In this document: in pieces, positions 1 through 64,000 of the stretch
How the letters are laid out: the number at the start of each line of letters is the position of its first letter
Numbering within the stretch: the first letter of the stretch is position 1
Source of the DNA: Ureibacillus sinduriensis BLB-1 = JCM 15800
GTDB lineage: Bacteria > Bacillota > Bacilli > Bacillales_A > Planococcaceae
DNA length: 64,000 nucleotides
Assembly: GCF_000772955.1 (NCBI RefSeq)
Contig: NZ_JPVO01000055.1
Span: forward strand, 1-64,000
Direction of reading: 5' to 3'
Program-made: the position numbers and the translations under genes
The notes under the pieces: generated by a model
What the model was told of the DNA's origin: nothing
What the model saw: only the letters and a program-made list of their open reading frames with translations
Databases searched by the model: none

Positions 1-102
1 GCGGTTTCTCTCCTTTTACGAGCGACTTTTTTCTTCTCGAGCGTTTCCGCACTCGTTACGAGCGGGCACCCTCTTTTTACGAGCGGTTTCTCTCCTTTTA
101 CG
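1..102. repeat. Degenerate tandem repeat, five units of about 21 bp
   Basis: Five head-to-tail units begin at 1, 22, 41, 62 and 83. Each starts GCG, carries 12 to 14 mostly pyrimidine bases, and ends TTACGA or TCGA. Units 1 and 5 are identical over 20 bp (1-20 and 83-102), while the middle units vary internally. The array is probably cut by the left edge of the window. I see no open frame using it; function unknown. Confidence 0.7.
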
Positions 103-402
103 CATAGTAAGTCTGCTTTCGGTTTTATGTACCGAAGTGTTTCAAATAATGATGCAATCGAATTAAATAGAGGTGTCAAAACAATGACAATCCATATTGT
201 CACGGTTTTGTCGCATTTATCGATGTAAATAGGCATTTTCCCAGCAAAAGATAGCAGAGTATCAATTTTTTTTGGTAAAATGGCGAAGGTATAGTTTAAC
301 TTCATTCAAAATTAGTACCTACAATTAATGAATGAGTTATAGTCTCTGGCTAGGACGGGTACAAATTAGACCAGGGCACATTTTGATAGGAGAGAGATAA
401 AT
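103..402. other. Intergenic region with an inverted repeat
   Basis: No gene is apparent. There is a perfect 7-4-7 inverted repeat (TGACAAT, CCAT, ATTGTCA) at 185-202, and a 6-bp one (TTCGGT/ACCGAA) near 118-135. A TATAGT at 338-343 could be a -10 element for the next gene, but I found no convincing -35. TTAGTACCT at 312-320 is a perfect FapR-type half site with a poor second half. The ribosome site of the next gene is AGGAGAG near 388-394. Confidence 0.4.
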
Positions 403-1860
403 TTGAAACTTACGAAATGGATTAGCGCCACAGTGGCGTCAGCTTTAATCGCTGCATCATTCTCTTTAACGACTCCTGCTAAAGCACAGGAAACAAGAAC
501 GATTGCAGATGAAACAATATATGACTTACTGGTGGATCGATTTTTTAACGCCACTGCAGAAAACGATTACAATGCAGATCCCAAGGACAACACCCAATTT
601 GCTGGAGGGGACTTCAGAGGATTAATCGATAAATTTTCATTAATTACAGATCTGGGATATAGCGTCGTCTCAATCGGCTCTATTTTCAAGACTGAAAAAT
701 ATGACGGATCCATGGTCACAAGTTATGAAGAACTTGAATCGCATTTTGGTACAGCAGAAGAACTGGAAGCGGTAATTGATAGTTATAGTAAAAGTAACGT
801 CAAAGTAATGGCTGACTTCCCGATGACGAATGTAAGCGAAAATCATGAATGGGCACAAGATCCCGAAAAAACGGGATGGATTGCAGGTAGCTCAGATGGC
901 AAAGTGCAATGGGACCTTCAAAATGAGGATGTGCAACAAGCTTTGCTTGATGCCGTGGTAGACTTTGTTTCCACTTATAATTTTGGAGGCGTTCGGTTAA
1001 CAAACCTGGGTAACGCGGATACTGAATTCTTAAATGAAGTAATTGGTGCAATAAAAGCAGTGAATGAGGATATCTATGTCATTTCAAACGAACAAAGCGG
1101 TGCAAATTTTGATGCAAAGTATTTTTCGGAAACAACCGAAGCTTTCCGTAATGTTTTCAAAAATGTGGACGAAGATTCATCCAATCTTTTAACGAATATT
1201 GAACCTTACGCACAAGGAAATCAAGTACCTACTCAACTTATGCTGGATAATCTGCTGACGGACCGTTTTACATTGACGAATGAAGCATTTCCTCCAACAA
1301 GGACAAGACTTGGCATCGTTGCGACATTGCTACTGCCGGGAGTTCCAGTAACCCAATACGGCACAGAACTAATCATGAATGGTGAAGCTGGCCCGGAAGC
1401 GCATCAGCTTTACAATTTCAAAACAGATGAAGAGATGACCGACTTTATCGGGGATATACAAACATTACGCTCGCAATCTGAAACTTTGAGAAATGGCGAG
1501 TTTAAGCTGCTTAAAAATGAAAATGGCTACTTGGCATTTGAGCGTTCTTCGGATCAGGAAAAGTGGATAGTGGTTATTAATAATACTGGTAAAACAACTA
1601 GACTTGATATATCAGAAGAAGAAATTGGCACCGGCAAAGAGCTTATCGCACTATTAGACAGTGATACAGTCCGTGTAAACAAGGATGGAAATTATCCGAT
1701 TATACTTGATCGAGAAATTGTTGAAGTTTTCCAGGTGAAGGATGAAAAAGGGATCAATAAAGGCTATTTTGCGGCATTAGCAGTTGTCTATATATTATTT
1801 ATTGCATTTATCATCACGATCATCAGACGGGGAAAACGAAATAGAGCGAAAACACAATAG
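403..1860 (+). CDS. GH13 alpha-amylase-fold protein, probably inactive, membrane-anchored
   Basis: The gene starts at TTG 403 behind AGGAGAG and encodes 485 residues: a signal peptide (about 1-28, ending AKA), a GH13-like barrel, a small beta domain, and one C-terminal membrane helix (about 453-474) before a basic tail. It is therefore probably displayed on the outer face of the membrane. The GH13 regions can be aligned but are degraded. Region I is DFPMTN..NH (138-148). In region II the nucleophile Asp of GxRxD is Thr200. Region III keeps Glu230. Region IV, normally DNHD..RF, reads DNLL..RF (282-289). Loss of the nucleophile and of the transition-state Asp argues against hydrolysis. A binding or structural role is my inference; the substrate is unknown. 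It has its own terminator. Confidence 0.75.
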   Translation: MKLTKWISATVASALIAASFSLTTPAKAQETRTIADETIYDLLVDRFFNATAENDYNADPKDNTQFAGGDFRGLIDKFSLITDLGYSVVSIGSIFKTEKYDGSMVTSYEELESHFGTAEELEAVIDSYSKSNVKVMADFPMTNVSENHEWAQDPEKTGWIAGSSDGKVQWDLQNEDVQQALLDAVVDFVSTYNFGGVRLTNLGNADTEFLNEVIGAIKAVNEDIYVISNEQSGANFDAKYFSETTEAFRNVFKNVDEDSSNLLTNIEPYAQGNQVPTQLMLDNLLTDRFTLTNEAFPPTRTRLGIVATLLLPGVPVTQYGTELIMNGEAGPEAHQLYNFKTDEEMTDFIGDIQTLRSQSETLRNGEFKLLKNENGYLAFERSSDQEKWIVVINNTGKTTRLDISEEEIGTGKELIALLDSDTVRVNKDGNYPIILDREIVEVFQVKDEKGINKGYFAALAVVYILFIAFIITIIRRGKRNRAKTQ

Positions 1861-1865
1861 AGGAT

Positions 1866-1899
1866 AAAGGCAAGGTTACTTCGGTAGCTTTGCCTTTTT
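1866..1899 (+). terminator. Terminator of the amylase-fold gene
   Basis: An 11-bp stem (GGCAAGGTTAC at 1869-1879 with GTAGCTTTGCC at 1884-1894, some G-U pairs) closes a TTCG tetraloop and is followed by five T. Confidence 0.9.
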
Positions 1900-1988
1900 C
1901 TATTTGGTTAGTAATTATGTTGAAAAAGTATTGTGTAAATTATATAGCGATAATGTACTATTTCTAATAGATTTGACTCAATTTTTAG

Positions 1989-2003
1989 TTATTTCTGAAA
2001 AAT
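1989..2003. promoter_or_regulatory. Candidate CodY box upstream of opp
   Basis: The core TTTCTGAAAA (1992-2001) matches the centre of the CodY motif AATTTTCWGAAAATT; the full 15 bases match at about 11 positions. It lies some 50 to 65 bp before the predicted start of the opp transcript. CodY control of peptide importers is known in Bacillus; here it is inferred from sequence only. Confidence 0.4.
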
Positions 2004-2017
2004 AAAACTAAATTTTA

Positions 2018-2047
2018 TTGACTTCATTTGTTACAGGAATATATAAT
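2018..2047 (+). promoter_or_regulatory. Sigma-A promoter of the opp operon
   Basis: TTGACT (2018-2023), an 18-bp spacer, then TATAAT (2042-2047). This leaves a leader of about 115 nt. Inside the leader is a perfect inverted repeat GTCATGA/TCATGAC (2114-2120 and 2144-2150) just before the ribosome site, which could be an operator or a hairpin. Confidence 0.65.
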
Positions 2048-2170
2048 TTATTGCAAGAATACTAAAAATATAGATAATTTAGTAAGTTTTTAATAATTTG
2101 AATATAATTTACTGTCATGAAAATTTGTAAAATTCAGTAATCATCATGACAACCGGAAAGGAGAGTTAAT

Positions 2171-3199
2171 TTGAAAGGAAATGAACTTTTAAAAATCAAT
2201 AACTTACATACTGGATTTCGAATTAAAGATACATTCTACGATGCTGTGGATGGTGTGTCATTAACAGTCAAGAAAAATGAAATACTTGCAATCGTAGGTG
2301 AGTCGGGGTGTGGTAAAAGTACTCTCGCAACATCCGTTATTGGACTATATGACCAGAATAAAACGCGCGTACAAGGCGAAATCCTTTTTGACAATAAAAA
2401 CTTGGCGGCTCTTTCAGAAGAACAGATGAACGATATACGGGGTTTCCAAATTAGCATGATTTTCCAAGACCCGCTTTCTGCGCTGAATCCCTTGATGCGT
2501 ATCGGGGAGCAGATCGAAGAGGGACTGGTCTATCATACGACTTTAAAACAGACCGAGAGAGAAAGCAGGGTTCTTGAATTATTGCAGCAAGTGGGGATTC
2601 GTAATCCGGAACGTGTCGCGAAGCAATTCCCTCACCAATTATCGGGTGGTATGAGGCAAAGGGTCATCATTGCGATTGCCATTGCGTGCAAACCCCAAAT
2701 TATTATTGCCGATGAGCCTACAACAGCTTTGGATGTTACAATACAAGCGCAAATTCTCGATTTATTGATTGATTTACAAGCAGAAACAGAAGCTGGAATC
2801 ATTTTGATTACCCATGACTTAGGCGTTGTAGCCGAGGTTGCGGACCGCGTGGCGGTAATGTATGCAGGGGAAATTATTGAAGAGGCTGCTGTGGAAGAAT
2901 TGTTTGCAAATCCTAAACACCCGTATACACGCTCTTTATTTAACTCGATCCCACAGATGAATTCACAGTCGGATCGTTTGAATGTAATTGAGGGAATTGT
3001 TCCTTCATTAATGAATCTTCCGCGTTCAGGTTGCCGATTCTCTTCCCGTATCCCTTGGATACCAGGAGAAGCTCATGAAGAAAATCCAACACTTCACGAA
3101 ATTTCACCAGGACATTTTGTCCGTTGCACTTGTTGGAAAGAGTTTCATTTTAAAACGGATAAAGGGGGCGGGACACATGAGCTTTATGCAAATAAATGA
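2171..3199 (+). CDS. oppD: Oligopeptide ABC transporter ATP-binding protein OppD
   Basis: One of two cytoplasmic ATPases that power peptide import. The 342-residue protein has Walker A GESGCGKST (43-51), the ABC signature LSGGM (157-161), Walker B IIIADEP (177-183), and the C-terminal oligopeptide-transporter extension. It starts at TTG 2171 behind GGAAAGGAG and heads an operon ordered D-F-B-C-A, like the app operon of B. subtilis, where the ATPases also come first. In the C-terminal extension the usual RCP motif after GCRF is RIP, so the cysteine cluster common there is reduced. Its last 23 bp overlap the start of oppF, suggesting translational coupling. Confidence 0.93.
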   Translation: MKGNELLKINNLHTGFRIKDTFYDAVDGVSLTVKKNEILAIVGESGCGKSTLATSVIGLYDQNKTRVQGEILFDNKNLAALSEEQMNDIRGFQISMIFQDPLSALNPLMRIGEQIEEGLVYHTTLKQTERESRVLELLQQVGIRNPERVAKQFPHQLSGGMRQRVIIAIAIACKPQIIIADEPTTALDVTIQAQILDLLIDLQAETEAGIILITHDLGVVAEVADRVAVMYAGEIIEEAAVEELFANPKHPYTRSLFNSIPQMNSQSDRLNVIEGIVPSLMNLPRSGCRFSSRIPWIPGEAHEENPTLHEISPGHFVRCTCWKEFHFKTDKGGGTHELYANK

Positions 3200-4124
3200 T
3201 TTGAAAGTTCATTATCCTGTTCGCGGTGGTTTCTTCAATACGGTTATCGACCAAGTACTGGCAGTCGATGGCATTACAATGGAGTTTGAAAGAGGAAAAG
3301 CCTATGGATTGGTGGGCGAGTCCGGCTGTGGTAAATCCACAACTGGGAAAGCTTTGATCGGTCTGGAAAAAATTACGAGCGGAAGTATTATATACGAGGG
3401 CGAGAATGTCACAAATAAACGAAGAAATCGTAAATCTTCCTTCAATCGCGATGTGCAAATGATTTTCCAAGATGCGCACTCTAGCTTGAATCCCCGTAAG
3501 CGTGTAAGGGACATCATTGCCGAACCGATCCGCAATTTTCTAAATCTGACGCCGAAAGAGGAAGAACGAAAAATTAGTGAGCTATTGGAAATTGTCGGCA
3601 TGCCTGAAGATGCGAAGCTAAAATATCCTCATGAATTCTCGGGAGGCCAAAAACAACGGTTGGGGATTGCACGTGCAATTGCCACCAATCCAAAGCTGAT
3701 CATCGCAGACGAACCAGTCTCGGCACTTGACTTGTCTGTACAAGCACAGGTACTGAACTTCATGAAGGATATTCAAAATGAATTTGGTTTAAGTTATTTA
3801 TTTATATCCCACGATTTAGGTGTTGTTAAACATATGTGCGATCATATTTCCATAATGTATAAAGGTAGATTTGTAGAAACGGGGACAAAGGCTGATATTT
3901 ATACAAACCCGCAGCATATTTACACAAAACGCCTACTATCCGCAATACCGGAAGTATCACCAGTCGGAAGGGAAAATAGAAAACGTGAAAGAATCCGCGT
4001 CGAACAAAATTATCAAGCGGAACATAAAAACTATTTCGACGAAAATGAACGTGTATTTGATTTATTGCAAGTCTCGAACACGCATTATGTAGCGTCAACT
4101 TCACAAGTGAAGGGGGTCTTGTAA
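3177..4124 (+). CDS. oppF: Oligopeptide ABC transporter ATP-binding protein OppF
   Basis: The partner ATPase of OppD. I start it at ATG 3177, behind AAAGGGGGCGGG, because homology begins there (MSFMQINDLK); an upstream ATG in the same frame at 3075 would add 34 residues that only re-read oppD. The 315-residue protein has Walker A GESGCGKST (47-55), signature FSGGQ, Walker B LIIADEP and the switch His in FISHD. It overlaps the oppD end by 23 bp and is 2 bp from oppB, so the four transport-machinery genes are tightly linked. Confidence 0.93.
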   Translation: MSFMQINDLKVHYPVRGGFFNTVIDQVLAVDGITMEFERGKAYGLVGESGCGKSTTGKALIGLEKITSGSIIYEGENVTNKRRNRKSSFNRDVQMIFQDAHSSLNPRKRVRDIIAEPIRNFLNLTPKEEERKISELLEIVGMPEDAKLKYPHEFSGGQKQRLGIARAIATNPKLIIADEPVSALDLSVQAQVLNFMKDIQNEFGLSYLFISHDLGVVKHMCDHISIMYKGRFVETGTKADIYTNPQHIYTKRLLSAIPEVSPVGRENRKRERIRVEQNYQAEHKNYFDENERVFDLLQVSNTHYVASTSQVKGVL

Positions 4125-4126
4125 CG

Positions 4127-5089
4127 ATGTGGAAAACAATTGTCAGAAGATTTCTAATAATGATTCCTCAGTTGTTTGTACTAAGTCTTATTATCTTTAT
4201 CCTTGCAAAAAACATGCCCGGTGATCCATTTACAGGATTGATAACTCCACAAACTGATCCGGCTCGTATTGTAGAATTAACCGAGAAAGCAGGACTGAAT
4301 GATCCATGGTATGTTCAATATATGAGATGGGTAGGGAATGCTTTCCAAGGAGATTTTGGACTTAGTTATACGTATAAACGGGATGTAGCTGACTTAATTG
4401 GCGAACGAGCATTAAATACGTTTTGGCTATCTTTATTAAGTGTGCTTTTACTTTATTTAATCGCGATTCCATTAGGCATTTTAGCAGGAAGATATCAAAA
4501 CAGCAGATTAGATAAAACAATTGTAATGTATAGTTTTGTTACATATGCAATCCCTACATTTGTTTTGGGATTAATCTTCCTTTTCTTATTTGGATATAAA
4601 TTGGAATGGTTCCCTACAAGCGGCAGTGTGGATGTCCAATATGACCCAGGAACGTTTAGTTACTTTTGGAACAAGATCTATCACATTGTGCTACCATCCA
4701 TAACTTATGCCATCTTAGGAACAACAGGTATTATCCAATATTTACGTTCTGAAATCATTGATGCCAAAGCAATGGATTATGTGCGGACAGCAAGAAGTAA
4801 AGGGATTCCGATGAGAAAAGTGTATTCAAAGCATATTTTCCGCAATTCTTTACTGCCAATTGCAGCGTTTTTAGGATTTACGATAACAGGCTTACTAGGT
4901 GGTTCTATCTTTATTGAAACAATTTTTGGTTATCCTGGGATGGGGGAGTTATTTGTAAGTTCCATCTTATCCCGTGATTACTCTGTCATTACAGCGTTAG
5001 TGATGTTATTTGGATTCTTAGCTCTTTTAGGCAGTCTATTATCCGATATTATTATGAGCATCGTCGACCCTCGGATTAGGATTGAATAG
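4127..5089 (+). CDS. oppB: Oligopeptide ABC transporter permease OppB
   Basis: Inner-membrane permease of 320 residues with about six membrane helices. The BPD_transp_1 domain occupies roughly residues 95-320. The EAA loop that docks on the ATPase can be seen near residues 218-237 (MDYVRTARSKGI). It starts two bases after oppF stops. Length and N-terminal motif (MPGDPF) are typical of OppB/DppB. The partner permease follows 30 bp downstream. Confidence 0.93.
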   Translation: MWKTIVRRFLIMIPQLFVLSLIIFILAKNMPGDPFTGLITPQTDPARIVELTEKAGLNDPWYVQYMRWVGNAFQGDFGLSYTYKRDVADLIGERALNTFWLSLLSVLLLYLIAIPLGILAGRYQNSRLDKTIVMYSFVTYAIPTFVLGLIFLFLFGYKLEWFPTSGSVDVQYDPGTFSYFWNKIYHIVLPSITYAILGTTGIIQYLRSEIIDAKAMDYVRTARSKGIPMRKVYSKHIFRNSLLPIAAFLGFTITGLLGGSIFIETIFGYPGMGELFVSSILSRDYSVITALVMLFGFLALLGSLLSDIIMSIVDPRIRIE

Positions 5090-5119
5090 ACAAAACCAAA
5101 AAGTGAAGGAGGATCCGAA

Positions 5120-6028
5120 ATGGCAAGGAAAAATAAAAATACTGGAAACAACAACTATGTAAACTCTCCTCCTACAGGATTGCAGGTAATATTTCGAGAG
5201 TTTATGAAAGATAAATTAGCAATGTTCTCACTGCTCTTGTTAGTGATTGTAATTGTAGGTATCTTTGTCTGGACGTGGCTAGGGATTGATCAACAGCAGT
5301 TGCTCCGTGTTAGTTTAAGAGATAAATTTGCAGAACCTGGCGAGAAATTCTGGCTTGGTGCGGACCAAGGCGGTAAAGATATCGTCGGTCAAATGATTGT
5401 CGGTGCAAGAAACTCGATGTTAATCGCCATTGCCATCACCCTCATAACAGGCGTATTTGGTGTGGCAGTAGGTTTAATATGCGGATATTTTGGTGGTTGG
5501 ATCGATAATCTGTTCATGAGGATTATTGACTTCTTTATTACCATTCCACAACTCATGTTAATCATTGTGTTTATCACAGTCGTTCCAAAATATACAGTCG
5601 GAGCATTCATCTTAATTATGAGTCTGTTCTTATGGACAGGAACTGCTAGGCTTGTCCGTTCCAAGGCCCTATCAGAAAGTAGGAGGGATTATGTTCTCGC
5701 TTCCAAAACACTCGGTACCAATGATTTTATCATTATTATTCGAGAAATATTACCTAATTTAAGTTCCATCATCATCGTTGAAATGACGTTGAACTTTGCT
5801 GGAAATGTCGGGATTGAAACAGGTCTTTCTTACTTAGGATTCGGATTGCCGCAATCAACACCATCGTTAGGTACTTTGGTAGCAAGTGCAAATAATCCGC
5901 TTGTATTGCAACAGTACTGGTGGTCATGGCTACCTGCAGCATTGTTTATATTATTCATGATGTTGGGCATCAACTATGTGGGGCAAGCATTGCGAAGAGC
6001 AGCAGATTCTCGTCAACGATTAGGATAG
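5120..6028 (+). CDS. oppC: Oligopeptide ABC transporter permease OppC
   Basis: Second permease, 302 residues, with an N-terminal cytoplasmic segment rich in Lys and Asn, a first helix near residues 35-55, then the BPD_transp_1 domain with an EAA-type loop (ESRRDYVLASKTLG). The ribosome site AAGGAGGA lies just before ATG 5120. OppB and OppC together form the membrane channel. It is followed by a 151-bp gap before the binding-protein gene. Confidence 0.93.
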   Translation: MARKNKNTGNNNYVNSPPTGLQVIFREFMKDKLAMFSLLLLVIVIVGIFVWTWLGIDQQQLLRVSLRDKFAEPGEKFWLGADQGGKDIVGQMIVGARNSMLIAIAITLITGVFGVAVGLICGYFGGWIDNLFMRIIDFFITIPQLMLIIVFITVVPKYTVGAFILIMSLFLWTGTARLVRSKALSESRRDYVLASKTLGTNDFIIIIREILPNLSSIIIVEMTLNFAGNVGIETGLSYLGFGLPQSTPSLGTLVASANNPLVLQQYWWSWLPAALFILFMMLGINYVGQALRRAADSRQRLG

Positions 6029-6098
6029 AGGAAAAAATCCCATTTATAAGTTCGGAAAATTTAATGTTTTGAAACTTTAAGATGAAACAGGGGTACCA

Positions 6099-6127
6099 AC
6101 ATATTTACAACAAGTCAGTAAATATGT
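6099..6127 (+). promoter_or_regulatory. Intercistronic stem-loop before oppA
   Basis: A perfect 10-bp inverted repeat, ACATATTTAC (6099-6108) and GTAAATATGT (6118-6127), encloses a 9-nt loop. There is no long T-run after it. Such hairpins before binding-protein genes often stabilise the downstream message so that the binding protein is made in excess; that role is inferred. Confidence 0.6.
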
Positions 6128-6179
6128 TTAATTTATAAATAAATCTTATCGGTACAAATTAGAAAAGGGAGGAAAAGTT

Positions 6180-8012
6180 ATGAAGAAAACGAAGTGGTCA
6201 TTAATAGCATTGCTATTGTCGGTATTGTTAGTACTTGCAGCCTGCAGTGGCGGTGATGACGAACCGAAAACTGAAGAATCGGATGAAACATCATCTGAAG
6301 ATACAACTAAGGGAGAACCAACATCTGAAAATTCAGGTGATCTATTTGAAATGGCTGTCACACACGAAGGCGAACCAATCGAAGGTGGAACACTTCAAGT
6401 AGCGATGGTTGCTGATTCGCCATTCCAAGGTATCTTCAACTGGGAACTTTATGAAGATAACTATGATTCAACTTTAATGGAATGGACAACAAACGAATTA
6501 TTTGAAACAGATGAAAACTTCATGATTACAGATAAAGGGATTGCAACTTTAGAGGTTGACCAAGAAAACAAGAAAGCAACTGTTAAAATTCGTGAAGGTG
6601 TAAAGTGGTCTGACGGAGAACCGTTAACAATCGAAGACGTTATTTTACCTTACCATATTATTGGGCATAAAGATTACACGGGTATTCGTTATGATTCTGA
6701 ATTCCAAAATATTATTGGTGCTGAAGAGTACCATGCGGGGACTGCTGATACCATTTCAGGCCTAAAAAAAATTGATGATCATACGTTAGAAATTAGCTTC
6801 AAACAAGTATCTCCGTCTATCAATTACGGTGGTGATGGATTATGGACTTACGCAGCACCGGCTCATCAAATTGCCGACATTCCTGTAGGAGAATTAGTCG
6901 AAAACGATGCAGTTCGTAAAAACCCTGTTACACTAGGTGCATTTAAAATCGATAAAATCGTACCGGGTGAATCCGTATCTTATGTGAGAAACGAACACTA
7001 TTGGAAAGGTGTACCAAAGCTTGACGGCGTAGTAGTAAAAGTGGTTCCATCTAGCTCAATCTCCGTAGCTATCGGTTCCGGTGAGTATGATATTGTTCAA
7101 AGTTTCTCGGCTACAAAAATGCCTGAAATCCAAGACTTTGACAACATAACAATTTTAGGTCGTACAGAGCTTGCCTATACTTACCTTGGTTTCAAAGTGG
7201 GTAAATTTGATACTGTTGAAGGTAAAGTAGTGACAGATATGGAAGGCTCCAAAATGGGTAACCAACAATTGCGACAAGCAATGGGTTACGCTATAGATGT
7301 CGAACAAGTTTCAGAAGTGTTCTATGATAATTTACGAGAACGTGCAAATTCTCTTATTCCGCCAGTATTTAAGGCATTCTATGACGATGAACTAGCAGGG
7401 TACACATATGATCCGGAAAAAGCAATCGCTTTGTTGGATGAAGCTGGTTATGAAGATGTCGACGGAGACGGATTCCGTGAAGATCCAAATGGGCAACCGT
7501 TGGAAATTAAACTAGCTTCTATGGCAAGTGATGCTACTGCAGAAGAAATTGTTTCTTTCTACTTGCAAAACTGGGCTGATGTTGGCTTAAATGTGACATT
7601 AACAACTGGTCGTTTAATTGAGTTCAATACATTCTATGATATGGTTGAAGCAGATGACCCAGAAATCGATATCTTCATGGGTGCTTGGGGAACTGGTACG
7701 AACCCATCTCCATCAGGCTTATATGGTGATGCGGATCCATTTAACTTTAGCCGTTACACTTCAGAAGAACTGCAATCTGCTATTACAGCAATCGACTCTG
7801 CTGAAGCATTTGACACAGAATACCGTGCTAAACAGTTCAAAGCTTTCCAAGAACATATCGAGGAAGTGGCAACAACAATTCCAATGCAATTCCGTTATGA
7901 AATCTTCCCAGTTAACAAACGTGTGAAGAACTTTAGTATCGACTATGCGAATGAGTATAAATATCATTTACATGAATTAGAATTAGTAGCTGAAGAACCG
8001 ATTGCTAACTAA
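6180..8012 (+). CDS. oppA: Oligopeptide-binding lipoprotein OppA
   Basis: Substrate-binding component, 610 residues, anchored outside the membrane by lipid. The signal peptide ends in a lipobox LAAC with the lipidated Cys at residue 22. A Ser/Thr/Glu-rich acidic linker (about 24-60) follows, then the SBP_bac_5 fold. Features of the family include VKIREGVKWSDGEPL and repeated LDEAGY segments. The gene is last in the operon, behind GGGAGG, and ends at a terminator. Ligand range (peptide length, possible signal peptides) cannot be read from the sequence. Confidence 0.92.
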   Translation: MKKTKWSLIALLLSVLLVLAACSGGDDEPKTEESDETSSEDTTKGEPTSENSGDLFEMAVTHEGEPIEGGTLQVAMVADSPFQGIFNWELYEDNYDSTLMEWTTNELFETDENFMITDKGIATLEVDQENKKATVKIREGVKWSDGEPLTIEDVILPYHIIGHKDYTGIRYDSEFQNIIGAEEYHAGTADTISGLKKIDDHTLEISFKQVSPSINYGGDGLWTYAAPAHQIADIPVGELVENDAVRKNPVTLGAFKIDKIVPGESVSYVRNEHYWKGVPKLDGVVVKVVPSSSISVAIGSGEYDIVQSFSATKMPEIQDFDNITILGRTELAYTYLGFKVGKFDTVEGKVVTDMEGSKMGNQQLRQAMGYAIDVEQVSEVFYDNLRERANSLIPPVFKAFYDDELAGYTYDPEKAIALLDEAGYEDVDGDGFREDPNGQPLEIKLASMASDATAEEIVSFYLQNWADVGLNVTLTTGRLIEFNTFYDMVEADDPEIDIFMGAWGTGTNPSPSGLYGDADPFNFSRYTSEELQSAITAIDSAEAFDTEYRAKQFKAFQEHIEEVATTIPMQFRYEIFPVNKRVKNFSIDYANEYKYHLHELELVAEEPIAN

Positions 8013-8025
8013 TTGCAACATCAAA

Positions 8026-8069
8026 GGTGAATCCGGGGTATAGATCCTTGGGTTCATCTTTTTTATTTT
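8026..8069 (+). terminator. Terminator of the opp operon
   Basis: A 9-bp stem (GGTGAATCC at 8026-8034 with GGGTTCATC at 8050-8058, two G-U pairs) followed by a T-rich run. Confidence 0.8.
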
Positions 8070-8097
8070 TCTTGTGGGAACTTCTAGGATGGCCGTG

Positions 8098-8133
8098 CAC
8101 AAAAAAACGAGCTGTTTCTAAAAGAAACAACCC
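8098..8133 (-). terminator. Terminator of the degV gene
   Basis: Read on the minus strand, an 11-bp stem (8109-8119 with 8123-8133, some G-U pairs) is followed by G and seven T (8101-8107 on the plus strand are A). Confidence 0.85.
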
Positions 8134-8141
8134 GGAAAAAA

Positions 8142-8999
8142 TTAATAATCTTTATCTGTAAAGAAGATGGCGATTGTGCCAGGGCCTGCATGGGCACCGA
8201 TACTTGAACCGACCATCGTGATTTCGAATGATTTCGGATGCAATTTCTCCTCAATCATCTTTTGTACCTCTTTGGCAAATTCAAGGTCATCCCCATGGCT
8301 AAGTCCGACTGTCTTGTTGGAGAAGTCGCCGCCACGTTCACTCATTAACTCGATGATCCGGTTGATGGCTTTTTTACGACCCCGAATTTTTTCTAGAGGA
8401 ATCAGTTTTCCATCTTCTACATGTAATATCGGTTTGATGCTTAATAGCCCACCGATGAATGCACTCGATTTTGAAACCCTTCCTCCGGCAGCTAAATAAC
8501 TTAAGTCTTCAACTGTAAATAGGTGATTCATATGCTCAGCCATACGGGTGATTGTTTGAGCTGTCTCATCGCAAGAATGGCCCTGATTTCGTAGTTGAAC
8601 GGCTTCCTGTATAAGCATGCCAAGTCCAAATGAGACACACTTCGTATCAATAATTTTCAATTTCAAATTTGGATAACTTTCGCGTACTTGAGATGCAATC
8701 ATCATAGCTGTGCTATATGTACCCGATAAATTGGAAGATAAGGCAATATAAATGCCTTCCTCATCATTTTTTGCAAGTTCTTCGAAACGATTTAAGAAGA
8801 GCTCCGGCGATACTTGGGAAGTTTTAGGTACCACTCCTTCCCGCATCGCGTCATAAACAACTTTCGGGTCAATATCCAAAACATCGTTGTATACCTGACC
8901 ATTTAAATCCACACGTAATGTTAATAGTTCTACATTATTTTCGGTGAAAAATTCTTTCGGTAAGTCACTTCCACTATCTGTAAAAATTTTCAATTTCAT
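8142..8999 (-). CDS. DegV-family fatty-acid-binding protein
   Basis: A cytoplasmic protein of 285 residues. The DegV fold is shown by FTDSGSDLP at the N-terminus, TSQVSP (about 78-83), and the LSSNLSGTY segment around 105. Family members bind a fatty acid between two alpha/beta domains, and some (FakB) present it to the kinase FakA. No fakA is in the window. The gene is followed by yitU on the same strand, then yitV and yitW, which is the order of B. subtilis yitS-yitU-yitV-yitW, so it is the likely yitS counterpart. Start ATG at 8999 behind AAAGGAGG. Confidence 0.88.
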   Translation of the reverse strand: MKLKIFTDSGSDLPKEFFTENNVELLTLRVDLNGQVYNDVLDIDPKVVYDAMREGVVPKTSQVSPELFLNRFEELAKNDEEGIYIALSSNLSGTYSTAMMIASQVRESYPNLKLKIIDTKCVSFGLGMLIQEAVQLRNQGHSCDETAQTITRMAEHMNHLFTVEDLSYLAAGGRVSKSSAFIGGLLSIKPILHVEDGKLIPLEKIRGRKKAINRIIELMSERGGDFSNKTVGLSHGDDLEFAKEVQKMIEEKLHPKSFEITMVGSSIGAHAGPGTIAIFFTDKDY

Positions 9000-9052
9000 A
9001 CCTCCTTTTATAACGTGTTTCTAGCAAAAAGAAATAGCACTATTTCCACAAT

Positions 9053-9865
9053 CTATACTTGCAACTTCAGTCTTTCAATAAGAATTTTGGCAATGCCATC
9101 CTCGTTGTTGCTTAAAGTAATTTCGTTCGCGATATTTTTCAAATCATCGATCCCGTTTGACATTGCGACACCAAGCCCTGCGTATTCCAGCATTTCCAGA
9201 TCGTTATCCTCGTCCCCGAAAGCAATGATGCGATCACGTGGAATGTTCAAATCTTTTGCAACATGAGAAATTCCAACAGCTTTGTTCAACCCTTTTTTAA
9301 CGATTTCCACGATATGGAAAGGGGCTCCCCAACGGCGATGTTCGATTAACTCGGCGTGCACGCTTTCCAAATGATCGCGAATGATTGGTACATTTGCTTC
9401 TTCAGCATGAATTAGCAAACTTGTTGGATCTTCGGTTAAATTTGTTTTTAGGTTTCCGATTGTTACACGTGGGTCGCCCATATTAAATATATCCATCATG
9501 CGGTTGTCCTCATTATGGATAAAGACATCATCCAGCACTTCGGCAATCAGGTTCTCATACTGATATTTATCAACCGATTCGACCACATCATGGACGACAC
9601 TGATATCAATGGGGGAATGAATCATTTTCCATGACGCATTTGTAGGATGATGAACAAGGGCACCATTAAAGTTGACAATTGGGGTAGTTAACATCAGTTC
9701 TTTATAATACAGCTGGCTCGCCCGGAATGGACGACCAGTCGCAATCATCACCTGATGTCCTGCTTCTTTTGCCTTGAATAAAGTCATTTTCGTTTTTTCG
9801 GATATTTTTTTTTCATCCGTTAATAAAGTACCATCTAAATCTAATACAATTAAATGTTGTTTCAT
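9053..9865 (-). CDS. yitU: Cof-type HAD phosphatase (YitU-like)
   Basis: A 270-residue haloacid dehalogenase-superfamily phosphatase with a C2b cap. Motif I is DLDGTLL (9-15, nucleophile Asp9), motif II is the Thr/Ser in MIATGRP, and motif IV is GDEDNDLEML near 218-227. Members dephosphorylate small phosphorylated metabolites, some of them flavin precursors; the substrate here is not determined. The next gene upstream, on the opposite strand, is yitV, as in Bacillus. Start ATG 9865 behind AAAGGAG. Confidence 0.88.
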   Translation of the reverse strand: MKQHLIVLDLDGTLLTDEKKISEKTKMTLFKAKEAGHQVMIATGRPFRASQLYYKELMLTTPIVNFNGALVHHPTNASWKMIHSPIDISVVHDVVESVDKYQYENLIAEVLDDVFIHNEDNRMMDIFNMGDPRVTIGNLKTNLTEDPTSLLIHAEEANVPIIRDHLESVHAELIEHRRWGAPFHIVEIVKKGLNKAVGISHVAKDLNIPRDRIIAFGDEDNDLEMLEYAGLGVAMSNGIDDLKNIANEITLSNNEDGIAKILIERLKLQV

Positions 9866-10071
9866 GAAGGAAATCTCCTTTCTGTCTCTTTAAATTTTAT
9901 CCTTTTGGATATATTTAGTCAAAAATTGATAATCCGTTTTCTATCTTTCGCAAAAATTTTCCTTCAGTGATATGATAATTAAGAATAGTTTCTTCTGGGA
10001 CGGACAAAAAAATTAGCTTTAGAAAAACTATTAAGGAATAGATCGACGAACCAGTTTAGGGGTGAAAGAAA

Positions 10072-10833
10072 ATGTATGTTCAAGATGATATGTGGAATGG
10101 GATACCTTTATTACATGTTTACGATAATTCGATGGATGAGCAAACACCTGTGGTCATTTTTCTTCATGGCTTCCAAAGTGCAAAGGAGCATAACTTGCAC
10201 TATGCTTACCAATTAGTGCAAAAGGGTGTGCGTGTTATCATGCCGGATGCTCATTTACACGGTGTCCGCAGTGAAAATCTTTCGGAAGTGAAAATGAATA
10301 TGCACTTCTGGGAAATTGTCCTGAATTCGATACATGAAGTAAATACCATTTTTGGAGAATTGAAGGATCGGGGATATGGCGATGCCAAAATTGGAGTAGC
10401 GGGTTCATCCATGGGTGGAATCGTGACGGCAGGATGCTTGAATTCTTATGACTGGATAAGTGCTGCCGGGATATGTATGGGTGCTCCAGGATATGTCGAG
10501 TTAGCCAATTGGCAGATGGCCCAATTCGAGGCTGCAGGGATTAAATTGCCGATCGATGATATGCAAAAAGCGGAAATACTAAATCAGTTGGCCGAATATG
10601 ATATTACAAAGGATCCAACACGGTTCAACGGGCGACCATTGATTTTTTGGCATGGACATAAAGATGGGACTGTACCTTTTAAAAATACATATCATTTTTA
10701 TACACAATTGCGCTCACACTATGAGCATTCACCCGAGCAGCTTGTATTTATTGAAGCGAAAAATTCGGGGCATAAAGTTTCACGCAGTGGCGTGCTTGCC
10801 GTTACATCGTTTCTTTCGCAACATTTGGCATAA
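10072..10833 (+). CDS. yitV: Alpha/beta hydrolase, esterase YitV-like
   Basis: A 253-residue cytoplasmic serine hydrolase. The nucleophile elbow is GSSMGG, preceded by the oxyanion segment FLHGFQS; an acidic residue lies in FWHGHKDGTVP and the catalytic His in NSGHKVS near the C-terminus. No signal peptide. Homology to B. subtilis YitV is supported by the neighbours (yitU upstream, yitW downstream). Substrate unknown. Start ATG 10072 behind GGGGTGAAAG. Confidence 0.85.
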   Translation: MYVQDDMWNGIPLLHVYDNSMDEQTPVVIFLHGFQSAKEHNLHYAYQLVQKGVRVIMPDAHLHGVRSENLSEVKMNMHFWEIVLNSIHEVNTIFGELKDRGYGDAKIGVAGSSMGGIVTAGCLNSYDWISAAGICMGAPGYVELANWQMAQFEAAGIKLPIDDMQKAEILNQLAEYDITKDPTRFNGRPLIFWHGHKDGTVPFKNTYHFYTQLRSHYEHSPEQLVFIEAKNSGHKVSRSGVLAVTSFLSQHLA

Positions 10834-10853
10834 GGATATTCATTTGCTATGAT
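10825..10853 (+). promoter_or_regulatory. Internal promoter for yitW
   Basis: TTGGCA (10825-10830), a 17-bp spacer and TATGAT (10848-10853) with an extended -10 TG at 10845-10846. The -35 lies in the last codons of yitV, so yitW can be expressed on its own. Confidence 0.6.
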
Positions 10854-10887
10854 AGAGTTAACACGTTAGAGAGAGGGGAATAAGAAA

Positions 10888-11202
10888 ATGGCAATTAGCG
10901 AAGATATGAAAGAAAGCATGTTAGGCGCTTTAGAAAATGTAATCGATCCCGAGCTTGGCATTGATATCGTCAACTTAGGTTTAGTATATGAAGTAGATTT
11001 GGATGAAGAAGGACTGGCGACTGTTACAATGACATTGACATCTATGGGATGCCCACTTGGCCCGGTTATCGTGGATCAAGTGAACACGGCATTGGGTGAA
11101 CTGCCGGAAGTGAAAAAAGTGGATGTGAATATCGTTTGGCAGCCAACATGGTCAAAAGATATGATGTCACGTTATGCAAAAATGGCATTGGGAATTCGTT
11201 AA
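10888..11202 (+). CDS. yitW: MIP18/DUF59 iron-sulfur assembly factor (YitW/SufT-like)
   Basis: A 104-residue protein made of a single MIP18 domain, with the motif DPELGIDIVNLGLVY (about 23-37) and the conserved Cys in TSMGCPLG (about 55). Relatives help place Fe-S clusters on target proteins. It is preceded by its own promoter and AGAGAGGGG, and followed by a strong terminator. An Fe-S Fnr regulator lies 1.4 kb downstream, a possible client, but that link is only inference. Confidence 0.9.
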   Translation: MAISEDMKESMLGALENVIDPELGIDIVNLGLVYEVDLDEEGLATVTMTLTSMGCPLGPVIVDQVNTALGELPEVKKVDVNIVWQPTWSKDMMSRYAKMALGIR

Positions 11203-11239
11203 TATTAATTTTTAGCACATACACATGTTTTTGCCTTTC

Positions 11240-11282
11240 GGCCGCAGACAAACCAACTTGGGTTTGCCTGCGGTCTTTTTTT
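11240..11282 (+). terminator. Terminator of yitW
   Basis: A long GC-rich stem (about 11240-11254 with 11260-11275) closes a short loop and is followed by seven T. Confidence 0.92.
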
Positions 11283-11316
11283 GAAATTGGGCGGCTCACA
11301 AATTTTCATGATTACC

Positions 11317-11346
11317 TTGCTTAAATAAGGGAAGTAACAATATAAG
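11317..11346 (+). promoter_or_regulatory. Candidate promoter of the alcohol dehydrogenase gene
   Basis: TTGCTT (11317-11322), an 18-bp spacer, TATAAG (11341-11346), followed by the start codon 46 bp later. Confidence 0.45.
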
Positions 11347-11391
11347 TTTGGAATATTGCTGAAAATCACTGAAAACTAGGAGGTTTTTAAT

Positions 11392-12531
11392 ATGAAAGCT
11401 GTTACTTTCCAAGGTGCCAAAGATATGCAAGTAAAAGAGGTAGCCGATCCCAAAATTGAAAAAAGTGATGATATTATTATCCGGGTGACGTCTACAGCCA
11501 TTTGCGGCTCCGACCTTCACATCTATCAAGGAGCCCTTCCGGCTTCAAAAGATTATGTAGTCGGACATGAACCAATGGGGATTGTGGAAGATGTTGGACC
11601 TGCGGTAGAGAAAGTGAAAAAGGGGGATCGAGTGGTACTGCCGTTCAATATTTCCTGCGGCCACTGCCACTATTGCCAACATGATATGGAAAGTCAGTGT
11701 GATAACTCGAATCCAAATCCACATGTAGATTCAGGGGGGTATTTCGGCTTTACCGAACGCTATGGCGGTTATCAGGGTGGACAAGCTGAATTATTGCGCG
11801 TACCATTCGGAAACTTTGTGCCATTTGTTATACCTGAATCTGTAGAGCTTGAGGATGAGTCCTTGCTCTTTATGTCGGACGTACTTCCAACCGCCTATTG
11901 GAGTGTGGAAAGTGGGGGAGTTAAAAAAGGTGACACGGTGGTCGTCCTTGGATGCGGTCCAATTGGGTTGATGACACAGAAATTCGCCTGGATGAAAGGG
12001 GCGAAACGTGTCATTGCGGTTGATAATCTACCATACCGCTTAAACCATGCGAAGAAAATGAATAATGTCGAAATCATTAATTTCGATGATCATGAAGATA
12101 CAGGAGATTATATTGCCGAAATAACAAAAGGCGGGGCAGATGTTGTCATTGATTGTGTGGGAATGGATGGGAAAAAGAATCCCCTTGAAGTTGTCGAGCA
12201 AAAACTAAAACTTTCGGGCGGTACAACGAGTGCCATTCGTATTGGAATGAAGGCAATCAAGAAGTTCGGTACATTGCAGATTACGGGTGTATACGGTTCA
12301 ATGTACAATCACTTCCCACTAGGCAATCTTTTTGAACGAAATATTATCATCAAGATGGGACAAGCACCTGTTATCCACTACATGCCAATGCTATTTGAGA
12401 TGATTAAGAAAGGTGAGATTGACCCAACCGAAATCATCACACATAAAGTGCCATTAGACCTGGCAAGTGAAGCCTACAAGACTTTCAATGATCACGAAGA
12501 CGAATGTATTAAGGTTGTGTTAAAACCTTAA
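11392..12531 (+). CDS. Zinc-dependent alcohol dehydrogenase
   Basis: A 379-residue medium-chain dehydrogenase. The catalytic zinc ligands are Cys in AICGSDLH (about 38) and His-Glu in VVGHEPMG (about 60). The structural-zinc cluster is in SCGHCHYC, with a fourth Cys in ESQC (about 88-105). The Rossmann motif is LGCGPIGLM followed by the acidic VIAVD that selects NAD. The family also includes glutathione-independent formaldehyde dehydrogenases, so aldehyde or formaldehyde oxidation is possible; the substrate cannot be told. Single-gene unit with its own terminator. Start ATG 11392 behind AGGAGG. Confidence 0.88.
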   Translation: MKAVTFQGAKDMQVKEVADPKIEKSDDIIIRVTSTAICGSDLHIYQGALPASKDYVVGHEPMGIVEDVGPAVEKVKKGDRVVLPFNISCGHCHYCQHDMESQCDNSNPNPHVDSGGYFGFTERYGGYQGGQAELLRVPFGNFVPFVIPESVELEDESLLFMSDVLPTAYWSVESGGVKKGDTVVVLGCGPIGLMTQKFAWMKGAKRVIAVDNLPYRLNHAKKMNNVEIINFDDHEDTGDYIAEITKGGADVVIDCVGMDGKKNPLEVVEQKLKLSGGTTSAIRIGMKAIKKFGTLQITGVYGSMYNHFPLGNLFERNIIIKMGQAPVIHYMPMLFEMIKKGEIDPTEIITHKVPLDLASEAYKTFNDHEDECIKVVLKP

Positions 12532-12544
12532 GCACTACAAGCTA

Positions 12545-12590
12545 TAAAAAAGGTACGCAAGGATTTTTTGCGTACCTTTCTTTTTTATGG
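12545..12590. terminator. Bidirectional terminator between adh and fnr
   Basis: A perfect stem AAAGGTACGCAA with TTGCGTACCTTT (12549-12580) is flanked by an A-run on the left and a T-run on the right, so it can serve both converging genes. Confidence 0.9.
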
Positions 12591-12621
12591 TAAATGTTGG
12601 TGCCTGCCAACTGTCCACCCT

Positions 12622-13323
12622 TCAATCAATTCGACAAATAGATGCGGGGCAATTTTCGCATGCTATTTCTTGCTTTAAGAAATTCAAATCCAGTACGGTG
12701 ATATAGCCTTTTTCAAACGTAATAATATTTTGTTTCTTTAAATCATTCAGCATGCGATTAATCATTTCGCGGCTTGTCGAACACATATTGGCGATATCTG
12801 TATTAGTTATTTGAATATCGATGAAAAGTTCGTTTCCTTTATTTGGAAGAGGTTTTCCATAAGTGTTCGATAAACGGATCAATGTAGAAAATAGCGCCCC
12901 TTTTTTTCCATGGATCACTAAATCACGAATCAGGCTTTGATTTTTTAAATTCTCGGTTTGTATCCATTTTAAGTATTCAATCATGAGGGAAGGCTGTTCA
13001 GTTAGTATCATTTCCAATGAATGTTTGCCGAGTAGCAGTATTTCCGAGCGGGTGATCGCCTTTGCTGTAGTGGAGTGGAATGTGGAAGGACCAAATAATG
13101 AGCATTCACCGATGATACTTCGCTTGCCGCATACCCGAAAGGTAAGTTCCTTACCGTTTTCAGTTTCTTTGCTTATTTGGATTGAGCCATTCTTAATCAA
13201 AAATAGATCTCGCGCACTCTCGCCCTCATGGAAAATATGGTTCCCTTTTTCCGCCCTGATGAGCAGGCCATGTTTTTCAAATAGTTGATAAATATCCATT
13301 GATAAATGATCGGTCAATGTCAT
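12622..13323 (-). CDS. fnr: Fnr, Fe-S oxygen-sensing regulator of the Crp family
   Basis: A 233-residue protein with an N-terminal cyclic-nucleotide-type beta roll, a dimer helix, and a C-terminal winged helix (recognition segment near CSTSREMINR). The last residues carry Cys222-x2-Cys225-x4-Cys230, the C-terminal cluster spacing described for B. subtilis Fnr. The dimer helix has Asp134 in IRDL, matching the aspartate that gives the fourth ligand there. I therefore expect a [4Fe-4S] cluster that breaks down in oxygen, with DNA binding when oxygen is low. Unlike B. subtilis, narK is not adjacent. It diverges from clpB. Confidence 0.87.
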   Translation of the reverse strand: MTLTDHLSMDIYQLFEKHGLLIRAEKGNHIFHEGESARDLFLIKNGSIQISKETENGKELTFRVCGKRSIIGECSLFGPSTFHSTTAKAITRSEILLLGKHSLEMILTEQPSLMIEYLKWIQTENLKNQSLIRDLVIHGKKGALFSTLIRLSNTYGKPLPNKGNELFIDIQITNTDIANMCSTSREMINRMLNDLKKQNIITFEKGYITVLDLNFLKQEIACENCPASICRID

Positions 13324-13429
13324 CCCACCACACCCTTTCGAAAGCCTAACTTGATATTAAGTAAAAAGTATTTTCAACCTATGATAGCACAGGTAACTTA
13401 AGCAAAATGTAAAATTTTAGTGCCAATTT

Positions 13430-13458
13430 TTGCAATTTGTCAGGAAACAACTTATAAT
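13430..13458 (+). promoter_or_regulatory. Sigma-A promoter of clpB
   Basis: TTGCAA (13430-13435), a 17-bp spacer and a perfect TATAAT (13453-13458). Confidence 0.8.
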
Positions 13459-13464
13459 CAGATT

Positions 13465-13481
13465 AGTCAAAAATGGTCAAA
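13465..13481 (+). promoter_or_regulatory. CtsR operator
   Basis: AGTCAAA, AAT, GGTCAAA fits the CtsR heptamer-repeat consensus RGTCAAA-NAN-RGTCAAA at every position. It covers the predicted start point of the clpB transcript, where a bound repressor would block initiation. ctsR itself is not in the window. Confidence 0.9.
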
Positions 13482-13566
13482 CTAATTATAATCAGAAGGA
13501 TTTGCTTAAGAACTTTTGAGTTATCTTTCGATAATAAAATACAATCTCTTGAAAGGGTGAACAAGA

Positions 13567-15696
13567 ATGCAATTTCAACAGCAAGACAATCGTAGTCCAT
13601 TGGAACAATTTGGTCGCAATTTAATTGAAGAAGTTAAAAATGGGAAAATGGATCCTGTTATCGGTCGTGATGAAGAAATTCGAAATGTCATTCGAATCTT
13701 ATCGAGAAAAACGAAAAACAATCCCATCCTCATAGGTGAACCAGGTGTTGGTAAAACAGCTATTGTTGAAGGACTGGCACAACGAATTGTTCGGAAGGAC
13801 GTACCTGAAGGGTTGAAGAATAGTATTCTATATGAACTGGATATGAGTGCACTAATCGCAGGAGCGAGCTATCGCGGGCAATTTGAAGAACGCTTGAAAG
13901 GTGTCTTGAAAGAAGTCAAAGATTCAGATGGGCAAATCATTTTATTTATCGATGAAATTCATACGATTGTCGGTGCAGGTAAAACAGAAGGCGCAATGGA
14001 TGCCGGAAATATGCTGAAACCGATGTTGGCAAGAGGGGAGCTTCATTGTATCGGGGCCACTACATTAGATGAATACCGCATGTATATTGAAAAAGATCCC
14101 GCTCTTGAACGCAGGTTTCAGCAGGTGATCGTACGTGAACCATCTATCGAGGACACAGTCTCGATTTTGCGCGGCCTAAAAGAACGCTTTGAATTGCACC
14201 ATGCCGTTCGCATTCATGATCGTGCAATTATTGCGGCTGCTGAGCTTTCAAATCGTTATATTACCGAGAGGTTCCTGCCCGATAAGGCAATTGATTTAAT
14301 TGATGAGGCATGTGCCATGATACGAACTGAAATCGACTCCATGCCACATGAGCTGGATCTTGTGACCCGGCGTGTCATGCAGCTTGAAATCGAGGAACAG
14401 GCACTAACAAAAGAAAAAGATGAAGCAAGTAAAAAACGCCTTGAAGCATTAAGGGTTGAATTGGCTTCTTTGAAAGAATCGACTGACAAAATACGCAAAC
14501 AATGGGAACAAGAAAAACAGGCACTGCAAATCATCCAAAAAAAGCGTGAACAACTGGATAGCAATCGCCGTGATTTGGAAGATGCGGAAAGTAAATATGA
14601 CTTAAATAAAGCAGCAGAACTTCGCCATGGTAAAATTCCTGCACTGGAAAAGGAACTATCGGGATTGGAGGAAGCGTTGAAGCTTGGTTCTGAGTCAAGG
14701 ATTCTCCGCGAGGAAGTAACAGCTGAAGAAATTGCCTCCATTATTTCGAGATGGACCGGCATCCCGGTTACGAAGTTGGTCGAAGGCGAGAGAGAGAAGT
14801 TGTTGAGGTTAAAGGATACCTTGAAGGAACGGGTGGTCGGCCAAGATATGGCGGTTAAACTAGTAACGGAGGCTGTATGGCGGGCACGTTCGGGCATTAA
14901 AGATCCCAATCGTCCAATCGGTTCTTTTATTTTCTTGGGCCCGACCGGAGTAGGGAAAACCGAGCTTGCGAAAGCACTAGCCGCACAGCTCTTCGATTCG
15001 GAGGATCATTTTATCCGCATTGATATGAGCGAGTATATGGAAAAGCATAGTGTGTCCCGCCTTGTGGGAGCACCTCCCGGCTATATCGGCTATGAAGAAG
15101 GCGGACAATTGACGGAAGTGGTCCGAAGAAATCCATATTCGGTCGTTTTGCTGGATGAGATTGAGAAGGCCCATCCCGATGTATCAAATATTCTTCTTCA
15201 AATTTTGGATGACGGACGTATTACGGATAGTCAAGGACGATTAGTGAACTTTACAAATACAGTCGTCATCATGACTTCCAATATTGGTTCACATTATTTA
15301 CTTGAAGCGAAACCTGAAGACAAGCAATCAGTTGAAGATTTGGTGATGAGGGAATTACGCACCCATTTCAAACCTGAACTACTGAATCGTGTGGATGATA
15401 TTATTACATTCCATGCATTGGGTGGTGCCCATTTCCATGCAATCGCTTTGAAATATGTCGGGCAATTGCAAGAGCGCGTTGCCCAACAAGAGATCGAGCT
15501 AAAAGTGAGTGATGAGGTTGTCGATTGGATTGTTGAACATGGCACGGACGCGCAATTTGGAGCAAGGCCCTTAAAACGTTTCATCCAACGCAATGTGGAA
15601 ACAGCAGTGGCGAAAGAATTGCTAAAAGGGGAAGTGCTTCCGGGAGAAGCTTTACATGCTACATTGGACAACAATGAATTACTAGTGAAAAAATAA
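13567..15696 (+). CDS. clpB: ClpB-type disaggregase lacking the N-terminal domain
   Basis: A 709-residue Hsp100 with two AAA+ rings: Walker [10 protein letters not shown] (57-65) and GPTGVGKTE in the second. Between them is a coiled-coil middle domain of about 120 residues (roughly 265-385), the length typical of ClpB rather than ClpC or ClpE. Second-ring pore loop GYIGYEEGG is present. I see no IGF/LGF loop for ClpP, so it should refold rather than degrade, probably with DnaK. Full-length ClpB is about 860 residues; here the protein starts directly at the first AAA linker, with no upstream in-frame start, so the N-domain is genuinely absent. Heat control by CtsR is indicated by the operator upstream. 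Confidence 0.9.
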
Positions 15697-15704
15697 CTAA
15701 AGTT

Positions 15705-15738
15705 GGGCAGCTTGCAATGCAAGTTGCCCACATTTTTT
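15705..15738 (+). terminator. Terminator of clpB
   Basis: A 12-bp stem, GGGCAGCTTGCA with TGCAAGTTGCCC (15705-15729), is followed by ACA and six T. Confidence 0.85.
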
Positions 15739-15756
15739 GTCCGGGGTTTCAACTCC

Positions 15757-15792
15757 AATAAAAAATGGGCAACCCGGTATAAGGGTTGCCCG
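15757..15792 (-). terminator. Distal terminator downstream of yjzD
   Basis: On the minus strand a perfect 9-bp stem (GGGCAACCC/GGGTTGCCC, 15767-15792) is followed by A and a T-run. It backs up the proximal terminator at 15803. Confidence 0.75.
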
Positions 15793-15802
15793 TCTATTAA
15801 CA

Positions 15803-15832
15803 AAATAAAAGCACTTCGATTAGAAGTGCTAA
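15803..15832 (-). terminator. Proximal terminator of yjzD
   Basis: On the minus strand an 8-bp stem AGCACTTC/GAAGTGCT (15810-15830) is followed by TTTATTTT. Confidence 0.8.
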
Positions 15833-15841
15833 AACTCAAAA

Positions 15842-16033
15842 TTAGTGATGATCAGCTTCTGGAGTCGGTTCGTTCGGAATAATTGCACTGATGATAAATA
15901 CTAAAATTGTAAAAATAACGCCTAGAATTAAACTAGTTGTAACATCAAATGGTACAGCAAGAATAGAACTTACAACATAATTTAACATTAACATTAATAG
16001 TACAGACCAAACTAAAGTCATTACATATTGCAT
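15842..16033 (-). CDS. yjzD: DUF2929 small membrane protein (YjzD-like)
   Basis: A 63-residue protein with two membrane helices (about 4-25 and 33-52) and a short C-terminal tail ending in two His. The sequence pattern fits DUF2929, whose B. subtilis member YjzD also lies divergently beside fabHA. Function is unknown. Start ATG 16033 behind AGGTGAAATG. Confidence 0.75.
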   Translation of the reverse strand: MQYVMTLVWSVLLMLMLNYVVSSILAVPFDVTTSLILGVIFTILVFIISAIIPNEPTPEADHH

Positions 16034-16149
16034 TCATTTCACCTCTATAAAACATTTTTAAATAGTATTCCAATTTTCATCTTATTTATCATATCATATA
16101 CATTCATAAAAAAGAACTACTAACTTAAGAACAAATCGTGAATTAAAGG

Positions 16150-16179
16150 TTGAGGTTATTTTTTTTATGAGCTATAATT
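16150..16179 (+). promoter_or_regulatory. Sigma-A promoter of fabH-fabF
   Basis: TTGAGG (16150-16155), an 18-bp spacer and TATAAT (16174-16179). Confidence 0.65.
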
Positions 16180-16194
16180 AAGACCAAGTACTAA
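16178..16194 (+). promoter_or_regulatory. FapR operator
   Basis: TTAAGACCAAGTACTAA matches 15 of 17 bases of the reverse complement of the B. subtilis fabHA-type FapR site. It begins inside the -10 box and runs over the start point, the position where FapR represses until malonyl-CoA releases it. fapR itself is not in the window. Confidence 0.85.
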
Positions 16195-16223
16195 ATGTTA
16201 GTAGTAAAACGGGGGGATTTAAA

Positions 16224-17162
16224 ATGAATGCAGGGATCGTTGGATTAGGGAAATATGTTCCAGAGAAGGTACTGACAAATTTTGATTTAGAAAAAACTTT
16301 AGATACAAATGATGAATGGATTCGTACAAGAACCGGCATAGAGGAAAGAAGGATCGCTGGAAATGAGGAGAATACTTCGGATTTAGCTCTTTCCGCTGCG
16401 AAAAAGGCGATTGAGGATGCGAATATTACAGCAGACCAGATTGGTTTAATATTGGTTGCAACGGTAACTCCAGATCGTGCCTTTCCAAGTGTTGCATGTC
16501 AAATACAGGAAAACCTAGGTGCTGTCAATGCGGCGGCTATGGATGTTTCAGCAGCATGCTCAGGATTTATTTATGGTCTTGCAACGGCAAAACAATTTAT
16601 TGAAAGCAAAAGTTATCAATATATCTTAGTAGTAGGTGTTGAAAAGCTATCGAAAGTGACAGACTGGAATGACCGAAACACGGCAGTCTTGTTTGGAGAT
16701 GGTGCATGTGCTGCGGTTGTTGGTGAAGTGAGTGAGGGAAGAGGTATTTTATCGTTTGAATTAGGGGCGGATGGAACTGGCGGTAAGCACCTATTCTTGA
16801 ACGATGAACGTACAATCACGATGAACGGTCGCGAAGTGTTCAAATTTGCAGTAAGACAAATGGGTGAAACTGCGGTTTCTGTTCTGGATAAAGCTGGATT
16901 ATCCAAGGAAGATGTCGATTTGCTTATTCCACATCAAGCAAATATTCGTATAATGGAAGCATCACGTGAAAGACTTGAGCTGCCGGAAGAAAAATTATCA
17001 AAACATATCCATAAATACGGAAATACATCTTCAGCTTCTATTGGTCTTGCTTTGGCAGACGAATTGGAAGATGGTAGAATTAAAGATGATGATATTTTGG
17101 TTTTAGTCGGTTTTGGCGGCGGCCTAACTTGGGGTGGAGCAGTCATCAAGTGGGGTAAATAA
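16224..17162 (+). CDS. fabH: 3-oxoacyl-ACP synthase III, FabH
   Basis: A 312-residue condensing enzyme that joins a short acyl-CoA to malonyl-ACP, the first elongation step of fatty-acid synthesis. The active-site Cys is residue 112 in SAACSGF; the His lies in IPHQAN and the Asn in GNTSSAS, completing the Cys-His-Asn triad. Gram-positive FabH usually accepts branched primers. Start ATG 16224 behind GGGGGG, ending 49 bp before fabF, with which it forms an operon under FapR control. Confidence 0.95.
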
Positions 17163-17211
17163 TATCTTTTTAATACGAACTTATTTAAACACTAAGGGGG
17201 ATATAAGAACG

Positions 17212-18447
17212 ATGAAAAAAAGAGTAGTAATCACAGGAATTGGTGCTGTAACGCCTTTAGGTAACTCGATAGAAGAAACATGGGAAAACTTAATTGCAGG
17301 GAAATCGGGTGTTGGAGCGTTAACTCGATTGGATGCCGAAAAATTCCCGGTGAAAATAGCGGCTGAGGTTAAAGATTTCGATATTGAACAATATATCGAG
17401 AAAAAAGAAGCTAGGAAAATGGATCGCTTCACGCATTACGCTTTGGCGGCTTCAATCATGGCGATGAAAGATTCAGCGTTGGAAATTACAGAAGAAATCG
17501 CGCCTCGTGTTGGTGTATGGATTGGTTCAGGTATTGGCGGGATGGAAACGTACGAAAACCAATATATCACATTCCAAGAACGTGGTGTAAGACGAGTGAG
17601 CCCGTTCTTTGTTCCAATGATGATTCCGAATATGGCTTCAGGCCAAGTTTCAATCCATTTTGGGGCTAAAGGCATTAACTCTTGTTCTGTTACTGCCTGT
17701 GCATCAGGAACGAACTCAATCGGAGATGCTTTTAAAGTAATTCAGCGCGGAGATGCGGACGCAATGATTACTGGTGGTGCAGAGGCGCCAATCGTCAATA
17801 TGGCGGTTGCTGGATTCTGTTCAAGTACAGCACTTTCGCTAAATCCAGATGCCGATATTGCTTCACGTCCTTTCGACGCGAATCGTGATGGTTTTGTTAT
17901 CGGTGAAGGAGCGGGCATTTTAGTATTAGAAGAGTATGAATTTGCCAAAGCTCGTGGTGCTAAAATCTATGCTGAAGTTGTTGGGTATGGTTCTACTGGT
18001 GATGCGCATCATATTACGGCTCCAGCTCCGGAAGGGGAAGGTGCTGCAAGAGCGATACGTCAAGCGTTGGAAGATGGTGATGTTGATCCAACTCAAGTCG
18101 GATATATCAACGCCCATGGTACTAGTACGCCATATAATGATTTATTTGAAACGAAAGCGGTAAAAACAGTATTTGGCGAGCATGCGTATAATCTTGCCAT
18201 GAGCTCAACAAAATCAATGACAGGTCATTTATTAGGCGCTGCTGGTGGGGTGGAAGCAATCTTTACCGCCCTGGCATTAAAAGAAGGCGTATTGCCTCCA
18301 ACAATCAATCTGACAACTCCAGATCCAGAGTGTGATCTAGATTATGTTCCAAATACCGCACGTCATCAATCCGTAGAGTATGGGATGAGCAACTCGCTTG
18401 GTTTTGGCGGGCATAATGCAAGTTTAGTATTGAAAAAAGTTGACTAA
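17212..18447 (+). CDS. fabF: 3-oxoacyl-ACP synthase II, FabF
   Basis: A 411-residue elongating condensing enzyme. Catalytic Cys163 lies in TACASGTN, with His in [11 protein letters not shown] and in [10 protein letters not shown] start it at ATG 17212 (MKKRVVITG), behind AAGGGGG, because the family begins there; an in-frame upstream ATG at 17134 would overlap fabH and add an unrelated stretch. It is the second gene of the fabH-fabF operon. Confidence 0.95.
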
Positions 18448-18510
18448 TTAGAAATGGTGTCGAGTTGCATGTGTAGCTTCTAGCCACTTCATAACTGCTT
18501 ACAAAAATTT

Positions 18511-18541
18511 GGCCGATTGCAATGGATGTTTGCAATCGGTC
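18511..18541 (-). terminator. Candidate terminator of trpS
   Basis: An 11-bp stem (18511-18521 with 18531-18541) is followed by a T-rich run only on the minus strand. Confidence 0.55.
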
Positions 18542-18724
18542 TTAGTTGCCCTTATACAGATTATTGAAGGGTTTTCATTTAACGTATCAAAAAGCGTCTT
18601 TTGTCGATAATTCCAATTGTTTGGGTACTCATGATGCGGGTCATGAAGACGATGCAACAGGAGTGTTTTTGTTCTCGTTGACATGCCGGACGAGATCTAC
18701 TGGCTCTATTATTGTCGATAAGTT

Positions 18725-18760
18725 AAATGCCTTTAGCGAACAGCTAAAGGCATTTTTGTG
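18725..18760 (+). terminator. Terminator of fabF
   Basis: A 13-bp perfect stem (AAATGCCTTTAGC with GCTAAAGGCATTT) is followed by TTTTTG on the plus strand. Confidence 0.85.
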
Positions 18761-18800
18761 TTGGTAGATGAATATTTAGTTAATAAAGGGGATGGTGGAC

Positions 18801-20299
<1,499 letters not shown>

Positions 20300-20305
20300 T
20301 TAAAA

Positions 20306-20334
20306 ATCATATACAAAAACGATTTTAAAAGCAA
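20306..20334 (-). promoter_or_regulatory. Promoter of the trpS transcript
   Basis: On the minus strand: TTGCTT (20334-20329), a 17-bp spacer and TATGAT (20311-20306). It lies at the right distance from the T-box stem I. Confidence 0.6.
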
Positions 20335-20755
20335 ATTTTAATTTTTTATTCTTTTGAATGAAATAGCGCCGATTTGGGTAATAATTGTATCGTGAAAGAT
20401 AATCATTTTCTTTTTGTGAAAACATTGTAAAATAAAGTTGTAATTAACAGAAAGTTGTGATTTTTTCTCGATTAATGTCGACTAATTGAGAATTTGCTAT
20501 ATCGCAATTATATTGGTTTACTTGAAGTAATTAAAGGGAAAATAATTGGTGTACTATAACAAAAATATGAATAATCCGCATAAAAGAGAAGAATAATGTA
20601 AAATTAATATTGCGTTATCTATCTTTTTTATATGTAAGCTATATCCAAATGACTAAGATTATTGTATAATTAATTCATTGATTTAATTAAACTAATTCTA
20701 AATTAATAAAACTTTATAATAGATCACACCATTCGTCCGGAAAGGAAGTGTAATA
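20335..20755. other. AT-rich region upstream of spx
   Basis: No open frame. Two perfect TATAAT boxes (20665-20670 and 20715-20720) could be -10 elements for spx, but no good -35 stands at 16-18 bp from either. spx promoters in Bacillus are multiple and use several sigma factors, so their absence from a simple match is not surprising. Confidence 0.35.
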
Positions 20756-21154
20756 ATGATTGTAACATTATTTACATCACCAAGTTGTACATCATGCAGA
20801 AAAGCGAAAGCATGGTTGGAAGAACATGAAATTGCTTATAAAGAACGGAATATTTTCTCTGAACCTTTAACAATCAGTGAAATAAAAGAAATCTTAAGAA
20901 TGACTGAAGATGGAACAGATGAGATTATTTCTACACGTTCTAAAATATTCCAAAAATTGAATGTGGATGTTGAAAGTTTGCCACTTCAACAATTATATGA
21001 GTTAATTCAAGAATACCCTGGATTACTTCGCCGTCCTATCATCTTAGATGAAAAACGCTTGCAAGTTGGGTACAATGAAGATGAGATTCGACGATTCTTA
21101 CCTAGAAAAGTTCGGGCATTCCAGTTACTTGAAGCGCAAAAAATGGTTAATTAA
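20756..21154 (+). CDS. spx: Global redox regulator Spx
   Basis: A 132-residue ArsC-fold protein that binds the RNA polymerase alpha C-terminal domain. The redox switch Cys11-x-x-Cys14 (SCTSCRK) is intact; the conserved loop with GTDEII and Arg lies around 51-62 and RRP around 92-94. Spx activates thiol-stress genes and is degraded by ClpXP with the adaptor SpxH, encoded 5.5 kb downstream. Behind GGAAAGGAAG at ATG 20756, with its own terminator. Confidence 0.95.
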
Positions 21155-21185
21155 TCATTTAAAGGAATATTCTAGAGAGTATATC

Positions 21186-21228
21186 GATAAAATCCATTAT
21201 CACCGGATTTTATCGTTTTTATTTTTTG
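21186..21228 (+). terminator. Terminator of spx
   Basis: Perfect 10-bp stem GATAAAATCC/GGATTTTATC (21186-21214), then a T-rich run. Confidence 0.85.
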
Positions 21229-21617
21229 TACTTGTTTTAGGCGATCGAGCCCAGACATCCAGAGTATTTTTATTTCTTGTAGATTCATTACATATTTTTA
21301 GAAGATGAGGGAGATATTTCAAACTTTATTTTACTCGGTTTTGAAGACTTTCTACTTGATTTCAAATGTTTAGTCATCTACAATTTCAATATTCAAATTA
21401 TTTTATTTTGCAGTGTTTTTTTCTTTTCATTTTATATAGGTAATCATACAATAGAATTATAGAATAAAGCATAGATATATAGAAAAACAGTTTTATTCTG
21501 CAGCTTGTTGAAATGTGTGACGTTTTGAATTGTTTGGTTAAACTTTAGCAATCCAAAACATACTAAGGACGCTTTCTTTGTTTTTCAACGAATGACTGTG
21601 AAGGGAGTTGAAGTCTA
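21229..21617. other. Intergenic region between spx and mecA
   Basis: About 390 AT-rich bases. In B. subtilis the membrane protein gene yjbE stands here; I find no equivalent frame on either strand and no clear promoter. Confidence 0.4.
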
Positions 21618-22268
21618 ATGGACATCGAACGCGTAAACGAAAATACAATAAAGCTCTTTATTACTTACCGTGATATTGAGGACCGTGGTTATAGCCGCGA
21701 AGAAATTTGGTACAATAGAGCAAAAGGGGAAGAACTCTTCTGGGATATGATTGGCGAAATTAATACAGAAGATTACTTCGACCTTGATGGACCAATTTGG
21801 ATTCATGTAAATGCTTCAGAACATGGTCTTGAAGTGATTGTAACAAGAGCTAATATAAATTCAGATGGGGAATCCAACTCTTTGCTATCCAGTTTCGAGG
21901 AGCATCGAGATGCTGCACATAAAAATTTAGATGAATCTATTTTTGACTCCTATGATGATGAGGATGTTAATCATCTGGATCTCAATAATATATCTCTTTA
22001 TAAATTCAAGGATATTGATGAAATTATTCCTGTTGCGAACCGTCTAGTATCTTTTGGACTACAATCTTCATTGTATAAATTCGAAAAATACTATTACGTG
22101 GCGGTTGATTTCTCAAATATTGAAGAAAATCAGCAACGTCAGAATATCCGATCTATTATCAACGAATATCTCGCTGGTTCCAAAATGACGATCTATCGTA
22201 TACAAGAATACGGTGAAACAATTATGGAAAAAGATTGTTTTGAAACAGTAATTCAATATTTTGCATAA
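21618..22268 (+). CDS. mecA: Adaptor protein MecA
   Basis: A 216-residue adaptor with an N-terminal substrate-binding domain (MDIERVNENTIKL, about 1-80), an acidic linker, and a C-terminal domain that binds ClpC and drives its assembly. In Bacillus it brings ComK to ClpCP for degradation. Here it sits directly before the competence gene coiA, as in B. subtilis. Start ATG 21618 behind AAGGGAG. Confidence 0.93.
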   Translation: MDIERVNENTIKLFITYRDIEDRGYSREEIWYNRAKGEELFWDMIGEINTEDYFDLDGPIWIHVNASEHGLEVIVTRANINSDGESNSLLSSFEEHRDAAHKNLDESIFDSYDDEDVNHLDLNNISLYKFKDIDEIIPVANRLVSFGLQSSLYKFEKYYYVAVDFSNIEENQQRQNIRSIINEYLAGSKMTIYRIQEYGETIMEKDCFETVIQYFA

Positions 22269-22483
22269 TATTTGAACAAAGTTTCATGCACATTGTTTGA
22301 TAGTTAATATGATGGGTAATGAAGGAATTGTTTGACGGCAAATCCTATAAATCGAGGTGTCTATATAATGGGCATCTCGCTTTTTTCTTTTTAATTTTCC
22401 AAAATTCAAATTTGCTGATTTTTAGGCAAAAGGCATTGAATTGTCTCCTTATCCATTTTAGAATGAACATAAGGAGGTCTTCT

Positions 22484-23608
22484 ATGCTTGTAGCTCACAC
22501 AGAACAAAATAAGCCCTTTATTTTGGATTCAAGCATACCTCATACAACATTACACCAGCTTCGCAAGTCAAACAAATTTTACTGTCCCCTATGTAGACAA
22601 CCATTATTATTAAAAATTGGCTCGTTAAAAATTCCCCATTTTGCTCATTACTCCAAAAGCAATTGTGAAAACCAGTTTTCGGAAAGAGAATCAGCGATGC
22701 ATTTGAAAGGTAAAGAGCAATTGTATAGTCTATTTAAAGCATTGGAAATGGAGCCGGAGTTAGAGCCCTATTTACCAAATGTTAAGCAAAGACCCGACAT
22801 CTTATTAAAAGGCAATACAACACAACGGATTGCTGTTGAGTTTCAATGCAGCCCCATTTCTGCAGAAAAATTAATCAATCGCAATAACGGGTATAAACGT
22901 GAGGATATACAGCCTATTTGGATTCCCATTACGCCAGATAAAATAATGAAAAAAGGGATTCGAAAAGTGTCAATTAGTAAAAATCACCAACAATTCAAAG
23001 TAACCGCAAGTCACCATCCATATATTATGTCGTACAATCCGAAAATGCGACAGTTTTTCTATATTTCCAATCCAGTCTACCTTCATGGCAATAGTTTCAT
23101 TGCAAAAGTACAAACCATTCCGTTGACGACTCAGAAATTCCCCTTCTATCTGCCAAAACCTATAACCAATGAGGAATTCCACCAATATTGGCAAATCCTT
23201 CAGCAAACAAAACATAATTATTTACAAAAAAGAGTATTATTTACTAGAAGCGGTTTGAACGATCTTCTGCTTAGAAGTGCCTATGAATTGCGTATGAATT
23301 TACATTCATTGCCAAATTATATAGGTGTTCCTCTCAAGGGAAGTGAAGTGTTAAAGTTATCATGCATAGATTGGCAATTAGCCATATTTTACTTTCTTCA
23401 TCTGACGAAAATTGAACTGCGCCAAATGAAAGGGGAAACACTCTATTATTTCTTAAAGTGGGCGAACTTGCCACAATCTAGAATTGCCTATGAAGCTGTC
23501 TCAAATTATTGCGATATTTTAGAGGAGCTATCAATTCAACACTGCTATCAAACGATTGAGGAAGAAAAGTTATTGGCGGTATTGTATCACCATTTTCTTG
23601 CAATGTAG
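22484..23608 (+). CDS. coiA: Competence protein CoiA
   Basis: A 374-residue protein with an N-terminal CxxC pair (YCPLCRQP, about 38-45), a PHFAH segment, and a nuclease-like core (QRPDILL..VEFQCS, about 95-130) typical of the CoiA family, which acts after DNA uptake in recombination of the incoming strand. I start at ATG 22484 because AAGGAGG (22471-22477) stands just before it; a longer frame from 22319 lacks homology. An imperfect ComK-type AAAA/TTTT element lies upstream near 22400-22415, too weak to claim. Confidence 0.88.
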   Translation: MLVAHTEQNKPFILDSSIPHTTLHQLRKSNKFYCPLCRQPLLLKIGSLKIPHFAHYSKSNCENQFSERESAMHLKGKEQLYSLFKALEMEPELEPYLPNVKQRPDILLKGNTTQRIAVEFQCSPISAEKLINRNNGYKREDIQPIWIPITPDKIMKKGIRKVSISKNHQQFKVTASHHPYIMSYNPKMRQFFYISNPVYLHGNSFIAKVQTIPLTTQKFPFYLPKPITNEEFHQYWQILQQTKHNYLQKRVLFTRSGLNDLLLRSAYELRMNLHSLPNYIGVPLKGSEVLKLSCIDWQLAIFYFLHLTKIELRQMKGETLYYFLKWANLPQSRIAYEAVSNYCDILEELSIQHCYQTIEEEKLLAVLYHHFLAM

Positions 23609-23674
23609 ACAAAATATTGAGAAAATGAACATGTTATTCGAATTACGAAATAAACGGTAACGGAGGTTTTATTA

Positions 23675-25480
23675 ATGGCAAAAAAGTTATTAACTCGTGA
23701 AGAAGTACCTGTAGAATTAACATGGGATCTAGAAGGGATTTTTCAGTCCGATGAAGCATGGGAATTAGAATTCAAGGAAATTGCAAAGCTTATTCCAGAG
23801 GCGGAAAAGTTTAAAGGAAACGTTGCCAAAGGAGCTGAAAATTTATATGAAACATTACAATTTAGCGATAAATTATCGGAGCGCTTTGGCAGGCTTTACG
23901 TATATAGCCATTTGAAACATGACCAGGACACAACCAACGGCAAGTATCAGGCGATGGATAGCAGAGTGCGTTCATTGGGAGCGAAGTTTTCTGCTGCATG
24001 GTCTTTTGTTACGCCTGAAATTTTGTCAATTGATGAAGAAACAATCAAAAACTATATTCACGAGTATGAACCTCTAAGTCTATATAATCAAATGCTGACT
24101 GAGTTGAACTTGCAACGTCCTCATGTCTTATCGGCTGATAAAGAGGAGTTGCTTGCTCAATTTTCTGAAGTAACTGGTTCATCGGGTAATACATTCAGTG
24201 CATTAAACAATGCAGATTTGGAGTTCCCGGCTGTTACAAATGATAAAGGGGAAAAGATTCAGTTAACCCATGGTAATTATGTGACGTTTTTAGAGAGTGA
24301 CAACCGAGAAGTGAGAGAAAGCGCATTTAAAGCCATGTACCAAACTTATGGCAAATTCCAAAATACTTTTGCTGCAACATTATCCGGAAACGTAAAAGCA
24401 CATAATGTGAGGGCCAAAATTCGCAAGTATGATTCGGCTCGACAAAGTGCGATGAGTAATAACTACATTCCTGAAAAGGTGTACGATCAGCTGATTTCAA
24501 CGATTCATGAATTTCTGCCAATTTTGCATCGCTACGTTGCACTTCGAAAAAAAGTGTTAGGTTTGGATGAGTTGCACATGTACGATTTATTTACTCCACT
24601 TGTAAAAGAAGTGAAGTTCGATATGCCTTACGACAAAGCGAAGGAAATTATGGTGAAGAGCTTTGAACCGCTTGGTGAAGAATATCAAGCAATTGTACAA
24701 AAGGGGCTGGACAGTCGTTGGGTCGATGTTTTGGAGAACAAAGGAAAACGCAGTGGCGCTTATTCTTCAGGTACATTTGGGACAAACCCATTCATATTGA
24801 TGAACTGGCAAGATAACCTGAATAACCTCTTTACATTGGCCCACGAGTTTGGCCATAGTATGCATAGCTACCTTACTCGTCAAAACCAGCCATATCCTTA
24901 TGCAAGTTATTCAATTTTTGTGGCCGAGGTGGCCTCAACATGCAACGAAGAATTATTATTTGATCATCTTTTAAAAACAACTGAGGATGCCCAAAAGAAA
25001 ATATACTTATTAAATCATTGGTTGGACGGTTTCCGCAGTACAGTATTCCGTCAAACAATGTTCGCTGAATTTGAACATATTATTCATGAATTAGATCGCA
25101 ACGGGGAAGCATTGACTGCGGAGCGTTTGACGGAAATCTACTACGACCTAAATAAACAATATTTCGGCGAAGAGATGACAGTAGACGAAGAAATCGGATT
25201 AGAGTGGGCAAGAATACCGCATTTCTATTACAACTACTATGTTTACCAATATGCTACTGGTCAAAGTGCAGCTACCGCATTAAGCAAGCAAATTTTAGAA
25301 GAAGGGCAACCTGCTGTTGAACGATATCTCAATAATTTCTTAAAAGCAGGATGCTCGAACTTCCCAATCGAAGTATTAAAAGCGGCAGGTGTGGATATGG
25401 AATCCCCTGCACCAATCCAGGAAGCATGTAAAGTATTTGAAGAAAGATTAAGTGAACTGGAAGCATTATTATTGAAATAA
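23675..25480 (+). CDS. pepF: Oligoendopeptidase F
   Basis: A 601-residue cytoplasmic zinc metallopeptidase of family M3. The zinc motif HEFGH lies near residues 390-394, with the third ligand Glu downstream in EVAST. It cleaves peptides of about 7 to 17 residues and would process peptides brought in by the Opp system. The gene follows coiA as in Bacillus. Start ATG 23675 behind ACGGAGG. Confidence 0.94.
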   Translation: MAKKLLTREEVPVELTWDLEGIFQSDEAWELEFKEIAKLIPEAEKFKGNVAKGAENLYETLQFSDKLSERFGRLYVYSHLKHDQDTTNGKYQAMDSRVRSLGAKFSAAWSFVTPEILSIDEETIKNYIHEYEPLSLYNQMLTELNLQRPHVLSADKEELLAQFSEVTGSSGNTFSALNNADLEFPAVTNDKGEKIQLTHGNYVTFLESDNREVRESAFKAMYQTYGKFQNTFAATLSGNVKAHNVRAKIRKYDSARQSAMSNNYIPEKVYDQLISTIHEFLPILHRYVALRKKVLGLDELHMYDLFTPLVKEVKFDMPYDKAKEIMVKSFEPLGEEYQAIVQKGLDSRWVDVLENKGKRSGAYSSGTFGTNPFILMNWQDNLNNLFTLAHEFGHSMHSYLTRQNQPYPYASYSIFVAEVASTCNEELLFDHLLKTTEDAQKKIYLLNHWLDGFRSTVFRQTMFAEFEHIIHELDRNGEALTAERLTEIYYDLNKQYFGEEMTVDEEIGLEWARIPHFYYNYYVYQYATGQSAATALSKQILEEGQPAVERYLNNFLKAGCSNFPIEVLKAAGVDMESPAPIQEACKVFEERLSELEALLLK

Positions 25481-25498
25481 GTCCCTAGACTTGATGCG

Positions 25499-25530
25499 CC
25501 CCACAGTGTTTTTGAACTGTGGGGTTTTTG
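25499..25530 (+). terminator. Terminator of pepF
   Basis: Perfect 9-bp stem CCCCACAGT/ACTGTGGGG followed by five T. Confidence 0.9.
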
Positions 25531-25850
25531 CCTTGTTGTTTTTAAATAACGGCTATTGTATATACTAGAAATTCTGAAGGATGACTTGAATAATAGAATC
25601 GAACGATCGCTAAAAAAGCAAAATTGGTGAAAAGCACTATTGCAAATCCTAAAAGATGATAACTAAGATAATTGCTATACAAATCTTAATGTAACTAAAA
25701 TAGATTCCTTTAAGTTGTTATAAATATAATAACAATTTTGTATTCAATTTCATCCCATTGTTCCACATTTTTGCTTCTTACGAACAAATCATATTTATTT
25801 GAATGCTTATAAATGAGTAGATTTAGTGAAAACGGTTACTATTTGACGAA
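25531..25850. other. AT-rich intergenic region before roxS
   Basis: No open frame with a ribosome site. The last part contains TTGACG (25843-25848), which I do not take as a promoter because the better one for the sRNA is at 25874. Confidence 0.4.
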
Positions 25851-25870
25851 TTTGTGAAACTATTTTCATA
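25851..25870 (+). promoter_or_regulatory. Candidate Rex-type site upstream of roxS
   Basis: TTGTGAA (25851-25857) is a perfect Rex half site; the second half (TTTTCATAG region) is imperfect. It lies just before the -35 box. Rex control of roxS is known in B. subtilis. Confidence 0.4.
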
Positions 25871-25873
25871 GTA

Positions 25874-25902
25874 TTGCATACATAATTATTCCGTGATAAA
25901 GT
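25874..25902 (+). promoter_or_regulatory. Promoter of the roxS sRNA
   Basis: TTGCAT (25874-25879), a 17-bp spacer and TAAAGT (25897-25902), placing the start near 25910, where similarity to RoxS/RsaE begins. Confidence 0.6.
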
Positions 25903-25910
25903 AAATACGT

Positions 25911-26006
25911 GAAATAAATCACATAACAAACATACACCCCTTTGTTTGAACGTGAACATTTCTCCCATCCCCTTTAAGAGGCGTCAGTCGATGACGTCTC
26001 TTTTTT
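25911..26006 (+). ncRNA. roxS: Regulatory small RNA RoxS/RsaE
   Basis: About 96 nt. The 5' part (AATCACATAACAAACATAC), the C-rich single-stranded motif CCCCTTTGTTTGAA and the second one TTTCTCCCATCCCCTTT match what I know of Staphylococcus RsaE and Bacillus RoxS. The 3' end is a 9-bp terminator stem (25978-26000) with six T. The location, just upstream of spxH, is also the Bacillus location. RoxS pairs through its C-rich loops with ribosome sites of central-metabolism messages in response to NO and NADH balance. Confidence 0.92.
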
Positions 26007-26136
26007 AATTCGTAGAATACAAGTAAATCCCCGACAACCTAATCCATTGCTATTCCCGTCCGCTTTTCATGCCGTTTGTTATTCATTGAAATGAATGTGG
26101 CTCCCCAGTGCAAATCATCACGATCTCTTGTAACAC

Positions 26137-26170
26137 AAAAAAATAGACAAAGCCAAGATGACTTTGTCTA
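26137..26170 (-). terminator. Terminator of the spxH-yjbI unit
   Basis: On the minus strand a stem TAGACAAAG/CTTTGTCTA (26144-26170) is followed by seven T. Its arms resemble the hairpin found in the three interspersed repeats at 40, 48 and 50 kb. Confidence 0.85.
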
Positions 26171-26216
26171 GTAATAATATAATAAGGTAATAGATTTTTA
26201 GGATTATGAGTGCCGA

Positions 26217-27026
26217 TTAATTAATTTTATTGCGCCAGAGCGTAATTTCTTCACACTGAAGACGTTCAATTTTTTGTTGAAGCATACGTTTTTTTAATTC
26301 CCGTTCTGCATCTTGGATGGATATCGAGTAGATTTCGGCTACATCACTTGTCGTTAACGTCTGAAAACGAGAGAATAATTCATCAAATGTAGGAAGGGGA
26401 TTACAAATAATCTCTTCATTCATCATTTCTTGCAATATTTGGACATACACTTCATAGGTGTACATTCCGCTTACTTTTAATCCCTCATCTTCAATACATT
26501 CATTAAAGAAAACAATGCTTGGGACTTCCTCAATTTCCATTTCACGCATGATATGTAAATCACATTGAAAAGCACGGGCCGCTTCCTTGGAGCCAAAATC
26601 CGAAGTGAATTCATCAATGTCAATATTGGATTCCTTGGCGATTTCTATGAGAGCGGAATAGGAAGTAACTTCCTTCGTTTTTAACAATGCATGCTCCTGC
26701 AACTTTAGCAGAAAGCGGGATGATGCACGTTTACCTTGCAATTCTGCAGCTTTCACCGCGATTGAAGGCAGTGCAGGGTGTGTAATATCCAGCTCAGCAC
26801 CGGTCAGGCAACCTTTTGTCCGGCGCCCTAGAGTATTGAGTGAGGCAAGCTTTGTACTTAGAATATAGCGCCATGTAAAATAATGTTCATATTGCAGCTG
26901 AAGTTTACGCAGCATCGTTTGCATTGTCAGGGCTTTATTACAAAGCGGATCAATAAAAATATATAATTCTATTGGTTTGGTAGTAGATGCCGGGGCAGGT
27001 TTTGACAATAATTGAACATTATTCAC
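26217..27026 (-). CDS. spxH: ClpXP adaptor SpxH (YjbH), DsbA-like
   Basis: A 269-residue thioredoxin/DsbA-fold protein that delivers Spx to ClpXP. The fold is recognised by FIDPLC near the N-terminus and by EEVPSIVFFN (cis-Pro region) near 166-175. The redox motif, CPEC in B. subtilis as I recall it, reads CNKA here, so only one of the two cysteines remains, and the N-terminal His/Cys-rich segment is missing. GTG start at 27026 overlaps the yjbI stop by four bases (GTGA), implying coupling. Adaptor function without the CxxC is inferred from synteny with spx and yjbI. Confidence 0.85.
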   Translation of the reverse strand: MNNVQLLSKPAPASTTKPIELYIFIDPLCNKALTMQTMLRKLQLQYEHYFTWRYILSTKLASLNTLGRRTKGCLTGAELDITHPALPSIAVKAAELQGKRASSRFLLKLQEHALLKTKEVTSYSALIEIAKESNIDIDEFTSDFGSKEAARAFQCDLHIMREMEIEEVPSIVFFNECIEDEGLKVSGMYTYEVYVQILQEMMNEEIICNPLPTFDELFSRFQTLTTSDVAEIYSISIQDAERELKKRMLQQKIERLQCEEITLWRNKIN

Positions 27027-27424
27027 TCTGAACCCTCCTCATCTTCATTTGGCGAGTTAATCATATGATTCGCTGTCAAGACAAGACGTTGGTAATAGAC
27101 ATCACGGAAGTTTCCTTCAAGTCCAACTTCATCCATTGCTTCTTTCATGCACTCCAACCACGCTTGAGCACGATCTGGTGTAATTTTAAATGGGATATGA
27201 CGAGCTCTTAGCATCGGATGTCCATGTTCTTCTGTATATATATTAGGCCCACCTAGGTACTGGGTCTGAAATTGAATTTGTTTTCTTATTGTTTCAGTTA
27301 AGTCTTTCGGAAAGATAGGTATTAACTGTGGATGTCTCCCGACACGTTCATAAAAAGCGTGAAGGAGCTCAGAAAGTTTTTCAGCACCAATTTCCTCGTA
27401 AGGAATCGTGTATTTTCGATTCAT
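27023..27424 (-). CDS. yjbI: Truncated haemoglobin (group II), YjbI-like
   Basis: A 133-residue 2-on-2 globin. The B10 Tyr region is seen in FYERVGRHPQLIPIF, the proximal His in RARHIPF (about 72-75), and Trp in the AQAWL segment of helix G, as in group II trHbO. In Firmicutes it is encoded with SpxH; it binds oxygen or NO and has been linked to SpxH in Staphylococcus and Bacillus. It is the first gene of the yjbI-spxH unit and overlaps spxH by 4 bp. Confidence 0.9.
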   Translation of the reverse strand: MNRKYTIPYEEIGAEKLSELLHAFYERVGRHPQLIPIFPKDLTETIRKQIQFQTQYLGGPNIYTEEHGHPMLRARHIPFKITPDRAQAWLECMKEAMDEVGLEGNFRDVYYQRLVLTANHMINSPNEDEEGSE

Positions 27425-27624
27425 AGGTGTACTCCTTTACTTCTTTTAGTATACGCAAGAAAATCCATGTATTGTATACTGTTTAGTCTATAACCACTGT
27501 TTAAAAATATATGTGGTAAATACATTCTAACAACGTATACCTTTTTTCTCAAACAAATAGCATGACCGAGCCGCAGGACCATATTCAAAATCAGGGAAAA
27601 CAAGGTGAAAAATATATCTATAAA

Positions 27625-28383
27625 TCAAGCATTATAATATTTCATTATTTTATTAACATAGTTTTGTGTCTCGTTAAATGGAGGGATTCCGCCATATTTT
27701 GAGACGTTTCCAGGGCCTGCATTATAGGCTGCTAAAGCCAATTCGATATTTTGATCGAATTTATTTAGCATTTGACTTAAATACTTTGTTCCACCCATTA
27801 TATTTTGCACTGGATCTTTTGCATCATTCACACCAAGATATCTTGCTGTGCCAGGCATTAGTTGCATTAATCCTGTAGCGCCAGCCGAGCTGACGGCATG
27901 TTCATTGTAATTTGATTCTTGTTTCATGACAGCGGCAATCAATTTCCCTGGCACCCCATATTTTTGTGAGGCTTCCTCGATAATACCACTATATGCGTTA
28001 GCCCCTGCCAATACGTTTGTATATCCAGCGGTATTTGAGTAATCTTTATTTATATAATTGGAGAAGACATTTTCTTCATTTTGGATTAGGTCGTTATAGT
28101 AGGAGTTAGGTAAATAATTCTCCCTGCTATTGTAAGTAAAAGATGCTAAATAATTATTATCTATAGAATTTGCCGTTGTATTATCGCTGCTTGCATAATA
28201 ACCGAGTAAATTTTCAGAGTTGGTTAATGAAGAAGTGGAAGAGCTCATCATTTCTTCAAGTAACTCCGTAAAAATTGACGGATCGTTCGCCAGTGACTCA
28301 ACACTTTGTTGAGTATTGCCAATTGATTGAATTGCTTGCAGTTCTAACAACATTTTCATCGATGATATGTTCAATACAATCAA
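27625..28383 (-). CDS. cwlQ: Lytic transglycosylase (YjbJ/CwlQ-like)
   Basis: A 252-residue protein ending in a soluble lytic transglycosylase (SLT) domain (about 140-250) with catalytic Glu in KQESNYN, GATGLMQLMP, and LALAAYNAGPG. The N-terminal 130 residues are Asn/Ser/Tyr-rich and low in complexity. There is no signal peptide, so export would need another route, as with flagellum- or phage-type muralytic enzymes. The frame opens at TTG 28383, overlapping yjbK by 4 bp, but AGAAAGG is then too close; TTG 28374, 9 bp after it, is an alternative start. Confidence 0.85.
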   Translation of the reverse strand: MIVLNISSMKMLLELQAIQSIGNTQQSVESLANDPSIFTELLEEMMSSSTSSLTNSENLLGYYASSDNTTANSIDNNYLASFTYNSRENYLPNSYYNDLIQNEENVFSNYINKDYSNTAGYTNVLAGANAYSGIIEEASQKYGVPGKLIAAVMKQESNYNEHAVSSAGATGLMQLMPGTARYLGVNDAKDPVQNIMGGTKYLSQMLNKFDQNIELALAAYNAGPGNVSKYGGIPPFNETQNYVNKIMKYYNA

Positions 28384-28967
28384 CCTTTCTGCATTTTTAG
28401 TGCACTCATGAAGCGGGCGATTTTTTTATCTGCCGCTTTTTGTGGGATGTCGTTTTCTTTCAGGAAGTTTTCAAAAACTTTTCTACCGCGATTTTCTTCG
28501 TTTGTTTCATATTCTACCTCATAATCATCGCAGTTTAAATAGAAAGAATGGTCAAACACGAGAGTTCCACCTTTGTGAGATATTTCCACGCGTTCTGTCG
28601 ATAATGTGCCGAAATGATGTAGATGTTCAACGGGGACCCCCAATTGAGACAATCTGATTTTTACACTTTCTGCAAAGAAGCCTCTCCCTGTAAGCATTAA
28701 ATCAGCTTGTTCCCTTGTTATGACATCGGTTGTCTCAAGGTGGGTGTTCGTTGCGGTGCGTTCTTTTAGTGTACAGACAATCTTTTTATTTGTCACACGG
28801 ATCCTTAAACCACTAAACAATTCCTTTAACCGAAACTCCTTTGTATCAAAATAGTGATTCGTCTGATGAACAATCATCTCATTCGATACGTGGAATTTTT
28901 TTAGCAAAGTTTCATATTGTTGTTTAGTTAAGACATTTTTAAATTCAATTTCTAACTCTTGTGTCAT
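28380..28967 (-). CDS. yjbK: CYTH-domain triphosphatase (YjbK-like)
   Basis: A 195-residue protein with the CYTH signature ELEIEFK at residues 4-10 and alternating Lys/Arg/Glu strands that line a tunnel for triphosphate and divalent metal. Relatives hydrolyse inorganic triphosphate or thiamine triphosphate. I start at ATG 28967, behind GGAAGGAA; an upstream ATG at 29000 lacks homology. It is the first gene of a minus-strand pair with the lytic transglycosylase. Confidence 0.88.
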   Translation of the reverse strand: MTQELEIEFKNVLTKQQYETLLKKFHVSNEMIVHQTNHYFDTKEFRLKELFSGLRIRVTNKKIVCTLKERTATNTHLETTDVITREQADLMLTGRGFFAESVKIRLSQLGVPVEHLHHFGTLSTERVEISHKGGTLVFDHSFYLNCDDYEVEYETNEENRGRKVFENFLKENDIPQKAADKKIARFMSALKMQKG

Positions 28968-29069
28968 GTTTTTTCCTTCCTTAGTATGTATTTTCCACAT
29001 TCTCTTTCTCGAATCGCGAGCAGCTATGTTAAAATATGAGAAGAAAAGTGTAGAAGGGAAACTTACATA

Positions 29070-29459
29070 ATGCGAACTATTTATTTAATTGAAAAATACC
29101 AATTCGTACATAATGATTTACACCTTAGTTTAAACGAAAACCAAAGCAAAATTCAAATTCAACCTGCAGGGCAGATCCTGGCAGATTCAGACCATCTAGC
29201 ATTTATCTATCTTGTTGAAGAACAGGGTGAATATAGCTATATATACATGCCGGAAGACTTATGGCCGGCATTGGTGAGGGTGTTGAAATCTGGAAAAAAC
29301 CCTTATCTTATTTTAGAGGAACAAAAAATTGAACTTACGAATTTTACTGATGAATTACATATGCTCCTTTTCAATATCGAAGGAAATGAAAACTATGGAA
29401 ATGCTTTCGTCGAAGCGGTAGAAACAGCTTTTGCCGAAATCTTAAAAGAAGAAGCATAG
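29070..29459 (+). CDS. yjbL: UPF0738 protein YjbL-like
   Basis: A 129-residue acidic cytoplasmic protein without known motifs; it matches the UPF0738 (YjbL) pattern and position between yjbK and yjbM. Function unknown. A segment rich in Tyr (EYSYIYMPEDLWPAL, about 52-66) is the most distinctive part. Start ATG 29070 behind GAAGGGAAA. Confidence 0.75.
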   Translation: MRTIYLIEKYQFVHNDLHLSLNENQSKIQIQPAGQILADSDHLAFIYLVEEQGEYSYIYMPEDLWPALVRVLKSGKNPYLILEEQKIELTNFTDELHMLLFNIEGNENYGNAFVEAVETAFAEILKEEA

Positions 29460-29526
29460 GATTTTCATAAAATCCATGTACTTAATATAAAAGTTTGAAA
29501 GTCATTGCATTTGGGAGGAGTCTTCG

Positions 29527-30207
29527 ATGGGAACTTGGGGAAATTTTTTAAGCCCATATATTCAGGCAGTTGATGAGTTGAAAATAAAATTTAAAGGGAT
29601 GCGCTCACAGTTCGGTGCTACAGGAACAACTTCTCCGATCGAATTTGTGACAGGCCGTGTAAAACCTTTGGCAAGTATATATGATAAAACCCTTGAAAAA
29701 GGGGTTTCATTTGAGCCTTCAAAACAATTGGCTACGGAATTGCAAGATATAGCAGGTATACGGATTATGTGTCAATTTGTTGATGATATTTCGACAGTGG
29801 TCAACCTAATACGGCAACGGGATGATTTGAAAGTGATTGAAGAAATAGATTACATTACCCATAGCAAGCCTAGCGGTTACCGTTCTTATCACATGATAGT
29901 AGAATATCCGGTGGAGACCATTCAAGGTAAAATCGAGGTATTGGCCGAAATTCAAATAAGAACGTTGGCAATGAATTTCTGGGCGTCCATTGAGCATTCA
30001 ATGAACTATAAGTATAAAGGGTTATTCCCGGAAGAAATCAAAAATCGATTGCAAAACGCCGCAGAGGCTGCTTTCAAGTTAGATGAGGAGATGTCTTCCA
30101 TAAGGAGCGAAATACAAGAAGCACAAGTATACTTTAGTGAATTCAAAGATTCAACAAATCCCAAAATACGAATTCAATCAACTACCGAGGAAAAGGAGCG
30201 TGAGTAA
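29527..30207 (+). CDS. yjbM: Small alarmone synthetase (RelQ/YjbM)
   Basis: A 226-residue single-domain RelA/SpoT synthetase making (p)ppGpp from ATP and GTP or GDP. Motifs include GRVKPLASIYDK (about 39-50), the DIAGIRIMC strand, the G-loop-like YRSYHMIVEYP, and the EIQIRT..FWASIEH segment. No hydrolase, TGS or ACT domain, so it is regulated by expression and by pppGpp binding to the tetramer. GGGAGGAG precedes ATG 29527; nadF follows after 3 bp, forming the yjbM-nadF-yjbO operon of Bacillus. Confidence 0.92.
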   Translation: MGTWGNFLSPYIQAVDELKIKFKGMRSQFGATGTTSPIEFVTGRVKPLASIYDKTLEKGVSFEPSKQLATELQDIAGIRIMCQFVDDISTVVNLIRQRDDLKVIEEIDYITHSKPSGYRSYHMIVEYPVETIQGKIEVLAEIQIRTLAMNFWASIEHSMNYKYKGLFPEEIKNRLQNAAEAAFKLDEEMSSIRSEIQEAQVYFSEFKDSTNPKIRIQSTTEEKERE

Positions 30208-30210
30208 GCT

Positions 30211-31005
30211 TTGCGATTTTCAATCCAATCACGCAGAGATCCCCAATCAAATGAATTGATGGAGCTTGCAAAAACGTATTTAACAGATTTTGGTCTTATT
30301 TTGGATGAAGAAGAACCGGAAATCGTTATTTCAATCGGTGGAGATGGAACCCTTCTCCACGCATTTCATCGTCACGCCCATCGTTTGGATGAAGTAGCTT
30401 TCGTAGGGATCCATACGGGACATCTTGGCTTTTATGCCGATTGGAAGCCTTCTGAACTAGAAAAGTTGGTGCTTTCGATTGCAAAAAATGAATTTAATGT
30501 AGTGGAGTACCCGTTGCTGGAAGTGCAAGTGCATTGCCACAAGTCGGAAACGGTAAGATATTTGGCGTTAAATGAAGCAACCATTAAATCTCCGGATGTC
30601 ACTCTCGTGATGGATATCGAGTTAAATGGCAATCAGTTTGAACGGTTCCGTGGAGATGGTCTATGCGTTTCAACGCCATCCGGCAGTACAGCGTATAATA
30701 AGGCACTAGGTGGCGCAATTATCCATCCGACCCTTCAGGCAATCCAGATTACCGAAATGGCCTCAATCAATAACCGGGTATTCCGTACTGTGGGGTCATC
30801 TCTTGTGTTGCCTGCACATCATAATTGCACTCTAAAGCCCGTAAAAGATCAACAATTCACGATGACGATTGACCATAAACACTTTGTACAGAGCGATTTA
30901 AAATGGATTACATTCAATGTGGCCAGTGAGAAAGTCCGTTTTGCTCGATTCCGTCCATTTCCATTTTGGGAACGGGTTCATGACTCATTTGTTTCGAATG
31001 ACTGA
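30211..31005 (+). CDS. nadF: NAD kinase
   Basis: A 264-residue enzyme that phosphorylates NAD to NADP. The GGDGT motif is at 43-47, NEAT near 118-121, and the glycine-rich [14 protein letters not shown] near 150-163. The start is TTG 30211 with AGGAG about 12 bp before it. It lies 3 bp after yjbM and 11 bp before the pseudouridine synthase gene, as in Bacillus. Confidence 0.94.
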
Positions 31006-31016
31006 TTGGAGTTTGC

Positions 31017-31925
31017 ATGAACATGGATAAAAGGTTCAAATTACAATTCCAAGCTACAAGCGATGGCCAGCTTTTGCGGGATGCAATAAGCAAGTTCGGT
31101 ATATCTAAAAGAGGATTAACCTCCATCAAGTACAATGGTGGAGCCTTATTGGTAAATGGGCAGGAAAGGACAGTCCGGCATGTCCTAAATCGTGGAGATT
31201 TAATTACAGTTTTCTTTCCGCCAGAGGAATTCAGTGAGGGGCTTATTATCGAGCATAAAGATCTAGCAATTTTGTACGAAGACGATGCTTTTCTCATACT
31301 TGATAAACCCCCCTTTTTGAATATCATTCCTTCACGAGAGCACCCAACAGGCAGTTTAGCTAACTATATTGGTGGGTACTTTGAAGAAAAGGGCATTCAT
31401 TCCACGGTACATATTGTCACGCGATTGGACCGTGATACTTCTGGTATCGTGTGTATCGCCAAACATAGTCATGTTCACCATTTAATGGGGCTACAGCAAA
31501 AGCAAAGCTTGATCAACAAACAATACGAAGCAATTGTCCACGGGCACTTAAAAGAAACCGAAATGTCCATCGAGGCGCCAATTGGACGTAAAGAGACAAG
31601 CATTATCGAAAGGGAGGTTCGTGCAGACGGACAGTATTCCCACACAGATGCCAAGGTAGTAAAAAGAGGATATACAAAAACGATGGAGCCGATCACCCAT
31701 GTCAGGCTGAAACTGCATACCGGCAGAACACATCAAATTCGTGTTCATATGGCTCATATTGGTCATCCACTGGTTGGCGACGAGTTATACGGGGGTAGCA
31801 GGAAACTTTTTAATAGACAAGCGCTTCATTGTGTATTTCTGGAATTAGTGCATCCGTTAACTGGACAACAGTTACGTTTTACAAGTGAGGTTCCCCAACC
31901 GATGAGTGAGCTGCTGAATAATTAG
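31017..31925 (+). CDS. yjbO: RluD-family pseudouridine synthase (YjbO-like)
   Basis: A 302-residue RNA pseudouridine synthase with an S4-like N-terminal part (residues about 15-60). The catalytic segment TRLDRDTSG holds Asp138, followed by LHTGRTHQIRVH and GHPLVGDELYG. The target uridine in rRNA or tRNA is not determined. It is the last gene of the yjbM-nadF-yjbO operon and ends at a strong terminator. Confidence 0.92.
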   Translation: MNMDKRFKLQFQATSDGQLLRDAISKFGISKRGLTSIKYNGGALLVNGQERTVRHVLNRGDLITVFFPPEEFSEGLIIEHKDLAILYEDDAFLILDKPPFLNIIPSREHPTGSLANYIGGYFEEKGIHSTVHIVTRLDRDTSGIVCIAKHSHVHHLMGLQQKQSLINKQYEAIVHGHLKETEMSIEAPIGRKETSIIEREVRADGQYSHTDAKVVKRGYTKTMEPITHVRLKLHTGRTHQIRVHMAHIGHPLVGDELYGGSRKLFNRQALHCVFLELVHPLTGQQLRFTSEVPQPMSELLNN

Positions 31926-31928
31926 ACG

Positions 31929-31968
31929 AAAAGATGTTCGAGGAGAAAGCGAACATCTTTTGTTTTTG
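31929..31968 (+). terminator. Terminator of the yjbM-nadF-yjbO operon
   Basis: Perfect 12-bp stem AAAAGATGTTCG/CGAACATCTTTT followed by GTTTTT. Confidence 0.92.
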
Positions 31969-32115
31969 GCATCAGCTATGGAAAACGCCGATGCAATCAT
32001 CAATTTGAATTTTTATCTTCAATTAATTGAATTATTAAAACTTTGTGATGTATTAAAAATCCCTTTACGACAAAACATTTTCCACCTATTATTACATTGA
32101 GAGGAGGGGACAAGC

Positions 32116-33492
32116 ATGGTAGAACAACAAAATAATAAAAACGAAGAGCTCTTCAATGAAGAAGAATTACGGCAATACCTAATCGACGAGAACATCGACC
32201 AATTTCGTGAAATCTTTTTAGAGCTCCATTCCTATGACCAGGCCCAATTTTATGAGAAGGTAGGACCTGATATACGAAAAACCATCTATCTATTCTTGTC
32301 TCCTCAAGAAATGGCCACAATATTTGAAACAATTGAATTAGAGGATAAAGAATACGAGCAATTCCTGAATGAAATGGATACTGCATATGGGGCAGAAATG
32401 CTTTCCTATATGTATACAGATGATGCGGTAGACGTTTTGAATGAATTGGATGATGAACAACGCGAAAGTTATCTGGAAATGATGGACAGCGAAACCGCCG
32501 AGGAAATCAATGAACTTCTGGGATATGCGGAGTACACTGCCGGAGCAATTATGACGACCGAGTATGTTTCGGTTTATGAAAATTCAACCGTCCGTTCAGC
32601 AATGACCGTTCTTCGAAACGAGGCACCGAACGCTGAAACTATTTATTATGTTTTCGTTGTCGATGATGATCGGCGTTTAAGTGGCGTCATTTCCCTCCGA
32701 GATTTAATTATTTCCGATGAGGACACATTAATTCATGACATCATGAATGAACGTGTCGTGTATGTAAAGGCTTCGGATGATCAAGAAGATGTGGCACAAA
32801 TCATGAAAGATTATAACTTTCTGGCGATCCCTGTTGTCAATGATGCGCAAGAAATGCTGGGAATCATTACTGTCGATGACATTATCGACGTAATCGATGA
32901 AGAGGCAACAGACGACTATTCCAAACTAGCAGGGTTATCCGATGTGGATGACGTCGAAGCCAGTCCCTTTAAAGCAGCGAAAAAACGACTGCCGTGGTTG
33001 ATCATGCTATTGTTTTTAGGTATGATAACCGCCACGTTGATGGGACAGTTTGAGGCGACTTTGGACAAAGTGGCATTACTTGCCCTCTTTATCCCGCTCA
33101 TTTCGGGGACATCCGGAAACAGTGGAACGCAAGCGCTCGCCGTGGCTGTGCGCGGTATCGCAACAGGCGAAATAGGGGATAAAAGTAAATTGAAAATGCT
33201 GCTTCGCGAGGTATTGACCGGATTAATAACCGGAATAGTTTGCGGCTTGATTGTCGTGGCCATTATATTTTTCTGGAAGCACAACTTAATCATCGGTTTA
33301 TTGGTGGGTGCGGCAATCAGTACGTCCATACTTGTAGCCACAATTGCAGGTTCCTTTATCCCGCTGCTTATTCATAAACTAGGAGCGGACCCGGCAGTCG
33401 CATCAGGTCCCTTTATCACAACATTAAATGATGTGACGAGTATTTTAATCTACTTGGGCTTAGCATCCATTTTCTTGGGGCAGCTGATGTAA
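32116..33492 (+). CDS. mgtE: Magnesium transporter MgtE
   Basis: A 458-residue Mg2+ channel with an N-terminal superhelical domain (about 15-130), two CBS domains (about 140-265) that sense cytosolic Mg2+, a plug helix, and five membrane helices (about 290-458) with the conserved PLISGTSGNSGTQ segment of the pore. Many Bacillus mgtE genes have an M-box riboswitch; I do not see one in the 150 bp upstream. RBS GAGAGGAGGGG precedes ATG 32116. Confidence 0.94.
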   Translation: MVEQQNNKNEELFNEEELRQYLIDENIDQFREIFLELHSYDQAQFYEKVGPDIRKTIYLFLSPQEMATIFETIELEDKEYEQFLNEMDTAYGAEMLSYMYTDDAVDVLNELDDEQRESYLEMMDSETAEEINELLGYAEYTAGAIMTTEYVSVYENSTVRSAMTVLRNEAPNAETIYYVFVVDDDRRLSGVISLRDLIISDEDTLIHDIMNERVVYVKASDDQEDVAQIMKDYNFLAIPVVNDAQEMLGIITVDDIIDVIDEEATDDYSKLAGLSDVDDVEASPFKAAKKRLPWLIMLLFLGMITATLMGQFEATLDKVALLALFIPLISGTSGNSGTQALAVAVRGIATGEIGDKSKLKMLLREVLTGLITGIVCGLIVVAIIFFWKHNLIIGLLVGAAISTSILVATIAGSFIPLLIHKLGADPAVASGPFITTLNDVTSILIYLGLASIFLGQLM

Positions 33493-33584
33493 CCAAGAAG
33501 CAAGATGATTAGAAATTTATCTCTTAGACGGGATTCACGAAAAACTTCAATTTGCATATTTATAAGTAAAAAAGGATGTGTAAA

Positions 33585-33917
33585 ATGGAAGAGCCAATCC
33601 TGTTTATTTCAAGTCCTCCCGTTTATTTTACCGAGATTGCTGAGATTAAGGAAACATTCTTGGAAGAGAGTACATCTGTTTTTGTACCGAATCGTTCCGA
33701 CCGTATAGCTGATCAAGTGATTGCCAGACAGCTTAATTACTTTTCACAGCCTATTAACCAATTTAGAACGTTGGTCTTTCATCTCGTAAATGGTGAAAAA
33801 ATGGTGGGGAAAGTGCAGGAAGTTTTAGGCAGCGATGTAAAAATTAAGTCAGCCAACAAAGTAAAGTTGATTAATGGAAATGAAATAGAGACAATCACGA
33901 TAGCAAATGATTTCTAG
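33585..33917 (+). CDS. Possible CotO-type spore coat protein
   Basis: A 110-residue protein that opens with EEPILFISSPP and ends in a small beta domain (LVNGEKMVGKVQEV..VKLINGNEIETI). Both parts recall the ends of the Bacillus coat protein CotO, without its long middle. It stands next to a CotY/CotZ coat gene, as cotO does in Bacillus. I start at ATG 33585 with AAAAAAGG 9 bp before it. The call rests on weak similarity and on context. Confidence 0.5.
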   Translation: MEEPILFISSPPVYFTEIAEIKETFLEESTSVFVPNRSDRIADQVIARQLNYFSQPINQFRTLVFHLVNGEKMVGKVQEVLGSDVKIKSANKVKLINGNEIETITIANDF

Positions 33918-33923
33918 AATATA

Positions 33924-33962
33924 GGGAGCGGTTCACTTTTAAGGTGAATCGCCCTTTTTTAT
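33924..33962 (+). terminator. Terminator downstream of the CotO-like gene
   Basis: Stem CGGTTCAC/GTGAATCG with an outer GGG/CCC pairing, then seven T. Confidence 0.85.
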
Positions 33963-34077
33963 GTGAAAGATGTCTTTTGAATAAGCAAAAATTCAACAGT
34001 GCAAAAAAGCAAGGACGTATCTCGGTTGGCAAGAATGTGCAAATCACGCGAACATTTTTCACCAGGGTGCAGTATAT

Positions 34078-34121
34078 ACAAAAAAGCCGCCAACAGCCGT
34101 TTTACTCGGCTGTCGGCGGCT
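34078..34121 (-). terminator. Terminator of the CotY/CotZ-like gene
   Basis: On the minus strand a 15-bp GC-rich stem (AGCCGCCGACAGCCG with CGGCTGTTGGCGGCT) is followed by TTTTTTG. Confidence 0.93.
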
Positions 34122-34129
34122 ATGCCTGC

Positions 34130-34639
34130 TTAATGATGGTGGATGTTCAGGTCAACATCTGCCACACATTGAATTGCAGTGAAGTTATTTAAGTCAACAG
34201 TTACGCAAGTTTCTGTTTTCTTGAATTTAGTAATGTCTTCAAATGCTTCTGCTACCATTTCATTTGTTCCTTCTTCGAATAGCTCTACAGCTTCTTCTTC
34301 TTCAACAGCAACGACCGCACGTAAAGTAGCGCAGCAGTCACCGAATACATCTTCTACTCGGAAGAATGGTGTAAGTGAGTAAGTGCAATCTTTCCCCTTA
34401 GCTACCACTTTAAATGGTCTACCTAAGTTATCCAATAGCATGAAAACGCGAGTATCCGCGTGACCATGTTTTGTTAGACCACCAATTGGTTCTATGAAAC
34501 AGCTAGTTCCGCAAGTATCGTCATTTCTTACTGCTTGATTTTGTAGCTTTAAAATTGTTTTAACAACTTCACAAATACAACCTGTATTCATCATCTCTTC
34601 TCTTGATGAACTCTCGAATTTATTTTTTCCACAACCCAT
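34130..34639 (-). CDS. cotZ: Spore coat protein of the CotY/CotZ/ExsY family
   Basis: A 169-residue Cys-rich coat protein. Family marks are GTSCFIEPIGG (about 44-54), RVFMLLDNLGRPF, the CTYSLTPFFRVE segment, CCATLR, and the closing ETCVTVDLNNFTAIQC. Cysteines number about ten and allow disulfide cross-linking into a crust lattice. The C-terminus ends in three His. A sigma-K-type -10 lies upstream. Start ATG 34639 behind AAGAGGGGTG. Confidence 0.88.
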   Translation of the reverse strand: MGCGKNKFESSSREEMMNTGCICEVVKTILKLQNQAVRNDDTCGTSCFIEPIGGLTKHGHADTRVFMLLDNLGRPFKVVAKGKDCTYSLTPFFRVEDVFGDCCATLRAVVAVEEEEAVELFEEGTNEMVAEAFEDITKFKKTETCVTVDLNNFTAIQCVADVDLNIHHH

Positions 34640-34672
34640 TTTTGTTTCACCCCTCTTAAGTTTAGTTCAATC

Positions 34673-34681
34673 TACAATATG
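34673..34681 (-). promoter_or_regulatory. Sigma-K -10 element of the coat gene
   Basis: On the minus strand CATATTGTA fits the sigma-K -10 consensus CATANNNTA exactly. The AC of the -35 is not at the expected distance, so the call is partial. Confidence 0.45.
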
Positions 34682-34777
34682 TGATTTCGGAAATGAAAAC
34701 CGGGCTTTTGTACTGAAGGCTTAAAATTCCTCGAAATTTTCTTATGCGGAAGTACCGTTTAACCTAACTGTACGAAT

Positions 34778-34808
34778 TGAATAGTTTGGATTTTTAATGC
34801 CCATAATA
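34778..34808 (+). promoter_or_regulatory. Sigma-G promoter of the spoVA-type operon
   Basis: TGAATA (34778-34783), an 18-bp spacer and CATAATA (34802-34808) differ from the forespore sigma-G consensus TGAATA-CATACTA by one base. The start point would fall near 34815, just before the ribosome site. Confidence 0.8.
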
Positions 34809-34830
34809 AGTAGAAAAAGGGGGTTGAATC

Positions 34831-35232
34831 TTGAAAAAATTGGTAGCGTTATTCTTTGTTCCACTTTTTTTAATTGGATGCTCTAATGAACAAACAATTG
34901 AAATATCCGGAGTCAGCACGGATGAAGTGAAAAAAGTTGAAATTGAAGACATGATCCGCAATTCCAAGGAAGTGTATTCAGGAACGGCCATAATGGTCAA
35001 TAATGAATTGCTTGTTGCCATACAGGTCAAACCTTGGCTTGGGTTCAAAGAACAAAAGGTCGAGAAAAAATTACAAAAGGAAATAGAAGAAAAGTATCCC
35101 GACTTGGATGTCCTTGTGTCTTCGGACTACAAAATGCATTGGGAAACACAAAAGCTTCTGGAAGAAGGGGATAGCACTAAGGTAACAGAGGAAGTCAAGA
35201 AGCTGAAAAGTTTAGCGAAGGAGGAGACTTAA
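34831..35232 (+). CDS. YhcN/YlaJ-family sporulation lipoprotein
   Basis: A 133-residue lipoprotein: signal peptide with lipobox LIGC (Cys17), then a YhcN/YlaJ-like domain (about 35-110), and a Lys-rich C-terminus. TTG start at 34831 behind AAAAGGGGG. It leads an operon with spoVAC, spoVAD and spoVAEb, which matches the gene order of the second type of spoVA operon known from Bacillus, where such a lipoprotein precedes spoVAC. It is probably on the inner spore membrane. Confidence 0.8.
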   Translation: MKKLVALFFVPLFLIGCSNEQTIEISGVSTDEVKKVEIEDMIRNSKEVYSGTAIMVNNELLVAIQVKPWLGFKEQKVEKKLQKEIEEKYPDLDVLVSSDYKMHWETQKLLEEGDSTKVTEEVKKLKSLAKEET

Positions 35233-35688
35233 TTGGATCCACAAGAATATCAACAAATCGAACAGAAGATTACACCTCCTACCCCATATTTTAAAAACGC
35301 ACTAAAAGCATTTTTGGTAGGCGGAATCATTTGTACAATCGGACAAGCCATAACATATCTATATATTATCTTTTTTGATTTTACGGATAAAACGGCCGGA
35401 AATGCTACAGTTGCCACGATGGTATTCATAGCGATGGTGTTGACGGGTCTCGGTTTATACCGCAAGCTCGGTGCGTTTGCCGGAGCTGGCAGTGCTGTTC
35501 CTGTAACAGGATTCGGCAACGCGGTTGTGTCTGCGGCAATAGAAGGGCGGACAGAAGGATGGGTTTTAGGTGTGGGAAGTAATATGTTCAAACTGGCGGG
35601 GTCGGTAATTTTGTTTGGGGTTGGTTCAGCCTTTTTCATCGCATTGATAAAGCTGATACTCGTATCGATGGGTGTAGTGGAATGGTAA
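35233..35688 (+). CDS. spoVAC: SpoVAC, dipicolinate channel component
   Basis: A 151-residue membrane protein with four helices and the SpoVAC motifs GGIICTIGQ (about 35-43) and GAGSAVPVTGFGNAV. In Bacillus SpoVAC behaves as a mechanosensitive channel for Ca-dipicolinate. TTG start directly after the lipoprotein stop, with GGAGGAG before it. It overlaps spoVAD by 7 bp. Confidence 0.92.
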   Translation: MDPQEYQQIEQKITPPTPYFKNALKAFLVGGIICTIGQAITYLYIIFFDFTDKTAGNATVATMVFIAMVLTGLGLYRKLGAFAGAGSAVPVTGFGNAVVSAAIEGRTEGWVLGVGSNMFKLAGSVILFGVGSAFFIALIKLILVSMGVVEW

Positions 35689-36677
35689 TTTTATTCCCTT
35701 CGAAACCGTCCATCCTTGCTTGTGGTGCTGTAGCTGGTCCGCTTGAAAATAAAAGTGTTTTTAAATCATATTTTGATGCCATTTCCGAAGATGAAAGATG
35801 GGGTCAAAAAACAAATGAGCAGGGGCACTCCAAAATGATTCAAGAAGCCTGTAATATTGTCATGAAGAAAGTGGATTTGAAAAATTTGGATGTTGATTAC
35901 TTTTTAAGTGGAGATCTTGTGAACCAGATGACCCCAACCAATTTTGCAGCGAGAGAGCTTGCTATATCCTTTATCGGGCTATTCTCTGCTTGTGCGACTT
36001 CTGTTTCTTCAGTAATTATCGCGAGTCTTCTAACAGAATTAGGGGCTTCTCAATTCGCTATTGCCGGGGCAGCTAGCCAACATAATGCAATTGAACGCCA
36101 ATTCCGTTACCCAATCGACTATGGGGCACAAAAGCCGGCAACCGCTCAGTGGACGGTGACAGCAGCGGGGTATGCACTAATCGGAAAACATGATCCTAAA
36201 CTACCCTCTGTCGTTGCAGCAACTGTTGGAAAGGTTGTGGATTATGGGGAGGTAAGTCCGTTTCATATGGGTGGAGCCATGGCCCCTGCTGCGTACGATA
36301 CAATCAATTCCCACTTAAAGAAACGTCATCAAAAGATTACGGATTATGATCTAATTATGACGGGGGATTTGGGGAAAATCGGATTGAAGATTTTGAAGGC
36401 GATGTTTGCTCAAACAGGCGCAAAACAAGAAGAACTTGAATTATTCCGAGATGCTGGTGCGGAATATTACGGAGAAGATAAGGCATTCCAATCGGGAGCT
36501 AGTGGTGCGGGTTGTTCTGCATCTGTCTATTTCAGTTATATCGAACAACAATTGAAAACAGGACGCTTTAAAAGAGTATTATTAGTAGCAACAGGCGCTC
36601 TTCTTTCTCCAATGTCTTTCCAACAAGGGGAAACAATCCCCTGTACTGCGCATGCGATTGAAATTACGATGGAATGA
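35682..36677 (+). CDS. spoVAD: SpoVAD, dipicolinic-acid-binding protein
   Basis: A 331-residue thiolase-fold protein that sits on the outer face of the inner spore membrane and binds dipicolinic acid during uptake and germination. Typical segments are SCATSVSS-like ACATSVSS (about 107), QHNAIERQFRYP, and SPFHMGGAMAPAA. Its ATG 35682 lies inside the end of spoVAC, which indicates coupling. Confidence 0.93.
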   Translation: MVILFPSKPSILACGAVAGPLENKSVFKSYFDAISEDERWGQKTNEQGHSKMIQEACNIVMKKVDLKNLDVDYFLSGDLVNQMTPTNFAARELAISFIGLFSACATSVSSVIIASLLTELGASQFAIAGAASQHNAIERQFRYPIDYGAQKPATAQWTVTAAGYALIGKHDPKLPSVVAATVGKVVDYGEVSPFHMGGAMAPAAYDTINSHLKKRHQKITDYDLIMTGDLGKIGLKILKAMFAQTGAKQEELELFRDAGAEYYGEDKAFQSGASGAGCSASVYFSYIEQQLKTGRFKRVLLVATGALLSPMSFQQGETIPCTAHAIEITME

Positions 36678-36687
36678 GGAGAAAAAC

Positions 36688-37056
36688 ATGCTTTTTTTTA
36701 GTTTTTTAATTGCCTTTATTGTGGGCGGTTTAATTTGTGTGGTCGGGCAGTTAATCATGGATGTGGGAAAACTGACACCCGGCCATACATTAGCTATTTT
36801 AGTAGTGGCAGGTGCCGTCTTGGATGGCTTGGGATTATATGAGCCATTGATTGATTTCGCGGGTGCCGGAGCAACAATCCCCATCACTTCCTTTGGTAAT
36901 TCATTAACCCATGGGGCATTGGTCGAGGCTGAAAAACATGGATGGGTCGGTGTGTTGACAGGGATGTTTGAAGTGACAAGTTCCGGCATAAGTGCGGCGA
37001 TTGTCTTCGGATTTATCGCAGCATTAATTTTTAAACCAAAAGGAAAAGCAAACTAG
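36688..37056 (+). CDS. spoVAEb: SpoVAEb, spore membrane protein
   Basis: A 122-residue protein with four hydrophobic segments and the SpoVAE/SpoVAC-type repeat GGLICVVGQ (about 13-21) and GAGATIPITSFGNSL. I start at ATG 36688, behind GAGGAGA and 10 bp after spoVAD. SpoVAA, SpoVAB, SpoVAEa and SpoVAF are absent, so this is the short C-D-Eb form of the operon. Confidence 0.9.
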   Translation: MLFFSFLIAFIVGGLICVVGQLIMDVGKLTPGHTLAILVVAGAVLDGLGLYEPLIDFAGAGATIPITSFGNSLTHGALVEAEKHGWVGVLTGMFEVTSSGISAAIVFGFIAALIFKPKGKAN

Positions 37057-37068
37057 ACGAATACCCCA

Positions 37069-37096
37069 ACTTTTCTTTGTGTACTGTCATAGTATA
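37069..37096 (+). promoter_or_regulatory. Sigma-K promoter of yjcZ-spoVIF
   Basis: AC (37069-37070), exactly 17 bp, then CATAGTATA (37088-37096), a full match to the late mother-cell consensus AC-N16/17-CATANNNTA. Confidence 0.75.
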
Positions 37097-37120
37097 CAAA
37101 GTGAAAGGAGGGGATTTTTT

Positions 37121-37291
37121 ATGTGGAATCACTGCGGTCAAGTAAGCCCTGCCTATGATTATTGTGGACCAACTTACAGCATGCCTGCATATGATATGTG
37201 TGGAGGCGATGGAGGATACAAAGGTTCTTACTTTGTGTTAATCGTTGTATTATTTATTTTATTAATCATTGTAGGAAAGTGCTATATGTAA
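37121..37291 (+). CDS. yjcZ: YjcZ-family sporulation membrane protein
   Basis: A 56-residue protein: a Tyr/Cys/Gly-rich N-terminal part and one C-terminal helix containing FVLIVVLFILLIIVG, the YjcZ hallmark. I start at ATG 37121 behind GAAAGGAGGGG. It is preceded by a sigma-K promoter and followed after 13 bp by spoVIF, as in Bacillus. Precise function is unknown. Confidence 0.85.
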   Translation: MWNHCGQVSPAYDYCGPTYSMPAYDMCGGDGGYKGSYFVLIVVLFILLIIVGKCYM

Positions 37292-37304
37292 GGAGGGGAG
37301 ATAA

Positions 37305-37553
37305 ATGCAAAACCCTTTTTTTAAGCAGATAGAAAACAAAACCGGCGTAAGTATGGAGGAAATCTTTGCGCTGGCAAATGCAATTCAGCATGCTGATTTT
37401 ACGAATGAAAAGCAAGTTCGTAAAATTATAAAACGAGTAAGCAAAGTGGCGAATAAACCGGTAACAAAAGAATTGGAAGATCAAATTGTAAAGTCGATTG
37501 TGCAAGATGGAAAATCATTGGATTTAGGTAAAATCCAAAAAATGCTTGGCTAA
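37305..37553 (+). CDS. spoVIF: Stage VI sporulation protein F, SpoVIF
   Basis: An 82-residue helical protein with the SpoVIF pattern (KQIENKTGVSMEEIFALAN near the start, then basic QVRKIIKRVSKVANKPV). In B. subtilis SpoVIF is needed for late coat assembly through GerE. RBS AAGGAGGGGAG precedes ATG 37305. It shares the sigma-K transcript of yjcZ. Confidence 0.88.
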   Translation: MQNPFFKQIENKTGVSMEEIFALANAIQHADFTNEKQVRKIIKRVSKVANKPVTKELEDQIVKSIVQDGKSLDLGKIQKMLG

Positions 37554-37558
37554 TCAAT

Positions 37559-37596
37559 CAAAAAGCAGTCGCCAAATATCGCGACTGCTTTTGTTA
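37559..37596. terminator. Terminator between spoVIF and yjcF
   Basis: Perfect 12-bp stem AAAAGCAGTCGC/GCGACTGCTTTT. A-rich and T-rich sides let it act in both directions. Confidence 0.88.
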
Positions 37597-37616
37597 ATCA
37601 TTATGGAATCCTAGGG

Positions 37617-38048
37617 CTAAAGAATTGATTTCTCCATTGCACGATGTGGAATTCCCGCATCCAGAAATTCCGGGGATGTGACTGTGTAGTGCAGCTTCTC
37701 ATAAAAAGGAACGGCATAGCTTTGTGCATTAAGCTTTAGCTTCACCAAGCCGAGCTCTTTTGCAAATTCTTCAATATTCTGCATGATGAGCAAACCAAGT
37801 TTCTTGCCTCTATATGGTTCAAGCACACAAACACGTTCCACTTTTCCGGTGTTTTCTTCTATTTTGCGAAGCCGGGCAGCTGCTATCGGCTGGTCTTTTT
37901 CTTTTACGATAAAGTGGGTAGAGGAAGAATCATGCTCATCCAGCTCCAGGTGCTCAGGCACACCTTGTTCTTCAACAAAAACTCTTTTTCTAACGAAAAA
38001 TGCCAAACCAAGGTCTTTTTCGTTTTCTACAATGTCAAATTGATACAA
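37617..38048 (-). CDS. yjcF: GNAT N-acetyltransferase (YjcF-like)
   Basis: A 143-residue ElaA/YjcF-type acetyltransferase. The acetyl-CoA loop appears as VERVCVLEPYRGKKLGLLIM (about 70-89), followed by LNAQSYAVPFYEKLHY. TTG start at 38048, only 3 bp after yjcG, so the two are co-transcribed. Substrate unknown. The yjcF-yjcG-yjcH order is that of B. subtilis. Confidence 0.85.
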   Translation of the reverse strand: MYQFDIVENEKDLGLAFFVRKRVFVEEQGVPEHLELDEHDSSSTHFIVKEKDQPIAAARLRKIEENTGKVERVCVLEPYRGKKLGLLIMQNIEEFAKELGLVKLKLNAQSYAVPFYEKLHYTVTSPEFLDAGIPHRAMEKSIL

Positions 38049-38051
38049 TTA

Positions 38052-38567
38052 TTATTCAGCCCCAGTTAATCGGTAAGTTTCGTAAGTAGTCCAAGAGCCA
38101 TCCTCAAGTTGGTATACTAGGTGAATTCGATCGATTACTTCCTGTTCATCGACACCAATCATTCGCAACTGACCATAAATATCGTCATGTTCAGTTTCAG
38201 TTAAATCCTGCGCAATGGTGAAGTGTGGGATGAAGACGTGTTTCGGCTCCCCGATATTCAACTGTTGCTGGAGGTCTTGATGTATTTTATTGAGCTGATC
38301 AGTTGGCTCCACTTTAAAATAGATGACATTCGTTATCGGAAAGAATGAACTAACTTTAGAAGCATGTATATTTAAAGGTGCATGGTTCTCTGCGATAGAA
38401 GCAATTGTTTTGGAAATCTTGCTGATTTCTTTTTCATCTGCTTCAAAAGCTTCTTTAAGTGTAAGATGCGGTGTGATTTTTGAATAATGAGAATCGTAAC
38501 GTTTGCGATATGTGTTTGCTAAATCTTGAAATTTTTTGGATGGAAATGCTACAATACCGTATTTCAT
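38052..38567 (-). CDS. yjcG: 2H phosphoesterase / RNA ligase-like protein (YjcG)
   Basis: A 171-residue protein of the 2'-5' RNA ligase-like superfamily. The two HxT-type motifs that face each other in the active site are HLTL (about 34-37) and HFTI (about 115-118). Members cleave 2',3'-cyclic or 2'-5' phosphodiesters; the substrate of YjcG is unknown. Start ATG 38567 behind GGGGGGC, first gene of the pair with yjcF. Confidence 0.88.
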   Translation of the reverse strand: MKYGIVAFPSKKFQDLANTYRKRYDSHYSKITPHLTLKEAFEADEKEISKISKTIASIAENHAPLNIHASKVSSFFPITNVIYFKVEPTDQLNKIHQDLQQQLNIGEPKHVFIPHFTIAQDLTETEHDDIYGQLRMIGVDEQEVIDRIHLVYQLEDGSWTTYETYRLTGAE

Positions 38568-38646
38568 TATTTAAGCCCCCCTAAATTTTCTGATACTAAC
38601 AATTATAACAGAATTTTAAAAAATTCGACATTTCTCATTCTGTTAA

Positions 38647-39366
38647 TTAACTGAAATTTTGAATTAGTGCTCTTTTAAGATCAGGTTTCCAATATTTCCA
38701 TGTATGATTACCATCGAATTCATCATAAAATGTTTTATAGCCCTTCGCTGAAAGTACCGAGTGCAGCTGACGATTCGGTGCCAGAAAGTCTTTGATCTGT
38801 TTATCTGTCGTTACGACCTGATCTTCACCTTTTCCAATAACATGATAAAATGAAACCGCATTCATGATATTCGATTCTTCCACGATTTTTAAAACATGCT
38901 CATCCACATACGGAGATTGTAAAATAGCTTTTCCGAAAATAGTTGGGTATTTTAATGCCGCTAGCAATGATACGGTTGCGGCCATTGAATCCCCAATTAC
39001 ACCTCTGGTCGAGCCAAGTTGCAAAGTGGAATATTCCTCATCCAAGTAAGGAACGAGCTCATGTGCGAGAAACCTTAAGTAGGCCTCGTGAAGTTTGCCG
39101 GTTGGGATATACTTCTGTCTCCGATCCTCCACACTCTTGTATGGAATACCAACGATAATCAAATTTTCGATTTCATAATCTTCGAGCAACTGATCAGCCA
39201 ATCGAGGGATTCCACCCAATTGGAAATAATCTTTCCCGTCAGAAGCAATCAAAATGTTATATTTATTTAAGGGAGTATAGTTTGCGGGTACGTAAATTAA
39301 TAACTCCTGTTCTTCATTCAGTGAAGTACTGAAAAATGGCACTTCCCTGATGGTTCCGTGGTTCAT
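38647..39366 (-). CDS. yjcH: Enterochelin-esterase-like hydrolase (YjcH-like)
   Basis: A 239-residue alpha/beta hydrolase of the Fes/esterase D family with nucleophile motif GDSMAA (about 125-130), Asp/Glu in the FDGNHTWKYW segment near the end, and catalytic His in NHTW. No signal peptide, so it acts inside the cell. It stands 79 bp from yjcG on the same strand. Substrate unknown; an iron-siderophore ester is only one possibility. Start ATG 39366 behind AGGAGG. Confidence 0.82.
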   Translation of the reverse strand: MNHGTIREVPFFSTSLNEEQELLIYVPANYTPLNKYNILIASDGKDYFQLGGIPRLADQLLEDYEIENLIIVGIPYKSVEDRRQKYIPTGKLHEAYLRFLAHELVPYLDEEYSTLQLGSTRGVIGDSMAATVSLLAALKYPTIFGKAILQSPYVDEHVLKIVEESNIMNAVSFYHVIGKGEDQVVTTDKQIKDFLAPNRQLHSVLSAKGYKTFYDEFDGNHTWKYWKPDLKRALIQNFS

Positions 39367-39505
39367 GCGGCTCCTCCTTCTATACTAAGGTGATTTACCG
39401 AAATTGTATCATAATGAAACTTCCACGTGTACTATGTAGTATGGAAATAAGTGCATAATAAAAAGACTTAAGTGTACATACTCTAAATGAAAGAGGCTTG
39501 ATAAT

Positions 39506-40087
39506 GTGCAAGATAAAAAAGAACGAGTGCCATCGGAAGCAGTTGCACAAGCAACAAAAGAAGCGTTGAAACGCCGCGGAGTGAAAATGGATGACATCGC
39601 TGATATTGTCTATCAATTGCAATTACCATATAATGCAAGCTTGTCGATGGAGGATTGTGTCGATTCAGTCGAACGAGTTTTATGCAAAAGGGAGGTACAA
39701 CATTCTATACTGGTAGGAATTGAGCTGGATGAATTAGCAGAGAAGAAACTACTATCGGAGCCATTGCAATCAATCATCGAATCCGACGAAGGCTTGTTTG
39801 GGGTTGATGAAACCCTTGCACTTGGCGTGGTTATGACATATGGAAGCATTGCTTTAACCACTTTTGGTTATTTGGATAAGAGTAAAATAGGGATTATAAA
39901 AGAACTTGATACAAAACTAGATAGCAGTGTCCATACATTTCTGGATGATTTGGTTGCCAGTATTGCGGCCAGTGCGGCGTCAAGAATTGCACATCGACTG
40001 CGTGACCTGGAAGAAGATAGAAGCGCTATGGTGGATACTACAGAGCTAGTACTGGAATCTTCATCAAGTTCAAATTCAGATTTTTAA
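39506..40087 (+). CDS. pgpA: Phosphatidylglycerophosphatase A-type protein
   Basis: A 193-residue protein of the PgpA/YutG group, recognised by MDDIADIVYQLQ (about 28-39), the LGVVMTYGSIALTTFGYLDK segment (about 113-132), and IAASAASRIAHR near the end. It would remove the phosphate of phosphatidylglycerol phosphate. The Gram-positive form is less hydrophobic than the E. coli enzyme. GTG start at 39506, AAGAGG upstream. The C-terminus is a run of Ser and Asn. Confidence 0.75.
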   Translation: MQDKKERVPSEAVAQATKEALKRRGVKMDDIADIVYQLQLPYNASLSMEDCVDSVERVLCKREVQHSILVGIELDELAEKKLLSEPLQSIIESDEGLFGVDETLALGVVMTYGSIALTTFGYLDKSKIGIIKELDTKLDSSVHTFLDDLVASIAASAASRIAHRLRDLEEDRSAMVDTTELVLESSSSSNSDF

Positions 40088-40153
40088 TTTGAGTATATAT
40101 ATCGTAAAATAAAATAGTGATGAAATGAATTTTTAAGTAAATGGAGCAAAAAG

Positions 40154-40234
40154 ATGACACCAAAAGATATAAAAACATTAATTACTAGCGGTACGGTGAT
40201 TTTAGCCGTAGTTCTTTATTTATTATTTAGATAA
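40154..40234 (+). CDS. Mini membrane protein of 26 residues
   Basis: ATG 40154 with GGAG 7 bp before it encodes MTPKDIKTLI followed by a hydrophobic stretch ending VVLYLLFR. It looks like a single membrane helix with a basic end. It lies between pgpA and the first copy of the interspersed repeat, whose flanking hairpin follows 10 bp later. No family recognised. Confidence 0.45.
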   Translation: MTPKDIKTLITSGTVILAVVLYLLFR

Positions 40235-40244
40235 TGACCTAAAA

Positions 40245-40276
40245 GGCAGCCCCCCAGCATGAATGGAGGTCTGCTT
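40245..40276 (+). repeat. Upstream copy of locus-specific terminator hairpin (copy 1)
   Basis: A 32-bp sequence forming a GCAGCC/GGTCTGC-type hairpin. It is 28/32 identical to 40478-40509 on the other side of the interspersed element. Confidence 0.8.
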
Positions 40277-40279
40277 CAA

Positions 40280-40476
40280 AGTATAGACAAAGTCGATCTC
40301 CGACTTTGTCTATACTTTTTTTAGGTTATTTACTTAAATGAAAAATTACCCAGACTGTCTTGGAAACGCTTGGCAGACAAGGCGGGCAGTTGAGTGAAGA
40401 GATGAATAGAACAAAGCGTTCATGAGGGGACGAACGAGACAACCAACGCAGGATGAAAGCGTTTGTCAACAGTCTG
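40280..40476 (+). repeat. Interspersed terminator-linked repeat, copy 1
   Basis: About 197 bp shared with copies at 48264 and 50088. Parts: a hairpin AGTATAGACAAAGTCG/CGACTTTGTCTATACT with seven T (40280-40322), an AT-rich linker, and a 125-bp core bounded by the inverted ends CAGACTGT and ACAGTCTG. The ends pair further inward (AAACGCTT with AAGCGTTT). The core contains GAGGGGACGAACGAG. No open frame. It lies between two copies of the host terminator (40245-40276 and 40478-40509). Confidence 0.88.
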
Positions 40477-40477
40477 A

Positions 40478-40509
40478 AGCAGCCCACCAGCATAAATGGA
40501 GGGCTGCTT
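40478..40509 (+). terminator. Downstream copy of locus terminator hairpin (copy 1)
   Basis: AGCAGCCC/GGGCTGCT arms (40478-40509) followed by TTTTC. Likely the original terminator of the pgpA unit. Confidence 0.75.
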
Positions 40510-40628
40510 TTCATCGTTTTCTCAAAAGGAGTTTGAAAATAAATATAGACCCTTCTCAAAATGAAAAGGATCCAATTCTTTTTATTCAAACTTAAAAGTT
40601 TTCCAAAAACAAATACTACTTGAGATGA

Positions 40629-40796
40629 TTAATAGTCAACTTGGTGCTGACCGAAATCAATCTGTGGCAATTCTTCCCCATCCTCTTTCAAGAATAAAAA
40701 AGATTCGTCCTTTAACTGATGTAATTTTTCTTCATTTAATCCAATAGACAAAGGTCCTGAAAAAATTTTCTCCCACCAAGTATCAGTCGAAATCAT
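40629..40796 (-). CDS. Small acidic protein of 55 residues
   Basis: Minus-strand ATG at 40796, with AAGGGGG correctly spaced before it, encodes a 55-residue acidic protein starting MISTDTWWEKIF and ending QHQVDY. Codon use and the strong ribosome site favour a real gene. No signal peptide, membrane helix or known motif. It diverges from the aldehyde dehydrogenase gene. Function unknown. Confidence 0.65.
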   Translation of the reverse strand: MISTDTWWEKIFSGPLSIGLNEEKLHQLKDESFLFLKEDGEELPQIDFGQHQVDY

Positions 40797-40954
40797 TTAA
40801 AATTGCCCCCTTCAGTTTGTCTCTTTCCTTCTAAATACCATCTGTACAATAAAATTAAACATTTTAGAAGGAATTAGACGATAAATTGTAGTAAATTGTA
40901 CATAGTTATTATGAACAAATTAATTTTAATTATGTATTAAGGAAAGGGATGTAG

Positions 40955-42346
40955 ATGGCAAAATATTCAGCACAAGACGTTGAAAAGATGATAGAGGAGC
41001 AAAAAAACTTTTTTTTAACAGGGTATACAAAAAATTTAGAATTTCGGAAAAAACAATTATTAAAGCTGAAAAATAAAATAAAACAATATGAAAAAGAAAT
41101 ATTGAAGGCTTTAAACTTGGACTTAGGAAAAAGCGAGTTTGAAGCTTATTCGAATGAAATCGGCATTGTGCTTGATAGCATTAACCACTTTATAAAAAAT
41201 ATCGATGAGTGGTCAAAACCTGTGCATGTTAAAACACCTATTCATTTCCAACCGGCAAAAAGTTTTATTATCAGGGAGCCGTACGGGGTTGTATTGATTA
41301 TCGGCCCGTTCAATTATCCTTTCCAGCTTGTAATGGAGCCTTTGATTGGAGCGATTATCGGCGGTAATACAGCGATAGTGAAACCATCTGAAACAACTGC
41401 GCACACAACAGAAATTATAAAAAAGATTCTTGAAGAAACATTTGATACTTCCTATATCAGGGTGGTAGAGGGGGAGAAGGAGGAAGTGACCCACCTGATA
41501 CACGCCTCATTCGATTACATTTTCTTTACTGGCAGTGTAGCGGTTGGAAAAGTAATTATGCGAGCAGCGGCAGAAAGGTTAACGCCCATTACATTGGAAC
41601 TTGGCGGGAAAAGTCCTGCCATCGTCGACCAAACGGCCAATTTGGATGTGGCGGCTAAACGGATTGTTTGGGGGAAATTCAATAATACCGGTCAAACTTG
41701 TGTTGCACCGGATTACTTGTTGGTGCATTCTTCGATTTACGATGAATTCATCAAAAAATTGCAAAACACGATCGTACAATTTTATGGCGAGGATGCCCAA
41801 TTCAGCGATGACTACGGGAGGATTGTCAGCAACCGCCATTTCACTCGGCTGCAAAAATTGCTTGAAGCCGAAAACGCGAATATTACATTCGGGGGCAAAC
41901 TGGACGCCGAGAAACTTTATATCGAACCAACGATTCTGGAAAATGTTGATTGGTCCAGTCCCATTATGGAAGATGAAATTTTCGGTCCTATTTTACCCAT
42001 TATGAAATACGATAATCTAAAATATACAATCCTTCAGATTCAAAAATTGCCTAAACCATTGGCTGCCTATTTCTTCTCGGAACACGAAAAGGCGATTGAT
42101 TATTTCCTTGAAGAATTACCATTTGGAGGCGGCTGTATAAATGATACGGTGACGCATGTGGCTAACCCGTATTTACCATTTGGTGGTGTCGGGCCATCAG
42201 GTGTAAACGCGTACCATGGGAAAGCAAGCTTTGAAAACTTTACACATCCTAAATCCATCATGAAGCGTTCGTCGAAAATGGCGAATAACCTATTATTCCC
42301 ACCATATAAGCAAAAATTGAAATTAGTAAGAACAATGTTGAAATAA
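40955..42346 (+). CDS. Aldehyde dehydrogenase (class 3-like, YwdH-type)
   Basis: A 463-residue NAD(P)-dependent aldehyde dehydrogenase. The catalytic Glu is in LELGGKSP (about 212-219) and the catalytic Cys in NTGQTCVAPDY (about 248). The short length and C-terminal PYKQKLKLVRTML tail resemble ALDH3/fatty-aldehyde dehydrogenases and B. subtilis YwdH. Substrate probably medium- or long-chain aldehydes, by family only. Start ATG 40955 behind GGAAAGGGATG; own terminator. Confidence 0.9.
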   Translation: MAKYSAQDVEKMIEEQKNFFLTGYTKNLEFRKKQLLKLKNKIKQYEKEILKALNLDLGKSEFEAYSNEIGIVLDSINHFIKNIDEWSKPVHVKTPIHFQPAKSFIIREPYGVVLIIGPFNYPFQLVMEPLIGAIIGGNTAIVKPSETTAHTTEIIKKILEETFDTSYIRVVEGEKEEVTHLIHASFDYIFFTGSVAVGKVIMRAAAERLTPITLELGGKSPAIVDQTANLDVAAKRIVWGKFNNTGQTCVAPDYLLVHSSIYDEFIKKLQNTIVQFYGEDAQFSDDYGRIVSNRHFTRLQKLLEAENANITFGGKLDAEKLYIEPTILENVDWSSPIMEDEIFGPILPIMKYDNLKYTILQIQKLPKPLAAYFFSEHEKAIDYFLEELPFGGGCINDTVTHVANPYLPFGGVGPSGVNAYHGKASFENFTHPKSIMKRSSKMANNLLFPPYKQKLKLVRTMLK

Positions 42347-42365
42347 GAATATTATTAAAAAAACA

Positions 42366-42403
42366 ACGATTTCCGCAAAGCGCTAGCGGAAATCGTGTTT
42401 TTC
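42366..42403 (+). terminator. Terminator of the aldehyde dehydrogenase gene
   Basis: Perfect 11-bp stem ACGATTTCCGC/GCGGAAATCGT followed by GTTTTT. Confidence 0.9.
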
Positions 42404-42444
42404 AAAAAATCTATAACTTCCTTATTATTGGAATGCAATAGAAG

Positions 42445-42453
42445 TGGTATAAT
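42445..42453 (+). promoter_or_regulatory. Extended -10 promoter of the M42-murE unit
   Basis: TGGTATAAT (42445-42453) is an extended -10; TTGGAA at 42428 is too close (14 bp) to be a normal -35. A leader of about 135 nt would follow, without a structure I recognise. Confidence 0.45.
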
Positions 42454-42594
42454 ATTGTATACAAACATAAATGGAATGATCGCTTACCATTTTAAAAATA
42501 ATTTGGAATTACATACTTTATAAGGTGTCGATTATTGTTGAATTTTGATATCATTAATTTATTTAGAAGTTACGGAAATTGAGGGGGCTTTTTA

Positions 42595-43653
42595 GTGAAT
42601 AATGTATTTGATGAAAAACGAACAATTGATCTCTTGCATCAATTGGTGAATATTCCTAGTCCATCTGGTTATACCAATACAATTATGAAATTTATAGGGA
42701 ATCATTTACATAACCTAGGTATTGCATTTAAACAAACTAATAAAGGTGCCATAATTGCTACAATGGAAGGTGAAAATACAAGTGATCACCGCCTATTGAC
42801 TGCACATACCGACACTTTGGGCGCAATGGTGAAAGAAGTAAAATCAAACGGCCGATTAAAACTGACGATGATTGGCGGTTTTAAATGGAACGCGGTTGAA
42901 GGCGAATATTGTACAATCCACACCGCACAAGGCAAAAAAATCCGTGGTACAATCCTGCTCCATGAAACAACAGTCCATGTCTATCCGAATACAGATGCAA
43001 TTAAAAGAGATGAAAATCATATTGAAGTCCGCATTGATGAAAAATGCTTCAATGCGGATGATGTACGCTCCATCGGTATTGAAGTGGGGGACTTCGTTAC
43101 TTTCGACCCCCGCTTTGAGGTGACGGAAGCCGGCTTTATCAAGTCCAGACACTTGGATGATAAAGCAAGTACAACTCTACTCTTGCAATTAATGCAATTC
43201 ATAAATGAAAACGATATTAAGTTGCCTTACACAACACATTTTTATATTTCTAATAACGAAGAGATCGGCTATGGCGGAAATTCCAATATTCCTGAACAAG
43301 TAGTAGAGTATATTGCCGTTGATATGGGAGCAATCGGGGATGGTCAAAGTTCTGATGAATACACGGTATCTATCTGTGCAAAAGATTCGAGCGGCCCATA
43401 TCATTATGAGTTAACGAGACATTTAGTGGAACTTGCTAAATCGAATGCCATTGAGTATAAACTTGATATTTATCCATTTTATGGCTCTGATGCTTCTGCG
43501 GCTATCCGCGCAGGCTTCGATGTAAAGCATGCTTTATTTGGACCGGGTATTGAAGCTTCTCATGCCTATGAGCGTACTCATGTTGATTCATTGAAAGCGA
43601 CGGCACAATTGTTATACGCTTATGTAATTTCACAAATGGATTCGGAGGATTAA
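42595..43653 (+). CDS. M42-family metallo-aminopeptidase
   Basis: A 352-residue di-metal peptidase of the glutamyl-aminopeptidase/TET group. Metal ligands and catalytic residues are seen in TAHTDTLG (about 70-77), HLDDKAS (about 182-188), the catalytic Glu pair NNEEIGYGG (about 216-224), and VDMGAIGDG (about 240-248). It trims peptides in the cytoplasm. GTG start at 42595 behind GAGGGGGC. murE follows after one base, so the two are co-transcribed; the reason for the link is unclear. Confidence 0.88.
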   Translation: MNNVFDEKRTIDLLHQLVNIPSPSGYTNTIMKFIGNHLHNLGIAFKQTNKGAIIATMEGENTSDHRLLTAHTDTLGAMVKEVKSNGRLKLTMIGGFKWNAVEGEYCTIHTAQGKKIRGTILLHETTVHVYPNTDAIKRDENHIEVRIDEKCFNADDVRSIGIEVGDFVTFDPRFEVTEAGFIKSRHLDDKASTTLLLQLMQFINENDIKLPYTTHFYISNNEEIGYGGNSNIPEQVVEYIAVDMGAIGDGQSSDEYTVSICAKDSSGPYHYELTRHLVELAKSNAIEYKLDIYPFYGSDASAAIRAGFDVKHALFGPGIEASHAYERTHVDSLKATAQLLYAYVISQMDSED

Positions 43654-43654
43654 T

Positions 43655-45124
43655 ATGTATACAGAGGAATTATTAAGCATCATCCCATTGAAGAAAATTA
43701 CCGGGCAGTTACCGAATACAATTAAAGACATTTCAATCGATTCAAGAAGTGTACAGCCGAAAAGCTTATTTGTGTGTATTAAAGGCGAGACAGTGGATGG
43801 TCATAATTTTGCACAAAAGGCAGTGGATGCCGGTGCAACAGTAGTTGTAAGTGAGCGCGAGCTTTCTTTGGAAGGGGAAGTGGCCCAAGTAATTGTAAAA
43901 AGTACAGAACGTGCGCTGGGATTACTTGCTTCCAAATTTTTTGATTATCCTTCCAATGATCTGATGATGATCGGTGTAACCGGAACAAATGGAAAAACAA
44001 GTGTCTCAGGAATAATCCATCATATGCTTGTTGGGATGGGGGAACGGTCGGCACTGTCGGGAACAATCGGCTTCGAATTAAATGGTGTGCTATATGAGAC
44101 AGCCAACACGACAAATGATGTGTTAAGTACGCAGCAGATGATCTTCCGTGCAAAGATGGAAGGTTGCAGAGCGATGGTCATGGAGGTTTCCTCCCATGGC
44201 TTGGCTTTGGGCAGATTGGCAGGTGTAGATTATGATGTTGCGGTATTTACAAACCTGACGCATGATCACTTAGATTTCCATGGAACAATGGAGGAATATG
44301 GAAATGCTAAGGGACTATTGTTCTCTCAAATGGGTCAAGACTTTACTAAAAACAAGTATGTTGTATTAAATGCAGATGATCCGTGGTCCGAAAAGTACGA
44401 GAAGATGACTTCTTATCCAGTTTGGACATATGGTTTAAAAAATGACGCTATCTTTAAAGCGGAAAACTGCAATTATGAAGACGGGCTAACAACTTTTGAT
44501 ATGCATACACCTGAAGGTAAATTCCCGGTATCCATGCATTTGCTAGGCGAATTCAATGTTTATAATGTGTTGGCGGCTACTGCAGTTTTTTACGCCAGAG
44601 GGTTCACGATTGAAGAAATCATCGAACAAATTGAGGATTTAGCGCCGGTACGCGGTCGGATGGAACGTGTCAAGACGGACTTGCCATTACAAATATTCAT
44701 TGATTATGCACATACACCGGATGCCATTGAAAAAGCTATCAGTGCCGCATTACCTTATAAAAAACAAGAAAATAAATTGATTTTCTTGTTTGGAACTGGT
44801 GGGAACCGTGATAAATCGAAACGTCCAGCCATGGCAAAAGAAGCTTCACGGGCAGATTATGTGATACTTACAACGGATGACCCGCGTTATGAAGAGTATG
44901 ATAGTATTACGAGTGATTTAGCTAAAGGGATGACCCACGACAACTATGCTTGTATCGGGGACCGCGCAGAAGCAGTTCGTCATGCAGTATCGATTGCGGA
45001 GCCGGGGGATATCATTATCTTCGCTGGTAAAGGGCATGAAGATTACCAAATCATCGAAAATACAAAATACCCTCATAGCGATGCTGAAATAGCGATCGAA
45101 GCCGGGCGACTAAAATTCGTTTAA
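43655..45124 (+). CDS. murE: MurE, UDP-MurNAc-tripeptide ligase (probable lysine-adding)
   Basis: A 489-residue Mur ligase that adds the third amino acid to the peptidoglycan stem. ATP loop GVTGTNGKTS (107-116), carbamylated Lys219 in NAKG, and the C-terminal specificity loop at 408-411. That loop reads DDPR: diaminopimelate enzymes have DNPR, lysine enzymes D(D/N)P(N/A), so it is a hybrid. The gene lies outside the division cluster and beside prfC, as I recall for the lysine-adding murE of S. aureus. I favour lysine as substrate by context, but the Arg leaves diaminopimelate open. Confidence 0.88.
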   Translation: MYTEELLSIIPLKKITGQLPNTIKDISIDSRSVQPKSLFVCIKGETVDGHNFAQKAVDAGATVVVSERELSLEGEVAQVIVKSTERALGLLASKFFDYPSNDLMMIGVTGTNGKTSVSGIIHHMLVGMGERSALSGTIGFELNGVLYETANTTNDVLSTQQMIFRAKMEGCRAMVMEVSSHGLALGRLAGVDYDVAVFTNLTHDHLDFHGTMEEYGNAKGLLFSQMGQDFTKNKYVVLNADDPWSEKYEKMTSYPVWTYGLKNDAIFKAENCNYEDGLTTFDMHTPEGKFPVSMHLLGEFNVYNVLAATAVFYARGFTIEEIIEQIEDLAPVRGRMERVKTDLPLQIFIDYAHTPDAIEKAISAALPYKKQENKLIFLFGTGGNRDKSKRPAMAKEASRADYVILTTDDPRYEEYDSITSDLAKGMTHDNYACIGDRAEAVRHAVSIAEPGDIIIFAGKGHEDYQIIENTKYPHSDAEIAIEAGRLKFV

Positions 45125-45157
45125 TGCAAAGAAAGAGGATATAACTTTTTGTCTTTA

Positions 45158-45191
45158 GGCTGTTCGGTAAGCGGTTGTTTACTGGGCAGCC
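45158..45191 (+). terminator. Stem-loop after murE, possible attenuator
   Basis: A 13-bp stem rich in G-U pairs (45158-45170 with 45179-45191) closes an 8-nt loop; only ATTAAAATTT follows, so termination would be weak. Confidence 0.4.
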
Positions 45192-45413
45192 ATTAAAATT
45201 TAATTGGAAGTGCATGTTACCGGGACACTTGAAGGCAATTGTCCGTAATATAAAAAGCGGGTTATAGGAAAAATGGTTGTACTACCAACCGTTAATCTTT
45301 TATTATACTGATATGTACTTAAAATGAAATCGGAATAAGGAAAAACAAATCGCCATTGATTTGGCGATAAGCATATTTCCTTATAGCTTGGATATAGAAA
45401 AAGGAGAAAAAGA

Positions 45414-46991
45414 ATGACTTCAAAATTAGAACAGGACATATTATCACGTCGCACTTTTGCCATCATCTCTCACCCGGATGCCGGTAAAACGACGATTACG
45501 GAGAAACTATTACTATTCGGTGGAGCTATCCGTGATGCTGGTACAGTAAAAGGGAAAAAATCAGGTAAGTTCGCTACATCCGACTGGATGGAAATCGAGA
45601 AACAACGTGGGATATCGGTTACATCCTCCGTAATGCAGTTTGATTACCTTGGAAACCGGGTCAATATACTGGATACACCTGGTCACCAAGACTTCTCGGA
45701 AGATACGTACAGAACTTTAATGGCGGTGGATAGTGCGGTGATGGTGGTTGACGCTGCAAAAGGGATAGAGGCACAAACATTAAAGTTATTTAAAGTTTGT
45801 CGTCTGCGCGGGATTCCGATTTTCACTTTTATCAATAAATTGGACCGACAAGGGAAAGAGCCCCTTGAGTTAATCGAAGAGTTGGAAGAAGTATTAGGAA
45901 TCAATGCTTACCCAATGAACTGGCCTATCGGGATGGGGAAAGAATTTTTAGGTATTTATGATCGATATAATAAACGTATAGAACAATTCCGTACAGATGA
46001 GTCAGATCGATTTTTGCCGATTGATGAAGATGGAGAGCTAGCCATTGACCATCCAATGAAAGTTACTTCTTATTATACACAAGCAATGGATGACATTATG
46101 CTTTTAAACGAAGCTGGGAATGATTTTTCGGAGGATAAAATTCGACGTGGTGAATTAACGCCAGTATTCTTCGGATCCGCCTTGACGAACTTTGGTGTGC
46201 AGACATTTCTTGAGACGTACCTGCAATTCGCGCCCACACCACAACCGCGCTTAACAGAGGATGAGCAGTTTATTGACCCGGTAGAGCATAATGAACTTTC
46301 TGGATTCATTTTCAAAATCCAGGCAAACATGAATCCGGCTCACCGTGATAGAATTGCATTTGTCCGTATTGTATCAGGCAAATTTGAACGTGGGATGAAT
46401 ATCACCCTTTCACGTACGAACAAATCTTTTAAAGTTACGCAATCTACACAGTTTTTGGCGGACGATCGTGAAACGGTGGATGAGGCTGTTGCCGGCGATA
46501 TTATCGGTCTTTATGATACAGGAACTTACCAAATTGGAGATACAATTGTTGGTGGCAAGAAAACGTTCCAATTTGAAAAGCTACCTCAATTTACTCCGGA
46601 GTTATTTGTCCGTGTAACGGCGAAAAATGTAATGAAATCAAAACAATTCCATAAAGGGATTTTACAATTAGTGCAAGAAGGGGCTATTCAATATTATAAA
46701 ACGCTTCATACGGAAGAAGTAATTCTTGGGGCTGTTGGTCAATTGCAGTTTGAAGTGTTCGAGCACCGTATGAAAAATGAGTATAATGTTGAAGTGCAAA
46801 TGCAGCCGATCGGTTCAAAAATCGCCCGTTGGATTGAAAATGAAGAAGAAGTGAAAGAATCCATGCATTCAACTCGCTCAATGCTTGTGAAAGACCGCTT
46901 CGATAACCTAGTCTTCCTTTTCGAAAATGAGTTTGCCATGCGCTGGTTTTCAGAGAAAAACGAAGATATTAAACTTTACAGCTTATTATAA
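45414..46991 (+). CDS. prfC: Peptide chain release factor 3
   Basis: A 525-residue translational GTPase that recycles RF1/RF2 after termination. G1 is HPDAGKTT (about 20-27), G3 DTPGHQDF (about 87-94), G4 NKLDR (about 141-145), then domains II and III. B. subtilis lacks prfC, while staphylococci have it next to murE. It starts at ATG 45414 behind AAGGAG, 289 bp after murE, probably with its own promoter. Confidence 0.95.
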
Positions 46992-47124
46992 AAGACCAAA
47001 GAGCCGCATTTTTTGGCGCTCTATTTACTAGTTAAATTCATCTTTTTAAAAAAATTATATTGCATTTACTCCCAACCATGCTATAATTAATTTAAATAAT
47101 AACTGAATAACCATTTGACTATTG

Positions 47125-47302
47125 TCAAAGGGGAGTAGCTTATAAGTATTGAAAGATACTTACTTCACATTCGTCATTACATGGTGGGAACCATCGGGTG
47201 TGAAAGCAGATGAACAATCGATTTCAAATATTTTTGAAGTCATTCCAATTGCTTAGCAAGACCTTTGCCTATTTATTTAGGCATGGGTCTTTTTCTTTTT
47301 GC
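47125..47302 (+). ncRNA. yybP-ykoY manganese riboswitch
   Basis: The conserved loops GGGGAGTAGC (47130-47139) and GCAAGACC (47256-47263) are present, joined by stem P1 (CAAAGG at 47126-47131 with CCTTTG at 47262-47267). The P1 3' strand is also the 5' arm of a terminator (AAGACCTTTGCCT with AGGCATGGGTCTT, then a T-run to 47300). Manganese binding would stabilise P1 and let transcription pass, raising expression of terC. Confidence 0.93.
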
Positions 47303-47329
47303 CTAAAGATGGTTATTCAGCAAAATTTA

Positions 47330-47416
47330 TTTATAAGCAGTCAGGAAGGCAGCAAGATTTCCAGGCTGCATGAGTGCGGGCTTATCAAGACCTAATGATT
47401 GGATAAGCTATTTTTA
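47330..47416 (+). promoter_or_regulatory. Second, unexplained switch-like leader structure
   Basis: ATAAGC (47333-47338) can pair with GCTTAT (47380-47385), and the same GCTTATC (47380-47386) can instead pair with GATAAGC (47402-47408), which is followed by TATTTTT. This is the layout of an aptamer stem competing with a terminator. The enclosed 41 nt hold GGAA/TTCC and GCAGC/GCTGC pairings in interleaved order. CAAGACC recurs at 47386. I match it to no known family. Confidence 0.45.
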
Positions 47417-47467
47417 CTCATAAAAATCCCTTAACTAGGGTAAACAAATGTCAAGGAGGAAGATGTT

Positions 47468-48241
47468 GTGGAAATATTTTTGGAGTATGCATGGGTATTA
47501 CTTGTACTGATTGTATTAGAAGGATTGCTAGCTGCGGATAATGCAGTCGTTATGGCTGTAATGGTAAAACATTTACCTGCCGAGCAACAGAAGAAAGCAT
47601 TATTTTATGGATTGTTTGGAGCATTCATCTTCCGTTTTGCAGCACTGTTCTTAATCACGGTTTTAGTAAACTACTGGCAAATCCAAGCCATTGGTGCAGC
47701 TTATCTGTTATTTATCTCAATAAAGAATATTTATGATCAGAAATTTAAAAATGGCGATGAAGATGAGGATGATGTTGAAGAACACACTAAAAAAGGAAAG
47801 GGCTTCTGGGCTACAGTTGCAAAAGTTGAAATGGCGGATATCGCATTCGCAGTAGATTCAATGTTAGCTGCTGTTGCGATAGCTGTGACGTTGCCTGAAG
47901 TAGGTAATTTCGATATCGGTGGCATTAATGCCGGACAATTCGGTGTTATGTTCTTCGGTGGGGTTGTCGGCCTGATTCTTATGCGTTTCGCAGCTCAATG
48001 GTTCGTGAAGGTCTTGCATGATTACCCTGATTTAGAAACTGCTGCCTTTTTGATTGTAGGTTGGGTAGGTGTGAAGCTTGCTGTCTTAACACTAGCTCAT
48101 GATAAGATCGAAATCTTGCCTCATGAGTTCCCTCATTCAACAACATGGAAACTGATCTTCTGGATCGTATTGCTTCTTATCGCACTTGGTGGATGGTTCC
48201 TTGGCGTTTCGAAAAAGAAGAAACAAACAGAACAACAATAG
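47468..48241 (+). CDS. TerC-family metal exporter (YkoY/MeeF-like)
   Basis: A 257-residue membrane protein with about seven helices. TerC marks are EGLLAADNAV (18-27) and EMADIAFAVDS (121-131), whose acidic residues lie in the membrane; an acidic cytoplasmic loop GDEDEDDVEE (96-105) separates the halves. The manganese riboswitch upstream makes manganese export or metal loading of exported enzymes the probable role. GTG start at 47468 behind AAGGAGG. Confidence 0.9.
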   Translation: MEIFLEYAWVLLVLIVLEGLLAADNAVVMAVMVKHLPAEQQKKALFYGLFGAFIFRFAALFLITVLVNYWQIQAIGAAYLLFISIKNIYDQKFKNGDEDEDDVEEHTKKGKGFWATVAKVEMADIAFAVDSMLAAVAIAVTLPEVGNFDIGGINAGQFGVMFFGGVVGLILMRFAAQWFVKVLHDYPDLETAAFLIVGWVGVKLAVLTLAHDKIEILPHEFPHSTTWKLIFWIVLLLIALGGWFLGVSKKKKQTEQQ

Positions 48242-48250
48242 AGTAATAAT

Positions 48251-48259
48251 CTGTTCCTC
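48251..48259 (+). repeat. Short upstream duplicate of terC terminator arm (copy 2)
   Basis: CTGTTCCTC at 48251-48259 recurs at 48476-48484 within the terminator beyond the element. Only this arm is repeated here. Confidence 0.5.
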
Positions 48260-48263
48260 ACAG

Positions 48264-48459
48264 AGTGTAGGCAAAGTCGATGTTCGACTTTACCTACACT
48301 TTTTTTAGGTTATTTCCTTAAATGAAAGATTATCCATACTGTTTTGAAAACGCTTAGTAGGCAAGGAGGGTGCCTAGTGAAGAATCGAATGGAACAAAGC
48401 ATTCACGAGGGGACGAACGAGACAACCAGCGCAGTATGGAATCATTTGCCAACAGTCTG
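48264..48459 (+). repeat. Interspersed terminator-linked repeat, copy 2
   Basis: The most diverged of the three copies, 196 bp. Its hairpin, AGTGTAGGCAAAGTCGA with TCGACTTTACCTACACT, has compensating changes relative to the other copies (GG.C against CC), so pairing is conserved though the sequence is not. The core begins CATACTGT and ends ACAGTCTG, with ACGAGGGGACGAACGAGAC inside. Confidence 0.88.
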
Positions 48460-48460
48460 A

Positions 48461-48487
48461 GAGGGACGATGAAAACTGTTCCTCTTT
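48461..48487 (+). terminator. Likely native terminator of terC
   Basis: Stem GAGGGAC (48461-48467) with GTTCCTC (48478-48484) and TTTC after. It lies just beyond the repeat element. Confidence 0.55.
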
Positions 48488-48704
48488 CTATATGCTTGAA
48501 TGAAATAAAATGTATTTAGCCAAACTATAATAAATGAATTCTCTTTATTAGAGGGTGTTCGAAGCATTATAGCTGGAATGTGGTTTGCAAATCTATGCAA
48601 AGTATTAAAAAAGTTGCAACAAAAATAAAGGTGGAAGGTTCACATTATTTTCTATTTCCATTATACTTGTAGAACTAGAACAATAAATAAAAGAGGCGAA
48701 TAAA
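48488..48704. other. Upstream region of the potassium transporter gene
   Basis: No open frame. A promoter TTCACA (48639-48644), 17 bp, TATACT (48662-48667) is reasonable. I see no ydaO-type c-di-AMP riboswitch, which often precedes Ktr genes. Confidence 0.45.
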
Positions 48705-50054
48705 GTGGCCCGAAATCCAAAAAAAACTAGAACAATTACACCATTTCAGCTTCTTGTAAGTTATTACTTCATTGCGATAGCTACTTCCTTCATATTACTA
48801 AGAATACCTGCAGTGTACAAAGATGGAGTGGAGGTATCTCTTGTCGATACATTGTTCACGGCAGTAAGTGCGGTGAGTGTTACTGGTTTGACAGTCTTTG
48901 ATATATCTGAAACGCTAACACCTTTTGGACTTGTTGTATTACTGGTAATTCTCCAGCTGGGGGCCATCGGGATTATGTCGCTAGGGACATTTCTATGGAT
49001 TATTTTGGGGAAGCGAATTGGGATGCGTGAGAGGCAATTAATAATGATTGATCACAATCAATATAATTTATCTGGTGTTGTGCATTTATTGAAGGAAATC
49101 GTCAAGATCCTCTTTATAATTGAGGCAGTCGGTGCATTCATCCTATCGATCCATTTTGTCCGTTATTTCGATACGTGGGGTGAAGCAGTGAAGCATGGAA
49201 TTTTTGCTTCGATTTCCGCTACGACCAATGGCGGTTTTGACATTACCGGCGATAGTCTCATACCTTACCATACAGATTATTTTGTACAATTTGTAGTCAT
49301 GATTTTAATCGTATTGGGGGCAATTGGCTTCCCTGTATTAATAGAATTGAAAAAGTTCCTGTTTCGTAAAGAATCTGCATTTCGATTCAGTCTTTTCACC
49401 AAAATTACAACCGTAACCTATGGATTGTTATTTATCTTGGGTACTTTAGTTATTTTGCTGATAGAGTCGTTTCATTCGTTAAAAGGGATGGTATGGCATG
49501 AAAAACTATTTACTGCAATGTTTCATTCCATCTCTGCACGTTCGGGAGGCTTAACTACTTTTGATGTGTCTTTATTTAGTGAAGCTACAGACATCTTCTT
49601 GAGTTTCTTAATGTTTATAGGTGCTTCGCCAAGTTCGGTCGGCGGGGGAATTCGAACAACGACTTTTGCACTCGCCATTTTGTTTCTATATAACTTTGCA
49701 AATGGCCGAACAGAAATACAATTGTACGGGCGGGAAATTTATTTAATTGATATTTTTAGATCCTATGTAGTTATTATTTTGGCTTTCTTCATGGTAATGA
49801 TATCGACAATGATATTATTAATAACAGAGCCTGCCGCCACAACTACACAAATTATCTTTGAAATAACCTCCGCGTTCGGGACGGCTGGAATGTCGCTGGG
49901 TATTACAGAACAATTATCGACTGAAGGAAAGTTCGTTATGATGATTCTTATGTTTATCGGTCGTGTCGGATTAATATCATTTTTATATACACTGGGTGGG
50001 AAAGTGGACAAACCGCCATATCGCTATCCAAAAGAGCGTGTAATAATCGGATAA
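48705..50054 (+). CDS. ktrB: Ktr-type potassium channel subunit (KtrB/KtrD)
   Basis: A 449-residue member of the Trk/Ktr/HKT superfamily: four M1-P-M2 units, each with a selectivity-filter Gly (for example in SVTGLTVFD, TTNGGFDITG, SARSGGLTTFD, SAFGTAGMSLG) and the GASPSSVGGGIRTTT segment. It imports K+ with a cytoplasmic RCK partner (KtrA or KtrC) that is not in the window. GTG start at 48705. Whether it is KtrB or KtrD cannot be decided. Confidence 0.88.
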   Translation: MARNPKKTRTITPFQLLVSYYFIAIATSFILLRIPAVYKDGVEVSLVDTLFTAVSAVSVTGLTVFDISETLTPFGLVVLLVILQLGAIGIMSLGTFLWIILGKRIGMRERQLIMIDHNQYNLSGVVHLLKEIVKILFIIEAVGAFILSIHFVRYFDTWGEAVKHGIFASISATTNGGFDITGDSLIPYHTDYFVQFVVMILIVLGAIGFPVLIELKKFLFRKESAFRFSLFTKITTVTYGLLFILGTLVILLIESFHSLKGMVWHEKLFTAMFHSISARSGGLTTFDVSLFSEATDIFLSFLMFIGASPSSVGGGIRTTTFALAILFLYNFANGRTEIQLYGREIYLIDIFRSYVVIILAFFMVMISTMILLITEPAATTTQIIFEITSAFGTAGMSLGITEQLSTEGKFVMMILMFIGRVGLISFLYTLGGKVDKPPYRYPKERVIIG

Positions 50055-50063
50055 TTATACTAA

Positions 50064-50084
50064 GGCCTCATAGAATATGGGGCT
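50064..50084 (+). repeat. Upstream copy of locus terminator hairpin (copy 3)
   Basis: GGCCTCATAG..GGGGCT, 21 bp, forms a small hairpin and is 19/21 identical to 50288-50308 beyond the element. Confidence 0.8.
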
Positions 50085-50087
50085 CAG

Positions 50088-50287
50088 CGTGTAGACAAAG
50101 TCGATCTTCGACTTTGTCTACACGTTTTTTATTGGCTATTTCCTTCAATGAAAAATTTGCCCAGACTGTCTTGAAAACGCTTGGCAGACAAGGCGGGCAG
50201 TGAAGTGAAGAGATGAATAGAACATTGCGTTCATGAGGGGACGAACGAGACAATGAATCTAGGATGAAAGCATTTGTCAACAGTCTG
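50088..50287 (+). repeat. Interspersed terminator-linked repeat, copy 3
   Basis: A 200-bp copy, close to copy 1. Hairpin CGTGTAGACAAAGTCGA with TCGACTTTGTCTACACG and six T (50088-50130), linker, then a core from CAGACTGT to ACAGTCTG with CGTTCATGAGGGGACGAACG in the middle, itself a CGTTC/GAACG hairpin. Same orientation as the other copies and, like them, directly after a gene. Confidence 0.9.
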
Positions 50288-50308
50288 GGCCCCATAGAAT
50301 ATAGGGCT
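50288..50308 (+). terminator. Downstream copy of locus terminator hairpin (copy 3)
   Basis: GGCCCCAT/ATAGGGCT stem (50288-50308), followed by ATTTTG. Probably the original terminator of the potassium transporter gene. Confidence 0.65.
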
Positions 50309-50810
50309 ATTTTGTTGGCGTAAAAAAATTTAGAATTTACAGATTTTTAACGTGCAATTTTTTGTAAAATTAGATAAATTAGAAGTAACTTACAAATATT
50401 ATAAGTATTTTCTTTAGTTTTAATATTTTTACAAAACATTAATTAAATTAACACAGATAAATTTTACAAGTAAAAACACATATTATAGGTTAAAAGGACT
50501 GTGCTTATCGATTTTTCATACAATATGATAAGGCCGAATGACACAGATCTAAATGATTAGTGAAAATATATAATTACTAATTAGTATAAAAAAGCATTAT
50601 TAAAATAGTTTTTATACTCTGAAAATGGTGTATTCTACCCATTTAATTTAAAAAATAACTATGGAATAATTTGTATTAAATGTATATTTTGAATATTTAG
50701 TATAATTTATATTACAAAGTCATAAAAACCCGAAGTTATTAATAGAATATATATATACGAATTGCGTGGAAGAGGTACTTTTTCCAAGTGGAAAGGATTG
50801 GTGAGGGGAA
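50309..50810. other. Long AT-rich region upstream of the histidine kinase
   Basis: No open frame with a ribosome site. A TATAAT stands at 50701-50706 without a properly spaced -35. A CTTATC/GATAAG inverted repeat spans 50504-50532. A short hairpin (TTTTTCC/GGAAAGG, about 50780-50796) precedes the kinase ribosome site. I could not find a sigma-H motif. Confidence 0.35.
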
Positions 50811-52274
50811 ATGGTGAAAACTGTTCGACCTATTTTTAGGAAGTTGTTTCAAACCGTTAAAGATCCAGTACTAATATTAAATACTTCCTGTCAAATAGAG
50901 TCAGTTAATGACTTTGCAGCGCAAATGCTAAATATAGATCAGTCATCAAGACAACAATTAGAAATGGACGAAATTTCAAAGTTAAGATGGAAAGGCTATT
51001 TAGAAAAAATAAAAAGCAATTTGGGTGGATTTTGTAACCTCAACCTCAAAATTGATGAAAATCAATTCCAAGAGTTTCGAATGATGGGATATTATCATGA
51101 GAAAAAGGACCTCATCTTTGTCAGAATATCACCGCAATCCGAAACTAATTCCATTCTTCAAAGCAACAGCATCGACATCTATTCTATGCTCAATGATGTT
51201 TCTCATGGTCTTCTGCTGACCGATCTGGATGGAGAAATAGTGGATGCCAATGCATTGGCCCTACAATATATCCAGTGCGAAAAAAGTCAGATTGTCCAGA
51301 GACAGCATGAAGTGCTATTTGAACTTTTCACTGACTATGAATATAGCAAGCTTCAATACTTCGCCAATGTATTGAACACTGGACAGGCTTCCATAAATGT
51401 ATCGGGTGTGAATGAAAATGGACAGATTACGTATTATCAATTGGATAGTAAGTTTAACTATAATATGAATTTAATTGTTACGACAATTACAGACCAGACA
51501 GAAAAAATCTTGCTTAAACAGCAACTTGATCAGCAAGAATCATTAAATTCGATCGGTCAAATGGCGGCTAGCATTGCCCATGAAATTCGTAATCCGATGA
51601 CATCTTTAAAAGGGTTTGTGGATTTGCTAAGGCTAAACACCAACGATGAGAACCAAAATTACCTCAATGTCATGGATTCTGAATTGCAGCGGATGGAAAC
51701 GATTTTAACAGAACTGCTGTACTTATCTAAGCCGAAAGAAAGGTTTTATGAGGAAACTTCAATAAGACAAGTGGTGCAAGAAGTTATTGAATTAATGATT
51801 CCTCATGCAATGAACCATAACATTATGCTAAAAATGGTTGATTGCAATTACTACCATATGCATATTATGGGGAACCATAATCGTTTAAAGCAAATGCTCA
51901 TTAATTTAGTCAAAAATGCAATTGAAGTAATGGGTAATGGTGGAGTAATCAAAATAAAACTTGAAAGCCATGATGGTTGTGTAGAAGTCTCTGTCATTGA
52001 TGAAGGCAGAGGTTTGTCAGATATGGAAATGAATCATCTATTCACTCCATTTTTTACTACGAAATCAACAGGGACTGGTTTAGGACTAGCTTTGGTTAAA
52101 AAGGTAGTGGAAGAGCACAACGGCTTTATTAATGTCGAAAGTTCAATGGGACTGGGGACAACCTTCAGAATCTCGTTGCCGGTTTGTGAGAGTCAATATA
52201 TTCGGCATGAGGAAGATGAATCGATCGAACTGTGGATGAATCCCAAATCTTTAAACAGAATACCTGTTGTTTGA
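50811..52274 (+). CDS. PAS-domain sensor histidine kinase, sporulation-kinase-like
   Basis: A 487-residue cytosolic kinase with two PAS-type sensor regions (about 8-110 and 125-240). A HisKA domain with the phosphorylated His257 in SIAHEIRNPM follows, then an ATPase domain (N box NLVKNAIEV, G1 DEGRGLS, F/G2 FFTTKSTGTGLGL). There are no membrane helices and no adjacent response regulator, as in phosphorelay kinases KinA to KinE that feed Spo0F. The nearby ykwC, cheV and Spo0E genes recall the kinA region of B. subtilis. Input signal unknown. Start ATG 50811 behind GAGGGG (GTG 50814 is equally possible). Confidence 0.85.
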   Translation: MVKTVRPIFRKLFQTVKDPVLILNTSCQIESVNDFAAQMLNIDQSSRQQLEMDEISKLRWKGYLEKIKSNLGGFCNLNLKIDENQFQEFRMMGYYHEKKDLIFVRISPQSETNSILQSNSIDIYSMLNDVSHGLLLTDLDGEIVDANALALQYIQCEKSQIVQRQHEVLFELFTDYEYSKLQYFANVLNTGQASINVSGVNENGQITYYQLDSKFNYNMNLIVTTITDQTEKILLKQQLDQQESLNSIGQMAASIAHEIRNPMTSLKGFVDLLRLNTNDENQNYLNVMDSELQRMETILTELLYLSKPKERFYEETSIRQVVQEVIELMIPHAMNHNIMLKMVDCNYYHMHIMGNHNRLKQMLINLVKNAIEVMGNGGVIKIKLESHDGCVEVSVIDEGRGLSDMEMNHLFTPFFTTKSTGTGLGLALVKKVVEEHNGFINVESSMGLGTTFRISLPVCESQYIRHEEDESIELWMNPKSLNRIPVV

Positions 52275-52294
52275 GTAATGTAAAGTTGAGGATT

Positions 52295-52324
52295 TTGACA
52301 AATGTTTCTTTTTATCGCTATAAT
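52295..52324 (+). promoter_or_regulatory. Consensus promoter of the marR gene
   Basis: Perfect TTGACA (52295-52300) and TATAAT (52319-52324) separated by 18 bp. Confidence 0.85.
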
Positions 52325-52327
52325 TCA

Positions 52328-52344
52328 TTTATATTATTGATAAA
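52328..52344 (+). promoter_or_regulatory. Candidate MarR autoregulatory operator
   Basis: TTTAT (52328-52332) and ATAAA (52340-52344) form an inverted repeat across the expected start point, the place where MarR proteins usually bind their own gene. Confidence 0.4.
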
Positions 52345-52358
52345 AAGGATGTTTTGTC

Positions 52359-52805
52359 ATGTCTTCTAATGAAATTAAGCAATCGCTTAAATTGTATATT
52401 GTCTTGTCCAGGGCTAATAAGGCAATAAATGAAGTGACGAATCAATTTTTTCAACAGCAAGGTTTAAACCCGACTGAATTTGCAGTATTGGAGCTACTCT
52501 ACCACAAAGGTCGCCAACCACTTCAGCAGATTGGAAACAAAATCTTACTTGCTAGTGGATCTATTACTTATGTGATTGATAAGTTGGAAAAAAGAGGATA
52601 TTTAAATCGAGTCTCTTGTCCTTCGGATCGACGCGTTACATTTGCTGAAATAACAGAATCAGGTGCAGAATTTATGAAAAAACTATTCCCGGAACACGAA
52701 GAAAATTTGCATGAGTTATTAAGTGTTTTGACGCCCGAAGAAAAGGATACCGCTATTGAGCTGTTAAAAAAATTAGGGCTCTCCATCAAGGATTTGTCAT
52801 ATTAA
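52359..52805 (+). CDS. MarR-family transcriptional regulator
   Basis: A 148-residue winged-helix repressor. The recognition helix region is GNKILLASGSITYVIDKLEKRG (about 59-80) and the wing contains PSDRRVTFAEIT. Length and pattern are close to the MhqR/YusO group, whose members respond to quinones or other electrophiles through repressor release. There is one gene with a strong promoter and a likely operator, so it probably represses itself; its other targets are not adjacent. Confidence 0.88.
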   Translation: MSSNEIKQSLKLYIVLSRANKAINEVTNQFFQQQGLNPTEFAVLELLYHKGRQPLQQIGNKILLASGSITYVIDKLEKRGYLNRVSCPSDRRVTFAEITESGAEFMKKLFPEHEENLHELLSVLTPEEKDTAIELLKKLGLSIKDLSY

Positions 52806-52845
52806 AAGGAGTTGTCTCATCAAAAATGAGGCAACTCCTTTTATC
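52804..52845. terminator. Bidirectional terminator between marR and the lipoprotein gene
   Basis: A 17-bp stem (52804-52820 with 52826-52842) starts with AAAAGG and ends with CCTTTT, serving both converging genes. Confidence 0.9.
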
Positions 52846-52865
52846 ATTCAAAAACAAGCCCCAAG

Positions 52866-53528
52866 TTACTCAATCGTTAATCCCATTTTGATCATCGCTT
52901 CAGATAAATCTACATCTAATCGGTCGAAAATAGTTAATCGAACTAGGTTATTTGCTTTTTCAAACACTACAGTAATAACCTCTTCACTATCAAGGTTAGC
53001 AATATAGGCTGTTGAGTTTTCTAAATCATAATCTCCGACAAAATCAGCAATATCATATTGTTCATAATCTTGACTGATAGCTCCCATAGTTTCCTCAGTA
53101 TTGGCCACCAAGTCGTCAAAGGTCGAATCATCTGTTGTCATTGCTTCTATGCGCATGTTAATGGAATCATCTTCATCGTAATACAAAACATCTTTTCCAG
53201 GTTCTTCAGGTGTAAGGCTGAAACCAGGAATTACTTGGATACTGTATTGCTCACCGTCAACTTTGGAAAGTTCGGCAGTTTTGCTCTCTCCATTAGAAGA
53301 GAATGAAATGGTAGATTCAGTATCAGTTTCTTTTGACGTTTGATCTACTTTATTTCCTTCCTCTGTTGTTGGTTCTTCCGTATCTACAGATTCGTTCACT
53401 TCTTTGCCTTCAGTATGCGCACTACCTGTTGCACTATCTGTTTCTGTGGATTCTTGTTCAGTGTTACATGCTGCTAGAATCGTGATTGTTAAAAATAAAG
53501 TTATGATAAACTTAAGAGTTTTTGACAT
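52866..53528 (-). CDS. Acidic lipoprotein of unknown function
   Basis: A 220-residue protein with a signal peptide and lipobox ILAAC (Cys21). A Ser/Thr/Glu-rich, low-complexity linker (about 22-78) follows, then a small folded domain (about 80-220) containing YSIQVIPGFSLTPEEPG and ending DLSEAMIKMGLTIE. It should face the cell wall. I do not recognise the domain. Start ATG 53528 behind AAGGAGGA; the CPBP gene on the same strand lies 75 bp upstream. Confidence 0.75.
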   Translation of the reverse strand: MSKTLKFIITLFLTITILAACNTEQESTETDSATGSAHTEGKEVNESVDTEEPTTEEGNKVDQTSKETDTESTISFSSNGESKTAELSKVDGEQYSIQVIPGFSLTPEEPGKDVLYYDEDDSINMRIEAMTTDDSTFDDLVANTEETMGAISQDYEQYDIADFVGDYDLENSTAYIANLDSEEVITVVFEKANNLVRLTIFDRLDVDLSEAMIKMGLTIE

Positions 53529-53602
53529 TTTTTATCCTCCTTAATAAATTAACGTATTAATACAATGAAAAGTTCCAAAATCATTCAAGTTACATCACAA
53601 GC

Positions 53603-54214
53603 TCAATGAAGTGGTAGTACCATAAACAATAGTAAAATAAAAATCTCATGAGAGACAATAATAAGAGGCATGCTTTTTTTCCACTCGTAAAGGAATCCCC
53701 ATAACAACCCCGCAATGAAAGCTGCCACAACCCCTGGCCAGAAACCGCTGATTGCTACAGATAGAGAAAATAGGATACTGGTAATAATGACAGCATTGTT
53801 GGATGATACCCAATTTTTTAAATGCTGCTGTATAAAACCACGCCAAAATAGCTCTTCACCAATGACGATAATGAATATTAGCAAGATATAATGCCAAATA
53901 TTATCTGGACCGTAATTTTTCAGGAACTTAGTAATCGCATTTTCTGCACCTGCGTCCACCTTTATGAGAAGAAAGTGGCCAAATCGTACAATTCCATAGA
54001 GTATCGTCCCGTAGCCAATGCCAAACAGCAGATATTGCCATGTTGAAATTTCATCTCTAAATTTCCCATATATTATCGCTATTGCAATGCCTACTAAAAG
54101 TGTAAAGGTGTATAAATACCAGAAGATCTTGATTTCTTCAAACGTTATATACAACATTACATAAATGAAGATTAAAGAAAGAAGGAGTCCGATCAATTGT
54201 TTAGATTTATCCAT
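53603..54214 (-). CDS. CPBP-family intramembrane metalloprotease
   Basis: A 203-residue membrane protein with about six helices. The CPBP (Abi) active-site motif EExxxR is seen as Glu120-Glu121..Arg125 in GEELFWRGF; the family FxxxH or HxxxN motif appears as the His in VSHEIF near the C-terminus (about 191). Members cleave membrane proteins or lipidated peptides, often in bacteriocin or stress settings. Start ATG 54214 behind AGGAGG. It may be co-transcribed with the lipoprotein gene. Confidence 0.85.
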   Translation of the reverse strand: MDKSKQLIGLLLSLIFIYVMLYITFEEIKIFWYLYTFTLLVGIAIAIIYGKFRDEISTWQYLLFGIGYGTILYGIVRFGHFLLIKVDAGAENAITKFLKNYGPDNIWHYILLIFIIVIGEELFWRGFIQQHLKNWVSSNNAVIITSILFSLSVAISGFWPGVVAAFIAGLLWGFLYEWKKSMPLIIVSHEIFILLLFMVLPLH

Positions 54215-54471
54215 AAAAAAATGACCTCCTTCACATTATTTTATCAAAAAAAAAATCTCCTATCATCTATTAGCAAATGAAAAGAAGATTTTTATTTATT
54301 AACTTTGGATGATTCACTATGGAATCAACAGTTTTTACTTCCTATGCCTCCACCCATGGTTGCGAATCAACAAAGAACTCGTGGAGGGATTTGCCCGATG
54401 TTTTATTACAATTTATCGAGGCATGCTCATTCATTCTAGGAATACAAAAGGCTATGATTTATTTAATAGAA
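54215..54471. other. Intergenic region without a clear gene
   Basis: A short plus-strand frame (about 54320-54496, 58 codons) overlaps the end of ykvS antisense and has no ribosome site, so I do not call it. No terminator for ykvS is obvious. Confidence 0.35.
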
Positions 54472-54663
54472 TTAATGTTCATTAGGGTGGTTTAAAATCT
54501 TATAGCGTTTGTGATTAATAACTGTTTTTTCTTCCATATCCAGGTCATGGAAGTTTTCCATAATCGTTAAGTCTACAATGACAGAGTTTTCGTTTACTTT
54601 TTCAACCACTCCTTGTAAACCCTCTTTAAACTCGACAATATTTCCAACCTCTGCTATTTTCAT
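54472..54663 (-). CDS. ykvS: DUF2187 protein YkvS-like
   Basis: A 63-residue protein of DUF2187, close to B. subtilis YkvS (KIAEVGNIVEF at the start, GVVEKVNENSVIVDL in the middle). I begin at ATG 54663, behind AAGGAG; the frame continues 14 codons upstream without homology. A small beta-barrel (KOW/SH3-like) fold is likely. Function unknown. Confidence 0.85.
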   Translation of the reverse strand: MKIAEVGNIVEFKEGLQGVVEKVNENSVIVDLTIMENFHDLDMEEKTVINHKRYKILNHPNEH

Positions 54664-54784
54664 AAGAGTCAGCTCCTTATCGATTAATATTAAGAAATTT
54701 TGCATGAAAAACCAAGAAAAGTAAAGTGAATTTTTGAATTTTTACTTAATTTTAACTAAAATTATTAAATAGAAGGTGATTTCA

Positions 54785-54973
54785 ATGGAAAAATATGAAA
54801 AAATGATTGAACAACTTAAAACTGGAGAATTGGAAAACATCACGATTACTAAAGAAGAATTCCTGCAATTCCGCAAGCTTCTTGTACAAGATCCAATGTT
54901 CAAACACTTTCGTGGTGAAGCTCAACAGGGCGGAGATGTAACCTTCACGTTTTTAAAAGTTCCTAGGAGTTAA
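54785..54973 (+). CDS. Conserved-looking small protein of 62 residues
   Basis: ATG 54785 with GAAGGTGA before it encodes a helical, amphipathic protein (EKYEKMIEQLKTGELENI, then KEEFLQFRKLLVQDP) with a short beta-rich end. No family recognised. It diverges from ykvS. Confidence 0.65.
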   Translation: MEKYEKMIEQLKTGELENITITKEEFLQFRKLLVQDPMFKHFRGEAQQGGDVTFTFLKVPRS

Positions 54974-55069
54974 ACCGCAGGAAATGTCGAACTTTGTCTA
55001 GCGATTTTCACCCTTTATCTCGCATGAACCTTTATAATAGAAGCATCATATTTTTTTAGGAGGAATGTA

Positions 55070-55267
55070 GTGGAAAGGGACCTTTTAAAAGAACTTGAGA
55101 AAAAAAGACAGCTAATGATTCAAACTGGAATACAATATGGTCTTCAAAACCATCGAACGATTCGTATCAGCAAAGAATTGGATCGTTTAATGAATGAACT
55201 AGATATTGAAATTGCAAATAGAGACGAACAATTAGAGGAAAATAAAGAGTACAATTATATTTTGTAA
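55070..55267 (+). CDS. Spo0E-family aspartyl-phosphate phosphatase
   Basis: A 65-residue two-helix protein. The signature SQELD appears as Ser34-Lys-Glu-Leu-Asp38 in RISKELDRLM. Such proteins dephosphorylate Spo0A-P and so delay sporulation. GTG start at 55070 with TAGGAGGA before it; TATAAT at 55033-55038 could be its -10. Its presence 3 kb from the PAS kinase puts an activator and a likely antagonist of the phosphorelay close together. Confidence 0.85.
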   Translation: MERDLLKELEKKRQLMIQTGIQYGLQNHRTIRISKELDRLMNELDIEIANRDEQLEENKEYNYIL

Positions 55268-55611
55268 AAAATTTTGTATAAATTGTTTAAAAAGCGATTA
55301 ATGGGGATATATTATTTATGAACACAGCAACATTCTCATTTCCCCCTTTTAGAGCAGGAGCATTTAGCTTCTGCTCTCTTTTTTTATTTTTATTTTTCGA
55401 AACACGTAATCGAAGGGAAGAAAAAGTTTTCTCCATTTATTAAGATATGACACCTTTAATGTAAAATTTATGTAATTATTTGCAATTTATAATCAATAAT
55501 TAAAAAATGTTTGGTAAACTATAAAAAAACTTGATTTACAATCACTCTTCAAGGCAAAAGAAGATAGTATCAGATGCCATAAAATTTGCGAAGAAATGAA
55601 TTAGGGAAGGG
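55268..55611. other. Intergenic region between the Spo0E gene and ykwC
   Basis: Contains the terminator at 55351-55388 and AT-rich sequence; TATAAA and similar boxes occur but no convincing promoter. No gene seen. Confidence 0.4.
55351..55388 (+). terminator. Terminator downstream of the Spo0E gene
   Basis: An 11-bp stem AGAGCAGGAGC/GCTTCTGCTCT followed by C and seven T. Confidence 0.9.
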
Positions 55612-55623
55612 TTGTTAAAAATT

Positions 55624-56496
55624 ATGATACATACGAAAAGGATTGCTTTTGTTGGAACTGGAGTTATGGGAGCTAGTGTAGTCAAACATTTATTAAACGC
55701 ACAGTATGAAGTAACCGTGTACTCGCGTACGAAGTCGAAGGCAAATGACTTGATTGAACTCGGCGCAAACTGGGCTGGGACTCCGAAAGAAGCTGCAAAT
55801 GAAAAAGATGTCATTTTTACAATGGTTGGTTTTCCTTCAGACGTTGAAGAGGTCTATCTTGGCGAGAACGGTCTATTGCAATCTGCAAAAGAGGGGTCAA
55901 TAGTCGTAGATTTGACAACCTCTGAACCTACTTTGGCAAAAAAAATATATGAAGTTGCAAAACAAAAAGGGGTTTCTTCGATGGATGCACCAGTGTCCGG
56001 TGGTGATATCGGCGCGCAAAATGGCACGCTTTCCATTATGGTAGGTGGAGAGAAGGGTACTTTCGAAGAGTTATTACCGATTCTACAAATCTTTGGCGAG
56101 AATATAGTATATCAAGGAGAAGCCGGCTCAGGACAACATACAAAGATGTGTAACCAACTACTTATAGCTACGAATATGATTGGGGTTTGTGAATCAATCT
56201 CGTACGCACTGAAGGCTGGATTGGATATTGAAAAAGTGCTCCAATCCATTTCTGCTGGAGCAGCGGGGTCATGGTCACTTAGCAATTTAGGTCCACGCAT
56301 GATTAAAGGAGACTTGGAACCAGGTTTTTATTTGAAGCATTTTATTAAAGATATGAAAATTGCAATTGATGAAGCAGAAAAAATGAACTTAGATCTTCCA
56401 GGTGTAAAGCTTTCAAAAGAGCTTTATAACACACTACTGGAAAAGGGTTACGGCGATAAAGGAACTCAAAGCTTGATCAAATATTATATGGATTAA
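55624..56496 (+). CDS. ykwC: Beta-hydroxyacid dehydrogenase YkwC-like
   Basis: A 290-residue NAD(P)-dependent enzyme of the 3-hydroxyisobutyrate dehydrogenase family. The Rossmann motif is FVGTGVMGASV, the substrate motif is DAPVSGGDIGAQNG (about 120-133), and the catalytic Lys is in GSGQHTKMCNQ. Strong similarity to B. subtilis YkwC. The frame opens at TTG 55612, but that is only 1 bp after GAAGGG, so I prefer ATG 55624. Natural substrate unknown. Confidence 0.88.
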   Translation: MIHTKRIAFVGTGVMGASVVKHLLNAQYEVTVYSRTKSKANDLIELGANWAGTPKEAANEKDVIFTMVGFPSDVEEVYLGENGLLQSAKEGSIVVDLTTSEPTLAKKIYEVAKQKGVSSMDAPVSGGDIGAQNGTLSIMVGGEKGTFEELLPILQIFGENIVYQGEAGSGQHTKMCNQLLIATNMIGVCESISYALKAGLDIEKVLQSISAGAAGSWSLSNLGPRMIKGDLEPGFYLKHFIKDMKIAIDEAEKMNLDLPGVKLSKELYNTLLEKGYGDKGTQSLIKYYMD

Positions 56497-56574
56497 TGGC
56501 TTTATTTCGTTAATCAACCAATACAGTGTGTTTAATTTAAAGTTAAGGGAAAATAATTATGAGGAGCGAAGACT

Positions 56575-57894
56575 TTGGGGAAAACTTTCAATAACCAAAA
56601 CTCGAAAACAAGAGGCCCACTTGCCTTATATCTATCGCTACCCATTATTTCATGGGCTTTCTATGATTTTGCCAACACTATTTTTTCATCCAACATCAAT
56701 ACTGTTTTTTTCCCTTTTTATATGGATGAAGTATTGGGAACTGACGAAGTTAGACAGCAGGTGGCAAGTACATTTATTTCGTACGCTAATGCCGTAGCAA
56801 GTTTCTTTTTGGTGATCTTTTCCCCTCTATTTGGAGTGTGGATTGACAATACGGGTTACAAGAAGCGTTTTATCGTCTGGTTTGCTTCCATCTCAATCCT
56901 CTTTACTTTCATGATGGGGGTTTTTGGCGGCTTACATATAAATGTAAATTATTCCGGTGTCCCCTTGAGTCTATTTTTAGTAGTTATAAGTTTTGTTATC
57001 GCAAAATTTTTCTTTAATTCAAGTTTAGTATTTTATGATTCAATGATGGGTGATTTGGGAACAAAAGAAGAAATGCCCCTAATTTCAGGTTTTGGGGTGG
57101 CAGTAGGTTACTTAGGTACTATTTGCGGTTTGCTCGTTTATTTGCTTGTCAGTGATGGGGATTTCCACCGTGCATTTATCCCGACTGCCATTCTCTATTT
57201 GATCTTTTCTCTGCCGTTATTTTTCTTTATGAAGGATAAGCCCGTACCTAAGGAACAAAGAAGAAAAATAAAGTTTTTTGAAGGCTACAAGGAGATTTTC
57301 CAAACCTTTAAGGAAATGAAAAAGTATAAGGCCATATTTACGTTTATGATTGCTTACTTTTTCTTGAATGATGCAATCGCGACAACAATCGCCATGATGG
57401 CTGTCTATGCAACAGCGATTGTCGGTTTCACATCATCCCAGTTCATCGTATTGTATCTAGTGAGTACGATTTCCACTGTAATTGGGTCAATGATTTTTGG
57501 ATATGTCGCCAAATCAATAGGGTCAAAACGATCCGTGACAATTGTGGCGATTATTATGATTATTGCATTGTTCATTGCTGTATTTGCGACAGCTCAGTGG
57601 ATGTTCTGGATTGCGGGCAGTTTATTTGGTGTCTCCCTTGGATCGATGTGGGTAACTTCTAGGACTTTAATCATTGAATTGTCGCCAGAAGAGAAGCGGG
57701 GCCAATTTTTCGGTTTATTTGCCTTTTCCGGCAAAGTGTCATCGATCATCGGGCCAGCTTTATACGGGACAATCACATTACTCCTTAAAGATTACGGCAC
57801 AATAGCAAGTAGAACAGCACTTGGTTCGTTGATCATCTTAACTATAATTGGGCTAATCATCCATTTACAAGTAAAACCTGTAAAAAATAGATGA
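56575..57894 (+). CDS. MFS transporter, UMF1/YxiO type
   Basis: A 439-residue carrier with twelve predicted helices. The signature SWAFYDFANTIFSSNI (about 26-41) and the FFNSSLVFYDSMMGDLG segment are typical of the UMF1 (Atg22-like) group of the major facilitator superfamily, which includes B. subtilis YxiO. Fungal relatives export amino acids from the vacuole; the bacterial substrate is unknown. TTG start at 56575 behind GAGGAG. Confidence 0.85.
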   Translation: MGKTFNNQNSKTRGPLALYLSLPIISWAFYDFANTIFSSNINTVFFPFYMDEVLGTDEVRQQVASTFISYANAVASFFLVIFSPLFGVWIDNTGYKKRFIVWFASISILFTFMMGVFGGLHINVNYSGVPLSLFLVVISFVIAKFFFNSSLVFYDSMMGDLGTKEEMPLISGFGVAVGYLGTICGLLVYLLVSDGDFHRAFIPTAILYLIFSLPLFFFMKDKPVPKEQRRKIKFFEGYKEIFQTFKEMKKYKAIFTFMIAYFFLNDAIATTIAMMAVYATAIVGFTSSQFIVLYLVSTISTVIGSMIFGYVAKSIGSKRSVTIVAIIMIIALFIAVFATAQWMFWIAGSLFGVSLGSMWVTSRTLIIELSPEEKRGQFFGLFAFSGKVSSIIGPALYGTITLLLKDYGTIASRTALGSLIILTIIGLIIHLQVKPVKNR

Positions 57895-57990
57895 TAGGAG
57901 AAAACCGTTCCCTATGTTACAATTTACTTAGAAAAAATGTATCAAAAGTTGCTAAAATTATATATTTTAGCCGGGAAAGGAAAGAGTCAT

Positions 57991-58893
57991 TTGGAGCATA
58001 AAGGTATTTTACTAGAAAGTGGAACAAACGAACTTGAAATTGTAGAATTTGAAGTTGCTAATAATAAATTTGGCATTAACGTTATAAAGGTTAAAGAAAT
58101 TATCCAGCCAATTCCTGTTACTTATATTCCACACGCACATCAGCATGTAGAAGGGATTGTCCAACTGCGTGGCGAAGTTCTGCCTGTGGTTAATATGCTA
58201 AAAGTATTAGGGATTTCCAATGCTTCATTTAGTGCACAACAAAAATATATTGTTGCTGAATTCAATAAGCAAAAAGTTGTATTCCATGTTGATAATGTTA
58301 CACAGATCCACCGAATTTCATGGAATGATATTGAAAAGCCTTCGGATATGTACCAGGGCGGGTCAAGTCAAGTAATCGGTGTCATTAAACAACAGGATAC
58401 AATGATCTTGTTATTGGATTTTGAAAAAATTATGGTCGACATCAATCCGGAATCTGGTATAAACGTGGATTCTGTCAAAAAATTAGGAAAACGTGACCGT
58501 TCAGAGAAGAAGATCGTCATAGCAGAAGATTCACCTCTTCTTAGAAAACTTCTGCATGATACGATGAACGAAGCAGGCTATGTCAACCTGGAATTTTTTG
58601 AAAATGGGCATGATGCCTATGAATATCTTGAATCACTTCTTCGTACAGGCAGCAATATCGAAGAACATGTACAGTTAGTGGTGACGGATATTGAGATGCC
58701 GCAAATGGATGGGCATCATTTTACGAAAAAAATAAAATCGCATCCACAATTAACAAAGCTTCCAGTCATCATTTTCTCAAGCTTGATTACTGACGATCTT
58801 CGACATAAAGGGGAAGTAGTGGGTGCCGAGGAGCAGATCAGTAAACCTGAAATTGCAGAACTAATATTAAAAGTAGATGAATTGATCTTATAA
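57991..58893 (+). CDS. cheV: Chemotaxis coupling protein CheV
   Basis: A 300-residue fusion of a CheW domain (about 1-155, couples receptors to CheA) and a response-regulator receiver domain (about 170-300) with the phosphorylated Asp in VTDIEMPQMDG and Lys in ISKPE. Phosphorylation tunes adaptation. I start at TTG 57991 (reads LEHKGILLESG), behind GGAAAGAG, where homology begins. No other chemotaxis genes are in the window; cheV stands alone in Bacillus too. Confidence 0.93.
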   Translation: MEHKGILLESGTNELEIVEFEVANNKFGINVIKVKEIIQPIPVTYIPHAHQHVEGIVQLRGEVLPVVNMLKVLGISNASFSAQQKYIVAEFNKQKVVFHVDNVTQIHRISWNDIEKPSDMYQGGSSQVIGVIKQQDTMILLLDFEKIMVDINPESGINVDSVKKLGKRDRSEKKIVIAEDSPLLRKLLHDTMNEAGYVNLEFFENGHDAYEYLESLLRTGSNIEEHVQLVVTDIEMPQMDGHHFTKKIKSHPQLTKLPVIIFSSLITDDLRHKGEVVGAEEQISKPEIAELILKVDELIL

Positions 58894-58970
58894 CAAAGTA
58901 TATTTTAAGGTATCCATAAATCTATATTTTATTTAGTAAGGCTCTTCCCATGGCGTATTGATTTGCATTT

Positions 58971-59017
58971 AGAACACGGTCGGATACCTTTACGGTTTTT
59001 CGGCCGTGTTCTTTTTT
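58971..59017 (+). terminator. Terminator of cheV
   Basis: Stem AGAACACGG/CCGTGTTCT around a 28-nt inner segment (58971-59012), followed by six T. Confidence 0.8.
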
Positions 59018-59101
59018 CTTCTCGTGTTTAAATATGGGATTATTCATCCATTCTTTAGTGTGTAGGGGAGTATCTCTTCCATATTAAAATTCAAAGAAAG
59101 A

Positions 59102-60661
59102 GTGATTACTATAGAAAATATGGAAAATTTAAGAACGGCTATAATCGATATCGGTTCAAATACAATTCGTCTAGTACTTTATAAATATAATAGGCTTGAA
59201 GGGTTAAAAGAATTCGGAAATATAAAAACAGTAGCAAGATTGCGAACATACTTGCAAGAAAACGGCGATATGTCTGAACAAGGCATTTCCTTGTTGGCTG
59301 AGACATTAAGTTCATTCAAAAAGATACTGGATGATTATCAAGTAAGCGACATTAAAGCCACCGCTACCGCTGCAATTCGACAAGCCAGGAATAATCAGGA
59401 AATTATCTCCCGTATGGAAAACGAAACGGGCATTCTCATTGATTTATTGACAGAAGAAGAGGAAGCGTATTTTGGATTCGTAGCCGTGGCTCATTCCATG
59501 GATACGAAATCTGCAGTGACGATTGATATCGGCGGGGGGTCAACAGAGATTACCCTGTTCAATGATAAAAAATTGCAAAAGACGATCAGTTTCCCTTTTG
59601 GTACGGTTTCGCTCAAAGAAAAGTTCGTTTCTGGTGAAATAATCAGTAAAGAAGAAAAGGACTTATTGCAACAATATATTAGGCAGCAATTTGAAAAGCT
59701 GGATTGGATTCGGCAACTCGGGATACCAGTAATAGGAATCGGTGGAAGTGCACGCAATATTGCACAGATTCACCAACAGTTAATTGACTATCCCATCTCA
59801 GGAGTACATCAATATGAACTGAAAATGGATGAGTTAGTAAGATTATGTGACTACTTAGAAAAATTGACGTTTGAACAGTTGAAACAATTGGACGGGCTAT
59901 CTTCCGATCGGGCCGACATTATCGGAATTGCTTTGGAAGTGTTTAAAGAGTTGATGGCCCTCGTCAATGCAAGGAGCTTCCAAATAAGTAAAAAAGGCTT
60001 ACGGGAAGGATTAATTTATAAACGTGTGATGCAAAGCAATGTTAGTGCTTTTGATAAGTACAATGTTTTTGATGCGTATGCAAAACGGATTACCTTCGAA
60101 TATGGGCGGTCAGAAAAAGAAGGTGCATTCCTTCGATCAATCACAGAACAATTCTACAGGGAGTGCTGCAATTTAGGCTTCTTTCAATATAGTGAGCGAC
60201 ACCTTGAACTATTGAAAAGGGCTGCCCAAGTATTTGCGATCGGCGAATACATTGAACAGGACTCCTCCAATCAGCATACTTTTTATTTGCTGGCCAATCA
60301 ATCCATTGCGGGCATGAATCATGTAGAACGTGTGAAGCTCGCACTTCTTGCATCTTATAAAAACAAAGATTATTTCAGAAGATTTTCTGCTCCATTTATA
60401 ACTTGGATATCAAGAGAAGAGTTGAAAACGTTAAAAGATTACGGGGCTATGCTGAAGTTTATATATGCTTTAAATGTCTCTAAACGAAATATTGTGAAGT
60501 CTATAAAAGTGGAAAAAGTAGATGAATTCATTCAAGTGAATGTGGAAGCTGAACATCTACCAATGGCTGAGATTTATCAGTGTGAACGCCAAAAAAAACA
60601 TATCGAACGACTGTTTAAAAAACCTGTGCAAATTCATTTTTATAAAAAGGGTGAAAAGTGA
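59102..60661 (+). CDS. ppx: Exopolyphosphatase (Ppx/GppA family)
   Basis: A 519-residue enzyme of the ASKHA fold that removes phosphate from polyphosphate ends and may act on pppGpp. Phosphate loops are IDIGSNTIRLV (about 15-25) and IDIGGGSTEI (about 141-150), with the EEEEAYFG segment between. A C-terminal HD-like helical region follows. GTG start at 59102 with a modest ribosome site. It overlaps ppk (TGATG), so synthesis and breakdown of polyphosphate are coupled in one operon. Confidence 0.9.
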   Translation: MITIENMENLRTAIIDIGSNTIRLVLYKYNRLEGLKEFGNIKTVARLRTYLQENGDMSEQGISLLAETLSSFKKILDDYQVSDIKATATAAIRQARNNQEIISRMENETGILIDLLTEEEEAYFGFVAVAHSMDTKSAVTIDIGGGSTEITLFNDKKLQKTISFPFGTVSLKEKFVSGEIISKEEKDLLQQYIRQQFEKLDWIRQLGIPVIGIGGSARNIAQIHQQLIDYPISGVHQYELKMDELVRLCDYLEKLTFEQLKQLDGLSSDRADIIGIALEVFKELMALVNARSFQISKKGLREGLIYKRVMQSNVSAFDKYNVFDAYAKRITFEYGRSEKEGAFLRSITEQFYRECCNLGFFQYSERHLELLKRAAQVFAIGEYIEQDSSNQHTFYLLANQSIAGMNHVERVKLALLASYKNKDYFRRFSAPFITWISREELKTLKDYGAMLKFIYALNVSKRNIVKSIKVEKVDEFIQVNVEAEHLPMAEIYQCERQKKHIERLFKKPVQIHFYKKGEK

Positions 60662-62820
60662 TGACTACCGAAATTAGATTAGATTCCCATGGAGAGAAAA
60701 ATAACGAAGAGCTGATGGATTATGAGCGTATTTTAGAAGAAATTGCAAAGCCGCAATATTACAATAACCGAGAACTAAGCTGGCTGGCATTTAATGAACG
60801 TGTATTGGAAGAAGCGGAAGATGCTACGAATCCATTGCTGGAACGTTTGAAATTTCTGGCTATATTCAGCTCTAATTTAGATGAATTTTTCATGGTCCGT
60901 GTAGCTGGCTTGCAGGATCAAGTCAGAGCAGGTTTTCATAAACCCGAGAATAAATCAGGTCTAACACCAAAAGAACAGTTGGCTGAAATTGCCCAAAAGA
61001 CACAAGCCCTTGTACGTAGGCAAATGGAAGTTTTCCGTTATCTTGTATACGATTTATTGCCGCAAGAAAAAGTGTATGTTCGTAAATTTAAAGCATTAAA
61101 TGAACAACAAAAGCAGTTTGTGAATGAATTGTTTGAAGAGACTATCTTCCCGGTATTGACGCCTGTAGCTGTGGATGCTTATCGTCCTTTCCCTACATTG
61201 ATTGGGCGGACATTGAACTTGCTCGTGATGCTGGAGGAAAGTGTGTACAGTGAGCATAATGAGAAAGTTGCGATTGTGCAGGTTCCTTCCGTTTTGGACC
61301 GTTTTATAGAAGTACCGAGCGAAAAGGGGGAAAAGGTTTTCGTTTTATTGGAAGACGTTATCTCTTCCCATATCGAAACACTATTTTATGGATACAATGT
61401 TAAATCTATTCAAGCTTTTCGTTTAACTCGAAATGCAGATTTAACCATCCATGAGGAGGGGGCGCGGGATCTCCTTGTAGAAATTGAAAAAGAGCTGAAA
61501 AAGCGAAAATGGGGCGTCGGCAGCCGTTTGGAAGTGCGGGATGGGGAAATTAGCGATGATGTCCTTGACTATCTTTTAGAAGAATTTGAGATTCAGGAAT
61601 CGGATGTCTTTAAAATTGGTGGACCGCTTGATCTAACATTCCTGTTTAGTTTTGTGAAGAAAATTTCTGTCGGGCGTGAACACTTGCAATATGAAAGCTT
61701 CATACCGCTCCGTCCAAAAGACTTAGCTTCGGACGAAAATATTTTTGATAAGGCGTTGTCACAGGATATCTTTTTCCATCATCCATATGAATCATTTGAA
61801 CCCATTGTAGATTTTGTAACCGAAGCGGCAACGGACCCTTCCGTTTTAGCTATCAAACAAACTTTGTACCGGGTTAGTGGAAATTCTCCTATTATTAACG
61901 CCCTTAAACAAGCAGCAGAAAACGGGAAACAGGTCACAGTATTAGTTGAGTTAAAAGCCCGATTTGATGAAGAAAACAATGTTCATTGGGCGAAAGAACT
62001 AGAACAGGCGGGATGTTTGGTGATTTATGGAATGAATAATTTAAAGACTCATTCCAAAATTACACTTGTTGTTCGGCAAAATAATGGGAAAATTGAACGT
62101 TTTGTACATCTAGGGACAGGCAACTATAATGATGCGACAGCCAAAGTTTATACAGACATGGGGATCATTACATCAGTAAAGGAATTTGGAATTGATGCCA
62201 CTAATTTTTTCAATTATTTAAGTGGGTATACAGAAAAACCAAAATTCCATCATCTGGTGGTGGCACCTTTTGATATACGGGACGAGTTTATTGAATTAAT
62301 AGATGAAGAAATACGTTGTCATAAAAAATATGGTAATGGCTTTATTCGTGCAAAAATGAATTCATTAACAGATAAAGATTTAATTATGAAGTTCTATGAG
62401 GCATCAATAAATGGAGTCAAAATTGAACTTGTAATTCGCGGGATTTGTTGTTTGCGTCCCGGAATCAAAGGAATTAGTGAGAACATTACGGTAACAAGTA
62501 TTGTCGCACGATTCTTGGAACATACAAGAATCTATTGGTTCCACCACAATGGTGAAAATAAAATTTACTTATCTTCAGCGGATTTAATGACACGGAATAT
62601 GGTCAAGCGTGTGGAAATATTATTCCCGCTATATTCCATTGATATTAAAGAGAGATTAATGGATATTTTAACGACGCAAATTGCCGATAATGTAAAGGCG
62701 CGTATACAGGATTCAACTGGCAAATATCATTATAAAGTAGTAGATCATGCCGAAAGTAAAATCAATTCACAAGAACTGTTCTTACTTGAAGCAATGAGTA
62801 CGGTAGTAGTGGAAGAATAA
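60661..62820 (+). CDS. ppk: Polyphosphate kinase 1
   Basis: A 719-residue polyphosphate kinase that forms polyphosphate from ATP. Domains in order: N-terminal helical (YNNRELSWLAFNERVL, about 36-51), head, and two phospholipase-D-like catalytic halves. The autophosphorylated His is in NNLKTHSKI and the second His in FLEHTRIYWF. ATG 60661 shares its first base with the ppx stop; GTG 60658 one codon earlier is possible. RBS AAGGGTG. Confidence 0.95.
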   Translation: MTTEIRLDSHGEKNNEELMDYERILEEIAKPQYYNNRELSWLAFNERVLEEAEDATNPLLERLKFLAIFSSNLDEFFMVRVAGLQDQVRAGFHKPENKSGLTPKEQLAEIAQKTQALVRRQMEVFRYLVYDLLPQEKVYVRKFKALNEQQKQFVNELFEETIFPVLTPVAVDAYRPFPTLIGRTLNLLVMLEESVYSEHNEKVAIVQVPSVLDRFIEVPSEKGEKVFVLLEDVISSHIETLFYGYNVKSIQAFRLTRNADLTIHEEGARDLLVEIEKELKKRKWGVGSRLEVRDGEISDDVLDYLLEEFEIQESDVFKIGGPLDLTFLFSFVKKISVGREHLQYESFIPLRPKDLASDENIFDKALSQDIFFHHPYESFEPIVDFVTEAATDPSVLAIKQTLYRVSGNSPIINALKQAAENGKQVTVLVELKARFDEENNVHWAKELEQAGCLVIYGMNNLKTHSKITLVVRQNNGKIERFVHLGTGNYNDATAKVYTDMGIITSVKEFGIDATNFFNYLSGYTEKPKFHHLVVAPFDIRDEFIELIDEEIRCHKKYGNGFIRAKMNSLTDKDLIMKFYEASINGVKIELVIRGICCLRPGIKGISENITVTSIVARFLEHTRIYWFHHNGENKIYLSSADLMTRNMVKRVEILFPLYSIDIKERLMDILTTQIADNVKARIQDSTGKYHYKVVDHAESKINSQELFLLEAMSTVVVEE

Positions 62821-62846
62821 TTTTTGAAGTGCATTGCAAATGTTAT

Positions 62847-62875
62847 CTCCCGCCTTGACTGGTGGGAGTGAATTT
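62847..62875 (+). terminator. Weak terminator candidate after ppk
   Basis: An 8-bp stem CTCCCGCC/GGTGGGAG (62847-62868) with a 6-nt loop is followed only by TGAATTTT, so the T-run is poor. Confidence 0.5.
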
Positions 62876-62986
62876 TGAATAGGTAAATATTCATGGTTGA
62901 ATATACATTTTTTTAGTGGAAATGGATTTGTTATACAATCGTCCTAAAAATAGATGGAAATATCATTACTTATTGGATTATAGTGT

Positions 62987-62992
62987 TATAAT
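62987..62992 (+). promoter_or_regulatory. -10 element before the GGDEF/EAL gene
   Basis: TATAAT, with a weak TCATTA 18 bp before it (62963-62968). Confidence 0.35.
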
Positions 62993-63043
62993 ATAACTAT
63001 ATTTTATTTTGTGCATCACGTCGTGTAGCTATGGGGGATAAAA

Positions 63044-64000
63044 ATGATTACTTTTCCAACAAAAGAGTTTGAAAGCTTCTTGCAAGATATGATGAAACTA
63101 AATCCATTTGATTCTGTCGTCATATTGAAAAGACATAATGGAAGAGAGTTTACTGTAGAGATGATAAATTCTAATGCCTCAGTTCTTTCCCCTGTTCCTT
63201 ATGTAAAAGGAATGGATGCAAGTGTATTTTTTCAATGGATCGATTGGGAAGACTTATTGCAAATGCTCCAATATCCAAAGGAGGAAATAGAATCTATTTC
63301 CATTAGTCGGAACAAACAACTATCTATATATATTCAACCTATTACGATTTTTACCGAACAATACATTGCATTAATCATAAAAGAAATTAGTAACGAAACT
63401 ACAACTTTTAGCCAGCTTACTTTTCAAAATGAAAATACAGGCCTATTGAACAAAAGGGCATTGAATATTAAATGGCATGAGCATTATCAAAATTATAAGG
63501 ATTCTTGCAATATTTCTTTGTTACTTGTGGATTTGGATCGTTTTAAAAAATACAATGAGTCTCTAGGGAAGCATAAAGCAGATGAAATGATTAAACAAAT
63601 CAGCGAACGCTTCAATCAAGTGCGGAGCGAATTTTGTGAACTTTATCATTATTCTGGTGACGAGTTTGTATTTTTGGTTCGCCATACTCTACGTGAAGAG
63701 GTTGAGCTAGTCGTCAATAAAATTTTCGAGCTGCTTAAGGAGCCTTTTCTAATTGATGTACATGAATATTTCGTTACTTGTTCCATTGGTATTTCAACGA
63801 TTTCAGCCAATGGTGTCCGAGATTTAGAGACATTATTACGCCAAGCTGAACAAGCATTATTCTATGTAAAAAAACATGGTCGTGCCCATTTTAGGTTTTA
63901 TCGCGAGGAAATGAGTCATACCTTCCAGAATGAAGTGCTGATGGAAGCCCATTTAAGAAGGGCCATCGATTTAAATGAACTTTCACTTCATTTACAGCCA
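63044..64000 (+). CDS. GGDEF/EAL cyclic-di-GMP protein, partial
   Basis: The first 319 codons of a gene cut by the right edge. ATG 63044 stands behind GGGGGAT. Residues about 1-130 form an unrecognised, perhaps PAS-like, input domain without membrane helices. A GGDEF domain (about 137-290) has the metal-binding DLDRFKKYNE and the signature written SGDEF instead of GGDEF. The last residues, AHLRRAIDLNELSLHLQP, are the usual opening of an EAL phosphodiesterase domain. No RxxD inhibitory site is seen five residues before SGDEF. Net activity cannot be judged until the EAL part is read. Confidence 0.88.
   Translation, partial: MITFPTKEFESFLQDMMKLNPFDSVVILKRHNGREFTVEMINSNASVLSPVPYVKGMDASVFFQWIDWEDLLQMLQYPKEEIESISISRNKQLSIYIQPITIFTEQYIALIIKEISNETTTFSQLTFQNENTGLLNKRALNIKWHEHYQNYKDSCNISLLLVDLDRFKKYNESLGKHKADEMIKQISERFNQVRSEFCELYHYSGDEFVFLVRHTLREEVELVVNKIFELLKEPFLIDVHEYFVTCSIGISTISANGVRDLETLLRQAEQALFYVKKHGRAHFRFYREEMSHTFQNEVLMEAHLRRAIDLNELSLHLQP

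Follow-up and report, generated by a model that had tools for sequence, protein, structure and literature searches.

Three related segments of the window, by which we mean the whole 64,000-nucleotide stretch of Ureibacillus sinduriensis DNA analysed here, are almost certainly old copies of a gene-less, non-autonomous transposable element of about 200 bp (a MITE). From the comparison of the sequences, we consider it highly probable that this element has IS1182-type ends and inserts into palindromes, mostly transcription terminators, which would be picked by their shape, with mobilisation in trans by a putative transposase of the IS1182 family. The repeat itself is a new MITE of a kind that is already known, and the unusual part is its target rule.

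The element and its copies in the genome

The first-pass annotation had reported three related segments of about 200 bp, all in the same orientation in the window and each behind a gene, and our re-reading bore this out. The gene beside copy 3 is presumably TrkH/KtrB-like and the one beside copy 2 TerC-like, as judged by reading their translations. The common design described for the segments is present as well: a long hairpin with a T-run is followed by an AT-rich linker and by a part of about 125 bp between motifs resembling CAGACTGT and ACAGTCTG, the latter reading CATACTGT in copy 2. The three segments were then searched for in their own genome and the 30 best copies, including copies 1 and 3, were aligned. 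Conservation across these 30 copies extends from CAGAGTGTAGACAAAG to GTCAACAGTCTG, and these are the element boundaries. The right ends remain where they had been placed, while the left ends lie 3 bases further left than first drawn, at 40277, 48261 and 50085.

On the forward strand, copy 1 thus occupies 40277..40476 (ends CAAAGTATAGAC ... GTCAACAGTCTG), copy 2 occupies 48261..48459, and copy 3, which served as the query, occupies 50085..50287 (ends CAGCGTGTAGAC ... GTCAACAGTCTG). The outer sequences CAGAGTGTAGACAAAG and GTCAACAGTCTG pair as a terminal inverted repeat, CAGAsTGTwGAC, continuing AAA, so that the inverted ends of the MITE measure 12–15 bp (CAGAsTGTwGACAAA). Inverted ends had been proposed and are indeed present, but it is the outer left sequence that pairs with the right end, whereas CAGACTGT is a second, end-like motif in the interior of the element. 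In copy 3, the left-end module of terminal repeat, hairpin and T-run (50085..50130) is common with autonomous insertion sequences (IS), matching their positions 1–46. The core of the same copy starts at the internal CAGACTGT motif (50162..50287, also on the forward strand), and only its right terminal repeat has an IS counterpart among those found. The segments had also been described as having no open frame. This holds for copies 2 and 3, over which no ORF of at least 80 aa is listed, but copy 1 is overlapped by an ORF of 87 codons on the minus strand.

The genome (4.0 Mb, 55 contigs) contains at least 44 copies of the MITE, namely 40 scored of 81 candidates, two further core-bearing copies (C1:477834 and C5:93088) and two shortened ones (C21:207276 and C53:48344), these last four standing outside the 40-copy flank count given below. 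The own-genome search returned only the three reported copies within the window, in agreement with the first reading. Local spread, which had been suggested on this basis, is rejected: the copies are dispersed over many contigs, and the identity of copy 3 to four copies elsewhere (91% for two of them and 90% for two more) exceeds its identity to copy 1 (89%) and to copy 2 (79%). The median identity of a copy to the consensus is 92%, and the family is old in this genome. MITE copies are also found in four genomes of the same genus (G004, G005, G008 and G023). Phage and plasmid collections searched with the repeat gave no match, and an exact 20-base core pattern gave 0 matches among the named genomes, a collection from which this genome and its closest neighbours are possibly excluded. 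Within the searches run, the expectation that no described family would match is sustained as regards the repeat, though not as regards its kind, since MITEs of known IS families are familiar.

The genes around the 40 scored copies were called with a crude ORF caller (minimum ORF length 70 aa around the copies, 90 aa in the baseline taken from the window). Both neighbouring genes point towards the element in 17 copies, only the left gene does so in 12 and only the right gene in 11. The orientation shared by the three window copies is therefore not a rule, and a fixed orientation of the MITE with respect to transcription is rejected. Intervals between divergent genes hold 0 of the 40 copies; in the window baseline, 10 of the 53 neighbouring ORF pairs are divergent.

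Duplicated terminators and unoccupied sites

Copies 1 and 3 are flanked by duplicated sequence, a feature absent from the first-pass description. Copy 1, with a flank score of 50, has the same 33-bp terminator hairpin on both sides, the left one at 40244..40276 and the right one, followed by a short T-run, at 40477..40509. The flanks of copy 3 (21 bp, flank score 34) carry a terminator at 50064..50084 and again at 50288..50308. For copy 2 the flank score is 20, which is not above control; its right terminator copy lies at 48460..48485, and on the left there is at most a truncated and possibly eroded remnant, TCTGTTCCTC plus A, at 48250..48260 (all forward strand).

We extended this comparison to the 40 scored copies by local alignment of their 60-base flanks, using 1,560 mismatched left/right pairs as the control (mean 15.8, 99th percentile 26, maximum 33). 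Scores of at least 28 were obtained for 31 of the 40 copies, with 22 of the 40 exceeding the control maximum, and the match adjoins the element in 30 of the 31. The MITE is thus accompanied by a target site duplication. The one exception, L065, has its flank match 18–26 bases away from the element, probably by chance. Nine of the 40 copies, window copy 2 included, show no flank match above control. By eye, the matching flank sequences are mostly terminator-like hairpins, and a perfect stem of at least 6 bp is found within 36 bases to the right of the element in 21 of the 40 copies, compared to 4.4% of shuffles; the other 19 right flanks have no perfect 6-bp stem in these 36 bases. The flank match is weaker in the more diverged copies (Spearman −0.57, p = 1.9e-4, n = 38 of the 40), and a score of at least 27 is reached by 17 of the 19 younger and 14 of the 19 older copies, as expected if the duplication arises at insertion and then decays.

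The first-pass annotation had named copies at fixed positions in all relatives as a finding that would count against its proposal, and this is not what we found. The region behind the orthologous gene is element-free in 9 of 9 relatives for copy 1, in 19 of 19 for copy 2 and in 23 of 23 for copy 3, and the site of another copy, in L005, is likewise element-free in 8 of 8; these counts leave out relatives with no gene match or with a short flank (four for copy 2 and one for L005). Among the genomes compared, the three insertions of the window are therefore confined to this one. At the copy 3 site, the relative L160 has one terminator followed by the same downstream sequence, and at the copy 2 site one terminator is present in each of L160 and L163. 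The copy 1 site has one hairpin in L286 and a different one in L285, and the L005 site has one related hairpin in both L296 and L297.

IS1182 transposases and the target rule

Insertion sequences with the same kind of ends, together with a duplicated terminator, were found as a relic in the own genome and as a complete IS in the relative L073, where AAACCTGCTCAAATTATGAGCGGGTTT stands on both sides. The protein of the latter, with 454 residues, is a transposase of the IS1182 family: it carries DUF772 and DDE domains and scores 474.5 bits against NF033551 (cut-off 270); a second protein scores 460.1 bits. The MITE ends CAGAGTGTAGACAAAG / CAGACTGTTGACAAAC correspond to IS ends such as CAGACTGTAGACAAA / CAGATTGTCGACAAA, and the similarity comprises the left ~46 bp, which are about 85% identical, plus the right terminal repeat. 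The MITE therefore resembles the IS1182 family (NCBIfam NF033551; Pfam DUF772, DDE_Tnp_1 and DDE_Tnp_1_6) in its inverted ends CAGAnTGTnGACAAA and in its left-end hairpin with T-run, and it resembles the Bacillales branch of this family in its palindromic targets and in the duplication of the whole palindrome. It differs in that it carries no transposase and in that no match to its core was found in the IS interior; the exact parent was not found. The proposal of a non-autonomous mobile element made in the first pass is thereby confirmed, with IS1182 as the parent family by virtue of the matching ends.

In the own genome, where 40 of 95 IS candidates were scored, we found four internally deleted copies (C42:15269-16654, C14:28061-28910, C6:45642-46151 and C21:314074-314799), all four flanked by duplicated hairpins by eye, and otherwise short fragments. 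A DUF772 family search of this genome gave a single partial match, and no intact IS1182 of this branch was found in the assembly among the candidates scored. Since the MITE family is old and the only IS1182 elements of the branch found in the assembly are deleted or fragmentary, the family is probably dormant, barring an intact IS concealed by the assembly gaps.

The target rule was followed up in the autonomous relatives. A search for the transposase in named genomes gave at least 566 relatives, of which we kept the best 80, with single genomes contributing many copies; the 80 include copies from Ureibacillus, Lysinibacillus, Bacillus, Domibacillus, Cytobacillus, Peribacillus, Neobacillus, Sporosarcina and Saccharibacillus. 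The flank score is at least 28 in 72 of these best 80 copies (control 99th percentile 27, n = 6,320), and in 71 of the 80 the repeats abut both ends without a gap, being exact in 67 of the 71. All 71 duplicated sequences differ. At least 60% of the duplication is palindromic in 70 of the 71, compared to 0.6% of shuffles, and the exception (L215, 27% palindromic) is due to an offset hairpin. Duplication lengths in the 71 copies take 18 different values between 19 and 42 bp. The palindromic fraction is 0.81 in register and falls to about 0.30 after a one-base frame shift, indicating that duplication and palindrome have the same centre. The length of the duplication follows the target hairpin.

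The edges of the duplication are biased to A-R-R, often within A/T pairs around the stem: the first base is A in 60 of the 71 copies, the second A or G in 70 and the third A or G in 64. Complementarity is 94–99% at positions 2–8 inside the duplication and 76% both at its outermost base and at the base just beyond it. The bias, together with the lower edge complementarity, suggests that sequence contributes as well as shape. No duplication was seen in 8 of the best 80 copies. Three of these 8 (L195, L247 and L248) retain two intact ends, whereas in the others one end or both are degraded or unrecognised. A further copy of the 80, L192, has a right end that was not recognised. The autonomous IS lie between divergent genes in 3 of 68 cases (68 of the 71 being scorable).

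Within the genus, 29 DUF772 loci were matched, of which 8 were set aside for being under 3,000 bases, and the 21 examined comprise 11 with an exact palindromic duplication, 3 with a partial repeat and 7 with none. Some of these 21 loci belong to other transposase subgroups, and three have exactly the same targets as loci of the named genomes and are not independent of them: L072 pairs with L190 (Ureibacillus manganicus), L091 with L189, and L074 with L186, a record named Lysinibacillus fusiformis. Among six plasmid-borne stretches with IS1182 relatives, a duplicated hairpin is present in two: 24 bp in Peribacillus (L282), and an 18-base repeat with an off-centre hairpin in Brevibacillus (L280), whose transposase is 43% identical. 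The four plasmid stretches from other branches, two from Enterococcus faecium (ISEfa7-type), one from E. faecalis and one from E. coli (ISCfr1), show no palindromic duplication. By reading, the right flank of ISEfa7 lies in other mobile DNA, and nothing is drawn from ISEfa7.

Alternative explanations, mechanism and meaning

Structured RNA, the second possibility raised by the first-pass annotation, appears very improbable, whether taken as a retained RNA or as an RNA regulator at mRNA 3' ends. The consensus does fold to −70 kcal/mol, with a hairpin at the left and a core whose closing stem is formed by CAGACTGT/ACAGTCTG, but RNAalifold over 38 copies retains just the left hairpin and one small hairpin, at −25 kcal/mol. 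The inner pairs of the core give weak compensatory support, with 10 two-sided changes that keep pairing against 70 broken cells of 816. In the stem closing the core, no two-sided change occurs in the 38 copies and 42 of 709 cells are broken, all these being counts without a shuffle control. At gathering score, Rfam gave no match over the segments and only a T-box elsewhere in the window. With Rfam negative, the alignment fold weak and the closing stem uncompensated, an RNA family is rejected; the flank matches, the unoccupied sites and the occurrence of both transcription orientations fit mobility rather than RNA. A different role in transcription, in which selection for termination would maintain the element as a co-opted, portable terminator, is in our judgement improbable. 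Its left hairpin is 90–96% conserved per 10-base block, with 5 two-sided compensations and 22 broken cells of 606 (counted without a shuffle control), and the copies sit at gene ends. However, the same hairpin ends the autonomous IS, so that its conservation may reflect a transposase site. Furthermore, the hairpin is the wrong way round in the 11 of 40 copies where only the right-hand gene points in, it is missing in some copies (L029 and L269), and at the three sites of the window every relative examined lacks a copy.

Elements of the IS200/IS605-like, REP-type and group IIC intron classes favour hairpins or terminators, which would agree with the sites observed here. To our knowledge these classes leave no target duplication, and an element of this type has a negligible probability given the target duplication and the DDE transposase in the matching IS; for a group IIC intron, Rfam in addition yielded no group II intron across the window. 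The target of an IS1182 MITE might also be read as duplex sequence, with inverted half-sites ARR...YYT, instead of as an extruded hairpin or cruciform. The A-R-R edge bias speaks for this reading, but 18 lengths from 19 to 42 bp would be hard to accommodate for a rigid dimer on duplex DNA, and the complementarity reaches deep into the duplication and is not confined to its ends; we therefore regard duplex recognition as rather unlikely.

Known systems provide a close comparison. IS1272 and TnSha1, members of the IS1182 family in staphylococci, are reported to target stem-loops, many of them terminators, with no fixed sequence, and IS1272 replaces the stem-loop and leaves no duplication (PMC5678879, PMC4923244). 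The first of these reports also describes some IS1182 family members as targeting palindromes and some IS1272 copies as having a tandem duplication of left-end sequence, so that the doubled left end of the MITE has a precedent (PMC5678879). The MITE is thus similar to IS1272 and TnSha1 in its stem-loop and terminator targets and in its second end motif, which resembles the left-end duplication of IS1272; the difference is that IS1272 deletes the stem-loop whereas the MITE and the Bacillales IS duplicate it. Replacement of the IS1272 type is not what the MITE shows, given the hairpin on both sides and the single hairpin at unoccupied orthologous sites. Stem-loop duplication as an outcome is included in the discussion of the same paper as the hypothetical 'pathway b' (PMC5678879). 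Bacterial MITEs, including the pneumococcal BOX, RUP and terminator-like SPRITE, are likewise short, intergenic and present in many copies, with inverted ends and hairpin transcripts; duplication of a whole terminator is not mentioned in the passages considered (PMC10969869). We found no report of whole-stem-loop duplication as an observed outcome in the open-access literature, searched mostly at listing or abstract level, and an earlier notice in reviews or in ISfinder is possible. The direct repeats of the IS1182 family are, as we assume, listed as widely variable in length, and the variable duplication may be tabulated already.

For the IS1182 MITE as we understand it, the following mechanism is proposed. 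A DDE transposase of the IS1182 family with the same kind of ends would move the MITE in trans and would pick its target by shape, that is, a palindrome and mostly a terminator hairpin behind a gene. The palindrome would be extruded as a hairpin or cruciform, the two 3' ends of the element would be joined at its two 5' feet, and gap filling would then copy the hairpin onto both sides; we infer that cutting occurs at the cruciform feet. Insertion in this manner would separate the left hairpin from its T-run. On the other hand, the left end of a co-directed element brings its own hairpin and T-run, which judging by sequence and fold could terminate transcription, so that in this orientation termination could persist and the insertion may be cheap.

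In more general terms, we lean towards the view that the Bacillales IS1182 branch and its MITEs recognise extruded terminator hairpins and cut them symmetrically near their feet, the duplication length (19–42 bp) being set by the target and not by the enzyme. The usual expectation for DDE transposases is a target duplication of a length fixed by the geometry of the enzyme itself. If our view is true, this would be the duplicating counterpart of the stem-loop deletion by IS1272, documented in many genomes, where the 2017 study drew duplication only as a possibility (PMC5678879). The branch would then supply a duplicating partner for comparison with IS1272, which deletes its target hairpin, and, since the duplication is the whole hairpin whatever its length, it would be a testable model for structure-guided DNA integration. 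For the genome that carries the MITE, the suggested safe-harbour rule, namely insertion behind genes and in terminators with a terminator carried in, would explain how tens of copies can be held without gene breakage.

MITE copies that lack the hairpin or the core

We observed that the left-end hairpin is absent from four copies of the roughly 200-bp MITE, two of them in the Ureibacillus sinduriensis genome (L029 and L269) and two (L033 and L050) in a genome of the same genus, G004. In L033 the missing stretch, delimited by eye, spans the target duplication through the T-run of the hairpin, a loss that resembles the removal of a stem-loop. Two further copies in the U. sinduriensis genome are shortened and lack most of the core: one of about 109 bp (L265, positions 677-785), which retains the hairpin on both sides, and one of about 140 bp (L266, positions 543-682).

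At the G004 site orthologous to that of L005, a U. sinduriensis copy outside the window, a hairpin resembling the MITE left end (GTATAGACAAAG...CTTTGTCTATAC) lies 3' of the orthologous gene while the rest of the MITE is absent (L295); this hairpin is perhaps a related element or a remnant.

The window also carries a T-box leader on the minus strand at 20027-20234 (Rfam RF00230, 128.8 bits).

IS1182 copies and the reach of hairpin duplication

The copies of the MITE-related IS1182 branch found in the U. sinduriensis genome (C42:15269-16654, C14:28061-28910, C6:45642-46151 and C21:314074-314799) are internally deleted or fragments, and no intact member was found among the 40 of 95 candidates scored in this assembly. 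In another genome, G021 (3.3 Mb), the DUF772 transposase domain was matched 45 times, with several different open-frame lengths.

A Brevibacillus plasmid (L280) carries an IS1182 relative, 43% identical and with ends unlike those of the MITE-related branch, which is flanked by an 18-base repeat holding a hairpin (774-791 and 2357-2374). Duplication of the target hairpin on both sides of the element may extend past the Bacillales MITE-related branch.
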